Below, one piece after another: positions 1 to 64,000 of a stretch of DNA of 64,000 bases. Positions within the stretch are counted from its first letter, which is position 1. Each line of letters begins with the position of its first letter. Source of the DNA: Jejuia pallidilutea (GTDB taxonomy: Bacteria; Bacteroidota; Bacteroidia; Flavobacteriales; Flavobacteriaceae); the NCBI RefSeq assembly GCF_002973595.1, contig NZ_PVEO01000007.1, positions 1-64,000 of the forward strand, in the 5' to 3' direction. Position numbers and translations under genes: made by a program. The notes under the pieces were generated by a model, which saw nothing but the letters and a program-made list of their open reading frames with translations, did no database searches and was not told the origin of the DNA.

Positions 1-52
1 AGCCCGTTAGCGCCGATGGTACTGCACTTGTGGAAGAGTAGGTCGCCGCCTT
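1..52 (+). rRNA. rrf: 5S ribosomal RNA, 3' end (partial)
   Basis: The first ~52 bases match the 3' third of a Bacteroidota 5S rRNA: the GCGCCGATGGTACTGC block followed by the GAGAGTAGGTCGCCGCC-like closing strand. The 5' part lies outside the window, so a 16S-23S-5S operon is expected to the left. An intrinsic terminator follows at once. The exact mature 3' end is uncertain by a few bases. Confidence 0.93.
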
Positions 53-58
53 TTTTGG

Positions 59-97
59 AAGAGTCTAATTACATATGTAGTTAGGCTCTTTTTTTTT
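59..97 (+). terminator. Intrinsic terminator of the rRNA operon
   Basis: AAGAGTCTAA pairs with TTAGGCTCTT (one G-U pair), the stem is extended by ACAT/ATGT, and a run of nine T follows. It lies directly after the 5S rRNA. Confidence 0.9.
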
Positions 98-422
98 AAA
101 ACTTGCCCAAAAAATTATTCTATTCAGTATCTTCATCTTTTAAATTTTTGGCGTATTAATGGCAGAGAATAAAGAGTTGGGCAAGAATTGAATTCATGGA
201 GAATTATTTCCGTGATTGTTGCAAATTCTTGCTGCTTTTTACAATAGATGCTATTTAACAGGCTTTCATTTTTTTTGGATTTATGGCTTTTTATAGTTTG
301 GAGGTCTTTTTTCCATAATATTCATGATGTTGCATACCTTTTGCTATAGAACATGAGTCGTTGAGCAATATTGGTAACAATAATTAATATCGTAGTTTCG
401 CTTAAAGCTAAATGAAAATATT
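98..422. other. Intergenic region with a long imperfect inverted repeat (102-185)
   Basis: No convincing ORF or RNA gene is seen. The region lies between the rRNA terminator and the 3' end of the minus-strand acyl-CoA dehydrogenase gene. CTTGCCCAA (102-110) is perfectly complementary to TTGGGCAAG (177-185). After a symmetric 4x4 internal loop, TTATTCT (115-121) pairs with AGAATAA (166-172). The remainder (186-422) is AT-rich with nothing recognised. Confidence 0.5.
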
Positions 423-1565
423 TTAATCCCTTAAAATACTACGAGAAATTACAATTTTTTGAATTTCAGAAGTACCTTCATAAATTTGGGTAATTTTTGC
501 GTCTCGCATTAAACGTTCTACGTGATATTCTTTTACAAAACCATTACCGCCGTGAATTTGAACAGCTTCAATTGTTTGTTCCATAGCTACTTTTGAAGCA
601 TATAATTTTGCCATGGCACTAGACTTGTCATAATTTTCACCTGCATCTTTGTCGGCAGCTGCTTTCATAACAAGCATTCTAGCAGCTTCTATTTCAGTAT
701 ACATATCAGCTAATTTAAAAGCAATTGCTTGATGGTTACATATTTCTGTACCAAATGCTTTACGCTGTTTAGAATATTTAATAGCCAATTCGTAAGCGCC
801 TTGGGCAATTCCTAGAGCCTGAGCGGCTATTCCTATGCGACCGCCAGATAGAGTTTTCATAGCAAACCTAAAACCAGAGCCATTTACGCCAATACGATTT
901 TCTTTGGGTACTTTTACATCGTTGAATTGAAGCGTATGTGTGTCGCTACCACGAATTCCTAATTTATCTTCTTTAGGTCCGATATCAAAGCCAGGTGTCC
1001 CTTTCTCTATGATAAATGCATTTATACCATGAGACCCTTTATCTCTATCGGTTTGCGCTATTACCAAATATACATCGGCTCTTCCTCCACTAGTTATCCA
1101 GTTTTTTGTACCATTTATTAAATAATGGTCGCCTTTATCTATGGCTGTAGTTTTTTGGGATGTGGCATCGCTACCGGCTTCTGGTTCACTTAAGCAAAAT
1201 GCGCCAACATATTCGCCTGTAGCAAGTTTGGTTAGGTATTTTTGTTTTTGTTCTTCAGAGCCATATGCTTCTAAGCCATAGCAAACTAAAGAATTATTAA
1301 CCGACACGATAACCGACGCAGATGCATCTATTTTTGATAGTTCTTCCATAATAAGAACATAAGATATGGTATCAAGGCCACTTCCTCCATATTTAGGATC
1401 TACCATAATACCCATAAAACCGAGATCGCCCATTTTTTTTACGAGCTCGTCTGGGAATTGCTGCTTATTATCTCGTTCTATGACTCCTGGAAGTAGTTCG
1501 GCTTGTGCAAAATCGCGAGCAGCGTCACGAATCATTTTATGTTCTTCTGAAAGGTTAAAATTCAT
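423..1565 (-). CDS. Acyl-CoA dehydrogenase (short-chain/butyryl type)
   Basis: 380 aa, the usual length for a soluble FAD-dependent acyl-CoA dehydrogenase that makes the alpha-beta double bond in fatty-acid or branched-chain acyl-CoA breakdown. The N-terminal helical domain is followed by the family signature CLSEPEAGSDAT at 124-135. The C-terminal helical domain holds the YEGT motif at 362-365, with E363 in the position of the catalytic base of short-chain enzymes. The ATG start agrees with a good minus-strand promoter 40 bp upstream. The gene stands alone, divergent from anmK. The family is certain; the chain-length preference is not readable from sequence. Confidence 0.93.
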   Translation of the reverse strand: MNFNLSEEHKMIRDAARDFAQAELLPGVIERDNKQQFPDELVKKMGDLGFMGIMVDPKYGGSGLDTISYVLIMEELSKIDASASVIVSVNNSLVCYGLEAYGSEEQKQKYLTKLATGEYVGAFCLSEPEAGSDATSQKTTAIDKGDHYLINGTKNWITSGGRADVYLVIAQTDRDKGSHGINAFIIEKGTPGFDIGPKEDKLGIRGSDTHTLQFNDVKVPKENRIGVNGSGFRFAMKTLSGGRIGIAAQALGIAQGAYELAIKYSKQRKAFGTEICNHQAIAFKLADMYTEIEAARMLVMKAAADKDAGENYDKSSAMAKLYASKVAMEQTIEAVQIHGGNGFVKEYHVERLMRDAKITQIYEGTSEIQKIVISRSILRD

Positions 1566-1604
1566 AATTCGTAATTAAAATGTTATTTTGGTAAAAAATG
1601 TTTA

Positions 1605-1635
1605 CAAATATAGCGTTTTAGTGTGAATTTTTCAA
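1605..1635 (-). promoter_or_regulatory. Promoter of the acyl-CoA dehydrogenase gene
   Basis: On the minus strand TTG (1633-1635), a 20-nt spacer and TATATTTG (1605-1612) match the Bacteroidota sigma-70 consensus TTG-N17-23-TAnnTTTG. The ATG is about 40 nt downstream. Confidence 0.75.
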
Positions 1636-1659
1636 TAATGATTATTAAATTTACAGTAT

Positions 1660-2727
1660 ATGAAAAAAGACGTATATAATATTATTGGTGTAATGTCTGG
1701 AACATCTTTGGACGGAATAGACTTAGTATACACCAAGTTTTATTTTAATGGCAGTTGGACTTTTAAAATACTTTGCACAGAAACAATAAGTTATACAAAT
1801 TTTTGGGTTGAAGAATTAAGACATTTAGTAACTAAAGCTCCTCACGAATTAGATTTAATTGATGAAGCTTACACAGAATACTTAGCTGATACTATTAAAT
1901 TTTTTATAAAGAAGAATGCTATTGATAATATAGATGCTGTATGCTCTCATGGCCATACAGCACTACATAAACCAGAACAAAACCTTACTTATCAAATAGG
2001 AAATAAGTCTGTAATTTCTAAATTACTAGGGTATAAAGTTGTTTGTGATTTTAGAGTTCAAGATGTAGGTTATGGGGGACAGGGCGCTCCACTAGTGCCT
2101 ATTGGAGATAAATTATTGTTTTCTGAATACGATTTTTGTTTAAACCTAGGAGGATTTGCCAATATATCTTTGGATGATAGTAAAGGAGAACGTATAGCTT
2201 ATGATATTTGCCCTGTAAATATTGTTCTTAATCATTATACGAAACAGTTAGGTTTTGACTATGACGATAAGGGGCATATCGCAAAATCTGGGAAAGTAGA
2301 TCAAAATTTACTAAATCAACTAAATCAACTAGATTTTTATAAGCAAACGTATCCAAAATCACTCGGTTTAGAATGGGTTAAGTCTAATATATTTCCATTA
2401 GTTGATAGTTTTCAATTACAATTAAAAGATAAAATTTGCACATTTTGCGAACATGTTTCAATTCAAATTGCAAAAGAAATTAATAAAAAAGAAGATGTAG
2501 TAGTTTTAGCAACAGGTGGAGGAGCCTACAATTCTTACCTCTTAAATCGTGTAAAATTTTATTCATATAACGACATAATAATTCCAAGTAACACGGTAAT
2601 AGAATTTAAGGAAGCACTAATATTTGCTTTTTTAGGCGTTTTAAAACTTCGCGATGAAATTAATTGCTTAAAGAGTGTTACAGGTGCCTTAAAAAACCAT
2701 TCTGCAGGATTAATTTATCTGCCTTAA
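1660..2727 (+). CDS. anmK: Anhydro-N-acetylmuramic acid kinase
   Basis: 355 aa, slightly short for AnmK (about 370) but complete. The diagnostic phosphate-binding motif MSGTSLDGID is at residues 12-21. Further family blocks are the SHGHT segment near 89-93, the GGQGAPLVP segment near 140 and the ATGGGAYN segment near 285. AnmK phosphorylates and opens 1,6-anhydro-MurNAc to MurNAc-6-phosphate in cytoplasmic recycling of cell-wall sugars. It is divergent from the acyl-CoA dehydrogenase gene and followed by a possible terminator. No other recycling gene (murQ, ampG) is adjacent. Confidence 0.93.
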   Translation: MKKDVYNIIGVMSGTSLDGIDLVYTKFYFNGSWTFKILCTETISYTNFWVEELRHLVTKAPHELDLIDEAYTEYLADTIKFFIKKNAIDNIDAVCSHGHTALHKPEQNLTYQIGNKSVISKLLGYKVVCDFRVQDVGYGGQGAPLVPIGDKLLFSEYDFCLNLGGFANISLDDSKGERIAYDICPVNIVLNHYTKQLGFDYDDKGHIAKSGKVDQNLLNQLNQLDFYKQTYPKSLGLEWVKSNIFPLVDSFQLQLKDKICTFCEHVSIQIAKEINKKEDVVVLATGGGAYNSYLLNRVKFYSYNDIIIPSNTVIEFKEALIFAFLGVLKLRDEINCLKSVTGALKNHSAGLIYLP

Positions 2728-2766
2728 ATTAATATTAAATTAATCTTTTAAGGGCTTTTTGTTTTT
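2720..2766 (+). terminator. Possible terminator after anmK
   Basis: GCCTTAAA, which contains the stop codon, pairs with TTTAAGGGC with one bulged G. The AT-rich inner stem is weak, and TTTTTGTTTTTT follows. Stability is only moderate. Confidence 0.45.
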
Positions 2767-2774
2767 TATATTTG
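2767..2774 (+). promoter_or_regulatory. -7 element TATATTTG upstream of the amino-acid dehydrogenase gene
   Basis: A perfect TAnnTTTG match about 87 nt before the ATG. No TTG is seen at the proper distance, so only the -7 half is supported. Confidence 0.5.
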
Positions 2775-2860
2775 TTTCAATAATAATTTAAATCACTTTA
2801 TCATGACTCAACTTTAGCTACGCATTTTTTTATAAGAATTTTGATGTGTGATGGTTTAAA

Positions 2861-4108
2861 ATGAATCAATTTAAAATAAAGATGAAAGAATTATTAAATA
2901 AATTTGAAAACAAGGATCCAGAAATTGTTTTTAACTGGAAGGATTCTGAAACAGAAGCCGAAGGTTGGGTAGTTATAAACTCCTTAAGAGGTGGTGCAGC
3001 TGGAGGAGGTACCAGAATGCGAAAGGGACTAGATATGAATGAGGTTTTGTCTCTAGCTAAAACCATGGAAATAAAGTTCACAGTTTCTGGTCCTCCAATA
3101 GGAGGGGCAAAATCTGGAATAAATTTCGACCCTAAAGACCCACGTAAAAAAGAAGTTTTAGAACGGTGGTATAAAGTAGTTTCCCCTTTATTAAAAAGCT
3201 ATTACGGCACTGGAGGAGATTTGAATGTAGACGAAACCCATGAGGTAATACCAATAACAGAAGAAAGTGGTGTTTGGCATCCTCAAGAAGGCGTTTTTAA
3301 TGGGTTTTTTAAACCTACTGAAGCAGATAAAATTAATAGAATTGGCCAATTACGACAAGGTGTTATTAAGGTTATCGAGAATACTGAATTTTCACCAGAT
3401 GTATCCAAAAAATACAAAGTTGCAGATATGATTACTGGCTTTGGTGTGGCTGAAGCCGTTAGGCATTACTACGATATTTACGGTGGTTCTGTTAAAGGCA
3501 AACGAGCTGTGGTTCAAGGGTTTGGAAACGTAGGAGCGGCAGCAGCTTTTTATCTTTCTCAAATGGGAGCTAAGATAGTAGGCATAATAGATATCGTTGG
3601 TGGATTAATTAATGAAGAAGGTTTTACTTTTAATGACATAAGTCATTTTTTTCTTGCTAAAAAGGGTAATACCTTAGTGGCCGATAATTTAATACCTTTT
3701 GAAGAAATAAATAAAAGGATTTGGAGTTTGCAAACTGAAATTTTTGCGCCCTGTGCTGCATCTAGATTAATCACTATTCATCAAATTGACGAAATGATAG
3801 ATAGTGGTCTAGAAGTGATATCCTGTGGGGCAAATGTACCTTTTGCAGATAAAGAAATATTTTTTGGACCAATAATGGAGCATACAGATTATAAGGTGAG
3901 TCTTATCCCCGATTTTATTTCAAATTGCGGAATGGCTCGTGTTTTTGCTTATTTCATGGAACGAAAAGTATTAATGACCGATGAGGCAATATTTAATGAT
4001 ACCTCACAAACTATAAAAAGGGCTTTAAAAAAAGTATATAATAAAAATAAATCAAAAACAGAAATTAGTGCAACGGCATTCGAGATAGCACTAAACGAAC
4101 TTATTTAA
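2861..4108 (+). CDS. Glu/Leu/Phe/Val dehydrogenase family protein
   Basis: 415 aa. The dimerisation/catalytic domain carries GGAKSGI at 81-87, with K84 as the likely catalytic lysine of the amino-acid dehydrogenase family. A Rossmann domain follows with GFGNVG at 220-225. The enzyme should oxidatively deaminate an amino acid with NAD(P); the substrate cannot be fixed from these motifs. An in-frame ATG at 2882 (residue 8) is an equally possible start. The NhaD antiporter gene begins 10 bp after the stop and is probably co-transcribed. Confidence 0.88.
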   Translation: MNQFKIKMKELLNKFENKDPEIVFNWKDSETEAEGWVVINSLRGGAAGGGTRMRKGLDMNEVLSLAKTMEIKFTVSGPPIGGAKSGINFDPKDPRKKEVLERWYKVVSPLLKSYYGTGGDLNVDETHEVIPITEESGVWHPQEGVFNGFFKPTEADKINRIGQLRQGVIKVIENTEFSPDVSKKYKVADMITGFGVAEAVRHYYDIYGGSVKGKRAVVQGFGNVGAAAAFYLSQMGAKIVGIIDIVGGLINEEGFTFNDISHFFLAKKGNTLVADNLIPFEEINKRIWSLQTEIFAPCAASRLITIHQIDEMIDSGLEVISCGANVPFADKEIFFGPIMEHTDYKVSLIPDFISNCGMARVFAYFMERKVLMTDEAIFNDTSQTIKRALKKVYNKNKSKTEISATAFEIALNELI

Positions 4109-4118
4109 ACAATAATTT

Positions 4119-5510
4119 ATGGAAGCAGCAATTATTTTGGTATTTGTTATGGGCTATTTAGCCATAACCTTAGAGCACAGTATAAAAATTGATAAATTAA
4201 TTCCAGCTTTGGTTATGATGGCCATTTGTTGGGCATTAATTGCTTTGGGGTTAGAAAGCTTCCCACAATGGTTTGATTCTGGCAATCATGCATTACTAGA
4301 GAACTTTGGTGCATTTGGGCATGAAGAGAAAATGCATTTAATGGAAGAAACATTATTGCATCATTTAGGGAAAACCGCAGAAATATTAGTATTCCTTTTA
4401 GGAGCTATGACCATTGTTGAAATTATAGATTATTTTGATGGCTTTGCCACTATTAAAAGTTTTATTAAAACTAAAAAGAAAACTAAAATACTCTGGATAT
4501 TTTCAATCTTAGCTTTTATATTATCAGCAATTATAGATAATTTAACGGCTACTATAGTATTAATATCTATACTTCAAAAAATAGTTAAGGATAGAGACAT
4601 TCGTATTTGGTACGCTGGTTTAATTATAATAGCGGCCAATGCAGGTGGTGCTTGGTCGCCTATTGGAGATGTAACAACAACAATGTTATGGATTGGTAAA
4701 AAGGTAACTACAGGACATTTAATAGGGTATTTATTTGTGCCATCATTATTATGTATGGTAGTGCCATCTTTAATCGCATCGTTTTTACCAGTATTTAAAG
4801 GAGAATTAGAAATAGTAGAAGAAAAAGAAAAAACTAAATCTAGATTTAGTGGTACAATGCTATATTTAGGTCTTGGCGCTATTGTTTTTGTACCTATTTT
4901 TAAAATGATTACCCATTTGCCACCTTACGTAGGAATGATGTTATCTTTAGGTGTTGTAGCAACCTTTGCAGAAATATATAGTAGTTCTAAATTTAGCATG
5001 ACTGAGTTTGACGACGAAGAAAGTGAAATACACTCACATCACAGTCCGGTTCATCAATCCTTATCTAAAATTGAGTTACCAAGTATCCTGTTTTTCTTAG
5101 GAATTTTAATGGCCGTTGCAGCATTAGAATCTTTAGGTATATTATTTGGTTTTGCCGACTCTCTAAGAGAAACCATGCCACAATTAGGAACAGAAATACA
5201 TGAAGGTGGTGTATCAGATTTAGTAGTTTTACTTCTAGGAGTTGGTTCGGCAGTAATTGATAATGTGCCATTAGTAGCAGCAAGTTTAGGTATGTTCTCT
5301 GAGCCGATAGATCACGAATTATGGCATTTTATAGCTTATTCTGCAGGTACTGGAGGCAGTATGCTTATTATTGGTTCTGCGGCTGGTGTTGTTGCTATGG
5401 GAATGGAAAAAATTGATTTTTTCTGGTACTTAAGAAAAATTTCATGGTTGGCTCTAGTAGGCTTTTTAGTAGGTGCTGCGGCATTTATGGTTACAAGAAC
5501 ACTTTTTTAG
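4119..5510 (+). CDS. nhaD: NhaD-type Na+/H+ antiporter
   Basis: 463 aa, about a dozen hydrophobic segments. The two inverted family repeats each contain an intramembrane Asp-Asn motif: AIIDNLTAT near 139-147 and SAVIDNVPL near 377-385. Each is followed by a Gly/Ser-rich stretch: NAGGAWSPIGD near 173 and GTGGSMLIIG near 410. This is the NhaD branch of the ion-transporter superfamily, exchanging Na+ (or Li+) for H+ across the inner membrane. A His/Glu-rich cytoplasmic loop lies at about 285-310. It follows the dehydrogenase gene by 10 bp. Confidence 0.9.
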   Translation: MEAAIILVFVMGYLAITLEHSIKIDKLIPALVMMAICWALIALGLESFPQWFDSGNHALLENFGAFGHEEKMHLMEETLLHHLGKTAEILVFLLGAMTIVEIIDYFDGFATIKSFIKTKKKTKILWIFSILAFILSAIIDNLTATIVLISILQKIVKDRDIRIWYAGLIIIAANAGGAWSPIGDVTTTMLWIGKKVTTGHLIGYLFVPSLLCMVVPSLIASFLPVFKGELEIVEEKEKTKSRFSGTMLYLGLGAIVFVPIFKMITHLPPYVGMMLSLGVVATFAEIYSSSKFSMTEFDDEESEIHSHHSPVHQSLSKIELPSILFFLGILMAVAALESLGILFGFADSLRETMPQLGTEIHEGGVSDLVVLLLGVGSAVIDNVPLVAASLGMFSEPIDHELWHFIAYSAGTGGSMLIIGSAAGVVAMGMEKIDFFWYLRKISWLALVGFLVGAAAFMVTRTLF

Positions 5511-5637
5511 AAAAAAGTATTTAAATTGGTATAAAATTTGAAAGATTAGTAGTTACTGCTAATCTTTCTGTTTTTTACAAACATAAATAGAATTGAAAAC
5601 CATATTTTATTATACTTTAGCAACAAAACATACGTTA

Positions 5638-5645
5638 TACATTTG
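5638..5645 (+). promoter_or_regulatory. -7 element TACATTTG before exbB
   Basis: A TAnnTTTG match 18 nt before the exbB ATG. No clear TTG -33 element is visible. Confidence 0.45.
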
Positions 5646-5663
5646 CAATTAACCTAAAATTAT

Positions 5664-6362
5664 ATGCTAAACATATTATTACAAAACGTCCAAGAAGGGA
5701 CAGAACTAACCGAAGTAGAATCTGTTGAAAAAACACTTTCTATTATAGAATTAATTAGCAGCGGAGGTGCTGCAGGACAACTTATTATTGCTATTTTATT
5801 TTTACTGCTTATTGTGGCTTCTTATATATATTTTGAGCGCTTGTTTGCCATAAAAGCAGCTTCTAAAATAGAAGCAAACTTTATGAATCAAATAAAAGAC
5901 CATGTTAGTAATGGGAAAATAGATTCTGCCCAAATGTTGTGTGCACAAATAAATTCACCTGTATCACGATTAATAAGTAAAGGTATTACAAGAATAGGAA
6001 AGCCACTAGCCGATATTAACACAGCTATAGAAAATGCAGGAAGACTAGAAATTTATAAGCTAGAAAAAAACGTAAGTGTTTTGGCTACCATTTCTGGAGC
6101 TGCACCAATGATTGGGTTTTTAGGTACAGTTATAGGAATGATTTTGGCTATTTTTGAACTTGCCAATGCAGGAGGAACTATTCAAATGGATACACTAGCA
6201 AGTGGGCTTTACACAGCTATGACCACTACTGTAGCTGGTTTAATAGTAGGAATTGTGGGATATATTGCTTACAATCATTTGGTAGTAAGAACTAACAAAG
6301 TGGTATATCAAATGGAAGCTAATTCTTTAGAATTTTTAGATCATTTAAACGAGCCCACATAA
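5664..6362 (+). CDS. exbB: ExbB/TolQ/MotA-family proton channel
   Basis: 232 aa with one N-terminal membrane helix at about 37-57, a cytoplasmic domain, and two C-terminal helices near 140-166 (containing GTVIGMI) and 183-204. This is the TolQ/ExbB topology. The protein should form the pentameric proton channel that powers TonB. The exbD gene starts 1 bp after its stop and a TonB gene follows, so the three form one operon. The extended periplasmic N-terminus (about 30 residues) is common in Bacteroidota. Confidence 0.92.
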   Translation: MLNILLQNVQEGTELTEVESVEKTLSIIELISSGGAAGQLIIAILFLLLIVASYIYFERLFAIKAASKIEANFMNQIKDHVSNGKIDSAQMLCAQINSPVSRLISKGITRIGKPLADINTAIENAGRLEIYKLEKNVSVLATISGAAPMIGFLGTVIGMILAIFELANAGGTIQMDTLASGLYTAMTTTVAGLIVGIVGYIAYNHLVVRTNKVVYQMEANSLEFLDHLNEPT

Positions 6363-6363
6363 T

Positions 6364-6759
6364 ATGAATATTAGAGGTAGAAATAAAGTAACACCAGAAT
6401 TCAATATGTCTTCTATGACAGATATTGTATTTCTATTATTAATATTTTTTATGATAGCTTCTACATTGGTAACCACCAATGCTATTGATATTTTGCTACC
6501 AAAAGCAAGTGGGAAAACAGAAAACAAAAAATCTGTTGCAGTTAGCATAAAAAAAGACTTAACTTATTATATAGACCAAAAACGAGTTGGTGTAAGTGTT
6601 TTAGAAAACGAATTACTTGCGGCGCTTTCAAACGAAGCAAAACCAACTATTGTATTGCGTGCCGAAAAATCAGTCCCTGTAGAAAACGTAGTTAAGGTTA
6701 TGGATATTGCAAATAGAAATAAATTTAAAGTGATTTTAGCCGTAAAACCTAATAACTAA
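6364..6759 (+). CDS. exbD: ExbD/TolR-family biopolymer transport protein
   Basis: 131 aa with a short cytoplasmic N-terminus, a single membrane helix at about 19-36 with the conserved membrane Asp (D20) at its start, and a periplasmic domain ending near NKFKVILAVKP. It pairs with the preceding ExbB (1-bp gap) and the following TonB to energise outer-membrane receptors. Confidence 0.92.
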   Translation: MNIRGRNKVTPEFNMSSMTDIVFLLLIFFMIASTLVTTNAIDILLPKASGKTENKKSVAVSIKKDLTYYIDQKRVGVSVLENELLAALSNEAKPTIVLRAEKSVPVENVVKVMDIANRNKFKVILAVKPNN

Positions 6760-6797
6760 AAAAAAATTCTTCTAAACAACTATTGTAAAATAGCTAT

Positions 6798-7646
6798 ATG
6801 AAGTACTTAGAAACAAAACATGAGCGTAATTCAGCAAAAATAACAGCATTAATTGCTATTATTATTTTGTTGTTGCTATTTGTTGTGGGGCCACCTTATA
6901 TGGATCCTCCAGAAGAATATGGTGTTGCAGTAAATTTTGGAACTACCGATTTTGGTAAAGGCAATATTCAGCCTAAAAAACCTGTTAAATCTGAGCCTAA
7001 GATAATTGAAGAACCGCCGCAACCTGAGTCTTCTAAGGTAGAACCAACAAAATCTGCCGAAGCTAAAGAAGAAGTTTTAACTCAAGATAATGCCGAGGAA
7101 ATAGCTATAAAAAAGCAAAAAGCGGCAGAGGCAAAAGCAAAAGCCATAGCAGATGCAAAAGCAAAAGCAGAAGCGGAACGTATAGCTAAAGAAAAGCGAG
7201 AACAAGAGGAGAAGAAAAAAAAGCTAGACGCTTTAATTGGCGGTGTAAGTAAATCTGATGGTTCTGAAACGGGTAGTGAAGGTAACGACAATAGAGCAGG
7301 AGATAAAGGACAGTTAGATGGTAACCCTTATGCTCCAAGTTATTTTGGCGGAAAAGGTTCTGGCAGTGGTGGTGTAGGTTACGGATTAAATGGTCGTGGT
7401 AGCGCCTCTTTCGATAGATTAAAACAAAATTGTAACGAATCTGGAATGGTAATAGTTAAGATAGTTGTAAATAAAAGTGGTAATGTTATAGAAGCAACAC
7501 CTGGAGTAAAAGGAACTACAAATACGGCTCAATGTTTACTAGAACCTGCTAAGAAAATAGCTTTATCGCACAAATGGCCAGCAGATCCCAAGGCACCATC
7601 TCGACAAATAGGTTTTGTTAGTGTTAATTTCAAACTAAGTCAGTAG
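6798..7646 (+). CDS. tonB: TonB-like energy transducer
   Basis: 282 aa. One N-terminal membrane anchor at about 15-31 is followed by a Pro/Lys/Glu-rich spacer, a strongly charged Ala/Lys/Glu helix at about 100-145, a Gly/Ser-rich linker at about 150-200, and a C-terminal TonB-like domain at about 205-282. It would carry energy from ExbBD to TonB-dependent (SusC-like) transporters. It lies 38 bp after exbD, and folC begins 3 bp after its stop. The long repetitive linker is low-complexity and may vary in length between strains. Confidence 0.88.
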   Translation: MKYLETKHERNSAKITALIAIIILLLLFVVGPPYMDPPEEYGVAVNFGTTDFGKGNIQPKKPVKSEPKIIEEPPQPESSKVEPTKSAEAKEEVLTQDNAEEIAIKKQKAAEAKAKAIADAKAKAEAERIAKEKREQEEKKKKLDALIGGVSKSDGSETGSEGNDNRAGDKGQLDGNPYAPSYFGGKGSGSGGVGYGLNGRGSASFDRLKQNCNESGMVIVKIVVNKSGNVIEATPGVKGTTNTAQCLLEPAKKIALSHKWPADPKAPSRQIGFVSVNFKLSQ

Positions 7647-7649
7647 TTT

Positions 7650-8867
7650 ATGACTTATCAAGATGTTTTAGATTGGATGTTTTCGCAACTCCCAATGTAT
7701 CAAAGACAGGGTAAAACTGCATTTAAAAAAGATTTAACTAATACTTTAAAATTAGCAGAACATTTAAATAGCCCAGAAAAAAACTTTAAATCTGTTCATG
7801 TTGCTGGAACTAATGGGAAAGGTTCTACAAGCCACATGATAGCTTCAATTCTCCAAGAGGCAGGTTACAATGTTGGGTTATATACATCACCACACTTAAA
7901 AGATTTTCGCGAACGTATTAAGATAAACGGTAAGGCTGTAAGTAAGCAATTTGTTATTGGCTTTATTAATAGGAACATGCCTTTTTTTGAGAAAAATAAA
8001 CTGTCATTTTTTGAAATGACGGTTGGTATGGCTTTCGATTATTTTTCAAAACAGAAAGTAGATATTGCCGTTGTAGAAGTTGGTATGGGAGGGCGTTTAG
8101 ATTCTACAAATATTTTAACACCTGAAGTTTCGGTTATTACAAACATTGGTTTAGATCACACCCAATTTCTTGGGGATACATTAGCGCTAATTGCTGGAGA
8201 AAAAGCTGGCATTATTAAGCCTAAAGTACCTGTGGTTATAGGTGAAACGCAACTAGAAACCAAACCAGTATTTGATGTTACAGCTAAAACTAATGCGAGT
8301 AAAATTGTATATGCAGATAAATTGGTGAATAAAATCTATAAATCTGATATGATAGGTTCGTACCAAATAAAAAATATTAAAACTGCCTACCAAACTATAA
8401 AAATGCTACAAACAAAAGGGTATACTATTTCAGATGAAAATATAACACAGGGCTTTTTAAATGTAGTTAAAAACACAGGTTTGTTGGGGCGTTGGCAAAT
8501 TTTGAATGATAACCCCAAAGTTGTATGCGATACAGGGCATAATAGAGAAGGGTTAAGTTATGTGATGTCTCAGTTAGCTATGGAGAAATTTGATGCGCTT
8601 CATATAGTGTTTGGAGTTGTAAACGATAAAGATTTAAGCTCTATAATAAATTTGTTGCCTAAAAATGCTACTTATTATTTTTGTAAACCAGATATTCCTC
8701 GAGGAAAAGACGCTACAGTATTACAATACGAATTGAAAGACCATAATTTACTAGGAGTTGCCTATAATTCTGTAAGTGAAGCATATAAATCAGCATTAAA
8801 CAATGCTTCTAAAGACGATTTTATTTTTGTGGGCGGAAGTACATTTGTAGTAGCAGAAATAATTTAA
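7650..8867 (+). CDS. folC: Folylpolyglutamate synthase / dihydrofolate synthase
   Basis: 405 aa, full length for FolC. The Mur-ligase-type P-loop GTNGKGST is at 53-60, SPHLKDFRERI near 85-95, and CDTGHNREG near 290 marks the C-terminal ligase domain. It joins glutamate to dihydropteroate and extends the polyglutamate tail of folate in the cytoplasm. It is packed directly behind tonB, a pairing with no obvious functional link. Confidence 0.92.
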   Translation: MTYQDVLDWMFSQLPMYQRQGKTAFKKDLTNTLKLAEHLNSPEKNFKSVHVAGTNGKGSTSHMIASILQEAGYNVGLYTSPHLKDFRERIKINGKAVSKQFVIGFINRNMPFFEKNKLSFFEMTVGMAFDYFSKQKVDIAVVEVGMGGRLDSTNILTPEVSVITNIGLDHTQFLGDTLALIAGEKAGIIKPKVPVVIGETQLETKPVFDVTAKTNASKIVYADKLVNKIYKSDMIGSYQIKNIKTAYQTIKMLQTKGYTISDENITQGFLNVVKNTGLLGRWQILNDNPKVVCDTGHNREGLSYVMSQLAMEKFDALHIVFGVVNDKDLSSIINLLPKNATYYFCKPDIPRGKDATVLQYELKDHNLLGVAYNSVSEAYKSALNNASKDDFIFVGGSTFVVAEII

Positions 8868-8887
8868 ATTTTTTCTTAAAAAAGTTT

Positions 8888-8916
8888 TTGCAGTATTAAA
8901 AACTAGATTATATTTG
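8888..8916 (+). promoter_or_regulatory. Promoter of tRNA-Val
   Basis: TTG (8888-8890), an 18-nt spacer and TATATTTG (8909-8916) match the Bacteroidota consensus. The mature tRNA starts 14 nt downstream. Confidence 0.8.
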
Positions 8917-8930
8917 CACACCTAATTAAA

Positions 8931-9005
8931 GGGCGCGTAGCTCAGTTGGTTCAGAGCACTTGGTTTACACCCAAGGGGTCAGGGGTTCGAATCCCTTCGC
9001 GCCCA
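8931..9005 (+). tRNA. tRNA-Val (anticodon TAC)
   Basis: Cloverleaf: acceptor GGGCGCG pairs with CGCGCCC plus discriminator A. The anticodon stem CTTGG/CCAAG encloses TTTACAC, giving anticodon TAC. The T-arm GGGGTTCGAATCCC is canonical. CCA is not encoded. It has its own promoter and terminator, so it is a single-gene transcript. Confidence 0.96.
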
Positions 9006-9008
9006 CAC

Positions 9009-9035
9009 AAGCTTCTAGAAATAGAAGCTTTTTTT
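9009..9035 (+). terminator. Terminator of tRNA-Val
   Basis: AAGCTTCT (9009-9016) and AGAAGCTT (9023-9030) form a perfect 8-bp stem with a 6-nt loop, followed by T7. Confidence 0.9.
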
Positions 9036-9273
9036 ATGTCTGATAATTGTGATGAGTTATTTTACTTACATTTTGTATTCTTAGGTTTTGTAAAAACAAG
9101 TGTTTTGTTTGTCATATTTATGTGGCCTTCATCTAGTGCCTACAGTATATTTTAATGTTTTTAGGCTTGCTGAATAAGTTTCTAAAAAGTATAGGTTTTC
9201 TTCTTCATACTTGCTTTTTCTGGTTTTCTTTTCATTTTTAGTATTTTTAAGAAAATCTCTCAATCTATATCAT

Positions 9274-10044
9274 ATGGATAATGCTAGTATTAAAAATGCG
9301 TACAAGGAAATATTTCAGTCTTATGAAAATCCATCTTTAGAAAAACACGTAGAAAAAATAATAGAACTCGATACTTTTCTGCCCTATAGCTCAACATTTT
9401 TTTGTATTACGAACACTCAAGAATTATCTTTTGAATATGTGAGCAAAAACTTTACTGCTTGTTTGGGGCTTGAAAGGAGTGTGTTAAAGGAAAAAGGGAT
9501 GCACTATTTTTGGAGTAGAATACATCCTGAAGATTTAGAACAATGGCTAAAAGCTTTAAATGATTTAATGAAATTCACTCTAGATAAGATTAAGCTAATT
9601 GATAGAAGTAAAATGAGCTATACTTGGAACTACAGGTTTAAAAACTCTAAAAATAACTATGTTAATATCATTCAAAATACAACACCTTTACAGTTTGATG
9701 TAGACGAAAAACCAATAATTGGACTTGCGCACTACACTGTTCTGTCTGGAGAATTAAAAATGCCTGTATGTGCATCTGCGAAATTATTAAATGATAGGTT
9801 GGAGTATGAAACTGTGTATTACAATAATTATTCTCAAAAACTGTTGCCAGATGATGTTAGTAATAGAGAACGCGATATTATTAGGCTTTTGGCTTTAAAT
9901 TATTCTAGTAAGCAGATAGGGGACAAGTTAAATATAAGCCCAAATACAGTTGATACACATAGACGTAATATCCTTAAAAAGCTTAATATCTCTTCTACGG
10001 GAGAGTTAATAGGTATGCTTAAAATGAAAAAAAAAATTGTTTAA
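9274..10044 (+). CDS. PAS-domain LuxR-family transcriptional regulator
   Basis: 256 aa from the ATG at 9274. The reading frame is open 63 bp further upstream, but those codons would encode a hydrophobic leader unlike a regulator. The N-terminal and middle part (about 35-160) resembles a PAS sensor fold. The C-terminal region (about 195-250) is a LuxR-type helix-turn-helix, with SNRERDIIRLLALNYSSKQI and NTVDTHRRNILKKLNIS. Such proteins respond to a small signal bound by the PAS fold; the ligand and targets are unknown. It stands alone between a tRNA gene and murF. Confidence 0.85.
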   Translation: MDNASIKNAYKEIFQSYENPSLEKHVEKIIELDTFLPYSSTFFCITNTQELSFEYVSKNFTACLGLERSVLKEKGMHYFWSRIHPEDLEQWLKALNDLMKFTLDKIKLIDRSKMSYTWNYRFKNSKNNYVNIIQNTTPLQFDVDEKPIIGLAHYTVLSGELKMPVCASAKLLNDRLEYETVYYNNYSQKLLPDDVSNRERDIIRLLALNYSSKQIGDKLNISPNTVDTHRRNILKKLNISSTGELIGMLKMKKKIV

Positions 10045-10372
10045 GCATATTGTGAAAACATAAACTTACTAATAGTACATTTTTTTTATTATGTTTAGAA
10101 TGAAATTATTTGGCTTTATGTATATTAAAGATTACGTTTTGCCACATCACACCTTAATAAACTTATTATTCATCGAAAAATTCAGTTGGTGTTTTAGAAA
10201 TACTCAAATTGAGTATTGCACCAACTGTAAATAATTTGCAAATTTACGTTGCTATTAATCAGTTCTTAGGGAGAATTTAAAGAGTGTTTGTGTTACAATG
10301 AGAGCACAGGCACTTTTTTATTGTAAACTATATGAGTAAAAACATAAAAAATATTTGAAGCATAAGCGTAGT
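10045..10372. other. Convergent intergenic region with nested palindrome (10183-10227)
   Basis: 328 bp between the 3' ends of the PAS/LuxR gene (plus) and murF (minus), without an ORF. CAGTTGGTG (10183-10191) pairs with CACCAACTG (10219-10227), and inside it ATACTCAA (10200-10207) pairs with TTGAGTAT (10209-10216). No T-run follows on either strand, so it is not a standard terminator. A second weak inverted repeat (TTACAAT 10293-10299, ATTGTAA 10320-10326) is also present. Confidence 0.5.
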
Positions 10373-11647
10373 TTATGCTTCTAAAAAACGCTCTAAAGCC
10401 ATACCTCTAGAGCCTTTAATTAAAACTAAAGCGTTATTTATGTTTTTTAAACTAAGTGCATTATTTAAGTGATTAAATGTTTCAAATTGTTTCACTTTTT
10501 TTGACTTAATCTTTGAGTTGAAGAAATTCTTACCTACAAGATATACCTTATCAATATTTAAAGAAATGGCTAAATCTGTTATATTTTGATGTTCAACTTC
10601 GGCGTCATCACCTAATTCGAACATATCGCCCAAAATTGCAATTTTATATCCTTCTTGTTTTTCAAAATTAAGAAGGGCAGCTTGCATACTTGTAGGGTTA
10701 GCGTTATAGGCATCTAATATTATTTTATTAGTATTTTTTTCTATGATTTGCGATCGATTGTTTGATGGCACATAGCTTTCTATTGCAGATTTAATAGCGC
10801 TATCTTCTACTTTAAAATAATTACCTATCGCAATAGCTATTGAGATATTGTTAAAATTGTAGTCGCCTATTAATTGGCTGTTTATAGTTAAATTATTGTA
10901 TTTAGATACTACAAATGGTTGCGCATCTAAAAAATCTATTATTGTATCTGGATTGTTATGTTTATTGCCAAAAGTAATAATATTGGCACTTTTAGTCTTT
11001 TCAACTTGAATAGGATCGTTAGCGTTAACAAAAATGGTTTTATTATTTTTAATTAAATGTGTAAACATTTCGCTCTTGCCTTTAATTACACCTTCTACGC
11101 CACCAAAACCTTCTAGATGTGCCTTACCATAATTAGTTATTAAACCATAGTCTGGAAATGCTATATTGCATAAAAAGTTTATTTCTTTTTGGTGATTTGC
11201 TCCCATTTCAACTATGCCAATTTCTGTTTCTTTAGTTAGGGATAGTAAGGTTAACGGTACACCTATGTGGTTATTTAAGTTTCCTTTTGTTGGTGTGGTT
11301 TTATACTTTTTAGATAAAACGGCATTTATAAGTTCTTTGGTTGTAGTTTTTCCATTGCTTCCTGTTAAGGCTACAATTGGGGTTTTAAGATAATTTCTAT
11401 GATAAGTTGCTAAGTTTTGTAGTGTCTCTAGAACATTTTCTACCAAAATAGTATGTTTCGATTGAAATTCTTTTTCATCAATTACAGCATATTTTGCCCC
11501 CTTATCTATGGCTTGTTTCGCGTACGTGTTTCCATTAAAGTTATCACCTTTTAAAGCAAAGAACAGGTCTCCTTTTTCAATTTTTCGAGTATCTGTACTT
11601 ACCGCATTGCACTCTAAAAAAAGGTTGTGTAGTGTTTTTAAATTCAT
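10373..11647 (-). CDS. murF: UDP-N-acetylmuramoyl-tripeptide--D-alanyl-D-alanine ligase
   Basis: 424 aa, the family's usual size. An N-terminal UDP-substrate domain contains VSTDTRKI and GDLFFALKGDNFNG. The ATP P-loop GSNGKTTT is at 96-103, and the C-terminal domain contains DAYNANPTSM and AILGDMFELG. MurF adds D-Ala-D-Ala to UDP-MurNAc-tripeptide, the last cytoplasmic step of the peptidoglycan precursor. It lies downstream of gldJ on the same strand, but a strong terminator separates them, so it may depend on read-through or on a promoter of its own. Confidence 0.95.
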   Translation of the reverse strand: MNLKTLHNLFLECNAVSTDTRKIEKGDLFFALKGDNFNGNTYAKQAIDKGAKYAVIDEKEFQSKHTILVENVLETLQNLATYHRNYLKTPIVALTGSNGKTTTKELINAVLSKKYKTTPTKGNLNNHIGVPLTLLSLTKETEIGIVEMGANHQKEINFLCNIAFPDYGLITNYGKAHLEGFGGVEGVIKGKSEMFTHLIKNNKTIFVNANDPIQVEKTKSANIITFGNKHNNPDTIIDFLDAQPFVVSKYNNLTINSQLIGDYNFNNISIAIAIGNYFKVEDSAIKSAIESYVPSNNRSQIIEKNTNKIILDAYNANPTSMQAALLNFEKQEGYKIAILGDMFELGDDAEVEHQNITDLAISLNIDKVYLVGKNFFNSKIKSKKVKQFETFNHLNNALSLKNINNALVLIKGSRGMALERFLEA

Positions 11648-11656
11648 AAAATAAAT

Positions 11657-11692
11657 GTAAAAAAAAGTCCTGATTTATCATCAGGACTTTTA
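11657..11692 (-). terminator. Terminator of gldJ
   Basis: AAAAGTCCTGA (11663-11673) and TCAGGACTTTT (11681-11691) form an 11-bp stem with a TTTATCA-type loop. On the minus strand it is followed by T8. It lies between gldJ and murF. Confidence 0.88.
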
Positions 11693-11716
11693 ATTTTATT
11701 TGAGAAGTAATACTGG

Positions 11717-13387
11717 TTAACTTTTCTTTTTACTATTCATCTTAGACTTGGAACCAACACGAGACATAGCACATCTAAAGCCAATGTAATCGGTAGCCAT
11801 ATCTTGTGGGAAGTAGCGTCTTTGAGCTGGGTCTAACCAATACTCTCTATCTTTCCAGGAGCCGCCTTTGTACACTCTTACTTCATCATTTATAAGGGAG
11901 GTTCTAGTATTAGATTTATCATATTCCCTTACTATATTGCCTAAAGAATCTCTAGTTATTGTATGTTTAGGCGAGTTGTACATTTTTCTTGTATTAGAGT
12001 CCTTTACGTTACCTTCTTCATCGGTTTCTTCACCAAAACTCTGGTAGTTTCGAGAAGAGCGACGATCTCCGTCTCTAAAGTTAATATTGTCTGCTCTATC
12101 AAAGTTTGGTCTTAAATAGGTTTCGTTTTCATCAACAGGAACCTTAACAATTTCTCCTGGAAGGTTTCTAGCTACAATTTTGCCGTTAGACAGTGTGTCG
12201 TACACAATTTCATCAGAAGTAACAACTTTAACTGTGCCTTCTTCGGTTATTGCATTTTTGGTATAAACATTTCCTCGGTAGTAATTAAAGTCGTTAAACT
12301 CATCATCAACAATAGGTCTGTAAACATCTGCAACCCATTCTGCTACATTACCTGCCATGTCGTATAATCCAAAATCGTTAGGTTCATAAGATTTTACAGC
12401 GTTTGTGATATCAGCACCATCATCGCTCCATCCAGCAATACCACCATAATCTCCTTTACCTTGCTTAAAGTTAGCTAATTGGTCGCCACGGTACTTACGT
12501 TTTCCAGAACGCGTGTATTGTCCATCCCATGGATATTTTTTACGTCCTCGGTACAAATTATAGCTTCTTAACTCACTTAAACCTAAGGCAGCATATTCCC
12601 ATTCTGTTTCGGTTGGAAGTCTATATTTAGGGCCAATTACACCTGTTTCCATAGAAGCATAAACTCCAGTTTCATTGCCATCGGCATCAACCCTAACATT
12701 TCTGTTTCTTCTTCCGTCAGGATCACCGTTGTCGTAAGCGCTAGGATCTACTTGGTATCTGTCTGTACTAAAATAATTATCAGGATCCATTTCAGATAAG
12801 GCGATATCACGATAACCGCTTTTTTGTAAATTTAGTTCGTTAACACGATCTGTACGCCAGTTAGAATATTCTACTGCTTGAATCCAGCTTACTCCAACTA
12901 CAGGATACTCTGCATAGGCAGGGTGTCTTAAATAATTTTCGGTCATAACTTCGTTATATCCAAGACGGTTTCTCCAAACAAGTGTGTCTGGTAAAATACC
13001 ATTATAAATATTTTTATAAAGTTCATCGTCTGGCGGGTAGAGTTTTTTCATGTAGTCAAGATATTCAACATACATTAAGTTTGTTACCTCGGTTTCATCC
13101 ATGTAGAATGATTGTACGTGCTGTTGTGTAGGCGTGTTGTTCCAGTCGTGCATAACATCGTCCTGTACACGACCTTTTGTAAATGTACCTCCTTCAATAA
13201 AAACTAAGCCTGGGGCTGTTTCTTGTTCTTTGAAGTTTGTATTGTATTGAAAACCGCCATTTCGACCGTTTATTTGCCATCCTGTTGCTCTAGAACTGTT
13301 TTTAGAACTAGATGATTTTTTACAACCAAATGCCGTAACCGAAAGAACTGCGATTAAGAATAATTTTAATATCGCTACATTTTTCAT
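11717..13387 (-). CDS. gldJ: Gliding motility lipoprotein GldJ
   Basis: 556 aa from the ATG at 13387. The frame is open to 13543, but the start chosen gives an immediate lipoprotein signal (MKNVAILKLF, hydrophobic core, lipobox ending at Cys22) and the usual GldJ length; an ATG two codons upstream (13393) is also possible. After the signal comes an interrupted SUMF1/formylglycine-generating-enzyme-like fold: GGTFTKGR and ETEVTN near the start, LPTETEWEYAA and NDFGLYDMAGNVAEWVAD in the middle, VRVYKGGSWKDR and FRCAMSR at the end. GldJ is an outer-membrane lipoprotein needed for gliding and for stability of the GldK component of type IX secretion. Divergent from porU. Confidence 0.92.
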   Translation of the reverse strand: MKNVAILKLFLIAVLSVTAFGCKKSSSSKNSSRATGWQINGRNGGFQYNTNFKEQETAPGLVFIEGGTFTKGRVQDDVMHDWNNTPTQQHVQSFYMDETEVTNLMYVEYLDYMKKLYPPDDELYKNIYNGILPDTLVWRNRLGYNEVMTENYLRHPAYAEYPVVGVSWIQAVEYSNWRTDRVNELNLQKSGYRDIALSEMDPDNYFSTDRYQVDPSAYDNGDPDGRRNRNVRVDADGNETGVYASMETGVIGPKYRLPTETEWEYAALGLSELRSYNLYRGRKKYPWDGQYTRSGKRKYRGDQLANFKQGKGDYGGIAGWSDDGADITNAVKSYEPNDFGLYDMAGNVAEWVADVYRPIVDDEFNDFNYYRGNVYTKNAITEEGTVKVVTSDEIVYDTLSNGKIVARNLPGEIVKVPVDENETYLRPNFDRADNINFRDGDRRSSRNYQSFGEETDEEGNVKDSNTRKMYNSPKHTITRDSLGNIVREYDKSNTRTSLINDEVRVYKGGSWKDREYWLDPAQRRYFPQDMATDYIGFRCAMSRVGSKSKMNSKKKS

Positions 13388-13428
13388 ATTCATACGTTTA
13401 AGTAAGCTAAATTTTTGTTTTGGTGCTG

Positions 13429-13457
13429 CAATATAAGAATTAAACCTTACAGAACAA
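13429..13457 (-). promoter_or_regulatory. Possible gldJ promoter
   Basis: On the minus strand TTG (13455-13457) precedes TATATTG (a TAnnTTTG-like element one T short) by about 19 nt. It lies downstream of the long-frame start, which supports the shorter GldJ start. Confidence 0.4.
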
Positions 13458-13469
13458 GCTATTTTTTGC

Positions 13470-13523
13470 ATTTTGACGAAAAAAATATGTATTTCATCCT
13501 GTTTTTGATGTATTACATCGATG
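13470..13523 (+). promoter_or_regulatory. 21-bp-phased direct repeats in the gldJ-porU divergent region
   Basis: Three related 12-mers start at 13470 (ATTTTGACGAAA), 13491 (ATTTCATCCTGT) and 13512 (ATTACATCGATG), exactly 21 bp apart. A 20-nt stretch ending in the middle unit (13479-13498) recurs exactly at 42632-42651. Direct ~9-bp repeats two helical turns apart are the arrangement bound by LytTR-family regulators. The binding protein is inferred, not shown. Confidence 0.45.
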
Positions 13524-13659
13524 ATTTTGACACTTTTCTCCAAACAATCGCATAGAAATAACGTTATTTTTCATAAATTATTATTGTATTTTTGATGGAT
13601 ATAAAAAAATTGTCGATTTATTTAATAATATCTACCATATACCGACGTTATTTTAGCTC

Positions 13660-16600
13660 ATGAAAGAGAAAATTTTACTTGTATTATTATTGGTGTCAAG
13701 CTACGCTTTTAGTCAAAAAAAAAGTTTTTCAATTGATTGGAATGGCTCTACAAAATTAACTTTTGGGGCTAATTCTATAAAATTACCTGTTTTTAATAAA
13801 GAAAATTATAGTTACGATTTCAATGAAGGCCTACAATTTATTGCCCAGTGGGAGGTTGCCAGTGCCATTAACGAATCTTCGGTAGTTTTAAGTGGTATTA
13901 ACTATCAGTCTATTTCTGAAAAGGAATTGTTTGAAATTGATAAAGCAACAATACCTACCCAATTAACCTATAGCTTAAAAAACTCCGTATCTAGAGGCAA
14001 ACGTTATGCTTTTTTTGAATTATCTCCAATAATAAGGGATGAAAATGGTGTCTATAAAAAAGTGATGTCTTTTCAGTTAAATTACAATAATTTAGCATTT
14101 GCTTCTACCCAGACAAATAGGTTAAGAAAAAACAATGCCTCTAAAATAATAACTAATTCAGTATTAAGTTCTGGCGATTGGTATAAGTTTTACATTGATA
14201 CCACAGGTGTTTTTAAATTATCGAAAGGGTTTTTACAAAGTTTAGGTGTTAATGTAAATAGTGTAGACCCCAGGACTATAAAGATTTATGGTAATGGCGG
14301 ACGAATGATACCCTATAGTAATGCTGAGCCTTACCCGTACGATGTAACAGAAAACACAATAAAAGTAGTAGGCGAACAAGATGGTGTTTTTAATAACGAA
14401 GATTATATACTTTTCTACGGGCAAGGACCAAAGGAGTACAATCTGGAAAGTAATACTAATATAAACTGTTATACGGATAAAACATATTATTACATAACAG
14501 TAGGAGGTAGCACTGGAAAACGAATACAGCCTATTAACGCGCCTTCAGGACCAGTAAATTTAAGTATAAATACATACCAACAGTATCAATTTCATGAAAG
14601 AGATATTTACAACATAGGAACGGTGGGTAGACGTTGGTTTGGAGAACGTTTTAATTTAGAAAGTGAACAGGAATTTACTTTTAGTTTTCCAGATATAGTT
14701 ACAACACAGCCAATAAATTTAAAAGTATATGCAGCGGCCATTTCTTCTAACGATACCTCAATGGAAATAAATGTTAACGGTAGCGTAATACAAAATTTGT
14801 CTTTCGGTTCTATAAGCAGTACGGTAGTTGGTTCAGAGGGGTTTTACATAGGTAATATAAATGTAAACTCTGGAGACATCGCGGTTACTTTAAGCTACAA
14901 CAATCAAGGTAATCCCAGTGCCCAAGGCTACTTAGATTATATTTCTATTGAAGCTACAAGATTATTGAAATTTGAAGGTAAACAGTTTCAATTTAAAAAT
15001 AAAGAAGTAGTTAATAATGCGGGAATTGCAGAATATACTATTGCTAATGCTTCACGACTTTCAGAGGTATGGGATGTTACCGATGTTTACAATGTTTTTA
15101 ATATTGAAAATAGTGAGGGCGAAACTAGTTTTAGTTTTACCTCAAACATGGGAGAAGAAAGGGTTTATGTAGCATTAACACCATCAGATTATTTTGAACC
15201 CAGATCAGATAGTAACAAAACGGTAAGAAATCAAAATATAAAAGGTACTATTTTCAATAATGCAGAAGGCAGCTTCCAAGATATAGATTACCTTATAGTG
15301 GCCCCAGATAATATGTTAAACCAAGCTGAAAGACTAGCTGAAATTAACAGAAATCAATACGATTTAAATGTAAAAGTGGTTGGTTTAAATGAAATTTATG
15401 CTGAGTTTAGTACTGGAAACCAAGATATTGCAGCAATTCGCAATCTTGTAAAATATATTTATGATAATGCAAGTAGTCCCGAGAACAGAATTAAGTACCT
15501 CTGTTTATTTGGTGATGGCTCTTATGATTATAAAGATAGAATTCCCAATAATACTAATGTAGTTCCCTCATGGCATTCTTACAATAGTTTAAATTTAACA
15601 AACTCATTCGTTTCAGATGATTTTTATGGCATGATGGATGAAAATGAAGGGTCTATGGCAAATAGCGACCGTTTAGATATTGCCGTTGGTCGTATTCTGG
15701 CAGACACGCCACAACGCGCCAAAGATCTAGTAGATAAAATAGAATCTTATTATACAAAAGAATCCTTTGGAAGGTGGAGAAATAATTACGTAGTAGTGTC
15801 TGATGATGTTGATGATGATTGGGAAGGCATTATACAACAAACCACAGATAATATTGGTAACCAAGTTACAGCAAACAAACCCTTTGTTAATGTCGTAAAA
15901 ATACATACCGATGCTTTTCAGCAGGAATCTTCAGCTGGTGGCGAAAGATATCCCGATGTGGTAGAGGCATTTTCAAATGCTATAGACAATGGGGCTTTGG
16001 TAGTAAATTATTTTGGACATGGCGGGGAAGAAGGGCTGTCTCAAGAGCGTATTTTAGATATACCAACCATAGATAATTTAAAAAACTTCTGTAAGCTTAA
16101 TTGCTTTGTTACCGTTACCTGCGAATTCACAAAATTTGATAATCCCTTTAGAAAAACTGCTGGAGAATATACCTATTGGAATAAAGATGCAGGAGCTATT
16201 AGCCTTATTACAACTACTAGGCAGGTGTTTGTGAATTTTGGTATAAATTTTAATAACACCTTAGGGCAATATCTATTTTCATTTAGTGATAACGATACTT
16301 TTGAAGACCACGAATACCCATCAACAGCAGAAGCTTTAAGGCTTACAAAAAACGATCAAAATATTGGTTTTGCCTCACAAAGGCGCTTAGTGTTTTTTAT
16401 TGGAGACCCAGCCATGAAATTAGCCTTCCCAAAACCAAATATAAGGTTAACCCAAATAAACGATGTACCTATCGCTCAATCTAACGATACGCTTAAAGCA
16501 CTAAGTAAGGTGAAACTATCAGGAGAAGTTACAGATATTAATGGCAACCTTTTAACCAACTACAATGGTGTAGTTTCTACAACAATTTATGATAAATTTA

Positions 16601-17547
16601 TTGATAGGCAAACCCTTGCAAACGATAATATAACAAACGCAGGAACCTTAATTAAACTAGATTTTAAAACACTGGGTGCTATTGTTTTTAGAGGACAAGC
16701 TTCGGTTACAAATGGCCAATTTGAGTTCGATTTTGTAGTGCCTAAGGATATTGGTGTGCCTGTTGGTTTAGGTAGGGCAAGCTTTTATGCCAAAAATGAG
16801 CAATTATCAGAAAACCAAGCAGGTGCCGATATTACAAATATTAGAATTGGTGGTGTAAATGAAAATGCTGAGGTAGATAATATAGGGCCTGTAATTTCCC
16901 TGTTTATGAATGATGAAAACTTTGTTTCAGGTGGTATAACCAACGAATCTCCAACACTTCTGGCAAAACTTGAAGATGTAAATGGTATAAATACAGCAAG
17001 TGGTATAGGGCATGATATTGTAGCAATAATTGATGGTGATGAAACCAATCCTTTTATCTTAAACGATTATTATGAAACAGAGGTGGACGATTACCAAAAA
17101 GGTACTGTAAGTTTTCCGTTTAGAGATTTAGAACCTGGTTTGCATACCTTAACTTTTAAGGCCTGGGATGTTTACAATAATTCATCTGTAGCCGAAATTC
17201 AGTTTATAGTTTTCGATCAAGATCAAGAATTGGTTGTAAACAACGTTTTAAATTACCCTAATCCATTTGTAAATTATACAGAATTTTGGTTTAACCACAA
17301 TAGTTCAGAACCTTTAGACGTTTCAATACAAATATTCACTGTTTCCGGTAAACTAGTAAGAACTCTAAATGGACAAACATCAGGAGGTATAAAAGCAGCA
17401 AGCTCACTTTCTAAAGATATTGTTTGGGACGGAAGGGACGATTTTGGTGATAAAATTGGAAAAGGTGTTTATATTTACAAACTAACAGTTAAATCTAATC
17501 TGCTTAACAAGAAGGTAGAGAAAATAGAGAAACTTGTGATACTGTAA
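13660..17547 (+). CDS. porU: Type IX secretion system sortase PorU
   Basis: 1295 aa with an N-terminal signal (MKEKILLVLLLVSSYAFSQ). A gingipain-like C25 peptidase domain occupies about 540-930. It holds NYFGHGGEEG with the catalytic His near 786 and TCEFTKFDNP with the catalytic Cys near 821. Further on, YPNPF near 1205 and the WDGRDDFGDKIGKGVYIYKL block form a FlgD-like/C-terminal Ig fold. PorU removes the C-terminal signal of T9SS cargo and attaches them at the cell surface, in complex with PorV, whose gene follows 34 bp downstream. The size matches flavobacterial PorU. Confidence 0.94.
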   Translation: MKEKILLVLLLVSSYAFSQKKSFSIDWNGSTKLTFGANSIKLPVFNKENYSYDFNEGLQFIAQWEVASAINESSVVLSGINYQSISEKELFEIDKATIPTQLTYSLKNSVSRGKRYAFFELSPIIRDENGVYKKVMSFQLNYNNLAFASTQTNRLRKNNASKIITNSVLSSGDWYKFYIDTTGVFKLSKGFLQSLGVNVNSVDPRTIKIYGNGGRMIPYSNAEPYPYDVTENTIKVVGEQDGVFNNEDYILFYGQGPKEYNLESNTNINCYTDKTYYYITVGGSTGKRIQPINAPSGPVNLSINTYQQYQFHERDIYNIGTVGRRWFGERFNLESEQEFTFSFPDIVTTQPINLKVYAAAISSNDTSMEINVNGSVIQNLSFGSISSTVVGSEGFYIGNINVNSGDIAVTLSYNNQGNPSAQGYLDYISIEATRLLKFEGKQFQFKNKEVVNNAGIAEYTIANASRLSEVWDVTDVYNVFNIENSEGETSFSFTSNMGEERVYVALTPSDYFEPRSDSNKTVRNQNIKGTIFNNAEGSFQDIDYLIVAPDNMLNQAERLAEINRNQYDLNVKVVGLNEIYAEFSTGNQDIAAIRNLVKYIYDNASSPENRIKYLCLFGDGSYDYKDRIPNNTNVVPSWHSYNSLNLTNSFVSDDFYGMMDENEGSMANSDRLDIAVGRILADTPQRAKDLVDKIESYYTKESFGRWRNNYVVVSDDVDDDWEGIIQQTTDNIGNQVTANKPFVNVVKIHTDAFQQESSAGGERYPDVVEAFSNAIDNGALVVNYFGHGGEEGLSQERILDIPTIDNLKNFCKLNCFVTVTCEFTKFDNPFRKTAGEYTYWNKDAGAISLITTTRQVFVNFGINFNNTLGQYLFSFSDNDTFEDHEYPSTAEALRLTKNDQNIGFASQRRLVFFIGDPAMKLAFPKPNIRLTQINDVPIAQSNDTLKALSKVKLSGEVTDINGNLLTNYNGVVSTTIYDKFIDRQTLANDNITNAGTLIKLDFKTLGAIVFRGQASVTNGQFEFDFVVPKDIGVPVGLGRASFYAKNEQLSENQAGADITNIRIGGVNENAEVDNIGPVISLFMNDENFVSGGITNESPTLLAKLEDVNGINTASGIGHDIVAIIDGDETNPFILNDYYETEVDDYQKGTVSFPFRDLEPGLHTLTFKAWDVYNNSSVAEIQFIVFDQDQELVVNNVLNYPNPFVNYTEFWFNHNSSEPLDVSIQIFTVSGKLVRTLNGQTSGGIKAASSLSKDIVWDGRDDFGDKIGKGVYIYKLTVKSNLLNKKVEKIEKLVIL

Positions 17548-17563
17548 TAAAAAATTATATTTG
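17534..17563 (+). promoter_or_regulatory. Promoter for porV at the 3' end of porU
   Basis: TTG (17534-17536), a 19-nt spacer and TATATTTG (17556-17563) form a perfect Bacteroidota promoter that overlaps the porU stop region and lies 18 nt before the porV ATG. porV could therefore be expressed independently of porU. Confidence 0.75.
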
Positions 17564-17581
17564 CAACTATAAAACTCAACT

Positions 17582-18823
17582 ATGAAGAATACACTAATAG
17601 CGTTACTTGCTTTGGTATTTACGCTTAATTTAACCGCTCAAACAGTAATTATTCCTAACGAAAACGATTCTCGTGTAATTACAACAGGAGTACCATTTAT
17701 ATTAATCGCCCCAGATGCAAGGGCTGCTGCAATGGGAGATATGGGAGTTGCCACATCAGTTGATGCATTTTCGCAACAATGGAATTCATCTAAGTACGTC
17801 TTCTCTGAAACTAAATCTGGTGTAGGAATCAGTTATACACCATATCTAAGCAAACTGGTAAATGATATTTTTTTAGGAAACGTTACTTATTTTAATAGAT
17901 TAGATGAGCGTAGTTCATTTGCTGCGAGTTTTAAATATTTTTCTTTAGGAGATATAGAGTTTCGTGCCGATGAGTTTTCAGAAGCATTAATTCAAAGACC
18001 AAACGAGTTAACTATCGATGCCTCTTATGCATTACGGCTTTCAGATCAATTTGCAATGTCTGTAGCTATGCGTTATCTAAGATCTGATTTACGATTGAAC
18101 GTTGGTAATAACGATGCATCATCTGCCAATACTTTTGGCGTTGATATTTCAGGTTACTACCAAAGTGAAGAAGAAGCATATAACGATTTTAATGGGCGCT
18201 GGAGAGCTGGTTTCGCAATTCAAAACATAGGACCTAAATTTAAGTATGATGATGGTGGTGTAGAGAATTTTCAACCTACAACATTAAGACTAGGCGCAGG
18301 ATTCGATTTTATATTTGACGATTACAATAAAGTAGCGGTAACAGCAGAGGTAGCTAAACTATTGGTGCCTACGCCTCCAATTTTAGGTGATGAATACGGA
18401 TTTACCGATAACAACGGTAATGGTACTTATGAAGAGGATGTAGACGATTTAGATGCTAATCCTATTAGAGAAAATGTAATTTTTCAAGGACAATCCCAAG
18501 ATGTAAGTTTCTTATCGGGTATGTTTCAGTCCTTTGGTGATGCACCAGGCGGATTTAGTGAAGAATTAAGAGAATTTACTTGGTCGTTAGGTGCAGAGTA
18601 TACTTATCAAGACTCATTTGCTTTTAGGGCAGGATATTTTAATGAAGCAGAAGATAAAGGGGCTCGTAAATTTTTGGCTATAGGTGCTGGTTTTAAATAC
18701 AATGTTATAAATATAGACTTGTCTTATTTATTTTCAGCATCAAGAGTGCAAAGTCCTTTAGAGAATACATTAAGGTTCTCTCTAACATTCAATATAGGAG
18801 ACGGCGAGTATTTTGAATATTAA
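17582..18823 (+). CDS. porV: Type IX secretion outer-membrane shuttle PorV
   Basis: 413 aa with a signal peptide (first ~20 residues ending LNLTAQ) and a FadL/OmpP1-like beta-barrel with the family start APDARAAAMGDMGVATS near 43-59. The acidic loop DNNGNGTYEEDVDDLDAN near 280 looks calcium-binding. The last strand ends FSLTFNIGDGEYFEY. PorV collects cargo from the SprA translocon and hands it to PorU. It has its own promoter and is followed by a terminator. Confidence 0.94.
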   Translation: MKNTLIALLALVFTLNLTAQTVIIPNENDSRVITTGVPFILIAPDARAAAMGDMGVATSVDAFSQQWNSSKYVFSETKSGVGISYTPYLSKLVNDIFLGNVTYFNRLDERSSFAASFKYFSLGDIEFRADEFSEALIQRPNELTIDASYALRLSDQFAMSVAMRYLRSDLRLNVGNNDASSANTFGVDISGYYQSEEEAYNDFNGRWRAGFAIQNIGPKFKYDDGGVENFQPTTLRLGAGFDFIFDDYNKVAVTAEVAKLLVPTPPILGDEYGFTDNNGNGTYEEDVDDLDANPIRENVIFQGQSQDVSFLSGMFQSFGDAPGGFSEELREFTWSLGAEYTYQDSFAFRAGYFNEAEDKGARKFLAIGAGFKYNVINIDLSYLFSASRVQSPLENTLRFSLTFNIGDGEYFEY

Positions 18824-18849
18824 GCAGAAAGTTTCAAATTATAGCTAAA

Positions 18850-18881
18850 AAAACTATTGTTCTAAACACAATAGTTTTTTT
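18850..18881 (+). terminator. Terminator of porV
   Basis: AAAACTATTGT pairs with ACAATAGTTTT around a 7-nt loop, followed by a T-run. Confidence 0.88.
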
Positions 18882-18923
18882 GTTTAGAATAGAATCGTAT
18901 TTTTAAATCCTTACAATTTACTT

Positions 18924-19406
18924 ATGAAAGCACTAAAAATTGAAACAACTTTATTTGTTTTCGAAAATGAAAATGAACTACCGGAGGATGTAAGTAAATT
19001 AATAGATTTAGCCAAAAAAGCAAGATTAAAGGCCTATGCGCCATACTCAAACTTTGCAGTTGGTGCGGCAATTTTATTAGACAATAACGAGGTAGTTACT
19101 GGCAGTAATCAAGAAAACGCATCGTATCCTTCTGGCTTATGTGCAGAACGTACAGCAATTTATTATGCGGGTGCAAAATATCCAGATGCTAAAATTTTAA
19201 AAATTGCAATTGTAGCAGGATCGTTAAAATTTGAAACATCTCAACCCATACCTCCATGTGGCGCATGTAGGCAAGCTATTGCCGAATATGAGGTAAATCA
19301 GAAAACCAATATTGAAATTTATTTTATGGGTACTTCGGGTAATATTTTAAAATCTAACTCTTTAGAGAACCTATTGCCGTTAATTTTTGATAAATCCCAA
19401 TTATAA
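18924..19406 (+). CDS. cdd: Cytidine deaminase
   Basis: 160 aa. Zinc-site residues are visible: C73-A-E75 in GLCAERTA and PCGAC with C112 and C115. The substrate loop NFAVGAA is at 43-49. It deaminates cytidine or deoxycytidine to (deoxy)uridine in pyrimidine salvage. The N-terminus is about 20 residues longer than in the shortest tetrameric enzymes, as is usual in Bacteroidota. It lies between terminators or gaps, so it is probably single-gene. Confidence 0.94.
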   Translation: MKALKIETTLFVFENENELPEDVSKLIDLAKKARLKAYAPYSNFAVGAAILLDNNEVVTGSNQENASYPSGLCAERTAIYYAGAKYPDAKILKIAIVAGSLKFETSQPIPPCGACRQAIAEYEVNQKTNIEIYFMGTSGNILKSNSLENLLPLIFDKSQL

Positions 19407-19541
19407 TATATCTTATTTTAAATAATTAATATCATATTCCCAATAGGGCATAAATCATTTAAAAAAAGATAATATTTCTAATTTTTTCACATTTTTTACA
19501 CTTTCATTCCTAAAGGGTTTTCTCAATACCAATCAAAGTAT

Positions 19542-19549
19542 TACTTTTG
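19542..19549 (+). promoter_or_regulatory. -7 element TACTTTTG before pdhA
   Basis: A TAnnTTTG match 33 nt before the pdhA ATG. The -33 element is poor. Confidence 0.45.
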
Positions 19550-19581
19550 TATTTCGCTTAATAACCATATAAAAAACGTCG

Positions 19582-20580
19582 ATGCAAAAAATCACAAAAG
19601 AGGTTTACCTCAAATGGTACGAAGACATGTTATTCTGGAGAAAGTTTGAAGACAAACTAGCTGCAGTTTATATCCAACAGAAAGTAAGAGGATTTCTTCA
19701 TTTATACAACGGTCAAGAAGCTGTATTAGCTGGTGCTTTACATGCTATGGACCTAACTAAAGATAAAATGATTACTGCATATCGTAATCACGTTCAACCT
19801 ATAGGAATGGGCGTAGATCCCAAGCGTGTTATGGCAGAATTATTTGGAAAAGCAACCGGAACATCCAAAGGTATGGGAGGTTCTATGCATATTTTCTCTA
19901 AAGAGCACCGTTTTTATGGAGGCCATGGTATTGTAGGAGGACAAATACCTTTAGGAGCAGGTATTGCTTTTGGTGATAAATATCACGGTTTAGATGCTGT
20001 AACCTTATGTTGTTTTGGCGATGGAGCAGCAAGACAAGGTTCGCTTCATGAAACTTTTAATTTAGCAATGCTTTGGAATTTACCAGTGGTATTTGTTTGT
20101 GAAAACAACGGATACGCCATGGGTACCTCAGTAGAACGTACCGCCAACCATGACGATATTTGGAAATTAGGTTTAGGCTACGAGATGCCTAGTGGTCCTG
20201 TAGATGGTATGAATCCTGTAAAAGTGGCTGAAGCTTTTGATGAAGCCATACAAAGAGCAAGAAAAGGTGGCGGTCCTACATTTTTAGAATTAAAAACGTA
20301 CCGTTACAGAGGACATTCTATGAGTGATGCACAACATTACCGAACTAAGGATGAAGTTGAAGAATACAAAAAGATAGACCCTATTACGCAAGTAAAAAAT
20401 GTTATTCTTGAAAAGAAATACGCTACAGAAGACGAGATTAAAGTAATTGATAAGCGTGTTAAAGCACGCGTAGCAGAATGCGAGAAATTTGCTGAAGAAT
20501 CTCCATTCCCAGAAATACAGCAACTATACGATGTAGTTTACGAGCAAGAAGATTATCCATTTATCCCACACAAATTATAG
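19582..20580 (+). CDS. pdhA: Pyruvate dehydrogenase E1 component, alpha subunit
   Basis: 332 aa, the size of the alpha subunit of heterotetrameric E1. The thiamine-diphosphate motif begins GDGAARQG near 147 and ends ENNGYAMG near 173-180. The phosphorylation-loop region YRYRGHSMSD lies near 238-248. With the beta subunit it decarboxylates pyruvate and passes the acetyl group to lipoyl-E2. The E2 gene starts 3 bp after its stop, but no beta-subunit gene lies in this window. Confidence 0.95.
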   Translation: MQKITKEVYLKWYEDMLFWRKFEDKLAAVYIQQKVRGFLHLYNGQEAVLAGALHAMDLTKDKMITAYRNHVQPIGMGVDPKRVMAELFGKATGTSKGMGGSMHIFSKEHRFYGGHGIVGGQIPLGAGIAFGDKYHGLDAVTLCCFGDGAARQGSLHETFNLAMLWNLPVVFVCENNGYAMGTSVERTANHDDIWKLGLGYEMPSGPVDGMNPVKVAEAFDEAIQRARKGGGPTFLELKTYRYRGHSMSDAQHYRTKDEVEEYKKIDPITQVKNVILEKKYATEDEIKVIDKRVKARVAECEKFAEESPFPEIQQLYDVVYEQEDYPFIPHKL

Positions 20581-20583
20581 AAT

Positions 20584-22239
20584 ATGGCAATAGTAGTAAA
20601 CATGCCGCGATTAAGCGACACAATGGAAGAAGGAACAGTCGCTACTTGGTTAAAAAAAGTAGGAGACAAAATTGAAGAAGGCGATATTTTAGCTGAAATT
20701 GAAACAGATAAGGCTACTATGGAGTTCGAGTCTTTTAATGAAGGCACATTACTTCATATAGGAGTTCAAGAAGGCGAGACAACAAAAGTAGATGAGCTTT
20801 TGGCAATAATAGGTGATGAAGGCGAGGATATTTCAGATTTGCTAAACGGTGGTGGTAACGCTTCTGCCGAAGATTCAAAGGCTGAAGATACAAAGGCTGA
20901 AGCTTCTGATGAGGTTGAATCCAACAAAGACGAAACCACAGAAACTGAAGAAGTATCAAGCGCTTCAGCAGATTTACCAGAAGGCGTAATTGTTGTTACC
21001 ATGCCTAGGCTAAGTGATACTATGGAAGAAGGAACGGTAGCCACTTGGTTAAAGAAAGTGGGTGATAGTGTTGAAGAAGGAGATATTTTAGCTGAAATTG
21101 AAACAGATAAGGCTACTATGGAATTTGAATCATTCCAGTCTGGTACTTTATTAGAAATTGGTTTAAAAGAAGGAGAATCTGCTAAAGTAGACGAGCTCTT
21201 AGCTATAATAGGTCCTGCAGGAACTGATGTTTCTGGAGTTGCTGCTAATTTTAGTTCAAGTTCTGCACCAGCTGCAAAAAAAGAAGAAGCTCCAAAACAA
21301 GAAACTAAAAAAGAAGCACCAAAAACGGCGCCTGCTTCAACCGAAACTAAAACAAAAGCGCCTGCACCAACGCCTGTTACAGAAAACGGACGTTTATATG
21401 TGTCGCCTTTAGCAAAAAAGTTAGCAGAAGAAAAAGGCATCAACTTAACAAAAGTGCAGGGTTCTGGTGAAAACGGACGTATCATAAAACGCGATATTGA
21501 AAATTATGAACCAGCGGTAGGAGCAGCGGCAGTTGGTAAATTTGTACCATCTGGTCAGGAAGATTTTGAGGATATTCCAAATTCTCAAATGCGTAAAGCC
21601 ATAGCTAAGTCGTTAACCAAAAGTAAATTCTCTGCACCACACTATTATTTAGCAGTAGAGTTTAATATGGATAATGCCATGGCATTCAGAGCTCAATTTA
21701 ATTCTATTCCAGATACTAAAATATCATTTAACGATATAGTTGTTAAGGCTTGTGCTTTAGCCTTAAAACAACATCCGCAAGTTAACTCGCAATGGTTTGA
21801 TGATAAAATGCGTTTAAACAACCATGTGCATATTGGTGTTGCCGTGGCTGTTCCAGACGGTTTAGTGGTACCTGTAGTACGTTTTGCAAACGAGCAAAGT
21901 TTACCACAAATTGGGGCTGAAGTTAAAGCATTAGCTGGTAAAGCTAGAAATAAAAAACTAACGCCAGATGAAATGTCTGGAAGTACATTTACAGTATCTA
22001 ATTTAGGTATGTTTGGTATAGATTATTTTACATCTATTATCAATCAACCAAATTCGGCTATTCTATCTGTTGGTGCAATTGTGCAAAAACCAGTAGTTAA
22101 AAATGGAGAAATTGTTGTTGGAAATACCATGAAGTTAACATTGGCTTGCGACCACAGAACGGTAGATGGCGCAACAGGAGCCGAGTTCCTTCAAACATTA
22201 AGAGGGTATATTGAGAATCCTGTTACGATGTTAGTATAA
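20584..22239 (+). CDS. pdhC: Pyruvate dehydrogenase E2, dihydrolipoamide acetyltransferase
   Basis: 551 aa. Two nearly identical lipoyl domains (about 1-80 and 134-213) each carry ETDKATMEFES, with lipoylated K43 and K176. They are joined by Ala/Glu/Lys-rich swinging linkers. A peripheral-subunit-binding domain lies at about 272-308 (VSPLAKKLAEEKGI, GSGENGRI). The catalytic core (about 330-551) has DHRTVDG with H524 and D528. It transfers acetyl to CoA as core of the complex. The two lipoyl modules share a 41-bp identical DNA block, implying recent duplication or gene conversion. It is co-transcribed with pdhA. Confidence 0.95.
   Translation: MAIVVNMPRLSDTMEEGTVATWLKKVGDKIEEGDILAEIETDKATMEFESFNEGTLLHIGVQEGETTKVDELLAIIGDEGEDISDLLNGGGNASAEDSKAEDTKAEASDEVESNKDETTETEEVSSASADLPEGVIVVTMPRLSDTMEEGTVATWLKKVGDSVEEGDILAEIETDKATMEFESFQSGTLLEIGLKEGESAKVDELLAIIGPAGTDVSGVAANFSSSSAPAAKKEEAPKQETKKEAPKTAPASTETKTKAPAPTPVTENGRLYVSPLAKKLAEEKGINLTKVQGSGENGRIIKRDIENYEPAVGAAAVGKFVPSGQEDFEDIPNSQMRKAIAKSLTKSKFSAPHYYLAVEFNMDNAMAFRAQFNSIPDTKISFNDIVVKACALALKQHPQVNSQWFDDKMRLNNHVHIGVAVAVPDGLVVPVVRFANEQSLPQIGAEVKALAGKARNKKLTPDEMSGSTFTVSNLGMFGIDYFTSIINQPNSAILSVGAIVQKPVVKNGEIVVGNTMKLTLACDHRTVDGATGAEFLQTLRGYIENPVTMLV
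20683..21122 (+). repeat. In-frame direct repeat of the lipoyl-domain coding sequence
   Basis: Bases 20683-20723 and 21082-21122 are identical over 41 nt, and the match extends about 11 nt further upstream with one mismatch. The spacing is 399 bp (133 codons), so recombination would remove exactly one lipoyl domain in frame. Confidence 0.9.
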
Positions 22240-22250
22240 TATAGTTTTGT

Positions 22251-22279
22251 CATTCAGGGCAAAGCGAAGAATCTATAAA
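22251..22279. repeat. Possible dispersed repeat fragment (GTCATTCAGGGC...GAAGAATCT)
   Basis: The TTGTCATTCAGGGC and AAAGCGAAGAATCT blocks resemble a short element that I recall as scattered between genes in many Bacteroidota genomes. There is only one copy in this window, so the repeat status is recalled, not shown. Confidence 0.35.
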
Positions 22280-22286
22280 TATTAAG

Positions 22287-22321
22287 AACCTGTTTCAATT
22301 ACATTGGAGCAGGTTTTTTTA
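22287..22321 (+). terminator. Terminator of the pdhA-pdhC operon
   Basis: AACCTG pairs with CAGGTT and inner CAAT with ATTG across a 3x3 internal loop. T7-8 follows. Confidence 0.8.
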
Positions 22322-22343
22322 TCTTTAACATCAAAATTATAAT

Positions 22344-23291
22344 ATGAAAAAAATATTAACTCTATTAGTTTTTGTAATATTGATAAGCTGTGGTGGCCAA
22401 AAGCAAATTATCAATACTCCCAACGCTATTAAGCTTGAAGAGGTAAAAGAAAGCCTTGAGTATTTAGCTTCAGACGAATTAGAGGGAAGAAGTACAGGTA
22501 GTAAGGGCATAGAAAAAGCAGCAATTTATATTGAGGATTTCTTCAAAGCGCATAAAATAAAACCTTATTTTAAGACCTACCGCGATAGTTTTAACTTAAA
22601 AGATATAGTGGGCTATAATGTTGTTGGTTACATTGAGGGGAATGACCCTAACCTAAAAAAAGAATTTGTGATACTCGGTGCGCATTACGATCATATAGGT
22701 AAGGGAAAGGCAGTAAATGGTGATACTATTGCTAATGGCGCAAACGATGATGCATCTGGTACTGTTGCGGTTTTAGAATGGGCTAAATACTTTTCTAAAA
22801 CTAAAAACAATAAAAGAAGTATTTTATTTACGCTATACGCAGCAGAAGAGTTAGGTTTAAAAGGTTCTGGGCATCTAGCCGAACGCCTTAAAGCTCAAAA
22901 CATAGATTTGTACACTATGATTAATTTTGAAATGATTGGTGTGCCTAGAGCCGAAGATGAAATTATGGCATATATTTCTGGTTATGAAAAATCTAATATT
23001 GCAGATAAGTTAAATGGATATTCTGGTACAGAAATTATAGGATTCTTACCTAAGGCGAGAGAATATAAGCTATTTATGCGCTCTGATAATTATCCGTTTT
23101 ATAATGCCTTTAAAGTACCTGCACATGCCATTTCTACTTTTGACTTTACTAATTTTGACTACTATCATCATGTGGATGATGAGGCAGACAAAATGGATTT
23201 TCAGCATATGACTAATTTTATAAAAAAAATGATTCCTGCTATAGAAGGTATGGTAAATACAACTTCAAAAGAAATTAAACTAAATGAATAA
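22344..23291 (+). CDS. M28-family zinc aminopeptidase, lipoprotein
   Basis: 315 aa with a lipoprotein signal (MKKILTLLVFVILISCGG, Cys16). The M28 metal ligands are visible: H114 and D116 in GAHYDHIG, D135/D136 in GANDDASGT and E168/E169 in AAEELGLKGSGH; MINFEMIG follows near 195. It should be anchored in the envelope and release N-terminal amino acids from peptides. It is the first gene of a three-gene operon, with an 8-bp overlap with the SDR gene. Substrate specificity is not readable. Confidence 0.9.
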   Translation: MKKILTLLVFVILISCGGQKQIINTPNAIKLEEVKESLEYLASDELEGRSTGSKGIEKAAIYIEDFFKAHKIKPYFKTYRDSFNLKDIVGYNVVGYIEGNDPNLKKEFVILGAHYDHIGKGKAVNGDTIANGANDDASGTVAVLEWAKYFSKTKNNKRSILFTLYAAEELGLKGSGHLAERLKAQNIDLYTMINFEMIGVPRAEDEIMAYISGYEKSNIADKLNGYSGTEIIGFLPKAREYKLFMRSDNYPFYNAFKVPAHAISTFDFTNFDYYHHVDDEADKMDFQHMTNFIKKMIPAIEGMVNTTSKEIKLNE

Positions 23292-23967
23292 AAATATTAT
23301 AATAACGGGCACTAGCCGAGGTATAGGTTTCGAATTAGTACAATTGTTTGCAAAAGCAGGCCATAAGGTTTTGGCATTATCGCGAAATGAAAAACCAATT
23401 CAGAATTTAAAGTTAGAAAATGTTACCTGTTTTTCTTTTGATTTAAATGATAGCGCCTCATACAGAAAAGTAGAGGCCTTTATACAAACTAAATGGCATA
23501 ACGTTGATATTTTAATTAACAATGCAGGAGCACTATTAAACAAGCCATTTGCTGAAACTACAATAGATGATTTTGAGAATGTTTACAAAACCAACGTTTA
23601 CGGTGTAGCTGAACTCACAAGAGTGGTTCTTCCATTTATGAAGAGTAGAAGTCATGTAGTAACTATTAGTTCAATGGGTGGTGTTCAGGGCAGTATGAAA
23701 TTCCCCGGTTTAGCAGCATACAGTTCTAGTAAAGCAGCAGTAATAACACTTACAGAGTTGTTAGCAGAAGAATATAAAGAAACTGGAATATCGTTTAATG
23801 TTTTAGCTTTAGGAGCGGTGCAAACTGAAATGTTGGAAGAGGCATTTCCAGGATATAAAGCACCAACAACCGCTCTTGAAATGGCCAAATATATTTTTGA
23901 TTTTTCGTTAAACGGAAATACATATTATAATGGTAAACTGTTGCAGGTTTCTAATTCTACGCCGTAG
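23284..23967 (+). CDS. Short-chain dehydrogenase/reductase
   Basis: 227 aa, the classical SDR layout: the cofactor loop TGTSRGIG at 8-15, INNAG near 79, a serine in the SSMGG segment near 131, and Y146-xxx-K150 in YSSSK. An NAD(P)-dependent oxidoreductase of unknown substrate. The start overlaps the end of the upstream M28 peptidase gene, so translation is probably coupled. The HAD phosphatase gene follows 3 bp later. Confidence 0.88.
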   Translation: MNKNIIITGTSRGIGFELVQLFAKAGHKVLALSRNEKPIQNLKLENVTCFSFDLNDSASYRKVEAFIQTKWHNVDILINNAGALLNKPFAETTIDDFENVYKTNVYGVAELTRVVLPFMKSRSHVVTISSMGGVQGSMKFPGLAAYSSSKAAVITLTELLAEEYKETGISFNVLALGAVQTEMLEEAFPGYKAPTTALEMAKYIFDFSLNGNTYYNGKLLQVSNSTP

Positions 23968-23970
23968 TAT

Positions 23971-24606
23971 ATGAGTAAATACAAATGTGTAATTTTTGAT
24001 TGTGATGGTGTGTTGATTGATAGTGAGCCTATTGCCATTGGTGTTTTGGTTGAAATGGCCAATCATCTTGGAGCAAATATGGACTTTAATACAGCATTAA
24101 TTGAGTTAAAGGGAAAGTCGTTTAACTCTTGTACGCATTTAATTTCAAAATGTATTGGGAAACCGCTGCCGGTTAACTTTGAATCTGATTATCGCATTAA
24201 TACTTTTGAAGCGTTTAGAGAAAAAATAAAACCCATAAAAGGTGTTAAGAGCGTGGTTGAAAATTTAGACATTCCATTTTGTACAGCTTCTAGCGGACCA
24301 GAAAATAAAATAAGATTAAACCTAGAAGTAACAGGCTTGTTACCATATTTCGAAGGCAATATTTTTAGTTGTTATGCGATTAAAAAATGGAAACCAGAAC
24401 CCGATATTTTTTTATGGGCTGCAAAAACAATGGGGTTTAAACCCAGTGAATGTTTGGTTATTGAAGATAGTGTTTCTGGTGCTACTGCTGCAAAATTAGG
24501 TGGTTTTGATGTGTTTGGTTATACGGAGCACGATTATAATAACGAGCTTGACGGCATAGCAACTAATACATTTAACAACATGGAAAAACTTTTAGAGATG
24601 ATATAG
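23971..24606 (+). CDS. HAD-superfamily phosphatase (beta-phosphoglucomutase-like)
   Basis: 211 aa. Motif I is DCDGVLIDSEP with nucleophile D10 and general acid D12, motif II is in TASSGP near 108-113, motif III is KKWKPEPDIF near 137-146 and motif IV is VIEDSVSG near 160. The helical cap follows motif I. It belongs to the subfamily that acts on small sugar phosphates; the substrate is unknown. Last gene of the 22344-24606 operon. Confidence 0.88.
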   Translation: MSKYKCVIFDCDGVLIDSEPIAIGVLVEMANHLGANMDFNTALIELKGKSFNSCTHLISKCIGKPLPVNFESDYRINTFEAFREKIKPIKGVKSVVENLDIPFCTASSGPENKIRLNLEVTGLLPYFEGNIFSCYAIKKWKPEPDIFLWAAKTMGFKPSECLVIEDSVSGATAAKLGGFDVFGYTEHDYNNELDGIATNTFNNMEKLLEMI

Positions 24607-24670
24607 GTTTAGCTAATTTTTTACATATATGCTTTAAATTAAGTTTTTGCAAAATTTCATTTTTCATTAT

Positions 24671-26431
24671 TTAGAAAAGCTTTACTGATTTTGATACTAT
24701 TTCCAACCCATCATCAATTAAGTGCCCAAATTCAGGTTTGTTTCGTTTAATGCTTTCTAAATGTTTTACTATTTTTTTAGATAATTCAGTTTCATTATCA
24801 ATTTGGGACAATTCGTAAAGTTCTACAGGTAGTAACCAATCGTTAGGGTGGTTTTCTATAAGTTCTTCCAGTACTTTGGTTCTAGAAACTGTGTTATTCT
24901 TACCTTCTCTATAATCTCTAACTTGTTGGTACAATGTTTCTAGGGCAATACGTTGTTTAGATTTTTTTACGTGTATGGTTTGTGTAGAAGGCACATGCGT
25001 TATCAAATCAAAACTGCTATAATCGGCAGGTCCAGAAAATGCAGAAACAATATCCTTGCCAACAGCCATATCGTAAACCCCCCAATCTGGTTGAAACAGT
25101 ACATTTTCTTCATGCTTTACTATACAGTTCTTAAAGCTTATTAAAATAATTTTTCCTTGCAAGTTACGTTTTCCTGTAATAATTTCACCAGAGACTGATA
25201 TGCCACCTTCAAATTCTAAAATAATAACGTTTCCTTCATAAATATTATAGGCCGCTAAATCGCGAGGGCTCATATCTTCAATAGCAATGTTTATACCCTT
25301 TAATTTTCCAACAGGAGAACCAAAACCATTGGCATGCGTATTTGTACCGTGGCCAACTAATTCTTTTTCTCTATAAGACAAAGCGGTTTTGCCTGTAGTT
25401 TGTACATAAATTGGTTTGCCGTCGTAAGCGATTACATTACTGAAAATTCCAGAAATTTGTAGCCCTGTGCTTAATTCTATAGTGCCCAGAGCTTTTGATG
25501 CTATTAATTTATTAACTCCAGATAAACCACCTCGCCTTAGTGCCATAGTGTTTGCAAATTCTTCAAGAATTAAACTTAGGTGCGCAAAATTTGGGGTTAC
25601 ATATAGTTGTGGTTGTGGCTTGGTAATATCAAAATCTTTAAATGTAGCATTAATATCGTATGGTAGTTTTTTTACTTTATCTGTCATGCACCAAGCACTC
25701 TCGCCAATAGATGATAACAAGCCAGCACCATAAATTTTCGGATTTTCAATAGAGCCTATCAATCCATATTCAACAGTCCACCAGTGTAAATTTCTTATTA
25801 AAGCCATTTCACTTGGTGCTCCCATATTTTGCTGTAATTCCTCTACTTTTTTTTCTGCTGAAACTATAGCCTCTTCAGTAGAGTTTGGTGCTTCTTTTAT
25901 AATGGATAGGTGGCGTACCGCTTCGTATAATTCATAATCTTTTGCAGAAGAAATAGCTTTACATCCAATTTCGCCAAAGCGTCTTAAATATTCTGCATAT
26001 TCTGGATTAGCAATTATGGGTGCATGTCCAGCGCCTTCATGAATAATATCAGGGGCAGGTGTATATTCAATATGTTCTAGCTGTCTGATGTCGCTGGCAA
26101 TAACCAATACATTATAAGCCTGAAATTCCATAAAAGCATTGGGTGGAATAAAACCATCTACCGCTACAGCAGCCCAACCAATATCTTTTAAAATACGGTT
26201 CATGCCATACATGTTAGGGATGCTATTTATAGAAATACCAGTTTGTTTTAAGCCATCTAAATAAGAACCGTGTGCCACTTTGCTTAAAAAATCTACATTT
26301 TTGCGCATCACATAACGCCATACAGCTTGGTCTATTGCCGAATACTCGTTATAGTTCTGTGGTTTTATAAACTGCTTTAAATGCTTGGGTAGCTTTTGTA
26401 GTATTAGGTTTGACTCAAATATATCCGACAT
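24671..26431 (-). CDS. Aromatic amino acid hydroxylase, long form
   Basis: 586 aa from the ATG at 26431. The frame extends to 26509 but only with a TTG start, so the ATG is preferred. The first half is a pterin-dependent hydroxylase domain: iron ligands H131 and H136 in HEGAGH, and E221 in WWTVEYGL, as in phenylalanine hydroxylase. It should convert Phe to Tyr (or act on Trp) with tetrahydropterin and O2. A 25-residue charged insertion precedes the third ligand. Residues from about 310 onward form a second region of about 270 residues that I do not recognise; normal bacterial enzymes end near 260-300. No pterin carbinolamine dehydratase gene is adjacent. Confidence 0.88.
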   Translation of the reverse strand: MSDIFESNLILQKLPKHLKQFIKPQNYNEYSAIDQAVWRYVMRKNVDFLSKVAHGSYLDGLKQTGISINSIPNMYGMNRILKDIGWAAVAVDGFIPPNAFMEFQAYNVLVIASDIRQLEHIEYTPAPDIIHEGAGHAPIIANPEYAEYLRRFGEIGCKAISSAKDYELYEAVRHLSIIKEAPNSTEEAIVSAEKKVEELQQNMGAPSEMALIRNLHWWTVEYGLIGSIENPKIYGAGLLSSIGESAWCMTDKVKKLPYDINATFKDFDITKPQPQLYVTPNFAHLSLILEEFANTMALRRGGLSGVNKLIASKALGTIELSTGLQISGIFSNVIAYDGKPIYVQTTGKTALSYREKELVGHGTNTHANGFGSPVGKLKGINIAIEDMSPRDLAAYNIYEGNVIILEFEGGISVSGEIITGKRNLQGKIILISFKNCIVKHEENVLFQPDWGVYDMAVGKDIVSAFSGPADYSSFDLITHVPSTQTIHVKKSKQRIALETLYQQVRDYREGKNNTVSRTKVLEELIENHPNDWLLPVELYELSQIDNETELSKKIVKHLESIKRNKPEFGHLIDDGLEIVSKSVKLF

Positions 26432-26632
26432 TTCTAAAGTTTGTACGTTAAAGGCAACTAAAAATACGAATAATTCATCAAAAGACTTAATTTTTAACTT
26501 TTCTTTCAATAGTAGTTTTAAAAGTTAAAATTATTTTACTAATATGGAACAATAAAAAAGGATAAGTATAATGGGGAAGAATAATAAGGATTTATCTAAA
26601 ACCAAACAAAAAATAGTATAGGTTAAGATATA

Positions 26633-26702
26633 ACAAAAGAGGCTATCTAAAAAGTACTTTTAATGTCCTTCATTCAGGACAACACTTTGCAAATAGCCTC
26701 TT
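26633..26702 (-). terminator. Terminator of the DUF4136 lipoprotein gene
   Basis: AAGAGGCTAT pairs with ATAGCCTCTT. Inside, GTCCT pairs with AGGAC and AAAGT with ACTTT, making a long hairpin. On the minus strand it is followed by TTTTG. Confidence 0.6.
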
Positions 26703-26710
26703 GTAAATGT

Positions 26711-27283
26711 TTATTTTTCTGCTTCAGGAGGGTATTGTTCCAGTATTTTAGAAACAAATTCTTTAATACGTTCTTCTTTCTTTTCAGTATTTCTACTTAA
26801 GAAACCGGTACCCATACCTTGCCAAATTAGCTCTTTCTTTTTAGCATTAATAAGGTCTACAAAAAGAACACCTTCGGTTTGGGTAGATACTGCTGGCTGA
26901 TTCCAACCCCAGCCCCATCCAGGACCAAAGCCTCCCCAGCCTCCCCAGCCCCATCCGCCCCAACCCCAGGCGCCCATGCCCCAAGCATTGTTGTAAACGT
27001 CTACGCGTTGGTTGGATTTGGTGAAAATGCTAATAAGAATATCTGGATCTTCAGATTTTATAAAACCTTTGGCTAAAAGTTCTGCTTCAATAGCACGTAA
27101 AATTCGGCGTTTATCTATATCGTTAATTTCGGCCTTATCAATCCCCGTCTTAAAAAAGGCAAAGGTTTTAAAAGAACTAAAATCGGCTTTTCTATCATAA
27201 TCTGTCGATACTCTAACAGAAGAGCATGAGGTGGCCACTATAAGAAGGGCTATAAGTGGTAAAGTTTTAAATAATTTTTTCAT
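26711..27283 (-). CDS. DUF4136-type lipoprotein with Gly/Trp-rich segment
   Basis: 190 aa with a lipoprotein signal (lipobox ATSC, Cys20), then STDYDRKADFSSFKTFAF typical of DUF4136 proteins. A 25-residue segment near 100-125 is made almost only of Gly and Trp. The end (LIWQGMGTGFL) is also family-like. Probably a periplasmic-facing, membrane-anchored envelope protein of unknown role. It has its own terminator; a 54-aa DUF5522 gene lies upstream on the same strand. Confidence 0.8.
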   Translation of the reverse strand: MKKLFKTLPLIALLIVATSCSSVRVSTDYDRKADFSSFKTFAFFKTGIDKAEINDIDKRRILRAIEAELLAKGFIKSEDPDILISIFTKSNQRVDVYNNAWGMGAWGWGGWGWGGWGGFGPGWGWGWNQPAVSTQTEGVLFVDLINAKKKELIWQGMGTGFLSRNTEKKEERIKEFVSKILEQYPPEAEK

Positions 27284-27380
27284 GGCATATATATTTAATT
27301 TTTAATCTCAGTAGAGTAGAGATGTTACAACTTTTTATAATATTATAATCATCAATAATCATACCACATAAGCTAAAAAG

Positions 27381-27545
27381 CTAGCGTTGTATTGTATTTG
27401 TTTTTTTGTTGTAGCCATAAGGGCAATGTCTGCAACCACTTTCACAGCAGTAACCGCGTTTTAAGTGGTATTGTTCCGTAAAACAGCGATAACCTTCGGG
27501 TGTAAGGTAATAATCGCCTTTTTCTATAGGGATAATCTTTTTCAT
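27381..27545 (-). CDS. DUF5522 small Cys-rich protein
   Basis: A 54-aa ORF starting MKKIIPIEKG with ATG at 27545 and TAG at 27381-27383. It carries the compact conserved block RGYCCESGCRHCPYGY at residues 30-45, with four cysteines that could hold a metal. I recall this block as DUF5522, common in Bacteroidota. Function unknown. Too short for most ORF callers. Confidence 0.82.
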   Translation of the reverse strand: MKKIIPIEKGDYYLTPEGYRCFTEQYHLKRGYCCESGCRHCPYGYNKKTNTIQR

Positions 27546-27612
27546 ATATAACAAAGATATTTAATTTTAAAGAATTATTTTGTGGTTTGGTTTTTTGACG
27601 TTTCATTATTAA

Positions 27613-27942
27613 ATGATTGTAGTTTTTAAATATTTAGTTCCAAAGGGTTACACTGGTATTTCAATATATCCGTTTATTATCCTAAATAATAGGGCGATAT
27701 TATCTAGTAAAACCCTTATAAACCATGAGAAAATTCATTTAAGGCAACAGCTAGAATTATTGGTAGTTCCGTTTTATTTATGGTACGTCTTAGAATTTTT
27801 AATAAGGCTTGTGCACTACAAAAATTGGGATAAAGCTTACCTAAATATTTCTTTTGAAAGAGAAGCTTATACAAAAGAGTTTGATTTTGAATATTTTAAA
27901 CACCGCAAGTTTTGGAGTTTCATAAAGTATATTTGCAAGTAA
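27613..27942 (+). CDS. Conserved hypothetical protein with HExxH motif
   Basis: 109 aa. HEKIH at 38-42 has the form of a zincin active site, followed by an aromatic-rich hydrophobic stretch at about 49-67. FEREAYTKEFDF near 84 provides an acidic residue that could be a third ligand. The whole is short for a protease. The stop codon overlaps the ATG of the next gene (TAATG), implying coupling with the PLP enzyme. Activity not established; conserved size and context suggest a real gene. Confidence 0.72.
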   Translation: MIVVFKYLVPKGYTGISIYPFIILNNRAILSSKTLINHEKIHLRQQLELLVVPFYLWYVLEFLIRLVHYKNWDKAYLNISFEREAYTKEFDFEYFKHRKFWSFIKYICK

Positions 27943-28856
27943 TGAATTTCGATTTTGAAAAAACTAGTAATCAACACATTGCACTTCCTAAGAAAAGTGG
28001 TGTGGAATTGTTAATAAAGCGTGAAGACCAATTGCATGCGTTTGTGTCTGGAAATAAATACCGAAAGTTAAAATACAACTTAAAGGAGGCAGAACAATTA
28101 GGCTTTAAAACCTTGCTAACCTTTGGTGGCGCTTTTTCTAACCATATAGCTGCTGTAGCTTCAGCAGGTTACATTTTAGGCTTTAAAACAATAGGTGTTA
28201 TTAGGGGTGAAGAGCTTTATGGCGAAATAGAACACAATCCAACATTGCGATTTGCACGAGACCATGGCATGCAATTTAAATTTGTACCTCGTGATGTTTA
28301 TCGCGAAAAAACTTCTGAAGGATTCTTAAATGAATTGAAGCAAGAATTTAAAGATTTTTATCTTATACCCGAAGGAGGTACAAATTCGTTGGCTGTAAAA
28401 GGGTGCGAAGAAATACTTAGTGAAGACGATAAAAATTTTGATGTTGTATGTTGTGCTGTTGGCACAGGGGGAACAATTTCTGGACTTATTAACTCTTCAA
28501 AACCTAGTCAACAAATTTTAGGATTTCCAGCACTAAAAGGTTCGTTTTTACATGAAGATATTAGTAAATTTGTTGCTAAAAGCAATTGGAATTTAATAAC
28601 CGATTATCATTTTGGAGGCTATGCTAAAATAAATTCAGAATTAGTAAGGTTTTTAAATGCATTTAAGTCTGATAATGGCATACCTCTAGACCCTATTTAC
28701 ACTGGTAAAATGATGTATGGTATTTTCGATTTAATCAATAAAAATTATTTTCCAAGAGGTTCTAGAATATTAGCGATTCATACTGGAGGATTACAGGGCA
28801 TTAATGGAATGAATGCTTTTTTAAAGAAGAAAAAATTACCCTTAATACAAATTTAA
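27942..28856 (+). CDS. PLP-dependent enzyme of the D-cysteine desulfhydrase / ACC deaminase family
   Basis: 304 aa from the ATG at 27942; the frame opens earlier (27912) only with TTG. K39 in SGNKYRKLKYN is the expected PLP lysine, NPTLRFARDHG near 97-107 and GTGGTISG near 175 bind substrate and phosphate. Family members act on D-cysteine or 1-aminocyclopropane-1-carboxylate; which applies cannot be decided here. It overlaps both neighbours by 1 base (TAATG junctions), so it sits in a tight operon with the HExxH protein and the GH73 lipoprotein. Confidence 0.85.
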   Translation: MNFDFEKTSNQHIALPKKSGVELLIKREDQLHAFVSGNKYRKLKYNLKEAEQLGFKTLLTFGGAFSNHIAAVASAGYILGFKTIGVIRGEELYGEIEHNPTLRFARDHGMQFKFVPRDVYREKTSEGFLNELKQEFKDFYLIPEGGTNSLAVKGCEEILSEDDKNFDVVCCAVGTGGTISGLINSSKPSQQILGFPALKGSFLHEDISKFVAKSNWNLITDYHFGGYAKINSELVRFLNAFKSDNGIPLDPIYTGKMMYGIFDLINKNYFPRGSRILAIHTGGLQGINGMNAFLKKKKLPLIQI

Positions 28857-29647
28857 TGAAACAATTACTTTTTATCATATCGCTTAGTTTTTTTGTATTT
28901 AGTTGCGGTTCTAAAAAAACTGTAGTTACCAAAAAGTCTAAGAGGGAACAAACAGAAGCCGTTATTGTTGAAAAAAAGACACCAGAGAAAGAGGTGGAAA
29001 GTACAACAGCGCCTTCTGCATTAACTTCAACTGAAGCTTACATCGAAGCATATAAAGAGATTGCCCAAAAAGAAATGACCCTGTATAACATTCCTGCAAG
29101 TATTACTTTGGCACAAGGTATTTTAGAATCTGCTTCAGGAAAGGGACGCCTTTCTGTAGAGGCAAATAATCATTTTGGTATAAAATGTCACACCTGGACA
29201 GGAGCAAAAATTTATCATGATGATGATAAAAAAGGCGAATGTTTTAGAAAATATAATAGTGCAAAATATTCATTTAGAGATCATTCCCTGTTTTTAACAT
29301 CAAGAAAACGTTATGAAGGCCTGTTCGATTTAGATGTTTCAAATTATAAGGCTTGGGCTAAAGGGTTAAGAGCTGCAGGTTATGCTACAGATAAAAAATA
29401 TCCTCAAAAATTAATAGGTTTAATAGAACGTTACGAATTATATAAGTACGATGATGAGGTTTTAGGTTTAAATCCATCTAGACGTAAGTTTAATACAGAA
29501 GAAGAATACCTAGAGCATGTTGTTGCAAAAGGCGATACGTTATATAATATTTCTAAACGCTACAATACTAGTGTTGAAGCTATTAAAAATGCAAATAACA
29601 TAACTGGTTCCAATATAGCTATTGGGCAAGTGTTAAAAATAAAATAA
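28856..29647 (+). CDS. Peptidoglycan hydrolase: GH73 glucosaminidase with LysM, lipoprotein
   Basis: 263 aa. Lipoprotein signal ([17 protein letters not shown], Cys17), a Lys/Glu-rich spacer, then a GH73 domain at about 60-195 with the catalytic Glu near 91 in [10 protein letters not shown] and [10 protein letters not shown] LysM module at about 216-262 ([16 protein letters not shown]) binds glycan. It should cut between GlcNAc and MurNAc in the periplasm while tethered to the membrane. The start overlaps the previous stop by one base. hemL follows 11 bp later. Confidence 0.92.
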
Positions 29648-29658
29648 AAATATACTAT

Positions 29659-30945
29659 ATGATTTATAAACGCAGTAGCGCATTATTTGCTGAAGCGGAA
29701 AAGGTAATTCCAGGGGGCGTAAATTCTCCAGTTAGGGCTTTTAAAGGTGTTGGTGGAACCCCAATTTTTGTTAAGGAAGCAAAAGGTGCTTATTTGTATG
29801 ATGAAGATGGCAACCGTTTAATAGATTACATAAATTCTTGGGGACCTATGATTTTAGGGCATGCCCATGAACCTGTAGTTAACGCGGTAGTTGAAAAAGC
29901 AAAAAAAGGAACATCATTTGGGATGCCAACCGAAATTGAGACAAAAATAGCAGAATTAGCAGTTTCAATGGTGCCTCATATTGATAAAATCCGCTTTGTA
30001 AATTCGGGAACCGAAGCGTGTATGAGTGCCATTCGTTTGGCACGCGGTTTTACAGGAAAAGATAAAATTATAAAATTTGCAGGATGTTATCATGGACATT
30101 CAGACTCTTTTTTAATTCAAGCAGGGAGTGGTGCTAGCACGTTTGGTACACCCAATAGCCCTGGAGTAACCCAAGGTACAGCTAAAGACACCTTGTTGGC
30201 AAATTATAATGATATTGATAGTGTGGCAGAACTTGTTGGTGCCAATAAAAATGAAATAGCTTGCATTATTATAGAGCCTGTTGCTGGAAATATGGGGTGT
30301 ATTCCCCAAAAAGGAAATTTTCTTAAAGAACTACGGTTAATATGTGATGCAAATAATATTTTATTGGTTTTTGATGAGGTAATGACAGGTTTTAGGTTAG
30401 CCAAAGGAGGGGCACAAGAGTTGTACGGTATTCATGCCGATATTGTTTGTTTTGGTAAGGTAATTGGCGGGGGGCTTCCTGTTGGGGCTTTTGCAGCTCG
30501 AAATGAAATTATGAATTATTTGGCACCTGAGGGGCCAGTGTATCAGGCTGGGACTTTAAGTGGTAATCCGTTAGCAATGGCAGCAGGCTTAGCAATGTTA
30601 TCTGAGCTAAATGCTGATGGTGAGGTATTTAAACGTTTAGCCGAAAAAACGGAATATTTGCATAAAGGGATGTTTAAGGTATTGAATGATAACGGTATTG
30701 CCCACACAATTAATAGAGTGGGTTCTATGATTTCAGTACATTTTGCTAAAGATGAAGTTTTTGATTTTTCAACTGCAGCAAAAGGCAACAACGATACCTT
30801 TAAAGCTTTTTTTCATGGCATGTTAAGCCATGGTATCTACATAGCGCCAAGTGCTTTTGAAACATGGTTTCTCACAGATGCGCTAACCTACGAGGATTTA
30901 GATTATACTATTAATGCAGTACATAAAGTAGCAAAGACATTGTAA
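29659..30945 (+). CDS. hemL: Glutamate-1-semialdehyde 2,1-aminomutase
   Basis: 428 aa. The N-terminus has [18 protein letters not shown], typical of GSA aminomutase. The PLP lysine is K267 in [21 protein letters not shown] near 145 and FDEVMTGFR near 235 complete the class-III aminotransferase active site. It makes 5-aminolevulinate for heme in the C5 pathway. Last gene of the 27613-30945 run, ending at a bidirectional terminator. Confidence 0.95.
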
Positions 30946-30981
30946 AAAAAAGAAGCATCGCGCCAGGGCGCGATGCTTCTT
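30946..30981. terminator. Bidirectional terminator between hemL and the convergent gene
   Basis: AAGAAGCATCGCGCC (30950-30964) pairs perfectly with GGCGCGATGCTTCTT (30967-30981). On the minus strand it is followed by T8; on the plus strand the T-run is poor. Confidence 0.88.
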
Positions 30982-31022
30982 AATCAAAAAAATCACTAAA
31001 CTAAATAAAACTCAAACTCTAT

Positions 31023-31469
31023 TTATGCTTTTTTACGATCACGCTTTTTCTTGTCTTTACCTTTCATTTTAGATTGTCTTTTGGCCATAGACTTTTCCCA
31101 TTTGGCGTATTGTTCATCATTTAATATTTTTTTCATTTTAGCCTTAACCTCAATTTTGTGGTCCAACATTTTATTTGCCATAGCTAAACGTTCTTCTTTT
31201 GTAGGTTTAGCTGCATCACCACTTTCTCTTTTAGCTTTTCTTTCCGCCATTTGAGTTTTTCGCATTTTGGCGTTCTCTAAATTTATTTTATAAATATCAT
31301 CTTGTTGTGATGCATTTAAATCTAAGGCTAAAGTCATTTTTTTCGTTTGTAACGTAGCGATTTCCTCTGGTTCTAAATCCATCATCGCTTTTCTGTTTCT
31401 CTCGGGGCCTTGAGCATTTGTAATTTGAATTGTACAAACAGCAAGGGCTATCATTATTAATTTTTTCAT
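31023..31469 (-). CDS. Periplasmic Spy/CpxP-like helical protein
   Basis: 148 aa with a signal peptide (MKKLIMIALAVCTIQITNAQG). The mature part is helical and very rich in Met, Lys and Glu. LNASQQDDIYKI near 52-63 and LNDEQYAKWEKSM near 115-127 fit the repeated LTxxQ-type motif of Spy/CpxP-like or DUF4890 proteins. The tail is strongly basic. Probably a small periplasmic protein; role unknown. Terminated by the shared hairpin at 30950. Confidence 0.72.
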   Translation of the reverse strand: MKKLIMIALAVCTIQITNAQGPERNRKAMMDLEPEEIATLQTKKMTLALDLNASQQDDIYKINLENAKMRKTQMAERKAKRESGDAAKPTKEERLAMANKMLDHKIEVKAKMKKILNDEQYAKWEKSMAKRQSKMKGKDKKKRDRKKA

Positions 31470-31556
31470 GGTATAAAAATTTATGTTTATTTGGTGTTTG
31501 GACTACCAAAACAATTAATGGTTTAAAAGAAAGTTTAATTTTAACTAGGTATTAAC

Positions 31557-31588
31557 AAAAAAGGCTTCCGAATTGGAAGCCTTTTTTT
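31557..31588 (-). terminator. Terminator of the zinc metalloprotease gene
   Basis: AAAAAAGGCTTCC and GGAAGCCTTTTTT form a 13-bp stem with a GAATT loop. It works on either strand; here it follows the minus-strand protease gene. Confidence 0.88.
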
Positions 31589-31607
31589 GTGATGAATTAA
31601 GATGGGG

Positions 31608-34103
31608 TTATTGTGGGTCGAGAATAATATTAATCCTTTCAACTGCATCTTTTAGATGAATTCTGCTCATAGAATCTCTTCCTCCTAAACGAGAATTAAT
31701 TAATCGTTTTAAAGTGTTTAATTCTGCTCTAACTACAGCTCTTATGTCTGACTGACTTGTATTTACAGGTGTAAATTTAATGTATGACGAATTAGAGCTA
31801 GGCGATTTTGGTGTCTCTGCCGTCATTAAATATTCCAATCTGTCAATGTAAGCGCGTTGTAAATTACGTCTGTAGGTGTCTATGTTTTTGCCTGTGTTTA
31901 ATTCGCTCCAAATACCGTTTCTTAAATCACGCATCATTTCTGTAAGTGTGTAAGCATTATTTCCGTTTAATGATTCGTTTTCAATCATTCTAGCCATTTT
32001 GCCTAAACTTAAAATATTGCTTAAAGTTCTAGCTTGCATAGATCTTACACGTTCTACCGAACCAGAGTATTCAATTTTGTTAAAGATGTTCGTGTCTATT
32101 AACCATTCTGGTGTGTTAAACAACTGTTTGTTGATGAAGCTTAAACAATTTTTTTGATGTGCTTTGTCTACGTGGGTGTAAACAGCACCTTCTTGGTCTG
32201 CAGTTTTATAATCTTCGTAAACACCACCAATATTATTTGAAACATGACCCATATAACGGTTAAATTGAGAAATAACATGACCGTACATGTTTTTTAAATC
32301 TTTATAATCGTAGCCATCTTTGGTGGTCCATTCTATAAGTTTGGGTACTATTCTTTTTAGGTTTTTAATACCATAAGTACTGGCTAATATGGCATCGTCT
32401 CCTAAATCTTCGGTTTGCGAACTTGGGTCTACTACATCTCCAACTTGTTGGTGTCCAAACCTATACATAGGGTCGCCCGCATGTTCTAAAATCCAACTAT
32501 TTAAAATGTCTTTTTCAGCTTTGGCGCTTTTATCTAAAATAGGTCTGTACCCCCAAGAAATAGCATATTTATCATAAATACCTATGTTTGGAAATAAGGC
32601 AACGCCTTTATCTTCTGGCTGTGCTATATAATTAAAACGTGCATAATCCATAATGGAAGGTGCGGTTCCGTATTTTTTAGTGAATTCTGGGTTTCGTAAA
32701 TCTTCAACTTTATAAGCGGCACTACTCCCCATATTGTGTGGTAAGCCTAGGGTGTGACCAACTTCGTGAGAGGACACAAAACGAATTAGTTCGCCCATAA
32801 CTTCATCGCTAAACTCTGCAGTTCTAGCATCTGGGTTTGAGGCAGCAGTTTGAACGAAAAACCAGCCATTAACTAAACTCATCACGTTATGGTACCAATT
32901 TATATCTGATTCTAAAATTTCACCAGATCTTGGATCGCTTACATGAGGGCCATTAGCGTTTGGTATTGGCGATGCTAAATAACGAACCACCGAGTAGCGT
33001 ACGTCTTCTGGAGTCCACTCAGGATCTTCTTCAACCGTAGGAGGGTCTTTAGCAATTATTGCATTTTTAAAACCTGCAGCTTCAAAAGCTACTTGCCAAT
33101 CTTCAATGCCTAACTTAATATATTTACGCCATTTTTTTGGTGTTGCCCTATCAATATAATACACTATTTGTTTTTTGGGCTCAACCAATTCACCTCGTTT
33201 AAATTTTTCTATATCTTCATCTTTTACCTCAAGTCTCCATCGGTCTAAATATGTAACGGTCTCACTCTTTTGAGCTTCAGATCCATAATCTATTTGACTA
33301 CTGGTAAACCAGCCAACGCGCTCATCGAAATAACGACGCTTCATGGGTTCCTTTGGCAGTAACACCATAGAGTTGTTTATTTCAATTGAAATTGTTCCTG
33401 TACTTGCGTTAGATGGTGGTTCTGCGGCATTGTAAGTTTTTACATGGCGCGCTTCGATGTTTAAGGGATAGCTCTTTACAGATTCAATAAACGATTTACT
33501 ATCGTCTAATCTTGAAACCTTATAGCGTTTTCTGTATCTAGAACCTAAACCTAGGGCGTTTACGTCTTTTTCAAATAAATCGCTAACGTCTATAACAGTA
33601 GTTGTTGAGTCTTTGCTAAAAGCTTTTATAGGGAAAGTAAATAAAACTGGTTCGAAGTTAGAATTAACAACTGCTTCATGCACTGGTAAATCTTCATCAG
33701 CTACCACATTGTGAGACACCACTCTTAGGAGTATTTTTTTATCTTTCTTTTCCCAGCGTAATACTTGTGTATTTTCTTTTCCGCCTCCAAAACCAAGGCC
33801 ACTTGCTGTTTTGGCAATGCGCGTAACCATCAGCATTTCTCTGCCTAATAGCGAATCTGGAATTTCATAGAAATATGCATCATCTATTTTGTGCACATTA
33901 AACAGGCCTGTATCTGTTTTGGCTTCTTTGGTTATAACCTTGTCGTAAGGTTGAATTTCGTTGCTTTTGGATTTTTTTGGTGCTGCATTTGCCGTCGTAG
34001 CTGCTTTTTTATCAGCCTGAGCTTTTGCAGTTTTTTTTGAAGTGCCACAAGCAGTTAGTAAAAGCATTGCGGCAATACCTAGTACTTTAATGTAATTTTT
34101 CAC
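31608..34103 (-). CDS. Large zinc-dependent metalloprotease (DUF5117/DUF5118 type), lipoprotein
   Basis: 831 aa with a lipoprotein signal (lipobox LLTAC, Cys19) and a Lys/Ala-rich spacer. The extended metzincin zinc motif HEVGHTLGLPHN begins near residue 445, and PSIMDY near 490 fits the Met-turn. The N-terminal region with the TRIAKTASGLGFGGG segment and the C-terminal region are those of a protease family widespread in Bacteroidota. It should act on proteins in the envelope or at the surface; substrate unknown. It is monocistronic. Confidence 0.88.
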   Translation of the reverse strand: MKNYIKVLGIAAMLLLTACGTSKKTAKAQADKKAATTANAAPKKSKSNEIQPYDKVITKEAKTDTGLFNVHKIDDAYFYEIPDSLLGREMLMVTRIAKTASGLGFGGGKENTQVLRWEKKDKKILLRVVSHNVVADEDLPVHEAVVNSNFEPVLFTFPIKAFSKDSTTTVIDVSDLFEKDVNALGLGSRYRKRYKVSRLDDSKSFIESVKSYPLNIEARHVKTYNAAEPPSNASTGTISIEINNSMVLLPKEPMKRRYFDERVGWFTSSQIDYGSEAQKSETVTYLDRWRLEVKDEDIEKFKRGELVEPKKQIVYYIDRATPKKWRKYIKLGIEDWQVAFEAAGFKNAIIAKDPPTVEEDPEWTPEDVRYSVVRYLASPIPNANGPHVSDPRSGEILESDINWYHNVMSLVNGWFFVQTAASNPDARTAEFSDEVMGELIRFVSSHEVGHTLGLPHNMGSSAAYKVEDLRNPEFTKKYGTAPSIMDYARFNYIAQPEDKGVALFPNIGIYDKYAISWGYRPILDKSAKAEKDILNSWILEHAGDPMYRFGHQQVGDVVDPSSQTEDLGDDAILASTYGIKNLKRIVPKLIEWTTKDGYDYKDLKNMYGHVISQFNRYMGHVSNNIGGVYEDYKTADQEGAVYTHVDKAHQKNCLSFINKQLFNTPEWLIDTNIFNKIEYSGSVERVRSMQARTLSNILSLGKMARMIENESLNGNNAYTLTEMMRDLRNGIWSELNTGKNIDTYRRNLQRAYIDRLEYLMTAETPKSPSSNSSYIKFTPVNTSQSDIRAVVRAELNTLKRLINSRLGGRDSMSRIHLKDAVERINIILDPQ

Positions 34104-34245
34104 TATTAGTTTTTTTTAATTTTGGCCACTAAACTAATTATATTACCAATAATGATTGGTTTTAATACTGTAAAATTGGCAATATTTTAACGAAATAAAG
34201 TGGCTAAGTTTAGCGTAGAAAAAACAAGTTGTACAGCGATTTAAC

Positions 34246-35466
34246 TTACTTTAAAATTGGAATATTAAAAGCAATACCTGTTTGAAAATCTGGAGCATTA
34301 TTAACAAGTAAATCTTGGTTTAAAAATAGCGATAGTTTGTAGTTGCGTTTGCTGTAGGTATACACAATACTCCAATTAGATAATGCTTTGTAGAGCGTAG
34401 CTACGCCATTTTGCCAACCTCCATTAATTTCTCTCCATTTCCCAAGAAGTTTGTAGTAGCCTTCTTCGGCCTTTTTGTTAAAGCGAGACTGTATATGGTA
34501 GTTTATTCCAAAGGCGTTGTAGTTGCCTTTTTTAGTATATTTTGTAAATTCTATGTGTCCTTCAAGACTAGCAAGTAGGGAGTTGTTGCCTAAATCTATA
34601 TTGTTGTTTTTTAAGTTTATAAAATTTTTGTACAACACACTTGCGCCAACTCCAAAATTAAATTCGTTTTTGTTTTTAAGTGTAAGACTTTTAACACTGT
34701 TTAGTGATATACCATAATCTATTGATGTGTTGAATTTTGAAGTATTTATTCCTATGTGGTTTCCAAAATTAACATGTATGTGTTTTTCTTCATCTTTAAG
34801 AAATGATGGATAATAGAAATGATTGAATTCTAAACCACCTACAAAAAAGTCGTTAGCGTTTAGTTGAAGAGTTCTTCCGTTTCTATCTTGATATGAAAAG
34901 TTTACTTGGTTTAGTCCATAATAACGCCTTCCAAAAGGATCTTCCCCACCGGCAATGTTGGTATGAAACCACTCTATTGTCTCATCGCTAGTAAATAAGG
35001 AAAAAGGATGTTTCCCTTTTGTTATTAAATACGTGCGAATTGTAAGCCCAAATTCGTGCTGGTTAGAAATTGCGAAGTTATAGTTAGCACGAAACTCTTT
35101 AATAACTGCATCAATTACAATATTTATATAATCTGCAGGTGTTGTTTCTTGATTGATAAAATTAAAAGGTCTATCGTGCCATTTTATTTCGCTTAAACGC
35201 GCTCTAACTTCTGGGTTTTTAGGGAAATAAGCTTCTACATAAGGATGAAATGTATTACCACTAGTATAGTTTAATGAAAATGTTGAAGATTTGGGAGGGC
35301 TAATTTTAAAGTTTTGATTTATACGGGCGCTAAAAATCCCAAAATGATGTGTGGATAAAATACTGGGCCTTTCTATACCGTTTTTAAAAACTAAATTGTC
35401 TTTTTCTTGTGCATTAAAAGAAAGATTAAATAGTAAGTAAAAAAGTAAAAGGATTTTTTTAAGCAT
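34246..35466 (-). CDS. Predicted outer-membrane beta-barrel protein, unknown function
   Basis: 406 aa with a signal peptide (MLKKILLLFYLLFNLSFNAQ). The mature chain has alternating polar/apolar stretches with many aromatic residues and ends in GIAFNIPILK, as in a barrel strand. There is a distinct conserved-looking segment (GGEDPFGRRYYGLNQVNFSY) near 175. I do not recognise the family with certainty. A single gene between the protease and lysS. Confidence 0.68.
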   Translation of the reverse strand: MLKKILLLFYLLFNLSFNAQEKDNLVFKNGIERPSILSTHHFGIFSARINQNFKISPPKSSTFSLNYTSGNTFHPYVEAYFPKNPEVRARLSEIKWHDRPFNFINQETTPADYINIVIDAVIKEFRANYNFAISNQHEFGLTIRTYLITKGKHPFSLFTSDETIEWFHTNIAGGEDPFGRRYYGLNQVNFSYQDRNGRTLQLNANDFFVGGLEFNHFYYPSFLKDEEKHIHVNFGNHIGINTSKFNTSIDYGISLNSVKSLTLKNKNEFNFGVGASVLYKNFINLKNNNIDLGNNSLLASLEGHIEFTKYTKKGNYNAFGINYHIQSRFNKKAEEGYYKLLGKWREINGGWQNGVATLYKALSNWSIVYTYSKRNYKLSLFLNQDLLVNNAPDFQTGIAFNIPILK

Positions 35467-35772
35467 TGCGCAAATATAAAATATTTAAAAGGTTGTTTTA
35501 TTTCTGGTTGTTTAATTAGCCCAAAACCTTGTGGGTTAAACTATAAGGTTTTAAATACATCATAAAAGCAACTAAACGTAATGCTAAAACCTTAAAGAAG
35601 TCTTAAAAAAGGGTTTATACTAGTTAAACATTTCTAAATAGAAGTAAGGAATTGGAAATTTTGTCGTCTATTTGTATAAGTTTAGTTTAAAACAAGTTTA
35701 GTTTAGATTAGTTTAGTTAAAAGAAAAGCCGGTAGTTAAAAACTATCGGCTTTATTTTTTGTTTTCTTTTAG
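35467..35772. other. Intergenic region before the barrel-protein gene
   Basis: 306 bp between lysS (3' end) and the start of the barrel-protein gene, both on the minus strand. It holds the lysS terminator and, at about 35683-35720, an AT-rich imperfect tandem of TTTAGTTTA-like units. No ORF or RNA gene seen. Confidence 0.5.
35725..35760 (-). terminator. Terminator of lysS
   Basis: AAAGCCGGTAGTT pairs with AACTATCGGCTTT (one G-T pair). T-rich sequence follows on both strands. Confidence 0.82.
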
Positions 35773-37464
35773 CTAAATTTTTTCTACAAAAAGGCCATCA
35801 TTTGTTTTTTCAACTTTAGCTAAACTGTTTTTAGTGAGTTCTTTAATTGATTTATCCCACTTTTTGTTTGATAAACCAGATTGAGATTTTAATGCTGCTA
35901 ATTCTAATTTTTCAGCTTTATTTAATATTTCTAGAATTGCTTTTGCATCATCGCTAATGGCTAGAGGTTTTTTCTCTGGTTTCATTTGCGGAAAGAACAG
36001 CACTTCTTGAATAGATTGGTTATTGGTTAAAAACATAATTAATCGGTCCATACCAATTCCCATGCCTGAAGTTGGAGGCATGCCATATTCCAAAGCACGT
36101 AAAAAATCGTAATCTATAGTTGCTGTAGCTTCATCATCGCCTTTTTTAGCCAATTCTAATTGGTGTTCAAAACGTTCGCGCTGGTCTATTGGATCGTTTA
36201 GCTCACTGTAGGCGTTAGCAATTTCTTTCCCACAAACCATTAATTCAAAACGCTCTGTTAATTCAGGGTTTTCACGGTGTTCTTTACATAAAGGGCTCAT
36301 TTCCTTTGGGTAGTCTGTAATAAATGTAGGCTGTATATAGTTGCCTTCGCATTTTTCGCCAAAAATCTCATCGATCAACTTGCCTTTGCCCATGGTATCG
36401 TCTACTTCAATACCTAAATCTTTAGCAGCTTGACGAATTTCAGCTTCTGTTTTTCCTGTAATATCAAAGCCAGTAAAATGCTTAATAGAGTCTGCCATTG
36501 TTACCCTTGGGTATGGTGCTTTAAAATCTATTTCGTGTTTGCCAAATGTGGCTTTAGTAGTACCGTTTACGGCAATAGCACAATGCTCTAAAAGTTGCTC
36601 GCAAAAATCCATCATCCAGTTGTAGTCTTTATAAGCTACATAAATTTCCATAGCTGTAAACTCTGGATTGTGGGTACGGTCCATTCCTTCGTTTCTAAAG
36701 TTCTTAGAAAATTCGTAAACACCATCAAAACCACCAACAATTAGGCGTTTAAGGTACAGCTCGTTCGCTATTCGCATGTATAAAGGAATATCTAAGGAAT
36801 TGTGATGTGTAATAAATGGGCGAGCCGCAGCACCACCAGCAATAGGTTGTAAAACAGGAGTTTCTACTTCAAAATAACCTGCATCGTTAAAAAACTGGCG
36901 CATGGCATTGAATAGCTTGGTACGCTTAACAAACACGTCCTTAACATGTGGGTTTACTACTAAATCTGCATAACGTTGCCGGTAACGCTGTTCTGGGTCG
37001 GTAAACGCATCATGAACTTTTCCTTCTGCATCTACGCGAGGTTGTGGTAATGGTTTCAATGCCTTACTCAACAACGTAAAATCTTTTACCATTACGGTTT
37101 TTTCGCCTACTTTGGTTTTAAAAAGTTCACCTTCAATACCAATAAAATCACCAATATCTAGAAGCTTTTTATAAACCTCGTTATACTTGCTTTTATCTGC
37201 TCCAGTACAAATTTCATCACGGTTAAAGTATACCTGAATTCTACCTTCGCTATCTTGTAGTTCTGCAAAACTAGCGCTTCCTTGAATTCTACGCGACATT
37301 AATCTACCAGCAATAACAACGGTTTTACCTTCTTCAAAATTATGTTTTATATCTTTTGAAGTTTGTGCTACAGGATATAAATCTGCGGGATAAGGATTAA
37401 TGCCTAAGTCTCTTAATTTTGCGAGTTTTTCGCGTCTTACCAATTCTTGTTCTGAAAGCTGCAT
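35773..37464 (-). CDS. lysS: Lysyl-tRNA synthetase, class II
   Basis: 563 aa. N-terminal OB-fold anticodon-binding domain (about 40-150), then the class II core with motif 2 around FRNEGMDRTHNPEFT near 255-270 and motif 3 around GMGIGMDRLIMFL near 475. A C-terminal extension of about 65 residues after the core (EKKPLAISDDAKAIL...) is beyond the usual ~500-aa length but common in Flavobacteriia. It charges tRNA-Lys. Single gene with its own terminator. Confidence 0.95.
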   Translation of the reverse strand: MQLSEQELVRREKLAKLRDLGINPYPADLYPVAQTSKDIKHNFEEGKTVVIAGRLMSRRIQGSASFAELQDSEGRIQVYFNRDEICTGADKSKYNEVYKKLLDIGDFIGIEGELFKTKVGEKTVMVKDFTLLSKALKPLPQPRVDAEGKVHDAFTDPEQRYRQRYADLVVNPHVKDVFVKRTKLFNAMRQFFNDAGYFEVETPVLQPIAGGAAARPFITHHNSLDIPLYMRIANELYLKRLIVGGFDGVYEFSKNFRNEGMDRTHNPEFTAMEIYVAYKDYNWMMDFCEQLLEHCAIAVNGTTKATFGKHEIDFKAPYPRVTMADSIKHFTGFDITGKTEAEIRQAAKDLGIEVDDTMGKGKLIDEIFGEKCEGNYIQPTFITDYPKEMSPLCKEHRENPELTERFELMVCGKEIANAYSELNDPIDQRERFEHQLELAKKGDDEATATIDYDFLRALEYGMPPTSGMGIGMDRLIMFLTNNQSIQEVLFFPQMKPEKKPLAISDDAKAILEILNKAEKLELAALKSQSGLSNKKWDKSIKELTKNSLAKVEKTNDGLFVEKI

Positions 37465-37561
37465 GCTATTTTATTTAAAGCTGCAAAATTACATTATTTA
37501 ACAGAATAAGCGCAAAAAAACCGTTAGGTTTTACAAACGTAGCGGCTTAGTTTGCCAATGT

Positions 37562-38455
37562 TTAGTTTTGTTTAGATTGTATGGCTTGCAGATTCTCAAC
37601 TAAATCTTTGTTATCTGGAAAAATTCTCATAGCCTTTTTAAGCACCAATACAGCTTCGTGCGTTTTATTATTAGCAACTAAAATATTGGATAAGTTTATA
37701 TGTGTTATAGGATTATTGGGAAATAGTGTATTGTTTAGTTTAAATACCTCAATAGCTTCATCGGTTTCGTTAATGGTATAAAGTACATTGCCGTAGGTGT
37801 TTAGTTCAAACATATTGTCAACTTTGTTCTTAAATATTTTAGCTAATTTTTTTTGCTGCTTTTTAAAACCATTTAAGCCATCATTTTTTAGAATATTATC
37901 AATTTTACTTACTATTTGATAGTTGCTCTGATAATTGTTTGAAGTTATGATTTTTAAAATATCCTTTTCTAAAGATTCTACAGGATGCTCTACGATGCGG
38001 TTAATTTCTTTTCCGTTTTTATAAAAAATAAAAGTAGGTACGCGATGGATGTTTAAGCCGGCTTCTTCATGATTTGGACTTTTTTTATACATGTAAGGTT
38101 TTCTACTAACAGCAATAACGGTGAGTTTGTGTTCTGGGTAACCTAAAGCGGTAATAATTTTATAGAATCGTGGCACTTCTAGCTTGCTATCACCACACCA
38201 AGTTCCCATAAAAAGCGTAATGTTGTAAGTGTTTAACTGTGTGCCTATAGCCTCAATAATTGCTTTTTGTGGTAGGTAAGTATTGTAGTTTTTATTAAAC
38301 CACGATTTGTAGTTTATAGAAGTTAAGCCTGTTTTGTCTATTTTTCCCAGTAAAAAAGGTGTTTCGCCATCAAGAGCAATTTCCTTGTTCAAATTTTGGG
38401 TATGCGATATGAATACTAAACTAAACGCAACAATTAGTATAATAATGTTTTTCAT
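37562..38455 (-). CDS. Thioredoxin-fold protein with TPR repeats
   Basis: 297 aa with a signal peptide (first ~20 residues). A thioredoxin-like domain (about 60-170) has the active-site region MGTWCGDSK, with a single cysteine C87 in place of CxxC, so ordinary disulfide exchange is unlikely. Tetratricopeptide-like helices fill about 200-295. Probably periplasmic, role unknown. The start is 8 bp downstream of the DUF1573 stop, in one operon with it. Confidence 0.78.
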   Translation of the reverse strand: MKNIIILIVAFSLVFISHTQNLNKEIALDGETPFLLGKIDKTGLTSINYKSWFNKNYNTYLPQKAIIEAIGTQLNTYNITLFMGTWCGDSKLEVPRFYKIITALGYPEHKLTVIAVSRKPYMYKKSPNHEEAGLNIHRVPTFIFYKNGKEINRIVEHPVESLEKDILKIITSNNYQSNYQIVSKIDNILKNDGLNGFKKQQKKLAKIFKNKVDNMFELNTYGNVLYTINETDEAIEVFKLNNTLFPNNPITHINLSNILVANNKTHEAVLVLKKAMRIFPDNKDLVENLQAIQSKQN

Positions 38456-38463
38456 GGCATATA

Positions 38464-38907
38464 TTATTTAAGAGTTACAGTATTTTTATAAATAATGTTG
38501 CCTTTAATCTGTAATCGTTTTTGGGGCGTGTCTGCATTTGATATAACCATAATAGATTTGGAAAATTTACCAACTCTATTTGTAGCATATTTTATGTTTA
38601 TAGTAGACGATTTACCAGGTAAAATAGGTGTTTTAAAGTAGTAAGGTACTGTACAACCACAGGTGGTTTTTATGTTTGAAATAACAATAGGAGCAGTACC
38701 ACTATTTGTAAATTTAAATGTTTTTAAACCATTATCGTTTTGCTGAATAGTACCATAATCAATTATGTCTTCTTCAAAATTAAAAATACCAACATCTTTC
38801 TTAAAAGTTTGTGCTTGTGAAAAACTAAAATTAGAAACAAAGATAAAAAGCAGTAGTGTTTTAAGATGTAAAACTACTGTGTTTTGGGCAGATTTAAAAT
38901 GTGTCAT
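38464..38907 (-). CDS. DUF1573 periplasmic protein
   Basis: 147 aa from the ATG at 38907; the frame runs 33 bp further only with TTG. A signal sequence (hydrophobic core LLLFIFVSNFSFS) is followed by an Ig-like DUF1573 domain with FNFEEDIIDYGTIQQ, KTTCGCTVP and GKSSTINIKY. Function of the family is not known. It is followed by the thioredoxin/TPR gene (8-bp gap) and preceded by a membrane-anchored LuxR regulator on the same strand. Confidence 0.82.
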   Translation of the reverse strand: MTHFKSAQNTVVLHLKTLLLFIFVSNFSFSQAQTFKKDVGIFNFEEDIIDYGTIQQNDNGLKTFKFTNSGTAPIVISNIKTTCGCTVPYYFKTPILPGKSSTINIKYATNRVGKFSKSIMVISNADTPQKRLQIKGNIIYKNTVTLK

Positions 38908-39011
38908 AATGTTTGTTTTTTTATTGTTGATTTTCAACAAACATCATTATTGTAAAGGGAAAAATATACCTATTTAAGGGTTGAAATTGGTACTAGTACC
39001 TAGGTGTATTT

Positions 39012-40076
39012 TTATAACTTATTGTTAGTTAGAGATTTAATTTCGTCTCTAGAATTCACGTTTAGTTTTTTATAGATGTTATTTACGTGTGTTTTTACTG
39101 TGCTAACACTCACAAAAAGTGCTCCTGCAATCTCTTTATTGCTATATGCTTGCAGTATTAAATCCAATACCTTTTGTTCTTGTTTGGTAAGTTGGTCTTT
39201 AATTTGGAGATGCTTCTTTTTATTTTTTGTTTTATCTCTATATATAAACCAAAAGTTTAATATTAAAGAAGCTAGCAATACCCCTGATAAAATATGCATC
39301 CAATTAGCAGTGGTTGTATCTCTATCTGGAGTTGCAATAAATTTATCTGAGGTAATTTCGGCTTCATATTGTTTAGTATAAGGGCTATTGGGGTAAGTTT
39401 TTTTTAATCTTTTTAATAGATTGTCGTAATACGTATTGACCTCTAAATCCTTTAAATAGTAATCATGAAACGAACTACTTCTATCAGATAAAAACGTGTA
39501 GATGTATAATTCTGCAAGAGGTTCATTTAACCCAATGCCAAAATCTTGTAGTGTTTTAAACCATTTTTTGTTGTTAAGTTCTCTATTGGCCTTACTTCTG
39601 TATTCAGAGTAGGCAAATTTCATTTCCTCTTTAATGGAATCTATTCTTATGAAAGTTGATGTTTTTAGGTTAGTAGATTTAATATCACAAAACATTTCAG
39701 CATCAAAAGACAAAGGGAAACTTATGGAGTCTGTATTTTTAGCTATAAACAGTATATCCTTACTATCAGAACAGTGACCGTTAAAATGATTGCTATCTTG
39801 ACTATAAACATCGCAATTATCAACATGTAATTTGTAAATACGATGTTCAGTATCTAATTGATTTCCTGAAAATTTAAAAAAACCAGTGTGATCTACAGAG
39901 GTTTTAGATATAATTTGTTCGTTATCTATAGTTTTAAGGGTACGGTAATCTTCTATAATCGATAAATACACATCACCTTGCCATTGCTCAGTATTTATAT
40001 AGCCATTAAAATAGTGCTGAGCAAAACCACAATGGCAAAAGCAAATAAAAACAAATATATAAGCTAAATCTCTCAC
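39012..40076 (-). CDS. Membrane-anchored LuxR-type regulator
   Basis: 354 aa. N-terminal signal or anchor (first ~20 residues), an extracytoplasmic region of about 235 residues with a Cys-bearing segment near 70-85, one membrane helix at about 258-277, then a cytoplasmic LuxR HTH at about 290-348 (TKQEQKVLDLILQAYSNKEI, STVKTHVNNIYKKLNV). This layout would pass a periplasmic signal straight to DNA. It is upstream of the DUF1573 and thioredoxin/TPR genes on the same strand with a 104-bp gap. Confidence 0.85.
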   Translation of the reverse strand: MRDLAYIFVFICFCHCGFAQHYFNGYINTEQWQGDVYLSIIEDYRTLKTIDNEQIISKTSVDHTGFFKFSGNQLDTEHRIYKLHVDNCDVYSQDSNHFNGHCSDSKDILFIAKNTDSISFPLSFDAEMFCDIKSTNLKTSTFIRIDSIKEEMKFAYSEYRSKANRELNNKKWFKTLQDFGIGLNEPLAELYIYTFLSDRSSSFHDYYLKDLEVNTYYDNLLKRLKKTYPNSPYTKQYEAEITSDKFIATPDRDTTTANWMHILSGVLLASLILNFWFIYRDKTKNKKKHLQIKDQLTKQEQKVLDLILQAYSNKEIAGALFVSVSTVKTHVNNIYKKLNVNSRDEIKSLTNNKL

Positions 40077-40193
40077 AGCACTAAACTACTATATTTTCTA
40101 ATAACCCAAAATTTAAATATATAGCTTGTAATTTGTAACAAATATGTTAAGTTGGCGTCAAATATTTAATCATCAATCATTAATTATATCACT

Positions 40194-40352
40194 ATGAGTA
40201 TTTGGAGAGTTATACTTTCTATTATTTGTCCGCCATTAGCAGTTATCGACAAAGGCTGTGGTTCTATTATTATTGTTTTTCTACTATGGCTTTGTGGCTG
40301 GGTTCCTGGAGTAATTGCTGCTTTGGTAATACTTAATAACCCTAAAAGTTAG
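40194..40352 (+). CDS. YqaE/Pmp3-family small membrane protein
   Basis: 52 aa (ATG 40194, TAG 40350-40352). Two hydrophobic helices joined by a short loop. The first contains the conserved ICPPLAV and the second LLWLCGWVPGVIAALVI, the hallmark of the YqaE/Pmp3 proteolipid family. Such proteins sit in the membrane and are often stress-linked. Single gene in the lipB upstream region; too short for many ORF callers. Confidence 0.9.
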   Translation: MSIWRVILSIICPPLAVIDKGCGSIIIVFLLWLCGWVPGVIAALVILNNPKS

Positions 40353-40445
40353 TTTTTTAGTTACAGTTAGCTACAATGAGTTTAAATATTTACTCTTTTT
40401 TGGCTTTAGTTTTAGATTAAATATGTAGATATCTACCCTTATGCC

Positions 40446-40479
40446 TTGGTAACTTTGCGATAAAAATAACTTATTTTTG
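40446..40479 (+). promoter_or_regulatory. Probable lipB promoter
   Basis: TTG (40446-40448), 23-nt spacer, TATTTTTG (40472-40479). The ATG at 40486 is only 7 nt downstream, so the leader would be very short or absent. Confidence 0.45.
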
Positions 40480-40485
40480 TTGTAT

Positions 40486-41187
40486 ATGAATAAGAACATT
40501 GCACTACAAGATTTAGGATTTAAAGATTACAAAGAAACTTGGGATTATCAAGAGGCCTTGTTCAAAGCTATTGTTGATACAAAAGTTAAGAATAGGCGAG
40601 AAAACGCAAATCTGCAAACTCAGAACCACTTTTTATTTGTAGAACATCCTCATGTGTATACCTTAGGTAAAAGTGGCGATTTATCTAATTTACTGTTAAA
40701 CGAAACGCAACTAAAAGAAAAAGGTGCAACATTTTATAAAATAAATAGGGGCGGCGATATTACATATCATGGGCCAGGGCAAATTGTAGGTTATCCTATT
40801 TTAGACTTGGAAAATTTTTTTACCGATATTCACAAATATCTTCGATTTCTTGAGGAAATTATAATCCTTACACTTTCAGAATATGGTTTAAAAGCAGAAA
40901 GAAGCCCAGGCGAAACAGGTGTCTGGTTGGGTGTAGGTACACCATTTGCCCGCAAAATATGTGCTATGGGTGTGCGCGCTAGTCGCTGGGTTACCATGCA
41001 TGGTTTTGCACTAAATGTTAATGCAGATTTAGGCTATTTTGATAATATTATTCCGTGTGGTATCAAAGGTAAGGCAGTTACATCTTTAAATGTAGAATTA
41101 GAGGTTGAAAAAGTAAATGAGGCCGACGTAAAGGAAAAACTGCTGAAACACTTTTCTAATCTTTTTGAAGCACATTTTAGTATTTAG
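40486..41187 (+). CDS. lipB: Octanoyl-[acyl-carrier-protein]:protein transferase
   Basis: 233 aa from the ATG at 40486; a TTG nine bases upstream is less likely. LipB landmarks are the RGGDITYHGPGQ block near 87-98 and KICAMGVRASRWVTMHG, with the catalytic Cys near 165. It moves octanoyl from ACP to lipoyl domains such as those of the E2 protein in this window; LipA then adds sulfur. A small membrane-protein gene follows 6 bp after the stop. Confidence 0.94.
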   Translation: MNKNIALQDLGFKDYKETWDYQEALFKAIVDTKVKNRRENANLQTQNHFLFVEHPHVYTLGKSGDLSNLLLNETQLKEKGATFYKINRGGDITYHGPGQIVGYPILDLENFFTDIHKYLRFLEEIIILTLSEYGLKAERSPGETGVWLGVGTPFARKICAMGVRASRWVTMHGFALNVNADLGYFDNIIPCGIKGKAVTSLNVELEVEKVNEADVKEKLLKHFSNLFEAHFSI

Positions 41188-41193
41188 AAAAGA

Positions 41194-41706
41194 ATGAAGG
41201 TAAAAAGGGGAATAAAAATAGCATTGTTAATATTAAGTTTTGCAATAGTATGTTTAGTAAGTGCTGCTACTTACAGTATTTTGGTAATTGAACAGACTAA
41301 GTTCGAGTACGAAATATTGTTATTGCTGGCAATTATTTTAGGCGGCGTGTTAAGTATGGTTTACCAAATTAAAACCATGAAATTTTATAGCTTAAAAACC
41401 AAAAACCTAGAGCTAAAAGGAAAATTGTTTTGGATAGGAAACCTTGTATTCTCTATATCTCTATTTTGCTTTTCCCTATATTTTATTTACTTTATTTACA
41501 TAAGCTATGCTAATTTTGAGGCCGGTATGCAAAATAGTGTTTTAATTACGCTCGCCATTACTATTTTAATTTTACTTGTTGGGGTTTTTCTAGCTTTAGA
41601 AACAAGTACGCTCTATAAAAGAATTCTTAACCAAAAAGAGCGCGACTATATTGATTCTATTGATGATATTAAAGGACATCAAGAAGAAGACTTTAATCAA
41701 TTTTAA
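41194..41706 (+). CDS. Hypothetical membrane protein
   Basis: 170 aa with four hydrophobic segments: about 8-30, 39-56, 76-100 and 110-133. The tail is charged (RILNQKERDYIDSIDDIKG). No family recognised. It follows lipB by 6 bp and is probably co-transcribed. Convergent with msrA. Confidence 0.7.
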   Translation: MKVKRGIKIALLILSFAIVCLVSAATYSILVIEQTKFEYEILLLLAIILGGVLSMVYQIKTMKFYSLKTKNLELKGKLFWIGNLVFSISLFCFSLYFIYFIYISYANFEAGMQNSVLITLAITILILLVGVFLALETSTLYKRILNQKERDYIDSIDDIKGHQEEDFNQF

Positions 41707-41755
41707 TGAATGAGTTTTAGGTGCTCTAAATAAGTCTTCTTAAAAAACCGATTTT

Positions 41756-42415
41756 TTAATGCGTGCCTTTTAATAATTCTTTTGGGAATTTAGCTTTAAA
41801 TCGTTTTAATCTAGGAATAGACACATTTCTTATGTATGGGTTGTTAGGATGCAAACGTTCATAATCTTGATGATAATCTTCTGCTATCCAAAATTTTTGA
41901 AAAGGATATACCTCCGCAGCAATTTTAGCATCTAATTTTTTAGAAAGCGCTTCTTTTTTTTCTAAAATAATTTTCTTTTGTGTATCATTTTGATAGAAAA
42001 TAATAGAGCGGTATTGAGAGCCTTTATCTGGTCCTTGCCCGTTAACTTGTGTAGGGTTTTGCGATGCAAAATAAGCGTCGACCAATGTTGAGAAACTCAC
42101 AACCGTGGGGTCGTAAATTACCTCTACAGCTTCTGCATGCCCTGTACGTCCTGTGTTGCTAGATTCATAGGTGGGGTGCTTTGTATGTCCGCCAGAATAA
42201 CCATTAATAACTTCGTCTGCGCCTTTTATGCTTTCGTAAACAGCTTCTACACACCAAAAACAGCCACTTGCAAAATAGGCTTTTGCTTTACCATTTTTTA
42301 AAGGTACTTCTATAGGTTTTGCGTTTATAACTTCTTGTTGTTTTTCGTTGTTTTGTGCAGAGTTTTTGCAACTAAATAGTACTGTAATAGCAAAAAGCGT
42401 AATAATATTTTTCAT
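41756..42415 (-). CDS. msrA: Peptide-methionine (S)-S-oxide reductase MsrA, exported
   Basis: 219 aa. A lipoprotein-type signal (MKNIITLFAITVLFSC, Cys16) is followed by the MsrA domain with GCFWCVEAVY: C52 is the catalytic cysteine. SGGHTKHPTYE near 77, GHAEAVEV near 95 and EDYHQDY near 186 are also family motifs. It repairs oxidised methionine in envelope proteins. No msrB is adjacent. Confidence 0.92.
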   Translation of the reverse strand: MKNIITLFAITVLFSCKNSAQNNEKQQEVINAKPIEVPLKNGKAKAYFASGCFWCVEAVYESIKGADEVINGYSGGHTKHPTYESSNTGRTGHAEAVEVIYDPTVVSFSTLVDAYFASQNPTQVNGQGPDKGSQYRSIIFYQNDTQKKIILEKKEALSKKLDAKIAAEVYPFQKFWIAEDYHQDYERLHPNNPYIRNVSIPRLKRFKAKFPKELLKGTH

Positions 42416-42592
42416 TTTTGTATTTTTCTTTTTCTTATAGACGTATAAAAATACAAAACCTTAAGGTTAGATGTGTAAAAGTTATTTTAAAATTTAATAA
42501 GCAATACTGCTCATTTAATTTATCATCCAAACGGCAACAAAAACAACTTTTTTACTAAGCAAAATTTACTGTGTAAGCATTAAAAAATGTGC

Positions 42593-42676
42593 ATTTCATC
42601 GATTATTTTAAGTGTATCGACGAATAGTGTTAAAAAAATATGTATTTCATCGATTATTTATGTTTTTAGACGGTGT
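42593..42676 (+). promoter_or_regulatory. Direct repeats of ATTTCATCGATT in the msrA-alkB intergenic region
   Basis: ATTTCATCGATT occurs at 42593 and again at 42644 (51 bp apart), each inside a longer near-identical block (ATTTCATCGATTATTT). A weaker copy (GTATCGACGAAT) starts 21 bp after the first, and a doubtful one at 42665 is 21 bp after the second. A TATATTTG element follows at 42693. The same motif family occurs in the gldJ-porU region. Confidence 0.5.
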
Positions 42677-42692
42677 ATTTCAAATCGGTTTT

Positions 42693-42700
42693 TATATTTG
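42693..42700 (+). promoter_or_regulatory. -7 element TATATTTG of a candidate small-RNA promoter
   Basis: A perfect TAnnTTTG match on the plus strand with no TTG at the usual distance, as expected for a promoter that needs an activator. The ATTTCATCGATT copy at 42644 lies about 50-60 bp before the expected start site. Confidence 0.45.
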
Positions 42701-42705
42701 ACACG

Positions 42706-42845
42706 TACTAAATAACATACTTTTTAGTTCAATGGATTAATTAATTAATATTTGCATTATGTTGTTGATGTGGAGACCCCAAATCTAGCACATAATATAA
42801 AAGCAAATTAAGAAAGAACCGAGTTTGAGGGAACTCGGTTTTTTT
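42706..42845 (+). ncRNA. Candidate structured small RNA
   Basis: No ORF on the plus strand. The segment 42745-42811 can fold into a rod: TTTGC (42751-42755) with GCAAA (42803-42807), ATTATGT (42756-42762) with ACATAAT (42790-42796), a 4x4 internal loop, and GATGTGG (42767-42773) with CCAAATC (42779-42785) containing one G-A mismatch and an AGACC loop. A canonical terminator with a plus-strand U-tract follows. It resembles a small regulatory or 6S-like RNA. Its end is antisense to the last codons of alkB. The 5' end is inferred from the -7 element. Confidence 0.42.
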
Positions 42846-43437
42846 GTGGAATAATACGAAATGTTAAATTAATTCTTGGGCCTATTTTCCTTGTTGTTTT
42901 AGGTATTTGGTGTAACCAGTTTTCTTGTGTAGAACCCTGCATTAACAGTAGACTTCCGTGTTTTAACACTATTTTTTTCTTTAAGGTTTTATCATGCTTA
43001 TGTTTAAAATGAAACACACGTTCTTCCCCAAAAGTTAAGGATGCAATTATCGGGTTTTTGCCTAATTCTTTTTCGTCATCAGCATGCCAACCATTACTAT
43101 CTTTTCCATTACGATATAAGTTAGCTAAACAACTTGTAAAATAGATATTTAGCTCTGTTTCAATAGCATTTTTTATCTCCAAAATATCTCCTTTAAACTC
43201 TTGGGGGAACATGGTAATGTTACTGTAAGAATATGGTTGGTTATTTGTACCAAAAAAAGCAGTTAATCGGGGTTGGTCATAGGTTTTTCCAAAAACCTTT
43301 ATTTTGTCTTGTTGCCATTTAAGTTTTGAGTATAAATTTTTAAAATAAGTGTTTGCTTCGTTTTCACTAAAAAAAGTAGGGTAGTAAAGTACATTAGCAT
43401 CTTTCAGGTTCAAATTTTCAACATTTAACAAGCGCAT
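42808..43437 (-). CDS. alkB: AlkB-like 2-oxoglutarate/Fe(II) dioxygenase
   Basis: 209 aa. Double-stranded beta-helix iron motif: H118-A-D120 in GWHADDEKE and a distal His near 176 (WLHQIPK); RINLTFR near 189-195 binds 2-oxoglutarate. TAFFG and NLYRNG are typical of the AlkB group close to human ALKBH2/3. It should reverse alkylation of DNA or RNA bases by oxidative demethylation. The last codons form a terminator-like hairpin read on the opposite strand. Confidence 0.9.
   Translation of the reverse strand: MRLLNVENLNLKDANVLYYPTFFSENEANTYFKNLYSKLKWQQDKIKVFGKTYDQPRLTAFFGTNNQPYSYSNITMFPQEFKGDILEIKNAIETELNIYFTSCLANLYRNGKDSNGWHADDEKELGKNPIIASLTFGEERVFHFKHKHDKTLKKKIVLKHGSLLLMQGSTQENWLHQIPKTTRKIGPRINLTFRIIPQKNRVPSNSVLS
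42817..42845 (+). terminator. Intrinsic terminator of the candidate small RNA
   Basis: AACCGAGTT (42817-42825), loop TGAGGG, AACTCGGTT (42832-42840), then T-run to 42845 on the plus strand. The hairpin lies inside the 3' coding end of alkB (minus strand); the minus-strand tail (CTTTCTTAATTT) is a poorer U-tract. Confidence 0.8.
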
Positions 43438-43475
43438 AGTTTTTATTTTCTAAATTAGCATAAATCATTTTTTTA

Positions 43476-44141
43476 ATGAAGTATCAGCTTATTTTTTTAT
43501 TTTTTTTTAGTGTTTTTTTTGGGCATGCCCAATTACCTAACGGTTTTGTATATGCCAACAATTTTATATCTGATTTAGAAGTTGAATTACGTTATTTTGG
43601 AACCAATAATTTTGTAGGGCAACCCATTGACGGTTACAACAATAATTGTTTAATCTTAACAAAAGAAACCGTATTAGCGCTTAAAAAAGCACAAAAAGCA
43701 TTAAAAAAGAAAGGTTTGGGGTTAAAAGTTTATGATGGTTATAGGCCACAGCGTGCTGTTAACCATTTTATACGTTGGGCAAAAGATTTAAACGATACCA
43801 TTTATAAAGCCCGTTTTTATCCAGACATAAATAAAAAAGACTTATTTAAAGAAGAATACATAGCTACCAGATCTGGACACACAAAAGGAAGTACCGTAGA
43901 TATTACCTTAATAGATTTAAAAACAAAGAAGGAGTTAGATATGGGAAGCATTTATGATTTTTTTGGAATACAATCTTGGATTAATTATCAAGGACTAACC
44001 GATAAGCAAAAAAATAACAGAGACATTTTACAAACATTAATGTTGCAACATGGTTTTAGAAATTACCAAAGAGAGTGGTGGCATTTTACGTTGCGTAACG
44101 AGCCATTTCCAAATACTTATTTTGATTTTCCTGTAGAATAA
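43476..44141 (+). CDS. D-alanyl-D-alanine dipeptidase (VanX/DdpX family)
   Basis: 221 aa with a signal peptide (MKYQLIFLFFFSVFFGHAQ). M15D motifs: VYDGYRPQRA near 88-97, SGHTKGSTVDIT near 133-144 with zinc ligands His and Asp, and EWWHFT near 203 with catalytic Glu and third His. It cleaves D-Ala-D-Ala; here it would be periplasmic and more likely serve peptidoglycan recycling or nutrition than glycopeptide resistance, since no vanH or vanA is near. Confidence 0.9.
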   Translation: MKYQLIFLFFFSVFFGHAQLPNGFVYANNFISDLEVELRYFGTNNFVGQPIDGYNNNCLILTKETVLALKKAQKALKKKGLGLKVYDGYRPQRAVNHFIRWAKDLNDTIYKARFYPDINKKDLFKEEYIATRSGHTKGSTVDITLIDLKTKKELDMGSIYDFFGIQSWINYQGLTDKQKNNRDILQTLMLQHGFRNYQREWWHFTLRNEPFPNTYFDFPVE

Positions 44142-44366
44142 AATAGGTCTAGAAGGGCTTAAAACCCATATGTTAGCTTATAGCCATTAAATTGTTAGCT
44201 GTTTTAAGCAAATTAAATTAATTTTTTAGGATAGTCTCAATTTTAATTTTGGATTTAAAATCCAAATAGCATTAAAACTATTTTGTTTAATAAATAACAA
44301 AATAAATTAAACAAAAAGTCGAATCTATTAGATTAAGTCATTCCAGGAGTGTATTTTTGTATCACC
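44142..44366. promoter_or_regulatory. ubiA upstream region with a perfect 11-bp inverted repeat
   Basis: TTTTGTTTAAT (44281-44291) and ATTAAACAAAA (44306-44316) are exact inverted repeats 14 bp apart. Further palindromes are TTGGATTTAAAATCCAA (about 44249-44265) and AATCTATTAGATT (44322-44334). A TATTTTTG element is at 44352-44359, just before the ATG. The arrangement suggests an operator, but no regulator gene is adjacent. Confidence 0.45.
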
Positions 44367-45224
44367 ATGGAGTTGAAATTCATAGATATTATAAAACTAT
44401 CCAGACCCAGATTTTGGATGTATGTATTAGGAACTTTTCTTGTGGGTGTTATAGCTTCTGGGAATTTGTTTTTGCATGAACGCTTAACTACACTTCTTTT
44501 AGTCCTTTTCGGATTCTTTTTTTTAATACCAGCAAATGTGCTAATATATGGGGTGAATGATATTTACGATTATCAAACCGATATTCACAACACTAAGAAA
44601 ATAGCTTACGAAAAAGTGTTGTTTCCCGATAGGCATAAAGCATTATGGCGTGTAATTGTTGGTCTTACTTTACCTTTTTTGCCTCTTTTATTCTTTATTA
44701 ATACACCATCTAAATTGGCTTTATTAGTATTCGTTTTTACGGGTATTTTTTATTCTGCAACACCTATTAGAGCCAAGAGTAAACCGCCCTTAGATATATT
44801 ATTTTCTGCGATTATATACGTATCGCCAGCTCTGGTAGGGTTTTTTTTAACAGGAAATACAAATATTCAATGGTTAGCGGTTTTGGGAGCGCTTATTTGG
44901 GCTTTTGCAATGCAAACGTATTCTGCTGTTCCAGATATTGTGGCTGATAAAAAAGCAGGAGTTGATACTTTGGCGACCATGCTTGGAGAAAAAAAAGCAC
45001 TTTGGTTTTGCTTTCTTTGTTATTTTATATCTGCTTCCATTGGTTATTATTATTTAGGCTATTTAGCCTTACTATTTGGTTTAGTTTATTGTACTATTGT
45101 TGTGTTGAGTATAAATAATACATCTAAACTTTTTAGCTACTATACTTACTTTCCTTTAATTAATATTGCAACAGGGGCTGTACTCTTTTTTTATATGTTT
45201 TTTAAAGAAGTATTTGGTGTGTAA
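44367..45224 (+). CDS. UbiA-family prenyltransferase (possible lycopene elongase type)
   Basis: 285 aa from the ATG at 44367; the frame opens 18 bp earlier at a GTG. About eight membrane helices. The two Asp-rich prenyl-diphosphate motifs are NDIYDYQTD near 69-77 and DIVADKKAGVDT near 192-203. The SRPRFWMYVLGTFLVG start and PANVLIYGVNDIYD resemble haloarchaeal-type lycopene elongases as I remember them, and the gene abuts a carotene desaturase gene tail to tail. A role in C50 or modified carotenoids is therefore plausible. Quinone or heme prenylation is the main alternative. Confidence 0.78.
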   Translation: MELKFIDIIKLSRPRFWMYVLGTFLVGVIASGNLFLHERLTTLLLVLFGFFFLIPANVLIYGVNDIYDYQTDIHNTKKIAYEKVLFPDRHKALWRVIVGLTLPFLPLLFFINTPSKLALLVFVFTGIFYSATPIRAKSKPPLDILFSAIIYVSPALVGFFLTGNTNIQWLAVLGALIWAFAMQTYSAVPDIVADKKAGVDTLATMLGEKKALWFCFLCYFISASIGYYYLGYLALLFGLVYCTIVVLSINNTSKLFSYYTYFPLINIATGAVLFFYMFFKEVFGV

Positions 45225-46730
45225 TTACAGAGCATTTAATGGTTTAGGTGTTTTTATGTTCTGTATACGCTTATAAACCAGTTCTGCAGAAATTAAGCAA
45301 ATGGGCATGCCAATTCCTGGACTTGTTCCTGCGCCTACATAATATAAGTTTTTTACCTTTTTACTATAATTAAGAGGACGTTTTAAAGTTTGTTTTAACG
45401 TATGTGCTAAACCTAGTGCAGTTCCTTTGTAAGCATTATAATCTCTTTTAAAATCGTCGCTCCAATAAGCGCGTTCATAGGTAATATAATCTTCGAAATG
45501 TGGTAAGTTTAAATCGGTTTTTATAAGGTTGAGTATTTTTTGTCTGTAGCCTTTCATATCTTCTTGCGAAAGGTGTAAACCTGGAGGAATTGGCACTAAC
45601 ACAAATAAATTATCAGTACCTTCTGGTGATAAATCAGGATCGGTTTCTGTTGGTTTGCAAATGTAATAGCTAGGGTCTTCGGGAAGTTGAGGTGTATCAA
45701 ATAACTCTTTAAAATTCTGCTTCCAGTCTTCACCAAAACGCAAATTATGATGACTTAAAATATCTAATTTTCTATTTAGACCCAGATACATAATAAATGC
45801 GCTAGGGCTTAAAACAGATTTTTTCCAATATCGTTCTGGATAGGTTTGATATTTGGGTTGCAGTAATTTTGTTTCCGTAAACCATAAATCTGCATTCGAG
45901 ATTATGATATCTGCGGTTAGTATGTCGTTGTTTTTTAGCTTAACACCAACTGCTCTTTTATTTTCAATACATATCTCAGATACTGGGGCATCGGTGATAA
46001 ATTTAGTGCCATGTTTTGTATTAATTTTTTCTAAGGCCTTAACAATTTCATAAATGCCACCTTTTGGGTAATATACACCCATATTAAAGTCTATGGCATT
46101 CATAATATTATACATTGCTGGTGTTTTAGCAGGGTCTGACCCTAAGAAAACTAAGGTGTATTCTAGTATTTTCTTTAGGCGATCACTTTTAAACCATGTG
46201 TTGAGATACGATTGCATGGTTTGAAATGGGTTGAGCTCAATACCTTTTTTAATAACTTTCCATTTTAGGAAATCTATCGAGAATCCCAAATTTCGGTACA
46301 TAAAGGTGTCTTTTGCCATCTGATATTGTTCACCAGAACGCTCCAGATATTCTCGTATTTTTGGTGTTACGCCGGGTTCGAGCTTTTCAAATAGCGGTAA
46401 ATCTTTCTCAAGGTCGGAGTGAATATCAACAATAGGTAATTCTTTATCATTTGAAAAGAAAACACGGTAAGAGGGTGAGAGCTTTACTAAATCTAGATAA
46501 TCTGAAATATTTTCACCTAATAGTTGGAAGTAGTGCTCAAAAACATCTGGCATGAGATACCACGACGGTCCCATATCAAAAGTGTAGCCTTCGGCTTCAA
46601 ATATATTGGCACGACCTCCAATATTAGTGTTTTTTTCAACGACAGTTACATCGTAACCCGATTTGGATAAGAGTGCTGCAGAACCAAGACCTCCTATGCC
46701 AGAACCTATAATAATTACTTTCTTTTTCAC
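45225..46730 (-). CDS. crtI: Phytoene/carotenoid desaturase, CrtI family
   Basis: 501 aa. The FAD dinucleotide motif GSGIGGLGSAALL is at 8-20, followed by GGRANIFEAEGYTFDMGPSW near 43-62, and the C-terminal flavoprotein motif YYVGAGTSPGIGMPICLISA near 466-485. It introduces double bonds into phytoene or a later carotene. Its stop codon abuts that of the UbiA gene (TAATTA). No crtB, crtY or crtZ is adjacent, so other carotenoid genes must lie elsewhere if the pathway is complete. It is 50 bp downstream of secA on the same strand with no clear terminator between. Confidence 0.9.
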   Translation of the reverse strand: MKKKVIIIGSGIGGLGSAALLSKSGYDVTVVEKNTNIGGRANIFEAEGYTFDMGPSWYLMPDVFEHYFQLLGENISDYLDLVKLSPSYRVFFSNDKELPIVDIHSDLEKDLPLFEKLEPGVTPKIREYLERSGEQYQMAKDTFMYRNLGFSIDFLKWKVIKKGIELNPFQTMQSYLNTWFKSDRLKKILEYTLVFLGSDPAKTPAMYNIMNAIDFNMGVYYPKGGIYEIVKALEKINTKHGTKFITDAPVSEICIENKRAVGVKLKNNDILTADIIISNADLWFTETKLLQPKYQTYPERYWKKSVLSPSAFIMYLGLNRKLDILSHHNLRFGEDWKQNFKELFDTPQLPEDPSYYICKPTETDPDLSPEGTDNLFVLVPIPPGLHLSQEDMKGYRQKILNLIKTDLNLPHFEDYITYERAYWSDDFKRDYNAYKGTALGLAHTLKQTLKRPLNYSKKVKNLYYVGAGTSPGIGMPICLISAELVYKRIQNIKTPKPLNAL

Positions 46731-46780
46731 TGTTATAAAAATAATGAAAATTATTAGGTTCTAAACTATTTAAGGTACTA

Positions 46781-49700
46781 TTAATCTTCAATTAATACCC
46801 AATCGCCCTTAGCAATTAAAGGTTCGGCTTGTTTATATTTTAAGGTTTTGTTTTCACCGTTAAGAACGTGCTTAATCGTTACACGATCGTTACGCCCAAT
46901 TTTAGGTTTATCTCTCACAATGGTTTCTACAATTTGCTGTTGGCGTTGCGTATTTCCAGCAGCTCTGTTTTGTGCAGAACGTTCATCTAAATTAGGAATT
47001 TCTTCTTTTTGTGTGTTTAGTTTTTCCTGTTTGCGCGTTCTGGCTTCTTGTATAGTGTCTTGTGTTTCTTGGGGTAATTCACCTTTAAATAAGAATGAAA
47101 TTACATCTTTATTTACATCGTCAATCATTGCTTTAAACAATTCAAACGCTTCAAACTTGTATATCAGTAGCGGGTCTTTTTGCTCATGCACTGCTAATTG
47201 TACCGATTGTTTTAGCTCGTCCATTTTACGCAGATGTGTTTTCCACGCATCATCAATAATGGCAAGTGTAATATTCTTTTCAAAATCGGTAATAAGTTGT
47301 TTACCATTAGTTTCGTAAGCTTTTTCTAAATCGGTAACAACGTTTAAGCTCTTCACGCCATCAGTAAAAGGTACTACGATACGTTTGAATTTATCGCGTT
47401 GATTTTCATAAACATTTTTAATTACAGGAAAAGCAATTTCTGCATTACGTTCCATTTTTGCTCTGTAACTTTCAAACGCTGCTTTGTATATGGTAGAAGT
47501 GATTTCCTGAGCAGATAGTTTTCCAAATTCCTCTTTAGAAATTGGTGAACTCATTGAGAAATAACGAATTAATTCAAACTCAAAGTTTTTGAAATCGTTA
47601 GCATCTTTGTTTGTTTGGGCAATGCCTTCAGAAGTATCAAAAATCATATTTGCTAAATCTACACGAAGGCGCTCACCATGTAAAGCATGTTTTCTGCGTT
47701 TGTAAACTACTTCTCGTTGCGCATTCATTACATCATCGTACTCTAGTAAACGTTTACGAACACCAAAGTTATTTTCTTCTACTTTTTTCTGTGCACGTTC
47801 TATAGATTTAGAAATCATGGAATGTTGAATTACTTCACCTTCTTTTAATCCCATGCGGTCCATCATTTTTGCAATTCGTTCACTGCCAAATAATCGCATT
47901 AAATTGTCTTCTAAAGACACATAAAATTGAGAGCTTCCTGGGTCTCCCTGTCTACCAGCTCTACCACGTAACTGTCTGTCTACACGACGCGAATCATGGC
48001 GTTCTGTACCAACAATAGCTAAACCTCCTGCAGCTTTTACTTCATCGGTCAACTTAATATCGGTACCACGGCCTGCCATGTTTGTTGCGATGGTTACTTG
48101 CCCTTTTCTACCTGCTTCATCAACAATTTCTGCCTCTTTTTTATGTTGTTTTGCGTTAAGTACATTGTGTGGTATTTTGCGAATACTCAACATTTTACCT
48201 AATAATTCAGAAATTTCAACCGAAGTTGTACCAATTAATACCGGGCGACCAGCTAGCGACAATTTGGTAACTTCGTCTATAACTGCATTGTACTTTTCTC
48301 GCTTGGTTTTATATACTAAATCTTCCTTATCTTCTCTGGCAATAGGACGGTTTGTTGGAATTTCAACCACATCTAATTTGTAGATTTCCCAAAATTCTCC
48401 AGCTTCAGTTACCGCAGTACCCGTCATACCAGAGAGTTTTCTATACATTCTAAAATAATTCTGAAGTGTAACCGTGGCAAAAGTTTGTGTAGCATCTTCA
48501 ATCTTTACATTTTCCTTGGCTTCAATAGCTTGGTGTAATCCATCGGAATAACGGCGACCGTCCATAATACGTCCCGTTTGCTCATCAACTATCATTACTT
48601 TATTGTCCATTACCACGTATTGCGTGTCTTTTTCGAATAAAGCGTAGGCTTTTAATAATTGGTTTAAAGTATGAATACGTTCAGATTTTACACCAAATTC
48701 CTTAAAAAGTTCTTCCTTAAGTTCTGCTTCTTTTTCTTTATCGAGATTCTGGTTTTCGATTTTAGCAATTTCAATGCCTATTTCTGGAAGTACAAAAAAG
48801 TCTGGATCATCTTTACCTGAAATATAATCAATACCCTTATCGGTTAACTCAATCTGATTATTTTTTTCTTCAATTACATAATACAATTCTGCATCTACCT
48901 TAGGCATTTCGCGGTTATTGTCTTGCATGTAAAAGTTTTCGGTTTTCTGCAATAATTGTTTTACACCTTCTTCAGATAAAAATTTAATTAAGGCTTTGTT
49001 TTTTGGCATACCGCGATAAACACGCAATAATTGGAAACCGCCTTCCTTATCGTCGCCTTCTTTAATTAATTTTTTAGCTTCGGCTAAAACACCAGTTAAA
49101 TATTTGCGTTGCACCGCAACGATATCGTCAACTTTGGGTTTTAACTCATTAAACTCGTGGCGATCTCCTTTAGGAATAGGGCCAGAGATAATTAACGGTG
49201 TACGTGCATCATCTACCAACACAGAATCTACTTCATCTACAATGGCGTAGTGGTGCGGACGTTGCACTAAATCGTCTGGTGAGTGCGACATATTATCGCG
49301 TAAATAATCGAAACCAAACTCGTTATTTGTACCGTAAGTAATATCGGCATTGTAGGCTTTTTTTCGAGCTGCAGAGTTAGGTTGGTGATAGTCTATACAG
49401 TCTACACTCATACCATGGAACTCAAAGATAGGCGCCATCCACGCGCTATCACGTTTTGCAAGATAATCGTTAACAGTTACTAAGTGCACACCTTTTCCTG
49501 CTAGTGCGTTTAAATACACAGGTAAGGTTGCGACTAGGGTTTTACCTTCACCTGTTTGCATTTCTGCAATTTTGCCTTGGTGTAACGCAATACCGCCTAT
49601 AAGTTGTACATCGTAATGTACCATATCCCAGGTAATAGGTTTTCCTGCTGCATCCCAAGAATTTGCCCAAATAGCACTTTCACCATCAAGTGTTACGTAT

Positions 49701-50134
49701 GTTTTTTCACCAGATAGTGTTCTGTCAAACTCATTTGCGGTAACGGTAATTTCGGTATTATTAACAAAACGTTTTGCTGTTTCTTTAACAACCGCAAAGG
49801 CTTCGGGTAAAATTTCGTTTAAAACATCTTCGGTAACTTTATAGGCATCGTCTTTAAGCTTATCTATTTGCTCGTAAATGTCTTCTCTAACATCGATGTC
49901 CTCTGTGTTTTCGGCGTCCTCTAAAAGATTGGTAATTTGCTCGTTTATAGCAGCATTTGCCTCGGCAATTTTAGCTTTAAATTCTGTAGTTTTTCCTCTA
50001 AGCTCGTCGTGAGATAGGGCTTCTAAGGCACTTTCAAATGTTTTAATTTTATCAACTAACGGTGTTATGGCCTTTACATCTTGTTTGGATTTGTCTCCAA
50101 CAAATACTTTTAAGACCGAATCTAATAAACCCAT
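46781..50134 (-). CDS. secA: Preprotein translocase ATPase SecA
   Basis: 1117 aa, the long Bacteroidota form (E. coli SecA is about 900). Walker A TGEGKT is at 194-199 and VDEVDSVLVDDARTPL near 305-320. Two insertions stand out: a charged helical one after the first ~70 residues and a large one between about 340 and 510 inside NBD1. The tail NDRVTIKHVLNGENKTLKYK and KGDWVLIED replaces the usual zinc-binding end. It drives secretion through SecYEG. Its leader (about 125 nt) has a hairpin at the expected 5' end. Confidence 0.96.
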   Translation of the reverse strand: MGLLDSVLKVFVGDKSKQDVKAITPLVDKIKTFESALEALSHDELRGKTTEFKAKIAEANAAINEQITNLLEDAENTEDIDVREDIYEQIDKLKDDAYKVTEDVLNEILPEAFAVVKETAKRFVNNTEITVTANEFDRTLSGEKTYVTLDGESAIWANSWDAAGKPITWDMVHYDVQLIGGIALHQGKIAEMQTGEGKTLVATLPVYLNALAGKGVHLVTVNDYLAKRDSAWMAPIFEFHGMSVDCIDYHQPNSAARKKAYNADITYGTNNEFGFDYLRDNMSHSPDDLVQRPHHYAIVDEVDSVLVDDARTPLIISGPIPKGDRHEFNELKPKVDDIVAVQRKYLTGVLAEAKKLIKEGDDKEGGFQLLRVYRGMPKNKALIKFLSEEGVKQLLQKTENFYMQDNNREMPKVDAELYYVIEEKNNQIELTDKGIDYISGKDDPDFFVLPEIGIEIAKIENQNLDKEKEAELKEELFKEFGVKSERIHTLNQLLKAYALFEKDTQYVVMDNKVMIVDEQTGRIMDGRRYSDGLHQAIEAKENVKIEDATQTFATVTLQNYFRMYRKLSGMTGTAVTEAGEFWEIYKLDVVEIPTNRPIAREDKEDLVYKTKREKYNAVIDEVTKLSLAGRPVLIGTTSVEISELLGKMLSIRKIPHNVLNAKQHKKEAEIVDEAGRKGQVTIATNMAGRGTDIKLTDEVKAAGGLAIVGTERHDSRRVDRQLRGRAGRQGDPGSSQFYVSLEDNLMRLFGSERIAKMMDRMGLKEGEVIQHSMISKSIERAQKKVEENNFGVRKRLLEYDDVMNAQREVVYKRRKHALHGERLRVDLANMIFDTSEGIAQTNKDANDFKNFEFELIRYFSMSSPISKEEFGKLSAQEITSTIYKAAFESYRAKMERNAEIAFPVIKNVYENQRDKFKRIVVPFTDGVKSLNVVTDLEKAYETNGKQLITDFEKNITLAIIDDAWKTHLRKMDELKQSVQLAVHEQKDPLLIYKFEAFELFKAMIDDVNKDVISFLFKGELPQETQDTIQEARTRKQEKLNTQKEEIPNLDERSAQNRAAGNTQRQQQIVETIVRDKPKIGRNDRVTIKHVLNGENKTLKYKQAEPLIAKGDWVLIED

Positions 50135-50265
50135 ATGTGTGTGTTTTATATGTTTTGTTTGTCATGTATAGCGCAGTTAAATATCTTAAAAAAGATGCTT
50201 TATGGCTTTTGCAATGACAAAATTCTATTTCAATTACTTTGTAATGCGTCTTTAATAGACGCCTT

Positions 50266-50273
50266 CAAAGATA
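50266..50273 (-). promoter_or_regulatory. -7 element TATCTTTG of the probable secA promoter
   Basis: TAnnTTTG match on the minus strand about 130 nt before the secA ATG, downstream of the neighbouring gene's terminator. No obvious -33 element. GCGTCT/AGACGC (50246-50262) would form a hairpin at the very start of the transcript. Confidence 0.45.
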
Positions 50274-50302
50274 CATTTTGTAATACTTTTTTTTGCCGAA
50301 AA

Positions 50303-50336
50303 GGACAAAAAAAAAGCCTCAAATTGAGACTTTTTT
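50303..50336 (-). terminator. Terminator of the DUF2795 gene
   Basis: AAAAGTCTCAA pairs with TTGAGGCTTTT (minus strand, one G-U pair), followed by a T9 run on the minus strand. Confidence 0.75.
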
Positions 50337-50360
50337 AATCTATGTTAGATGCTTTTATAT

Positions 50361-50582
50361 TTAATATTCATCTTCATTCCAGAGGTAATCCTCGTCGGTT
50401 GGATAATCAGACCATATTTCCTCAATCGAATCATAAGAGTCTCCTTCGTCTTCAATAGACTGTAAGTTTTCTACAACTTCCAGAGGCGCTCCTGTTCTAA
50501 TAGCGTAATCTATCAATTCGTCTTTTGTGGCTGGCCATGGTGCATCACTTAAATACGATGCTAATTCTAAAGTCCAATACAT
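50361..50582 (-). CDS. DUF2795 small acidic protein
   Basis: 73 aa. The N-terminal part (YWTLELASYLSDAPWPATKDE, then ELIDYAIRTGAP) matches DUF2795, a small helical family. The C-terminal third is strongly acidic with many Asp, Glu and Tyr. Function unknown; conserved next to secA-like housekeeping genes in Flavobacteriia as far as I recall. Own terminator. Confidence 0.85.
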   Translation of the reverse strand: MYWTLELASYLSDAPWPATKDELIDYAIRTGAPLEVVENLQSIEDEGDSYDSIEEIWSDYPTDEDYLWNEDEY

Positions 50583-51116
50583 TTCTTTCTATTTAATTTT
50601 TTGCAAAAATAATTTTTTAGTTTAAACAAGCAAGAAAAAAGTGAATTATTTCACATTCAATTAATCATTTAATTTTTTTATGGTAATAATAAAATGATTT
50701 TACTGAATATCAACCGCTTTGCATTGGTTTAAAATAACATTTTAAATGGGTCTCAAAATATTTAAAAGCTATTTTAAACTATGTTAACATTAATTAAAAG
50801 AACGTGTGTTTTTGTATTTTAAACGTTATGAAATTTTTTTGCTTTGTCACTTATGTCGCATCTCAACAGCTTTTCAAGTAATTTGTTTGGGTGTCTCTGG
50901 TAGTAGGCTTTTACTATTCGCTCTCTACAGAGGGGCTCCAAACTTCACGCATGAGGGATTTAATCCCTTAAGCAAAAGAAAATTACCATAGTTAGCTGTA
51001 ACATTTAGATGCTATATGTTAATTATTATTACAATGCGCTTTTTTAGCTTTGCAGTAATCTCATTACTTTATCTTAAGATTACCATTTGTGGCAAAAAAG
51101 CAAATTCCAAATACTA
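50583..51116. other. Long intergenic region with a GC-richer, repeat-like segment (about 50845-50985)
   Basis: 534 bp. The flanks are AT-rich, but 50845-50985 is clearly GC-richer and contains ordered blocks (TCTCAACAGCTTTTCAAG, TTTGGGTGTCTCTGGTAG, GGGGCTCCAAACTTCACGC) and the palindrome AGGGATTTAATCCCT. I recall similar blocks as scattered non-coding elements in flavobacterial genomes. A 61-codon frame across it has no convincing protein character. Confidence 0.45.
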
Positions 51117-51689
51117 TCAATGTTTCTCAGGAATCCATTTAATTTCATTAGCTTGTAAGTCTTGAGACAACTTTCGTGCCAATACAAAAAGATAGTCAGA
51201 AAGGCGGTTTAGATACATTAGCGCGTTAGGTTCAAAAGGTTCAAGGTCGTTTAAAGCAGATGCTAATCGTTCTGCTCGCCTGCAAACACAACGTGCAATA
51301 TGACAGAATGACACCGTTTGATGTCCGCCTGGAAGCACAAAATGCGTCATAGGTGGTAAAGCTTCATTCATTGCATCCATTTCTTGCTCTAGTAGTTCTA
51401 TATCTTCAGCCTTAATTTTTTCTATATTCAAACGTTCTTTTCCATTTTTTAAGATAGCTTTTTCAGGATCTGTAGCTAAAATGGCGCCTATTGTAAAAAG
51501 TTTGTCTTGTACGTTCATTAACAATGCTTTGTAATGCGCGTTAATTTCTTGGTCGCGAATTAAACCCAAGTGCGAGTTTAGCTCGTCTACAGTTCCGTAA
51601 CTTTCAATTCTAATATGGTGTTTTGGTACGCGTGTACCGCCAAAAAGTGCGGTAGTACCATTGTCTCCTGTTTTTGTGTAAATTTTCAT
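51117..51689 (-). CDS. Cob(I)alamin adenosyltransferase, PduO type
   Basis: 190 aa, normal length. ATP-binding N-terminus KTGDNGTTALFGGTRVPK near 5-22, then RIESYGTVDELNSHLG near 27-42 and RCVCRRAERLASAL near 128-141. It adds the adenosyl group of ATP to cob(I)alamin, so the organism probably has an adenosylcobalamin-dependent enzyme such as methylmalonyl-CoA mutase, which is not in this window. Preceded by a tiny membrane-protein ORF on the same strand. Confidence 0.94.
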   Translation of the reverse strand: MKIYTKTGDNGTTALFGGTRVPKHHIRIESYGTVDELNSHLGLIRDQEINAHYKALLMNVQDKLFTIGAILATDPEKAILKNGKERLNIEKIKAEDIELLEQEMDAMNEALPPMTHFVLPGGHQTVSFCHIARCVCRRAERLASALNDLEPFEPNALMYLNRLSDYLFVLARKLSQDLQANEIKWIPEKH

Positions 51690-51786
51690 TCTTTTTCTTG
51701 CAAAAGCGCCAAAGCGCTAAGTTTTTTTCAAATTTAAGGAGAATCTTTATAACGCACTAATTTGGCATAAAGCTTTTGTGTGAGGT

Positions 51787-51936
51787 CTATTTTTTTGTTG
51801 TTTTTGAAGTGTTTTTTCTTTGAACGGTTTTCTCGAACATAGAATTTCTATGTTTTGCTTCTCTTCTTTTACTAAGCATATTAGAGATGATTTTAATCAA
51901 AATAAAAATGATTAAGAGGATGAGAATGTCAATCAT
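51787..51936 (-). CDS. Predicted 49-aa single-pass membrane protein
   Basis: ATG at 51936, TAG at 51787-51789. An Ile/Leu-rich helix (MIDILILLIIFILIKII) is followed by a strongly basic, Ser/Thr/Lys-rich tail. Its ATG overlaps the stop of the upstream mini-ORF in an ATGA junction. No family known. The composition and coupled start suggest a real gene, but comparison with relatives is lacking. Confidence 0.42.
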   Translation of the reverse strand: MIDILILLIIFILIKIISNMLSKRREAKHRNSMFEKTVQRKNTSKTTKK

Positions 51937-52037
51937 TGAAATTTGTTTTTATGTTTCTTTTTAATAAAGCCATCCTTAAAACATCGTCTTTGTTTTATTG
52001 GGTTGTCTATAAAAACAATTATGGTTATAAACCCCAT
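51933..52037 (-). CDS. Possible 34-aa mini-ORF upstream of the small membrane protein
   Basis: From ATG 52037 (MGFITIIVFI then a basic tail rich in Lys) to TGA at 51933-51935. The open frame extends upstream with more hydrophobic codons but no ATG. Overlaps the following ORF by four bases. Weak evidence by itself. Confidence 0.25.
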   Translation of the reverse strand: MGFITIIVFIDNPIKQRRCFKDGFIKKKHKNKFQ

Positions 52038-52109
52038 AATTAATACAAACAGTATGTTAAACGTTTGATATAAAGTTAAGAATTTTAAAGTATTTTAAGT
52101 GAAAAAATC

Positions 52110-52117
52110 TACATTTG
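52110..52117 (+). promoter_or_regulatory. -7 element TACATTTG before the OmpA-family gene
   Basis: TAnnTTTG match 22 nt before the ATG at 52140. The -33 element is poor. Confidence 0.5.
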
Positions 52118-52139
52118 TCATCGTAACAATACAAACCTT

Positions 52140-54107
52140 ATGAAGAAAAATACGTTACTCGTCTTTTGGTTGTTGGGCATTTTTGGGTATTTACAATCGC
52201 AATCTTATATAGGTTTTCTCTCAGACAATTACAGCGGCGTTAATGCGGTAATAAGCAACCCTGCAAATATTAATAGTTCTCCTTATAAGTTAGATATTAA
52301 TCTTGGCGGTGTAAGTGCATTTGCAAGTAACGATTATTTTGGTGTTAATGTCTTTAAAGCTCTAAAAGACGGATACGATTTTAATTTAGAAGCTACCAGA
52401 TCTCCATTAAACGATAATAGAGCAACAGGTAATGTGGATGTGTTAGGGCCTTCGTTTATGTTTAGCCTTAGCCAAAACAGCACGCTGGCATTGTTTACAA
52501 GAGCTAGGTTTTTTATAAATGCAAATGAAATTAATGGTGAAACAATAGCCTCTATTGATGACGATACTACGAACGATTTTACTGTAGATGAAGATGATTT
52601 TAATGGCGTAGGACACGCCTGGGCCGAATTTGGGGTGGCTTACGCTACAACCATTTTAAACAAAAACAACCGTAAGCTAAAAGGTGGGATTTCGTTGAAA
52701 TATTTAAAAGGTTTAGCCAGTGCTTATGCTTTTGGGGAAGATGTAACCTTTAATTATGATGCAGATGGAACAGATCTTGGTGGCGGACAAACTACAGGAA
52801 GTTTTACCTCTTCTGGAACTTTAAATTTAGCACGATTTGATGAGTTTGACGCCGATAATTATGATTATAAATCGCCCAACAATGCAAGCGGTTTTGCGCT
52901 AGATATTGGTGTTAGTTACCAATGGCATCCTGATGATTTAAATACCAATACTTATAAATTTAAACTTGGCTTATCTGTAACAGATATAGGTTTTATAAAC
53001 TATAAAAATGGAGTAAGAGAGGTATACAATATTACCAATACCAACGTAAGTGAAGAAGATTACGAGAACTCTGAAAGTATTAACGAATTTTTGAATAATT
53101 TTTACACTAGATTAGATGGCAGAACAGGGTATAAAATTGATTTGCCTTCTGCTCTTAATTTTAATTTAGATTGGAATTTTAGAAAAAACCTTTTTTTAAA
53201 TTTTAATGTCGATATGCCATTAATATCTACCGATAGAATTACGGCAAATCGCATTGCTAATATAGTATCTTTAACACCAAGATACGAAAGTAAATGGTTT
53301 AGCTTTTATTTGCCATTAAGTGTTGTACAGCGTAATGGGTTTAGAATGGGTGCTGGATTTAGGGCAGGCCCAATATACGCAGGGTCTGGATCTTTAATCT
53401 CTGCTTTTGCAAGCAATAACAACCAGCAGGCCGATGTTTATGCAGGGGTAAAAGTTCCCATTTATAAAAATGTACCAAAAGATAAAGACGAAGACGGTAT
53501 AGTTGATAAGTTAGATAATTGCCCCGAAATATTTGGACCAAAAGATAATGGCGGTTGCCCTTGGGGTGATATTGATGAAGATGGTATATTAGATAATGAA
53601 GATGCTTGTCCTGAAGACGCAGGCCCAATTGAAAATAAAGGTTGCCCTTGGAAAGATACCGATGGCGATGGTGTTCTTGATAAAGACGATAATTGTGTTG
53701 AAGAAGCAGGCACTATACCCAACAATGGCTGCCCTGAGGGAGAAGTTACAGAAGAGATTCAAAACAATTTAAATGCGTTTGCAAGAACCATTTTGTTCGA
53801 TTCTGGTACAGCAATGATTAAGCCAGAATCTAATACTATTTTAATGGAAATTGTACAAATTTTAAAGACTTACCCAAGTGCAGGATTTACAATAGAGGGG
53901 CATACGGATAGTACAGGAGGAGAGGATTTAAATAGGGAACTATCGGAAGCTAGAGCAAACTCGGTGAAAGACTTTTTAGTTAAAAACGGTATAGATGCCA
54001 ATAGGTTGCTAACCGTTGGTTACGGAGAAAGTAAGCCAATATTTAGCAATATAACTAACTATGGAAGGGCTAGAAATAGACGTGTAGAGATTAATTTGAT
54101 AGATTAA
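52140..54107 (+). CDS. OmpA-family outer-membrane protein with DUF5723-like barrel and TSP3 repeats
   Basis: 655 aa with a signal peptide (first ~20 residues). A barrel-like N-terminal domain (about 21-435; YIGFLSDNYSGVNAVISNPANI) is followed by calcium-binding thrombospondin type-3 repeats at about 440-535 (DEDGIVDKLDNCPE, DEDGILDNEDACPE, DGDGVLDKDDNCVE). The OmpA peptidoglycan-binding domain at about 545-655 contains EGHTDSTGGEDLNRELSEAR. It should span the outer membrane and hold on to the cell wall. A CPBP protease gene follows 28 bp later. Confidence 0.9.
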   Translation: MKKNTLLVFWLLGIFGYLQSQSYIGFLSDNYSGVNAVISNPANINSSPYKLDINLGGVSAFASNDYFGVNVFKALKDGYDFNLEATRSPLNDNRATGNVDVLGPSFMFSLSQNSTLALFTRARFFINANEINGETIASIDDDTTNDFTVDEDDFNGVGHAWAEFGVAYATTILNKNNRKLKGGISLKYLKGLASAYAFGEDVTFNYDADGTDLGGGQTTGSFTSSGTLNLARFDEFDADNYDYKSPNNASGFALDIGVSYQWHPDDLNTNTYKFKLGLSVTDIGFINYKNGVREVYNITNTNVSEEDYENSESINEFLNNFYTRLDGRTGYKIDLPSALNFNLDWNFRKNLFLNFNVDMPLISTDRITANRIANIVSLTPRYESKWFSFYLPLSVVQRNGFRMGAGFRAGPIYAGSGSLISAFASNNNQQADVYAGVKVPIYKNVPKDKDEDGIVDKLDNCPEIFGPKDNGGCPWGDIDEDGILDNEDACPEDAGPIENKGCPWKDTDGDGVLDKDDNCVEEAGTIPNNGCPEGEVTEEIQNNLNAFARTILFDSGTAMIKPESNTILMEIVQILKTYPSAGFTIEGHTDSTGGEDLNRELSEARANSVKDFLVKNGIDANRLLTVGYGESKPIFSNITNYGRARNRRVEINLID

Positions 54108-54135
54108 ACTTTAAAACTGATTTTTTCAATTTGAT

Positions 54136-54999
54136 ATGAAGAACAAAAATGCTGGATGGCAGAGAATTTTGTTATTAATCATTCCTTATTTTATAATTGT
54201 TGGAGTTTTTCAGCTTATTGGAGGGTTGCTTTCAGGTATTAAATTCGAAGATTTAGGTAAAGAGAATGTGTATAAAGATTCCGTTCAGCATATGGTTGTG
54301 GTTTTTGCTTCTCTTTTAGGCACTTTTCTTGTTATTTGGATGTTTATGCAAGCTTTTGATAAGAAAAGATTTGTGGAATTGGGTTTTCAAATTAAAAATA
54401 GGACCAAAGATATTGTAGTAGGGTTTTTAATTGGTGGGATGGTAATGACTACTGCATATATGCTGTTGTTGGTATTGGGTGAAATTAAATTTTCAAAAAT
54501 TATTTTAGATGTTAAAGAAGTGGTTATCTCAATTATAACTTTTGTAATTGTAGCTGTTGTAGAGGAGGCGTTGTTTAGGGGATATATTTTAAGAAATTTA
54601 ATGTTGTCGTTCAATAAATATATTGCGCTGTTTGTTTCTTCAATATTATTTTCGTTCATGCATGGTGCCAATCCTAATATAAATACTATAGCGTTGGTTA
54701 ACCTTTTTTTAGCTGGATTAACACTTGGCGTTTCCTACATTCATACAAAAAACTTATGGTTCCCTATAGCTTTGCACTTGAGCTGGAATTTATTTCAAAC
54801 TCTAATAGGTTTTAATGTTAGCGGACAAGATGTATATTCGGTTGTGGAATTTTCTATGACAGAGAAAAATATGATAAACGGTGGGGATTTTGGATTTGAA
54901 GGCTCTGTTTTTGCTATTGTATTTGCGGTTGTTTTAATTGTAACCATAGAACTTTATTACCAAAAGAAATTAATGTTGCCGTTTATAAAAAATAAATAA
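54136..54999 (+). CDS. CPBP-family intramembrane glutamic metalloprotease
   Basis: 287 aa with about eight membrane helices. The CPBP (Abi) motifs are present: EEALFRGY near 143-150, FMHGANPN near 174-181 and HLSWNL near 214-219. The family includes CAAX prenyl proteases and bacteriocin self-immunity proteins; the substrate here is unknown. It is placed directly after the OmpA-family gene and may share its transcript. Confidence 0.88.
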   Translation: MKNKNAGWQRILLLIIPYFIIVGVFQLIGGLLSGIKFEDLGKENVYKDSVQHMVVVFASLLGTFLVIWMFMQAFDKKRFVELGFQIKNRTKDIVVGFLIGGMVMTTAYMLLLVLGEIKFSKIILDVKEVVISIITFVIVAVVEEALFRGYILRNLMLSFNKYIALFVSSILFSFMHGANPNINTIALVNLFLAGLTLGVSYIHTKNLWFPIALHLSWNLFQTLIGFNVSGQDVYSVVEFSMTEKNMINGGDFGFEGSVFAIVFAVVLIVTIELYYQKKLMLPFIKNK

Positions 55000-55036
55000 A
55001 TTAATTTTTTTCGGATATTACTTAAACCAGTTTATA

Positions 55037-55810
55037 TTAAGTTCTAATTGTAAAATGTTCCTTAGCTTGCGCTTTTCTAAAAAATACAATTCCCCAATAA
55101 AATGTATCAATAGTTACGGTTACTTGTGGGTGTTTTTTTATGGTTTCCCAAGCTTCGGTCATGCTTTTAGACCAGTAAATATCATCAAAAATAAATATGG
55201 AATCGTTGTGCGACTTTGGTAAGAGCAGCTCAAAATATTTAAGTGTAGCTTCTTTTTGGTGATTGCCATCAAAGAATATTAGGTCAAATTCACGGTGTTC
55301 AATTTTAGGGATAACCTCTAAAAAATTACCTGTTAGTACTTCAATATTATGAAGTTGCTGAAGATTAAACTGCGTTTTTGTGTATCTGGAAATTTCAGGA
55401 CACCCCTCAATTGTTGTTATTTTCGATTTTGGATTTCCTAAGGCGAGTGCCTGTGTTGCTAAACCTAAAGATGTGCCAAGTTCTAGAACCGATTTAGGAT
55501 TAAAGTATTTTGAGATTCTAAATAAAAGCTTAGCGTTTTTTTTTGAAATGGAAACATGGGTAGCAATATCTGATATTTTTCTGTTTTTAGATTTTAGTTT
55601 CTTGCTTCCTACCCCAAAATCGGTAACTTGAATGTTGCCATTTGCCTGCTTTAAGCGTTTTCTAAAATCGTTAATGCTATTATAATCACTATATTTATTG
55701 GTGTCGTAGAAACATTTTGTTACCAAATTATATACAAAAGGCGAATGTACACCGTGTTGGTTAGAGGATGTTATTAGAAATTTTATGTATTGTTTTATTT
55801 GGTAAAACAT
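55037..55810 (-). CDS. Class I SAM-dependent O-methyltransferase-like protein
   Basis: 257 aa. SAM-binding motif I SVLELGTSLGLATQAL near 112-127, acidic end of the second strand in ITTIEGCP near 136-143, and DLIFFDGNHQKEATLKYF near 182-199 fit the O-methyltransferase/Rossmann family. The N-terminal NQHGVHSPFVYNLVTKCFYD segment is typical of a Bacteroidota branch. Substrate unknown. Followed on the same strand by nothing clear; convergent with the CPBP gene. Confidence 0.85.
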   Translation of the reverse strand: MFYQIKQYIKFLITSSNQHGVHSPFVYNLVTKCFYDTNKYSDYNSINDFRKRLKQANGNIQVTDFGVGSKKLKSKNRKISDIATHVSISKKNAKLLFRISKYFNPKSVLELGTSLGLATQALALGNPKSKITTIEGCPEISRYTKTQFNLQQLHNIEVLTGNFLEVIPKIEHREFDLIFFDGNHQKEATLKYFELLLPKSHNDSIFIFDDIYWSKSMTEAWETIKKHPQVTVTIDTFYWGIVFFRKAQAKEHFTIRT

Positions 55811-55873
55811 GTTTGAGTTCAGAGTTCAATGTTTTTTAGTTCCAGCCACTTAGGAGATGGTTTGCGAGACAAT

Positions 55874-57736
55874 CTAACCTTCCAGTTTAGCCGATAATTC
55901 AAACCAACGCTCTTCTTTAGATTCTATTATTTGAATAATACTCTGTAATTGCTGAGAAAGATCATTTATCTGTTCTTGGGTTAAATCTGGGTTGTTAAAT
56001 TTACTTTCCAAATCTTTTTTATCAAAAGCTAAGGCATTTAACTTGCTTTCAATATTTCGTAGCTCTTTTTCTTCGTTAAAGGATAGTTTAGAAGCTTCAT
56101 TTTGTTTCCAAGACTGTTTATCTTTTTTGTCTTCTGTAGTTTTTGTTTCTATAGGCAGGCTGTCTTCATATATTCTGTAATCACTGTAATTTCCTGGGAA
56201 ATCCTCAATTACGCCATCGCCCTTAAATACAAATAAATGATCTACAACTTTATCCATAAAATAGCGGTCGTGCGATACTACAATAATACATCCTGGGAAA
56301 TCTAATAAAAAACTCTCTAGTACATTTAGCGTAACAATATCTAGATCGTTAGTGGGCTCATCTAAAATTAAAAAGTTTGGGTTCTGAATTAATACAGTAC
56401 ACAAATATAGGCGCTTACGTTCGCCACCACTTAATTTTTCAACAAAATCGTATTGTTTTTTTCGGCTAAAGAGAAAGCGCTCTAGTAATTGCTGCGCACT
56501 AATTTGTCGCCCTTTTTTTAGTGGAATATAGTCGCCAAATTCCCGAATAACATCAATTACTTTTTGTTCTGGTTTTATGGTGATGCCACTTTGTGTGTAA
56601 TATCCAAATTTTACCGTTTCGCCTTTTACCACTTTACCAGAATCTGGCACTGCAGATTGGGTTAATATATTTAAAAATGTAGTTTTGCCTGTGCCATTTT
56701 TTCCAATAATTCCAACACGTTCTCCTTTTTTAAACGTGTAATCAAAACCGTTTAAAATAGTTTTATCCTTAAATGCTTTAGAAACTTTATGGAACTCTAA
56801 AATTTTACTTCCTAGACGTTCCATGTTTAACTCCAATTGTATTTGGTGGTCTTTTCTGCGTTGGTTTGCTCTGTGTTTTATATCGGCAAAATCGTCTATT
56901 CTAGATTTAGATTTTGTAGTTCTGGCTTTGGGTTGGCGTCGTATCCAATCCAGTTCTTTTTTAAATAGTTGTTTTGCTTTTCCGGTTTCTACAGCTTCTT
57001 GCTCAATTCTTGCTTCGCGTTTTTCTAGGTAGTAAGAGTAGTTGCCTTTGTAGCTATATAGTTCGCCTTCATCTAGTTCTATAATTTCATTACAAACACG
57101 CTCTAAGAAATAACGGTCGTGTGTTACCATAAATAGGGTAATGTTCTCTTTGGCGAAAAAATCTTCTAACCACTCAATCATTTCTAAATCTAGATGGTTG
57201 GTAGGCTCGTCTAAAATTAGTAAGTCGGGTTTGTTAATTAATGCATTGGCTAGAGCCAAACGTTTTTTTTGTCCGCCAGAAAGGGTGCTTACCTTTTGTT
57301 CTAGATGCTCAAGTTTTAATTTGAATAAAATTTGTTTGTAAAGTGTTTCAAAATCCCAAGCTTGATGACGCTCCATAGCTTCAAAGCTAGCTTGGTAGGT
57401 ATCGGTGTCCTCGGGGTTTAGTAGTGCTTTTTCGTAATTGGAAATTACTTTAAGAATAGGGTTGTCGCTGGCAAGTATGGTGTCTTCAACGGTTAAAGTA
57501 GCATCAAATTTTGGATCTTGCGATAAAAAAGACACTTTAATGTCTTTGCGATAAATAATGTTTCCTGAATCGGCCACATCACTACCAGACAGAATATTTA
57601 AAATGGAGGTTTTTCCCGTTCCATTTTTAGCTATAAATGCTATTTTTTGATCTTTATGGACACTAAATGAAATATTTTCAAAAAGTGTAAGCTCTCCATA
57701 GGACTTAGATATATTTTCAACAGTTAAATAATTCAA
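55874..57736 (-). CDS. ABC-F family ATPase (Uup-like)
   Basis: 620 aa with two ABC ATPase domains and no membrane part. First Walker A AKNGTGKTS near 35-43, signature TLSGGQKKRLALA near 150-162; second Walker A GKNGTGKTT near 345-353, signature KLSGGERKRLYL near 437-448. A charged linker lies between them and a coiled-coil C-terminus (about 550-620) follows, as in Uup. ABC-F proteins act on the ribosome or on DNA branches; not a transporter. Upstream of the methyltransferase gene with a 63-bp gap. Confidence 0.92.
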   Translation of the reverse strand: MNYLTVENISKSYGELTLFENISFSVHKDQKIAFIAKNGTGKTSILNILSGSDVADSGNIIYRKDIKVSFLSQDPKFDATLTVEDTILASDNPILKVISNYEKALLNPEDTDTYQASFEAMERHQAWDFETLYKQILFKLKLEHLEQKVSTLSGGQKKRLALANALINKPDLLILDEPTNHLDLEMIEWLEDFFAKENITLFMVTHDRYFLERVCNEIIELDEGELYSYKGNYSYYLEKREARIEQEAVETGKAKQLFKKELDWIRRQPKARTTKSKSRIDDFADIKHRANQRRKDHQIQLELNMERLGSKILEFHKVSKAFKDKTILNGFDYTFKKGERVGIIGKNGTGKTTFLNILTQSAVPDSGKVVKGETVKFGYYTQSGITIKPEQKVIDVIREFGDYIPLKKGRQISAQQLLERFLFSRKKQYDFVEKLSGGERKRLYLCTVLIQNPNFLILDEPTNDLDIVTLNVLESFLLDFPGCIIVVSHDRYFMDKVVDHLFVFKGDGVIEDFPGNYSDYRIYEDSLPIETKTTEDKKDKQSWKQNEASKLSFNEEKELRNIESKLNALAFDKKDLESKFNNPDLTQEQINDLSQQLQSIIQIIESKEERWFELSAKLEG

Positions 57737-57811
57737 AGCATATATTTTTTAGAAAAACAAGATAAAAAACCAACGAACCCGCGTAAAGTTTTATTATTCA
57801 CGATGAAAGGT

Positions 57812-57819
57812 TATATTTG
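57812..57819 (+). promoter_or_regulatory. -7 element TATATTTG of the polysaccharide operon
   Basis: Perfect TAnnTTTG 21 nt before the wza-like ATG. It overlaps the TTG of the longer open frame, which argues for the downstream ATG. No clear -33 element. Confidence 0.6.
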
Positions 57820-57840
57820 TCCTATCTCAAACTCCATGAA

Positions 57841-58641
57841 ATGAAGCAATTTGTTTGGTTTTATCTGCTAATTTTTGGCCTTTTTTTTAATTCATGTATC
57901 ACTAATAAAGACCTTGTTTATTTGCAGGATAAAGGTACAACTGTAAACGCTTCTGCGCAAGTGCAAACTATGGCTTCACCATACAGGGTGCAAGTTAATG
58001 ATATCCTTAGTATTAATATAAAATCTACGGATAGTGAGTTAAAAAGCTTGTTAGAGATTTTTAGGCCAACAGAGCAAAGCAACGGTCAAATAAATTCGCA
58101 GAGTTTATATTTTAATGGTTTTACTGTTGATGTGCACGGTAATATAGAATTCCCAATATTAGATAAAATTAATGTTCTTGGATACACCACAGATGAGATT
58201 GAAAAAAAGGTGAAGCAAGCGCTTTTAGATAAATATTTAAAAGATGTCTCAAAGATTTTTGTTACCGTAAAACTAGCAGGCTTACGATATACTGTTACCG
58301 GTGAAGTGGGCGGTGGCGGTGTGCTTACATTATTTCAAGATCGCGTAAATATTATTGAGGCTTTGGCTAATGCAGGCGATATTAGAGATACTGGTGATAG
58401 AACCGATGTTTTGGTAGTTAGGCAGTACCCAGACGGACAAAAAATACATCATATAGATTTAACAGATAAGGTGGCTATGAAATCGCCATACTATTATATA
58501 AAACCAAATGATATGATAATAGTAAAGCCTCTAAAAAGAAAAGCACTGGGTGCAGGCCAAACAGTAACACAGAATATCACTACTTTTGCAAGTATTTTTT
58601 CTGTGTTGCTAACCACATACATTTTAATACGGGGTAATTAA
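57841..58641 (+). CDS. wza: Polysaccharide export lipoprotein (Wza-like)
   Basis: 266 aa from the ATG at 57841 (the TTG at 57817 lies in the promoter). Lipoprotein signal MKQFVWFYLLIFGLFFNSC (Cys19). The poly_export domain (YRVQVNDILSINIKS near 45-59, PILDKINVLGYTTDEIEKKV near 103-122) is followed by an SLBB-like segment (YTVTGEVGGGGVLTL near 153-167). A C-terminal membrane helix ends the protein. It forms the outer-membrane exit of a capsule or exopolysaccharide. The wzc gene starts 8 bp later. Confidence 0.92.
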   Translation: MKQFVWFYLLIFGLFFNSCITNKDLVYLQDKGTTVNASAQVQTMASPYRVQVNDILSINIKSTDSELKSLLEIFRPTEQSNGQINSQSLYFNGFTVDVHGNIEFPILDKINVLGYTTDEIEKKVKQALLDKYLKDVSKIFVTVKLAGLRYTVTGEVGGGGVLTLFQDRVNIIEALANAGDIRDTGDRTDVLVVRQYPDGQKIHHIDLTDKVAMKSPYYYIKPNDMIIVKPLKRKALGAGQTVTQNITTFASIFSVLLTTYILIRGN

Positions 58642-58649
58642 TACGTTTT

Positions 58650-61124
58650 ATGAACGAAGAGTTTGATATTGTAGATTCTAGTCCAGCGTTTGATATTAAG
58701 GCATTTTTACTTAAAGCCTTAAGCTATTGGAAGTTGTTTGTTATATGTGTTGGCGTAGGCTTATTTATAGTATACCAACAAAACATAAGAAAGCAGCAAT
58801 CTTACAAGTTAAGTACAAAAATATCTCTTGAGGAAGATAAAAACCCCCTGTTTTCGTCAAATACAAGTTTAACCTTTAATTACGGTGGTATTTCTGGGAA
58901 AGTGCAAACCATTATAAATATGCTGCAATCCAGAAGTCTTCACGAGCAAATTGTTGATAATTTACAGTTTTACGTTACCTATTTAAAAGCATCGCGTTTT
59001 AGAAAAGACGACATTTACAAAGATGCACCATTTAGGTTTAAAATTGATACCACAACATATCAAGTCTTAAATACACCCGCTAAAATCACCTTTAAAGAAA
59101 ACAATAAGTTCGATTTAGAATTTGATTTTAAAACCAATACCATTACAGCCCAAAAATTTTCTAATCAGGCCACTAAAACACTAGATGTTTCTTTGGGTAT
59201 ATCTAAAACCACACACACCATAGGAGAGTTTATTAATTTGCCATATTTTAAAGGGCAAATAGTACTAGCGGAAGAGCGGGAGGTAAAAACAAACGACACT
59301 TATTTTATAAAACTTTTGGCTTTTGATGCGGTAGTTGCTACCTACAGAGGAAAATTACAAATAGGAAACCCAAGAAATTCTTCAATCATCAATTTAAGTA
59401 TGGTAGACCATAATACTAAAAAGATTGAAGATTATTTGAACGAAACGGTTAGGGTATTAACTAAAGAGCAGCTTACTAGAAAAAATCAGTTTGTAACCAA
59501 TACCATAAATTTTATCGATAGTCAATTAAGTAGAGTAAAAGACTCCTTAATGGGCAATTCAAACGCCTTAAACGATTACCGTTCTAAAATGGGCATATAT
59601 AATCTAGATCAAGAAAGTGAGCTTATTACACAAAAGCTGTCTGATTTAGAATTGCAGCGCGACGATATTAACAGAAAAAAATCATATTACAACAGTTTAA
59701 AGTCTTATTTAGAAAATAGTACATCCTTTACCGAGTTACCGGCGCCTTCAGTTGCAGGGATAGACGATGGCAACATACTCAGTAATATTTCAAAAATTAA
59801 TGCACTATCAGTTCAAAAAGCAAAGTATGAGGCTACGGTAAAACCTGGCGCATCAATTTTTGATGAATTAAATATGCAAATAGAAGGCTTAAAACAGGTG
59901 CTTTTAGAAAATATTAAATCTTCTACAGCTGGTTTAGATAGAGAGCTTGGAGTAGTAAATGCTAAAATTTCTAAAGAGAGAAGTCAGTTTAATAGATTGC
60001 CAAAAGACCAACAAAACCTGTTGGATATTCAGCGTCAATATCTACTAAACGAAAAAACGTATAACCTGTTTTTATCTAAAAGAGGAGAAGCAGACATTAT
60101 AAAAGCAGCTACCGTATCAGATATTATATGGATAGATTCTGCTAAAAACACAGGTGCTCAACCTATAGATTTAAAATTAAGTTCCAGATACGTATTTGCT
60201 ATAGCTGGAGGGTTAATACCACCATTGTTACTCGCGCTTTTAGTTACATTTTTTGATACTAGAATTCATAATCCACAAAATTTAGAGAATTTAACCAACA
60301 TTCCATTATTGGGTGTTATCGGTAAAAATAGTTTAGATAACAATTTGGTAGTACATAGAAAGCCAAAATCTGCGGTAGCAGAAGCCTTTAGGGCTATTAG
60401 GTCTAGTTTGCAATACATGTATAAACAACATGATGTTACAAGTACTAAAACGGTTATGGTAACATCGTCCGTTAGTGGGGAAGGCAAAACATTTTGCTCT
60501 ATAAATATAGCTACGGTATTTGCCCTTGGAGGAAAAAGAACGGTTTTAGTAGGTTTAGACTTAAGAAAACCAAAGATTTTTGGAGATTTTGAAATAGAAA
60601 ATGATATAGGAGCAGTAAACTATTTAATTGGTCAGAAAACCCTAGAGGAGGTCACCCAAAAAACTAAAGTCAAAAATTTAGACGTTATTACTTCTGGACC
60701 AATTCCGCCCAATCCATCAGAGTTACTAATCAACGAAAGGATGGATGGGATGATAACACAACTTAAAGCAAAATACGATTACATTGTTTTAGATACCCCT
60801 CCAGTTGGTTTGGTTGCAGATGCTATTGAATTAATTCAATATGCAGACGCCTCTTTGTACGTAATTAGGCAAGATTATACCAAAAAGGAAATGCTAAACC
60901 TTATAAACGACAAGCATAAAAAAGGAGAGATTAAAAACTTAAGTTTAGTTTATAATGGTTTTAACCAAAAGCGGGGCTATGGTTATGGCTATGGTTATGG
61001 CTATGGTTATGGCTACGGTTATGGTTATGGTTATGGAAATTATACAAACGGTTATCATGACGACGAAAAGCGTAAATCGTCTTTCTTTAATAAGGTAATT
61101 AAGTTTTTAAACCCATTCAAATAA
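58650..61124 (+). CDS. wzc: Polysaccharide co-polymerase / BY-kinase (Wzc-like)
   Basis: 824 aa. Membrane helices at about 27-45 and 515-535 enclose a long periplasmic Wzz-type region with coiled coil (about 280-460). The cytoplasmic BY-kinase domain has Walker A SGEGKT near 607-612, Walker A' in VLVGLDLRKPK near 632-642 and Walker B YIVLDTPPVG near 712-721. The C-terminus has a (GY)10 array (codons 776-795) that serves as the tyrosine cluster. It controls polymer length and export together with Wza. Confidence 0.93.
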   Translation: MNEEFDIVDSSPAFDIKAFLLKALSYWKLFVICVGVGLFIVYQQNIRKQQSYKLSTKISLEEDKNPLFSSNTSLTFNYGGISGKVQTIINMLQSRSLHEQIVDNLQFYVTYLKASRFRKDDIYKDAPFRFKIDTTTYQVLNTPAKITFKENNKFDLEFDFKTNTITAQKFSNQATKTLDVSLGISKTTHTIGEFINLPYFKGQIVLAEEREVKTNDTYFIKLLAFDAVVATYRGKLQIGNPRNSSIINLSMVDHNTKKIEDYLNETVRVLTKEQLTRKNQFVTNTINFIDSQLSRVKDSLMGNSNALNDYRSKMGIYNLDQESELITQKLSDLELQRDDINRKKSYYNSLKSYLENSTSFTELPAPSVAGIDDGNILSNISKINALSVQKAKYEATVKPGASIFDELNMQIEGLKQVLLENIKSSTAGLDRELGVVNAKISKERSQFNRLPKDQQNLLDIQRQYLLNEKTYNLFLSKRGEADIIKAATVSDIIWIDSAKNTGAQPIDLKLSSRYVFAIAGGLIPPLLLALLVTFFDTRIHNPQNLENLTNIPLLGVIGKNSLDNNLVVHRKPKSAVAEAFRAIRSSLQYMYKQHDVTSTKTVMVTSSVSGEGKTFCSINIATVFALGGKRTVLVGLDLRKPKIFGDFEIENDIGAVNYLIGQKTLEEVTQKTKVKNLDVITSGPIPPNPSELLINERMDGMITQLKAKYDYIVLDTPPVGLVADAIELIQYADASLYVIRQDYTKKEMLNLINDKHKKGEIKNLSLVYNGFNQKRGYGYGYGYGYGYGYGYGYGYGNYTNGYHDDEKRKSSFFNKVIKFLNPFK
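60975..61034 (+). repeat. GGYTAY hexamer array in wzc
   Basis: Ten consecutive in-frame hexamers (GGCTAT, GGTTAT, one GGCTAC), mostly in 12-bp alternation, encode (Gly-Tyr)10 in the kinase's tyrosine tail. Slippage by 6 or 12 bp would keep the frame. Confidence 0.95.
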
Positions 61125-61143
61125 AATCGTTTAAATTAACACG

Positions 61144-62049
61144 TTGTATCTCTTGAAGAATGAAAACTTAAATACAGAATGGTTATATACTATTTCTCCG
61201 AAAGGAAAATTTATAGATTTTAATTTCAAGGAGATTTGGCGCTACAGAGACTTACTGTTTTTATTTGTTAAACGAGATGTTATAACCTTGTATAAACAAA
61301 CGGTTCTAGGGCCTTTGTGGTATTTAATTCAACCCTTAATAACCTCTGTTATTTTTACCATTATTTTTAATGGCATCGCTAATATTAATGTAGGTGAACA
61401 TGTGCATCCATTTTTATTCAATTTAGCAGGCATAACTATTTGGAACTATTTTGCTGAGTGTTTAAAAGGTACTAGCGATTCTTTTAAAAAAAACCAGAAT
61501 ATTTTTAGTAAGGTTTATTTTCCAAGGGTAATTATGCCTATGACGGTGGTGATTTCTGCACTATTAAAATTTGCTATTCAGTTCTTAATTTTTATTGGGT
61601 TTTATGTGTTTTTTGCGTTTCAAGGTAAATCGGGAACTTTAGATGTTAATTTACTATTACTGTTCCCAGTACTTGTGCTTTTAATGGGGTTGTTAGGCTT
61701 AGGTTTAGGGATGATTATTTCGTCTATGACAACAAAATATAGAGACCTTACCTTTTTAGTAGGGTTTGGGGTGCAGTTGCTCATGTATGTTTCTGCGGTA
61801 ATGTACCCAATACAAGACGCCGTAGAAAAGATAGAGCGTAGTTTTCCTAAATCGGCTTCTTTTATCAATCCAATAATAGAAAATAACCCTTTAGCTCAAA
61901 TAGTAGAAACGTTTCGGTACATGTTTTTTTCACAAGGGCAATTTTCGGTAAAGGGCATTTTAGTTACCCTAATCGTAACCGTGGGTATTGCACTATTAGG
62001 GTTGGTAATATTTAATAAAACAGAACGAAGTTTTATAGATACCGTATAA
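61144..62049 (+). CDS. Polysaccharide ABC transporter permease (Wzm-like)
   Basis: 301 aa with six membrane helices in the ABC-2 arrangement. Hallmarks are YRDLLFLFVKRDVITLYKQTVLG near 34-56 and GPLWYLIQPL near 56-65. No in-frame ATG lies near the N-terminus: the candidates are TTG at 61144 or TTG at 61153, so the start is uncertain. The Wzt-like ATPase gene begins 2 bp after the stop. It would export an O-antigen or teichoic-acid-like glycan across the inner membrane. Confidence 0.9.
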   Translation: MYLLKNENLNTEWLYTISPKGKFIDFNFKEIWRYRDLLFLFVKRDVITLYKQTVLGPLWYLIQPLITSVIFTIIFNGIANINVGEHVHPFLFNLAGITIWNYFAECLKGTSDSFKKNQNIFSKVYFPRVIMPMTVVISALLKFAIQFLIFIGFYVFFAFQGKSGTLDVNLLLLFPVLVLLMGLLGLGLGMIISSMTTKYRDLTFLVGFGVQLLMYVSAVMYPIQDAVEKIERSFPKSASFINPIIENNPLAQIVETFRYMFFSQGQFSVKGILVTLIVTVGIALLGLVIFNKTERSFIDTV

Positions 62050-62051
62050 TT

Positions 62052-63344
62052 ATGACTGATATTATTTTAAAAGCTGAAAATATATCGAAGCAATACCGAT
62101 TAGGATTGGTAGGTACGGGTACCATTAGTCATGATTTAAATAGGTGGTGGTACAGAATTAGGGGAAAGGAAGACCCCTATTTAAAGGTGGGCGAAAGTAA
62201 CGATAGAAGTGCCAAAGGGAATTCAGACTATGTTTGGGCATTGCAGGATATAAATTTTGAAGTAAAACGAGGTGAGGTTTTAGGTATAATAGGTAAAAAC
62301 GGTGCAGGTAAATCTACGCTACTTAAAATTTTATCAAAAGTTACAAGCCCCACAACTGGTGAAATAAAAACAAGAGGGCGTATAGCTTCGTTGTTAGAAG
62401 TAGGTACAGGTTTTCATGGTGAAATGACAGGGCGAGAAAATATCTATTTGAATGGCGCTATTCTGGGTATGACAAAAAAAGAAGTAAGTTCTAAAATAGA
62501 AGAAATAATAGAATTTTCAGGGTGCCAACGTTACATCGATACACCTGTAAAACGCTACAGTTCTGGTATGACTGTGAGGTTAGCATTTGCAGTAGCTGCT
62601 TTTTTAGAGCCTGAGATTTTAGTAGTGGATGAGGTGCTTGCTGTAGGAGATACTGAGTTTCAAGCAAAAGCAATAGGTAAGATGCAGGATATTAGTAGGG
62701 GTGATGGAAGAACCGTTTTATTTGTAAGTCATAATATGGCTTCAGTTAAAAAGTTATGTACTAAAGGTGTGGTTCTTGAAAATGGAAAAATTGTTTTTAG
62801 TGGAGATAGTAATTCAGCTGTAAATTATTATTTAAATAGTAATTATGAATTAACAGAAGTGTCGCTCCTAAATCGAAAAGAACGCAAAGGTAATTTTAAA
62901 TTGAAAGTTGAAAATATCTTTATTGAGGATGGTGAGGGTAAAAAAGTAAATGAGGTATTAACAGGGGAATCGTATAAGTTGGTTTTTGAATATACTAAGT
63001 TTAGTACAATAGATGAAAAGCAATTCACAATAGTGTTACAGTTTAAAAATGAGAATGACGAAATTGTAAATTCGATAGCTACCGACGAATTAGGTACGTC
63101 TTTTGCAAAAATATATGATAAAGGAAGGATTGAGATTGTTATACCTAAATTACAATTTCGTGAAGGTAATTATTTTATGAATTATATGATTAGTGAAAGA
63201 GTGTCATTAAGTACACCTCATAAAGTTATTGATTATTTGGCAGATGCTTTTTTAATGAAAGTTAATAAAGGCGATTATTGGAAAACAGGCGTACTTAATA
63301 GGGCTAAAGGTTTTATTCAAGAGGCATCAATACATATTACATAA
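62052..63344 (+). CDS. Polysaccharide ABC transporter ATPase (Wzt-like) with C-terminal substrate domain
   Basis: 430 aa. ABC ATPase domain at about 1-250: Walker A GKNGAGKS near 81-88, signature YSSGMTVRLAFA near 171-182, Walker B EILVVDEVLAVGD near 189-201. A C-terminal Wzt-type beta-sandwich (about 270-425) normally recognises the glycan end group. An 18-27-residue insertion after the first beta-strand (WWYRIRGKEDPY) is common in this branch. Pairs with the upstream permease (2-bp gap). An unknown gene starts 1 bp after the stop. Confidence 0.92.
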   Translation: MTDIILKAENISKQYRLGLVGTGTISHDLNRWWYRIRGKEDPYLKVGESNDRSAKGNSDYVWALQDINFEVKRGEVLGIIGKNGAGKSTLLKILSKVTSPTTGEIKTRGRIASLLEVGTGFHGEMTGRENIYLNGAILGMTKKEVSSKIEEIIEFSGCQRYIDTPVKRYSSGMTVRLAFAVAAFLEPEILVVDEVLAVGDTEFQAKAIGKMQDISRGDGRTVLFVSHNMASVKKLCTKGVVLENGKIVFSGDSNSAVNYYLNSNYELTEVSLLNRKERKGNFKLKVENIFIEDGEGKKVNEVLTGESYKLVFEYTKFSTIDEKQFTIVLQFKNENDEIVNSIATDELGTSFAKIYDKGRIEIVIPKLQFREGNYFMNYMISERVSLSTPHKVIDYLADAFLMKVNKGDYWKTGVLNRAKGFIQEASIHIT

Positions 63345-63345
63345 A

Positions 63346-64000
63346 ATGGACAGTAGATCTCAAATAAGAGATATTATTTTAGATGTAGAACGTAATTGTA
63401 ATGTAAACAATTGGAAAGTTAACGACATACACTTGTGGCCTTACATAAGAATTCATCTTTTTTTTAACTTAATTGATGAGATAGAGATTGGAAAAACTAC
63501 AAGCTCTTACAAACCTGGTAACAAAAAAAATAGCAAATACATATACAGAGGATTTAAAAAAAAAATAAGAAAAACTTTAGAGTGTATAAATAGTGTTTTT
63601 TTTTTCTTCAACTGGATTAAAAATATACCAAATCGACAAACTGTTTTTGTGTCATCCAATTCCTTTCGAGTAAACTATAGAAATAAGAGATTTAATAGGT
63701 TTTTTGATGTGCTTGTAGAAGATGAACAAGCATATTCTAATTACATGTATTTGGAGTATGGCTCTACATTAACCGACCAATATAAACATGAGAATGTTTT
63801 TAAATTTGGTTTTGCTTTAAAAGGGTTTCTATGTACTCATATTAGAAAAAAAACAAAATTGTCACTTGATGGTTATGATTACTTTTTGTCGTATTTGGAG
63901 AGATACGAGTATTGTAAAAAGTTTTCTAATAAATTTTCAAAAGCATACATATCACAGTGGGCAAAAACCATATTTATACCTAAAGTTATTTTTTTTAAAA
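63346..64000 (+). CDS. Unknown protein of the polysaccharide locus (partial)
   Basis: ATG at 63346, 1 bp after the ATPase stop; 218 codons open to the window edge. It begins MDSRSQIRDIILDVE. NNWKVNDIHLWPYIRIHLFF near 25-44 has the WP-I-R pattern I associate with glycan-synthesis proteins. It is rich in Lys, Phe, Tyr and Asn and has no ATG-proximal signal peptide. Base composition is slightly more AT-rich than upstream, as is common in capsule loci. Most likely a glycosyl- or glycerophosphotransferase-type protein, but unproven. Confidence 0.65.
   Translation, partial: MDSRSQIRDIILDVERNCNVNNWKVNDIHLWPYIRIHLFFNLIDEIEIGKTTSSYKPGNKKNSKYIYRGFKKKIRKTLECINSVFFFFNWIKNIPNRQTVFVSSNSFRVNYRNKRFNRFFDVLVEDEQAYSNYMYLEYGSTLTDQYKHENVFKFGFALKGFLCTHIRKKTKLSLDGYDYFLSYLERYEYCKKFSNKFSKAYISQWAKTIFIPKVIFFK

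Follow-up and report, generated by a model that had tools for sequence, protein, structure and literature searches.

We identified a small RNA (sRNA) gene of about 142 nt at positions 42705 to 42846 on the plus strand of the window, the 64,000-nucleotide stretch of Jejuia pallidilutea DNA that was analysed, and sequence comparison placed this gene in a large group of Flavobacteriaceae. The same comparison established the limits of the gene, its predicted structure, a conserved promoter with upstream boxes, conserved unpaired segments and its independence from the adjacent alkB-like gene. The product is probably a regulated, stand-alone sRNA that acts in trans by base-pairing. To our knowledge, few small RNAs of the Flavobacteriaceae have been described, though the family is common in the sea. 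The present one makes up an RNA family absent from Rfam 15. Its ends have been predicted and a covariance model built, and it comes with a promoter layout that is conserved and with two segments that are candidates for pairing.

The gene is a plus-strand unit without an open reading frame, and it lies between an msrA-like gene (PF01625) on its left and an alkB-like gene (2OG-Fe(II) oxygenase, PF13532; 42808-43437), both of which are on the minus strand. Its predicted +1 is G42705, based on the −12 to −5 placing of the TAnnTTTG element in a Flavobacterium psychrophilum study (PMC9723704). From 5' to 3', the RNA is predicted to form a hairpin (GUACUAAA...UUUAGUUC; 42705-42730), an unpaired A/U-rich linker (AAUGGAUUAAUUAAUUAAU; 42731-42749), a rod (42750-42808) with an AUUUGC/GCAAAU outer stem, inner stems, internal loops and an AGACC apical loop, and an intrinsic terminator with a U-tract of seven T (42812 to about 42846). 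The linker is the most conserved segment of the sRNA and a candidate for pairing or protein binding, and the loop region of the terminator (UUGAGGGA; 42825-42832), which is conserved while the stem varies, is a candidate seed. Stop codons arise from the linker in all three frames, and a small protein was unsupported in 78 homologous sequences, in which the longest closed frames span 2 to 25 codons. A terminator scan listed a terminator here on the minus strand only; the T-run on the plus strand is plain in the sequence. We found that 42706-42845 folds at −34.8 kcal/mol against a mean of −19.5 for shuffled sequences (z −4.5, with 0 of 200 shuffles as good), and that the fold of 42705-42846 has a z of −4.4. 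The promoter element, rod and terminator with U-tract named in an earlier, sequence-only reading of this DNA were all present, as was the overlap that makes the terminator antisense to the last codons of the convergent alkB gene. The leader of about 45 nt in that reading turned out to hold both the 5' hairpin and the most conserved part of the RNA.

The structure was assessed in an alignment of 78 sequences, of which the genus supplied 12 and other genera 66, with two sequences truncated by contig ends (L095 and L105) left out. The tested structure comprised 43 pairs, that is, the window's fold minus two pairs and plus two added by hand, and a hand-added pair (columns 5/32) was counted though it is unpaired in 71 of 75. 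Compensatory changes in relatives, which the sequence-only reading had proposed to look for, were found: 21 of the 43 pairs had two-sided changes, and 91.2% of cells paired in the true register, compared with just 36-53% in slid controls. None of 500 shuffles, which ignore relatedness, reached any of the five measures. The terminator stem had two-sided changes in 11 of 14 pairs with 98.4% of cells paired, and the 5' hairpin in one of eight pairs with 85.7% paired. Helices 2 to 4, those of the rod, had 99.6, 86.0 and 81.6% of cells paired; at an inner pair (columns 80/88), both sides had changed in 25 sequences, from A-U to G-C, and the outer stem was nearly invariant, with one compensatory change. 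RNAalifold, unaided, predicted just 19 pairs, 12 of them with two-sided change, all in the outer stem and the terminator; support for the inner rod and the 5' hairpin therefore comes from the window's fold together with these counts. Among the unpaired parts, the linker segment GGATTAATTAATTAA was exact in 73 of the 78 sequences and the invariant TTGAGGGA in 76; the terminator loop was kept in 76, while its stem covaries.

A DNA search of the genus revealed a strong match in 12 of 12 genomes, including the window's own, at 88-100% identity. Across the 11 congeners, mean identity to the window was 0.92-0.93 at 42720-42839; for alkB it was 0.58-0.81, and towards msrA 0.20-0.54. All these values are somewhat low, because the alignment misplaced one congener (L019), which lacks alkB at this locus. 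In the family, 71 of 199 genomes were matched by DNA search at E ≤ 1e-3. R1, a covariance model built for the sRNA, matched 71 of the 199 at E ≤ 0.01 and 69 at E ≤ 1e-8; of the two weaker matches, one lies at a contig end (G073) and the other is short (69 nt, G137). Under stricter filters, R1 matched 6 of 296 genomes in a phylum sample, all six from the same family, of which the 296 may include any number of members. A pattern scan of named genomes matched at least 118 stretches, and the 80 matches listed included Winogradskyella, Algibacter, Psychroserpens, Gelidibacter, Bizionia, Lacinutrix, Olleya, Tamlana, Flavivirga, Mangrovimonas, Hyunsoonleella, Seonamhaeicola, Mariniflexile, Xanthomarina and others.

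The region upstream of the predicted start is also conserved in layout. The −7 promoter element TATATTTG (42693-42700, plus strand) is of the TAnnTTTG type, and TAnnTTTG was well placed in 131 of 137 distinct loci, namely those with the exact linker and loop pattern. The usual −33 place for TTG is 19-21 nt upstream of TAnnTTTG, and TTG was found there in 0 of the 131 loci. Box A, ATTTCATCGA (42644-42653, plus strand), lies at −49 from the −7 element; with at most two mismatches it occurred at −49/−50 in 129 of the 131 loci, compared with 4.9 per set in shuffled sequence. A second half-repeat, TTTNATCG, follows 20-21 bp downstream of box A with at most one mismatch in 96 of the 131 loci, and is degenerate in the window (about 42663-42672). 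Another box, TGTTAAAA (42628-42635, plus strand), lies at −65 from the −7 element and is exact at −65/−66 in 115 of the 131. The box motifs were read from these same loci, so that the counts are a description and not a test; more telling is how constant the spacing is. This fixed position before the promoter suggests that the promoter is activator-dependent, with box A probably the site of a putative DNA-binding activator; the activator may be of the LytTR type, a guess from the repeat spacing. A sigma70-type promoter scan listed no plus-strand promoter at the sRNA, as expected for a promoter of another type. An extra copy of ATTTCATCGA is present at 42593-42602, 51 bp from the copy in box A. 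Over all 12 genomes in the genus, the direct repeat of 21 bp, searched with two mismatches, had 76 sites and its reversed control 113, so that the pattern is rarer than the control. Box-like 21-bp repeats (TTTNATCG) were seen at L284:1798 and 5153 (+), L285:2034 (−), L286:2000 (−), L270:1501 (+) and L281:1975 (+), and the genes behind them look secreted or surface-located, as judged from protein starts only.

In the mechanism that we infer, RNA polymerase with the primary sigma factor would start at about 42705 from TAnnTTTG without a −33 TTG, probably helped by the activator at the −49 box, and the RNA of about 140 nt would end at its own terminator. It would then most likely pair with mRNAs in trans through the linker and the terminator loop, and the rod may have a role as well. 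Action in trans, which the sequence-only reading had raised, remains the favoured part of this mechanism, although simple-complement searches with the loop and the linker yielded no convincing target and no recurring 5' UTR target. The loop complement TTCCCTCAA was not enriched in the genome, with 25 sites (one being the sRNA's own antisense) compared with 23 for the reversed pattern. Three of the 25 fall between genes, 60-140 nt ahead of a reading frame, and in two further cases the site is at the end of one frame and 76-98 nt ahead of the next, both figures being without a position control. With one mismatch, the linker complement had 41 sites in 12 genomes, of which 12 are the sRNA itself; the other 29 compare with 12 for the reversed pattern. 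A recurring site, TTAATTAATCCATTT, was seen in six congeners examined (L326, L338, L024, L330, L333 and L334), where it overlaps the stop codon of a lipoprotein gene that was assigned to the OmpA family from its own sequence. It was not found in the window's genome and may be a coincidence.

The conserved unpaired segments would also fit protein binding, the main rival to base-pairing. Here the unpaired linker and the loops would bind an RNA-binding protein or RNA polymerase and titrate it. The long invariance of unpaired A/U-rich sequence is consistent with such a sequestering RNA, as are a loop complement that is not enriched and the absence of a recurring 5' UTR target from the searches. 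On the other hand, the sRNA matched neither 6S nor any other Rfam family, and 6S-Flavo is present elsewhere in the genome. We consider protein binding the rather unlikely reading, and base-pairing in trans the preferred one.

We also examined the genes around the sRNA. The usual downstream neighbour is an M15 D-Ala-D-Ala dipeptidase-like gene (PF01427; 43476-44141, plus strand, in the window). Neighbours were counted by tblastn at 1e-6 in the 62 loci, among the matches listed, that have a right flank of 1.5 kb or more. In 59 of these 62 listed loci an M15 gene followed on the same strand within 1.5 kb; alkB lay antisense within 400 nt in 40, with the M15 gene behind it in 39; 20 kept the sRNA and the M15 gene but had no alkB detectable over those 400 nt, and two had neither gene. 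In at least 68 of the 71 loci that have a reading frame on the left, the closest one is a minus-strand frame, directed away from the sRNA. The msrA gene was rejected as a partner, as none was found at the 80 matches listed (at most 8 kb apiece, and in some cases short of flank on one side). Because the left gene reads away and alkB is not always found on the right, the sRNA is neither a leader nor a 3' UTR, and the comparison indicates that it is its own gene, independent of alkB. Together with the conserved promoter and boxes, the terminator and the covariation, the orientation of the left gene bears out the sequence-only view of a stand-alone, structured and probably regulated RNA. An effect on alkB, suggested in the same reading, was not upheld, as the 20 listed loci without a detectable alkB make an alkB-specific role unlikely.

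These counts also bear on the idea that the element acts in cis, either as an antisense or bidirectional terminator of alkB or as an attenuator leader of the M15-peptidase gene. The window's terminator overlaps the last alkB codons and also reads as a minus-strand terminator, and the M15 gene is downstream on the same strand nearly throughout the listed loci, as a cis role would have it. However, the sRNA is retained in the listed loci with the M15 gene and no detectable alkB, the antisense alkB between sRNA and M15 gene in 39 of the 62 is a misfit for a leader, and conservation spans the hairpin, linker, rod and loop, beyond the terminator alone, all of which makes a cis-acting element improbable. 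A divergent homologue with a shorter rod and similar upstream boxes (R1 E 1.6e-6) was found in genome G397, where an M15 gene starts about 65 nt past the sRNA. Among 36 genomes selected largely because they lack a clear sRNA, nine had the M15 gene, and G397 was the only one with the sRNA at that locus; at the other eight, R1 never matched better than E 0.03, and three of these (genus g128) only distantly match the M15 protein.

Rfam 15 was searched for known families, as the sequence-only reading had proposed, and none reached its gathering score at the sRNA locus. Under permissive settings (E ≤ 10) there were weak matches only, with a lowest E of 0.25 for mir-703 (20.5 bits against 88 required) and 21.6 bits against 90 required for MicC. 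6S-Flavo (RF01685) was absent from the locus at both settings, and the genome's match to it lies at G000:C10:108535-108683 (96.5 bits), so that the sRNA is not 6S and the 6S-type identity put forward earlier was rejected. 6S RNA is a long rod with a central bubble that mimics an open promoter. The sRNA consists of a separate 5' hairpin, an unpaired linker, a short rod and a terminator; like 6S-Flavo, it would be a stand-alone flavobacterial RNA with a rod-like part, but its rod is short, and it has a conserved linker and terminator loop of its own. Trans-acting base-pairing sRNAs, such as GibS of Bacteroides thetaiotaomicron, have their own promoter, an unpaired conserved segment and a rho-independent terminator. 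The sRNA resembles them in this layout, and sequence comparison found that its own promoter and terminator are accompanied by conservation independent of the adjacent alkB. Among the papers searched, no title or abstract described it. The sole Rfam match at gathering score in the whole window is a tRNA gene at 8931-9005 (+).

The closest described flavobacterial sRNA that we found, compared by description only, is Rfp18 of F. psychrophilum. According to its report, Rfp18 is an independent, strongly structured sRNA, conserved across species, with a predicted pairing region in its third stem-loop, and its deletion lowers the mRNA levels of two metalloproteases (PMC9723704). The sRNA could be a distant homologue, as both come from the same family and share this general nature, and its own third stem-loop is the terminator with the conserved loop. 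Rfp18, however, is described there as widely conserved in the genus Flavobacterium (PMC9723704), where the sRNA was not convincingly found: no Flavobacterium was among the 80 matches listed from the named-genome scan, and in g128, a heavily sampled genus that is probably Flavobacterium, R1 was never better than E 0.002 across 13 genomes. Three of the 13 had weak R1 matches of 84-91 nt, and G232, the only one examined, matches mainly in the terminator. We regard homology to Rfp18 as very unlikely. A functionless chance fold with a terminator, which has nothing in its favour beyond the generic nature of terminators, is contradicted by the conservation, the covariation and the fixed promoter boxes and has a negligible probability.

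Upstream of the sRNA we found a second structured RNA, also without an Rfam listing (no gathering score reached; lowest E 0.051). It was delimited at L009:1266-1392 (+), and the copy in the window's genome (G000:C12:7748-7899, that is, L352:1527-1653, +) sits on a different contig from the sRNA. It has a hairpin whose loop UUGAGUGGUUACUU is conserved, a segment UUUUUGGUUGGUUAGUUAG that stays unpaired, and a terminator, and a sigma54-like −24/−12 promoter (GG[CT]A...TTG) was present in 141 of 146 rows. In 90 distinct sequences, picked by GTGGTTAC, GTTAGT and the promoter, 94.8% paired over 27 predicted pairs, 21 of them with two-sided change, the pairs having been predicted on the same alignment. 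A profile built from 88 such sequences, partly from the same loci as those searched, placed the second RNA upstream on the same strand in all 57 named loci, among the matches listed, that have 2.5 kb or more of upstream sequence, and in 73 of the 80 matches listed overall, compared with 0 in reversed controls. The distances between the two RNAs cluster near 190, 1200 and 2060 nt. This linkage may partly be ordinary local synteny, because the M15 gene is kept as well. Direct pairing of the two RNAs, assessed in L009, was no better than for shuffled RNA (160 of 200 shuffles as good).

We tentatively suggest, as one possibility, that the two RNAs form a module in which one sRNA under sigma54 and the present one under the primary sigma factor and an activator would convey two signals from one locus and strand to shared genes, perhaps of the envelope or surface. 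Both RNAs could open post-transcriptional control to study in a little studied group. The second RNA also occurs in three or four tandem copies (L176:3633-4485, L211:191-713 and L231:831-1337, all on the plus strand), each with its own sigma54-like promoter.
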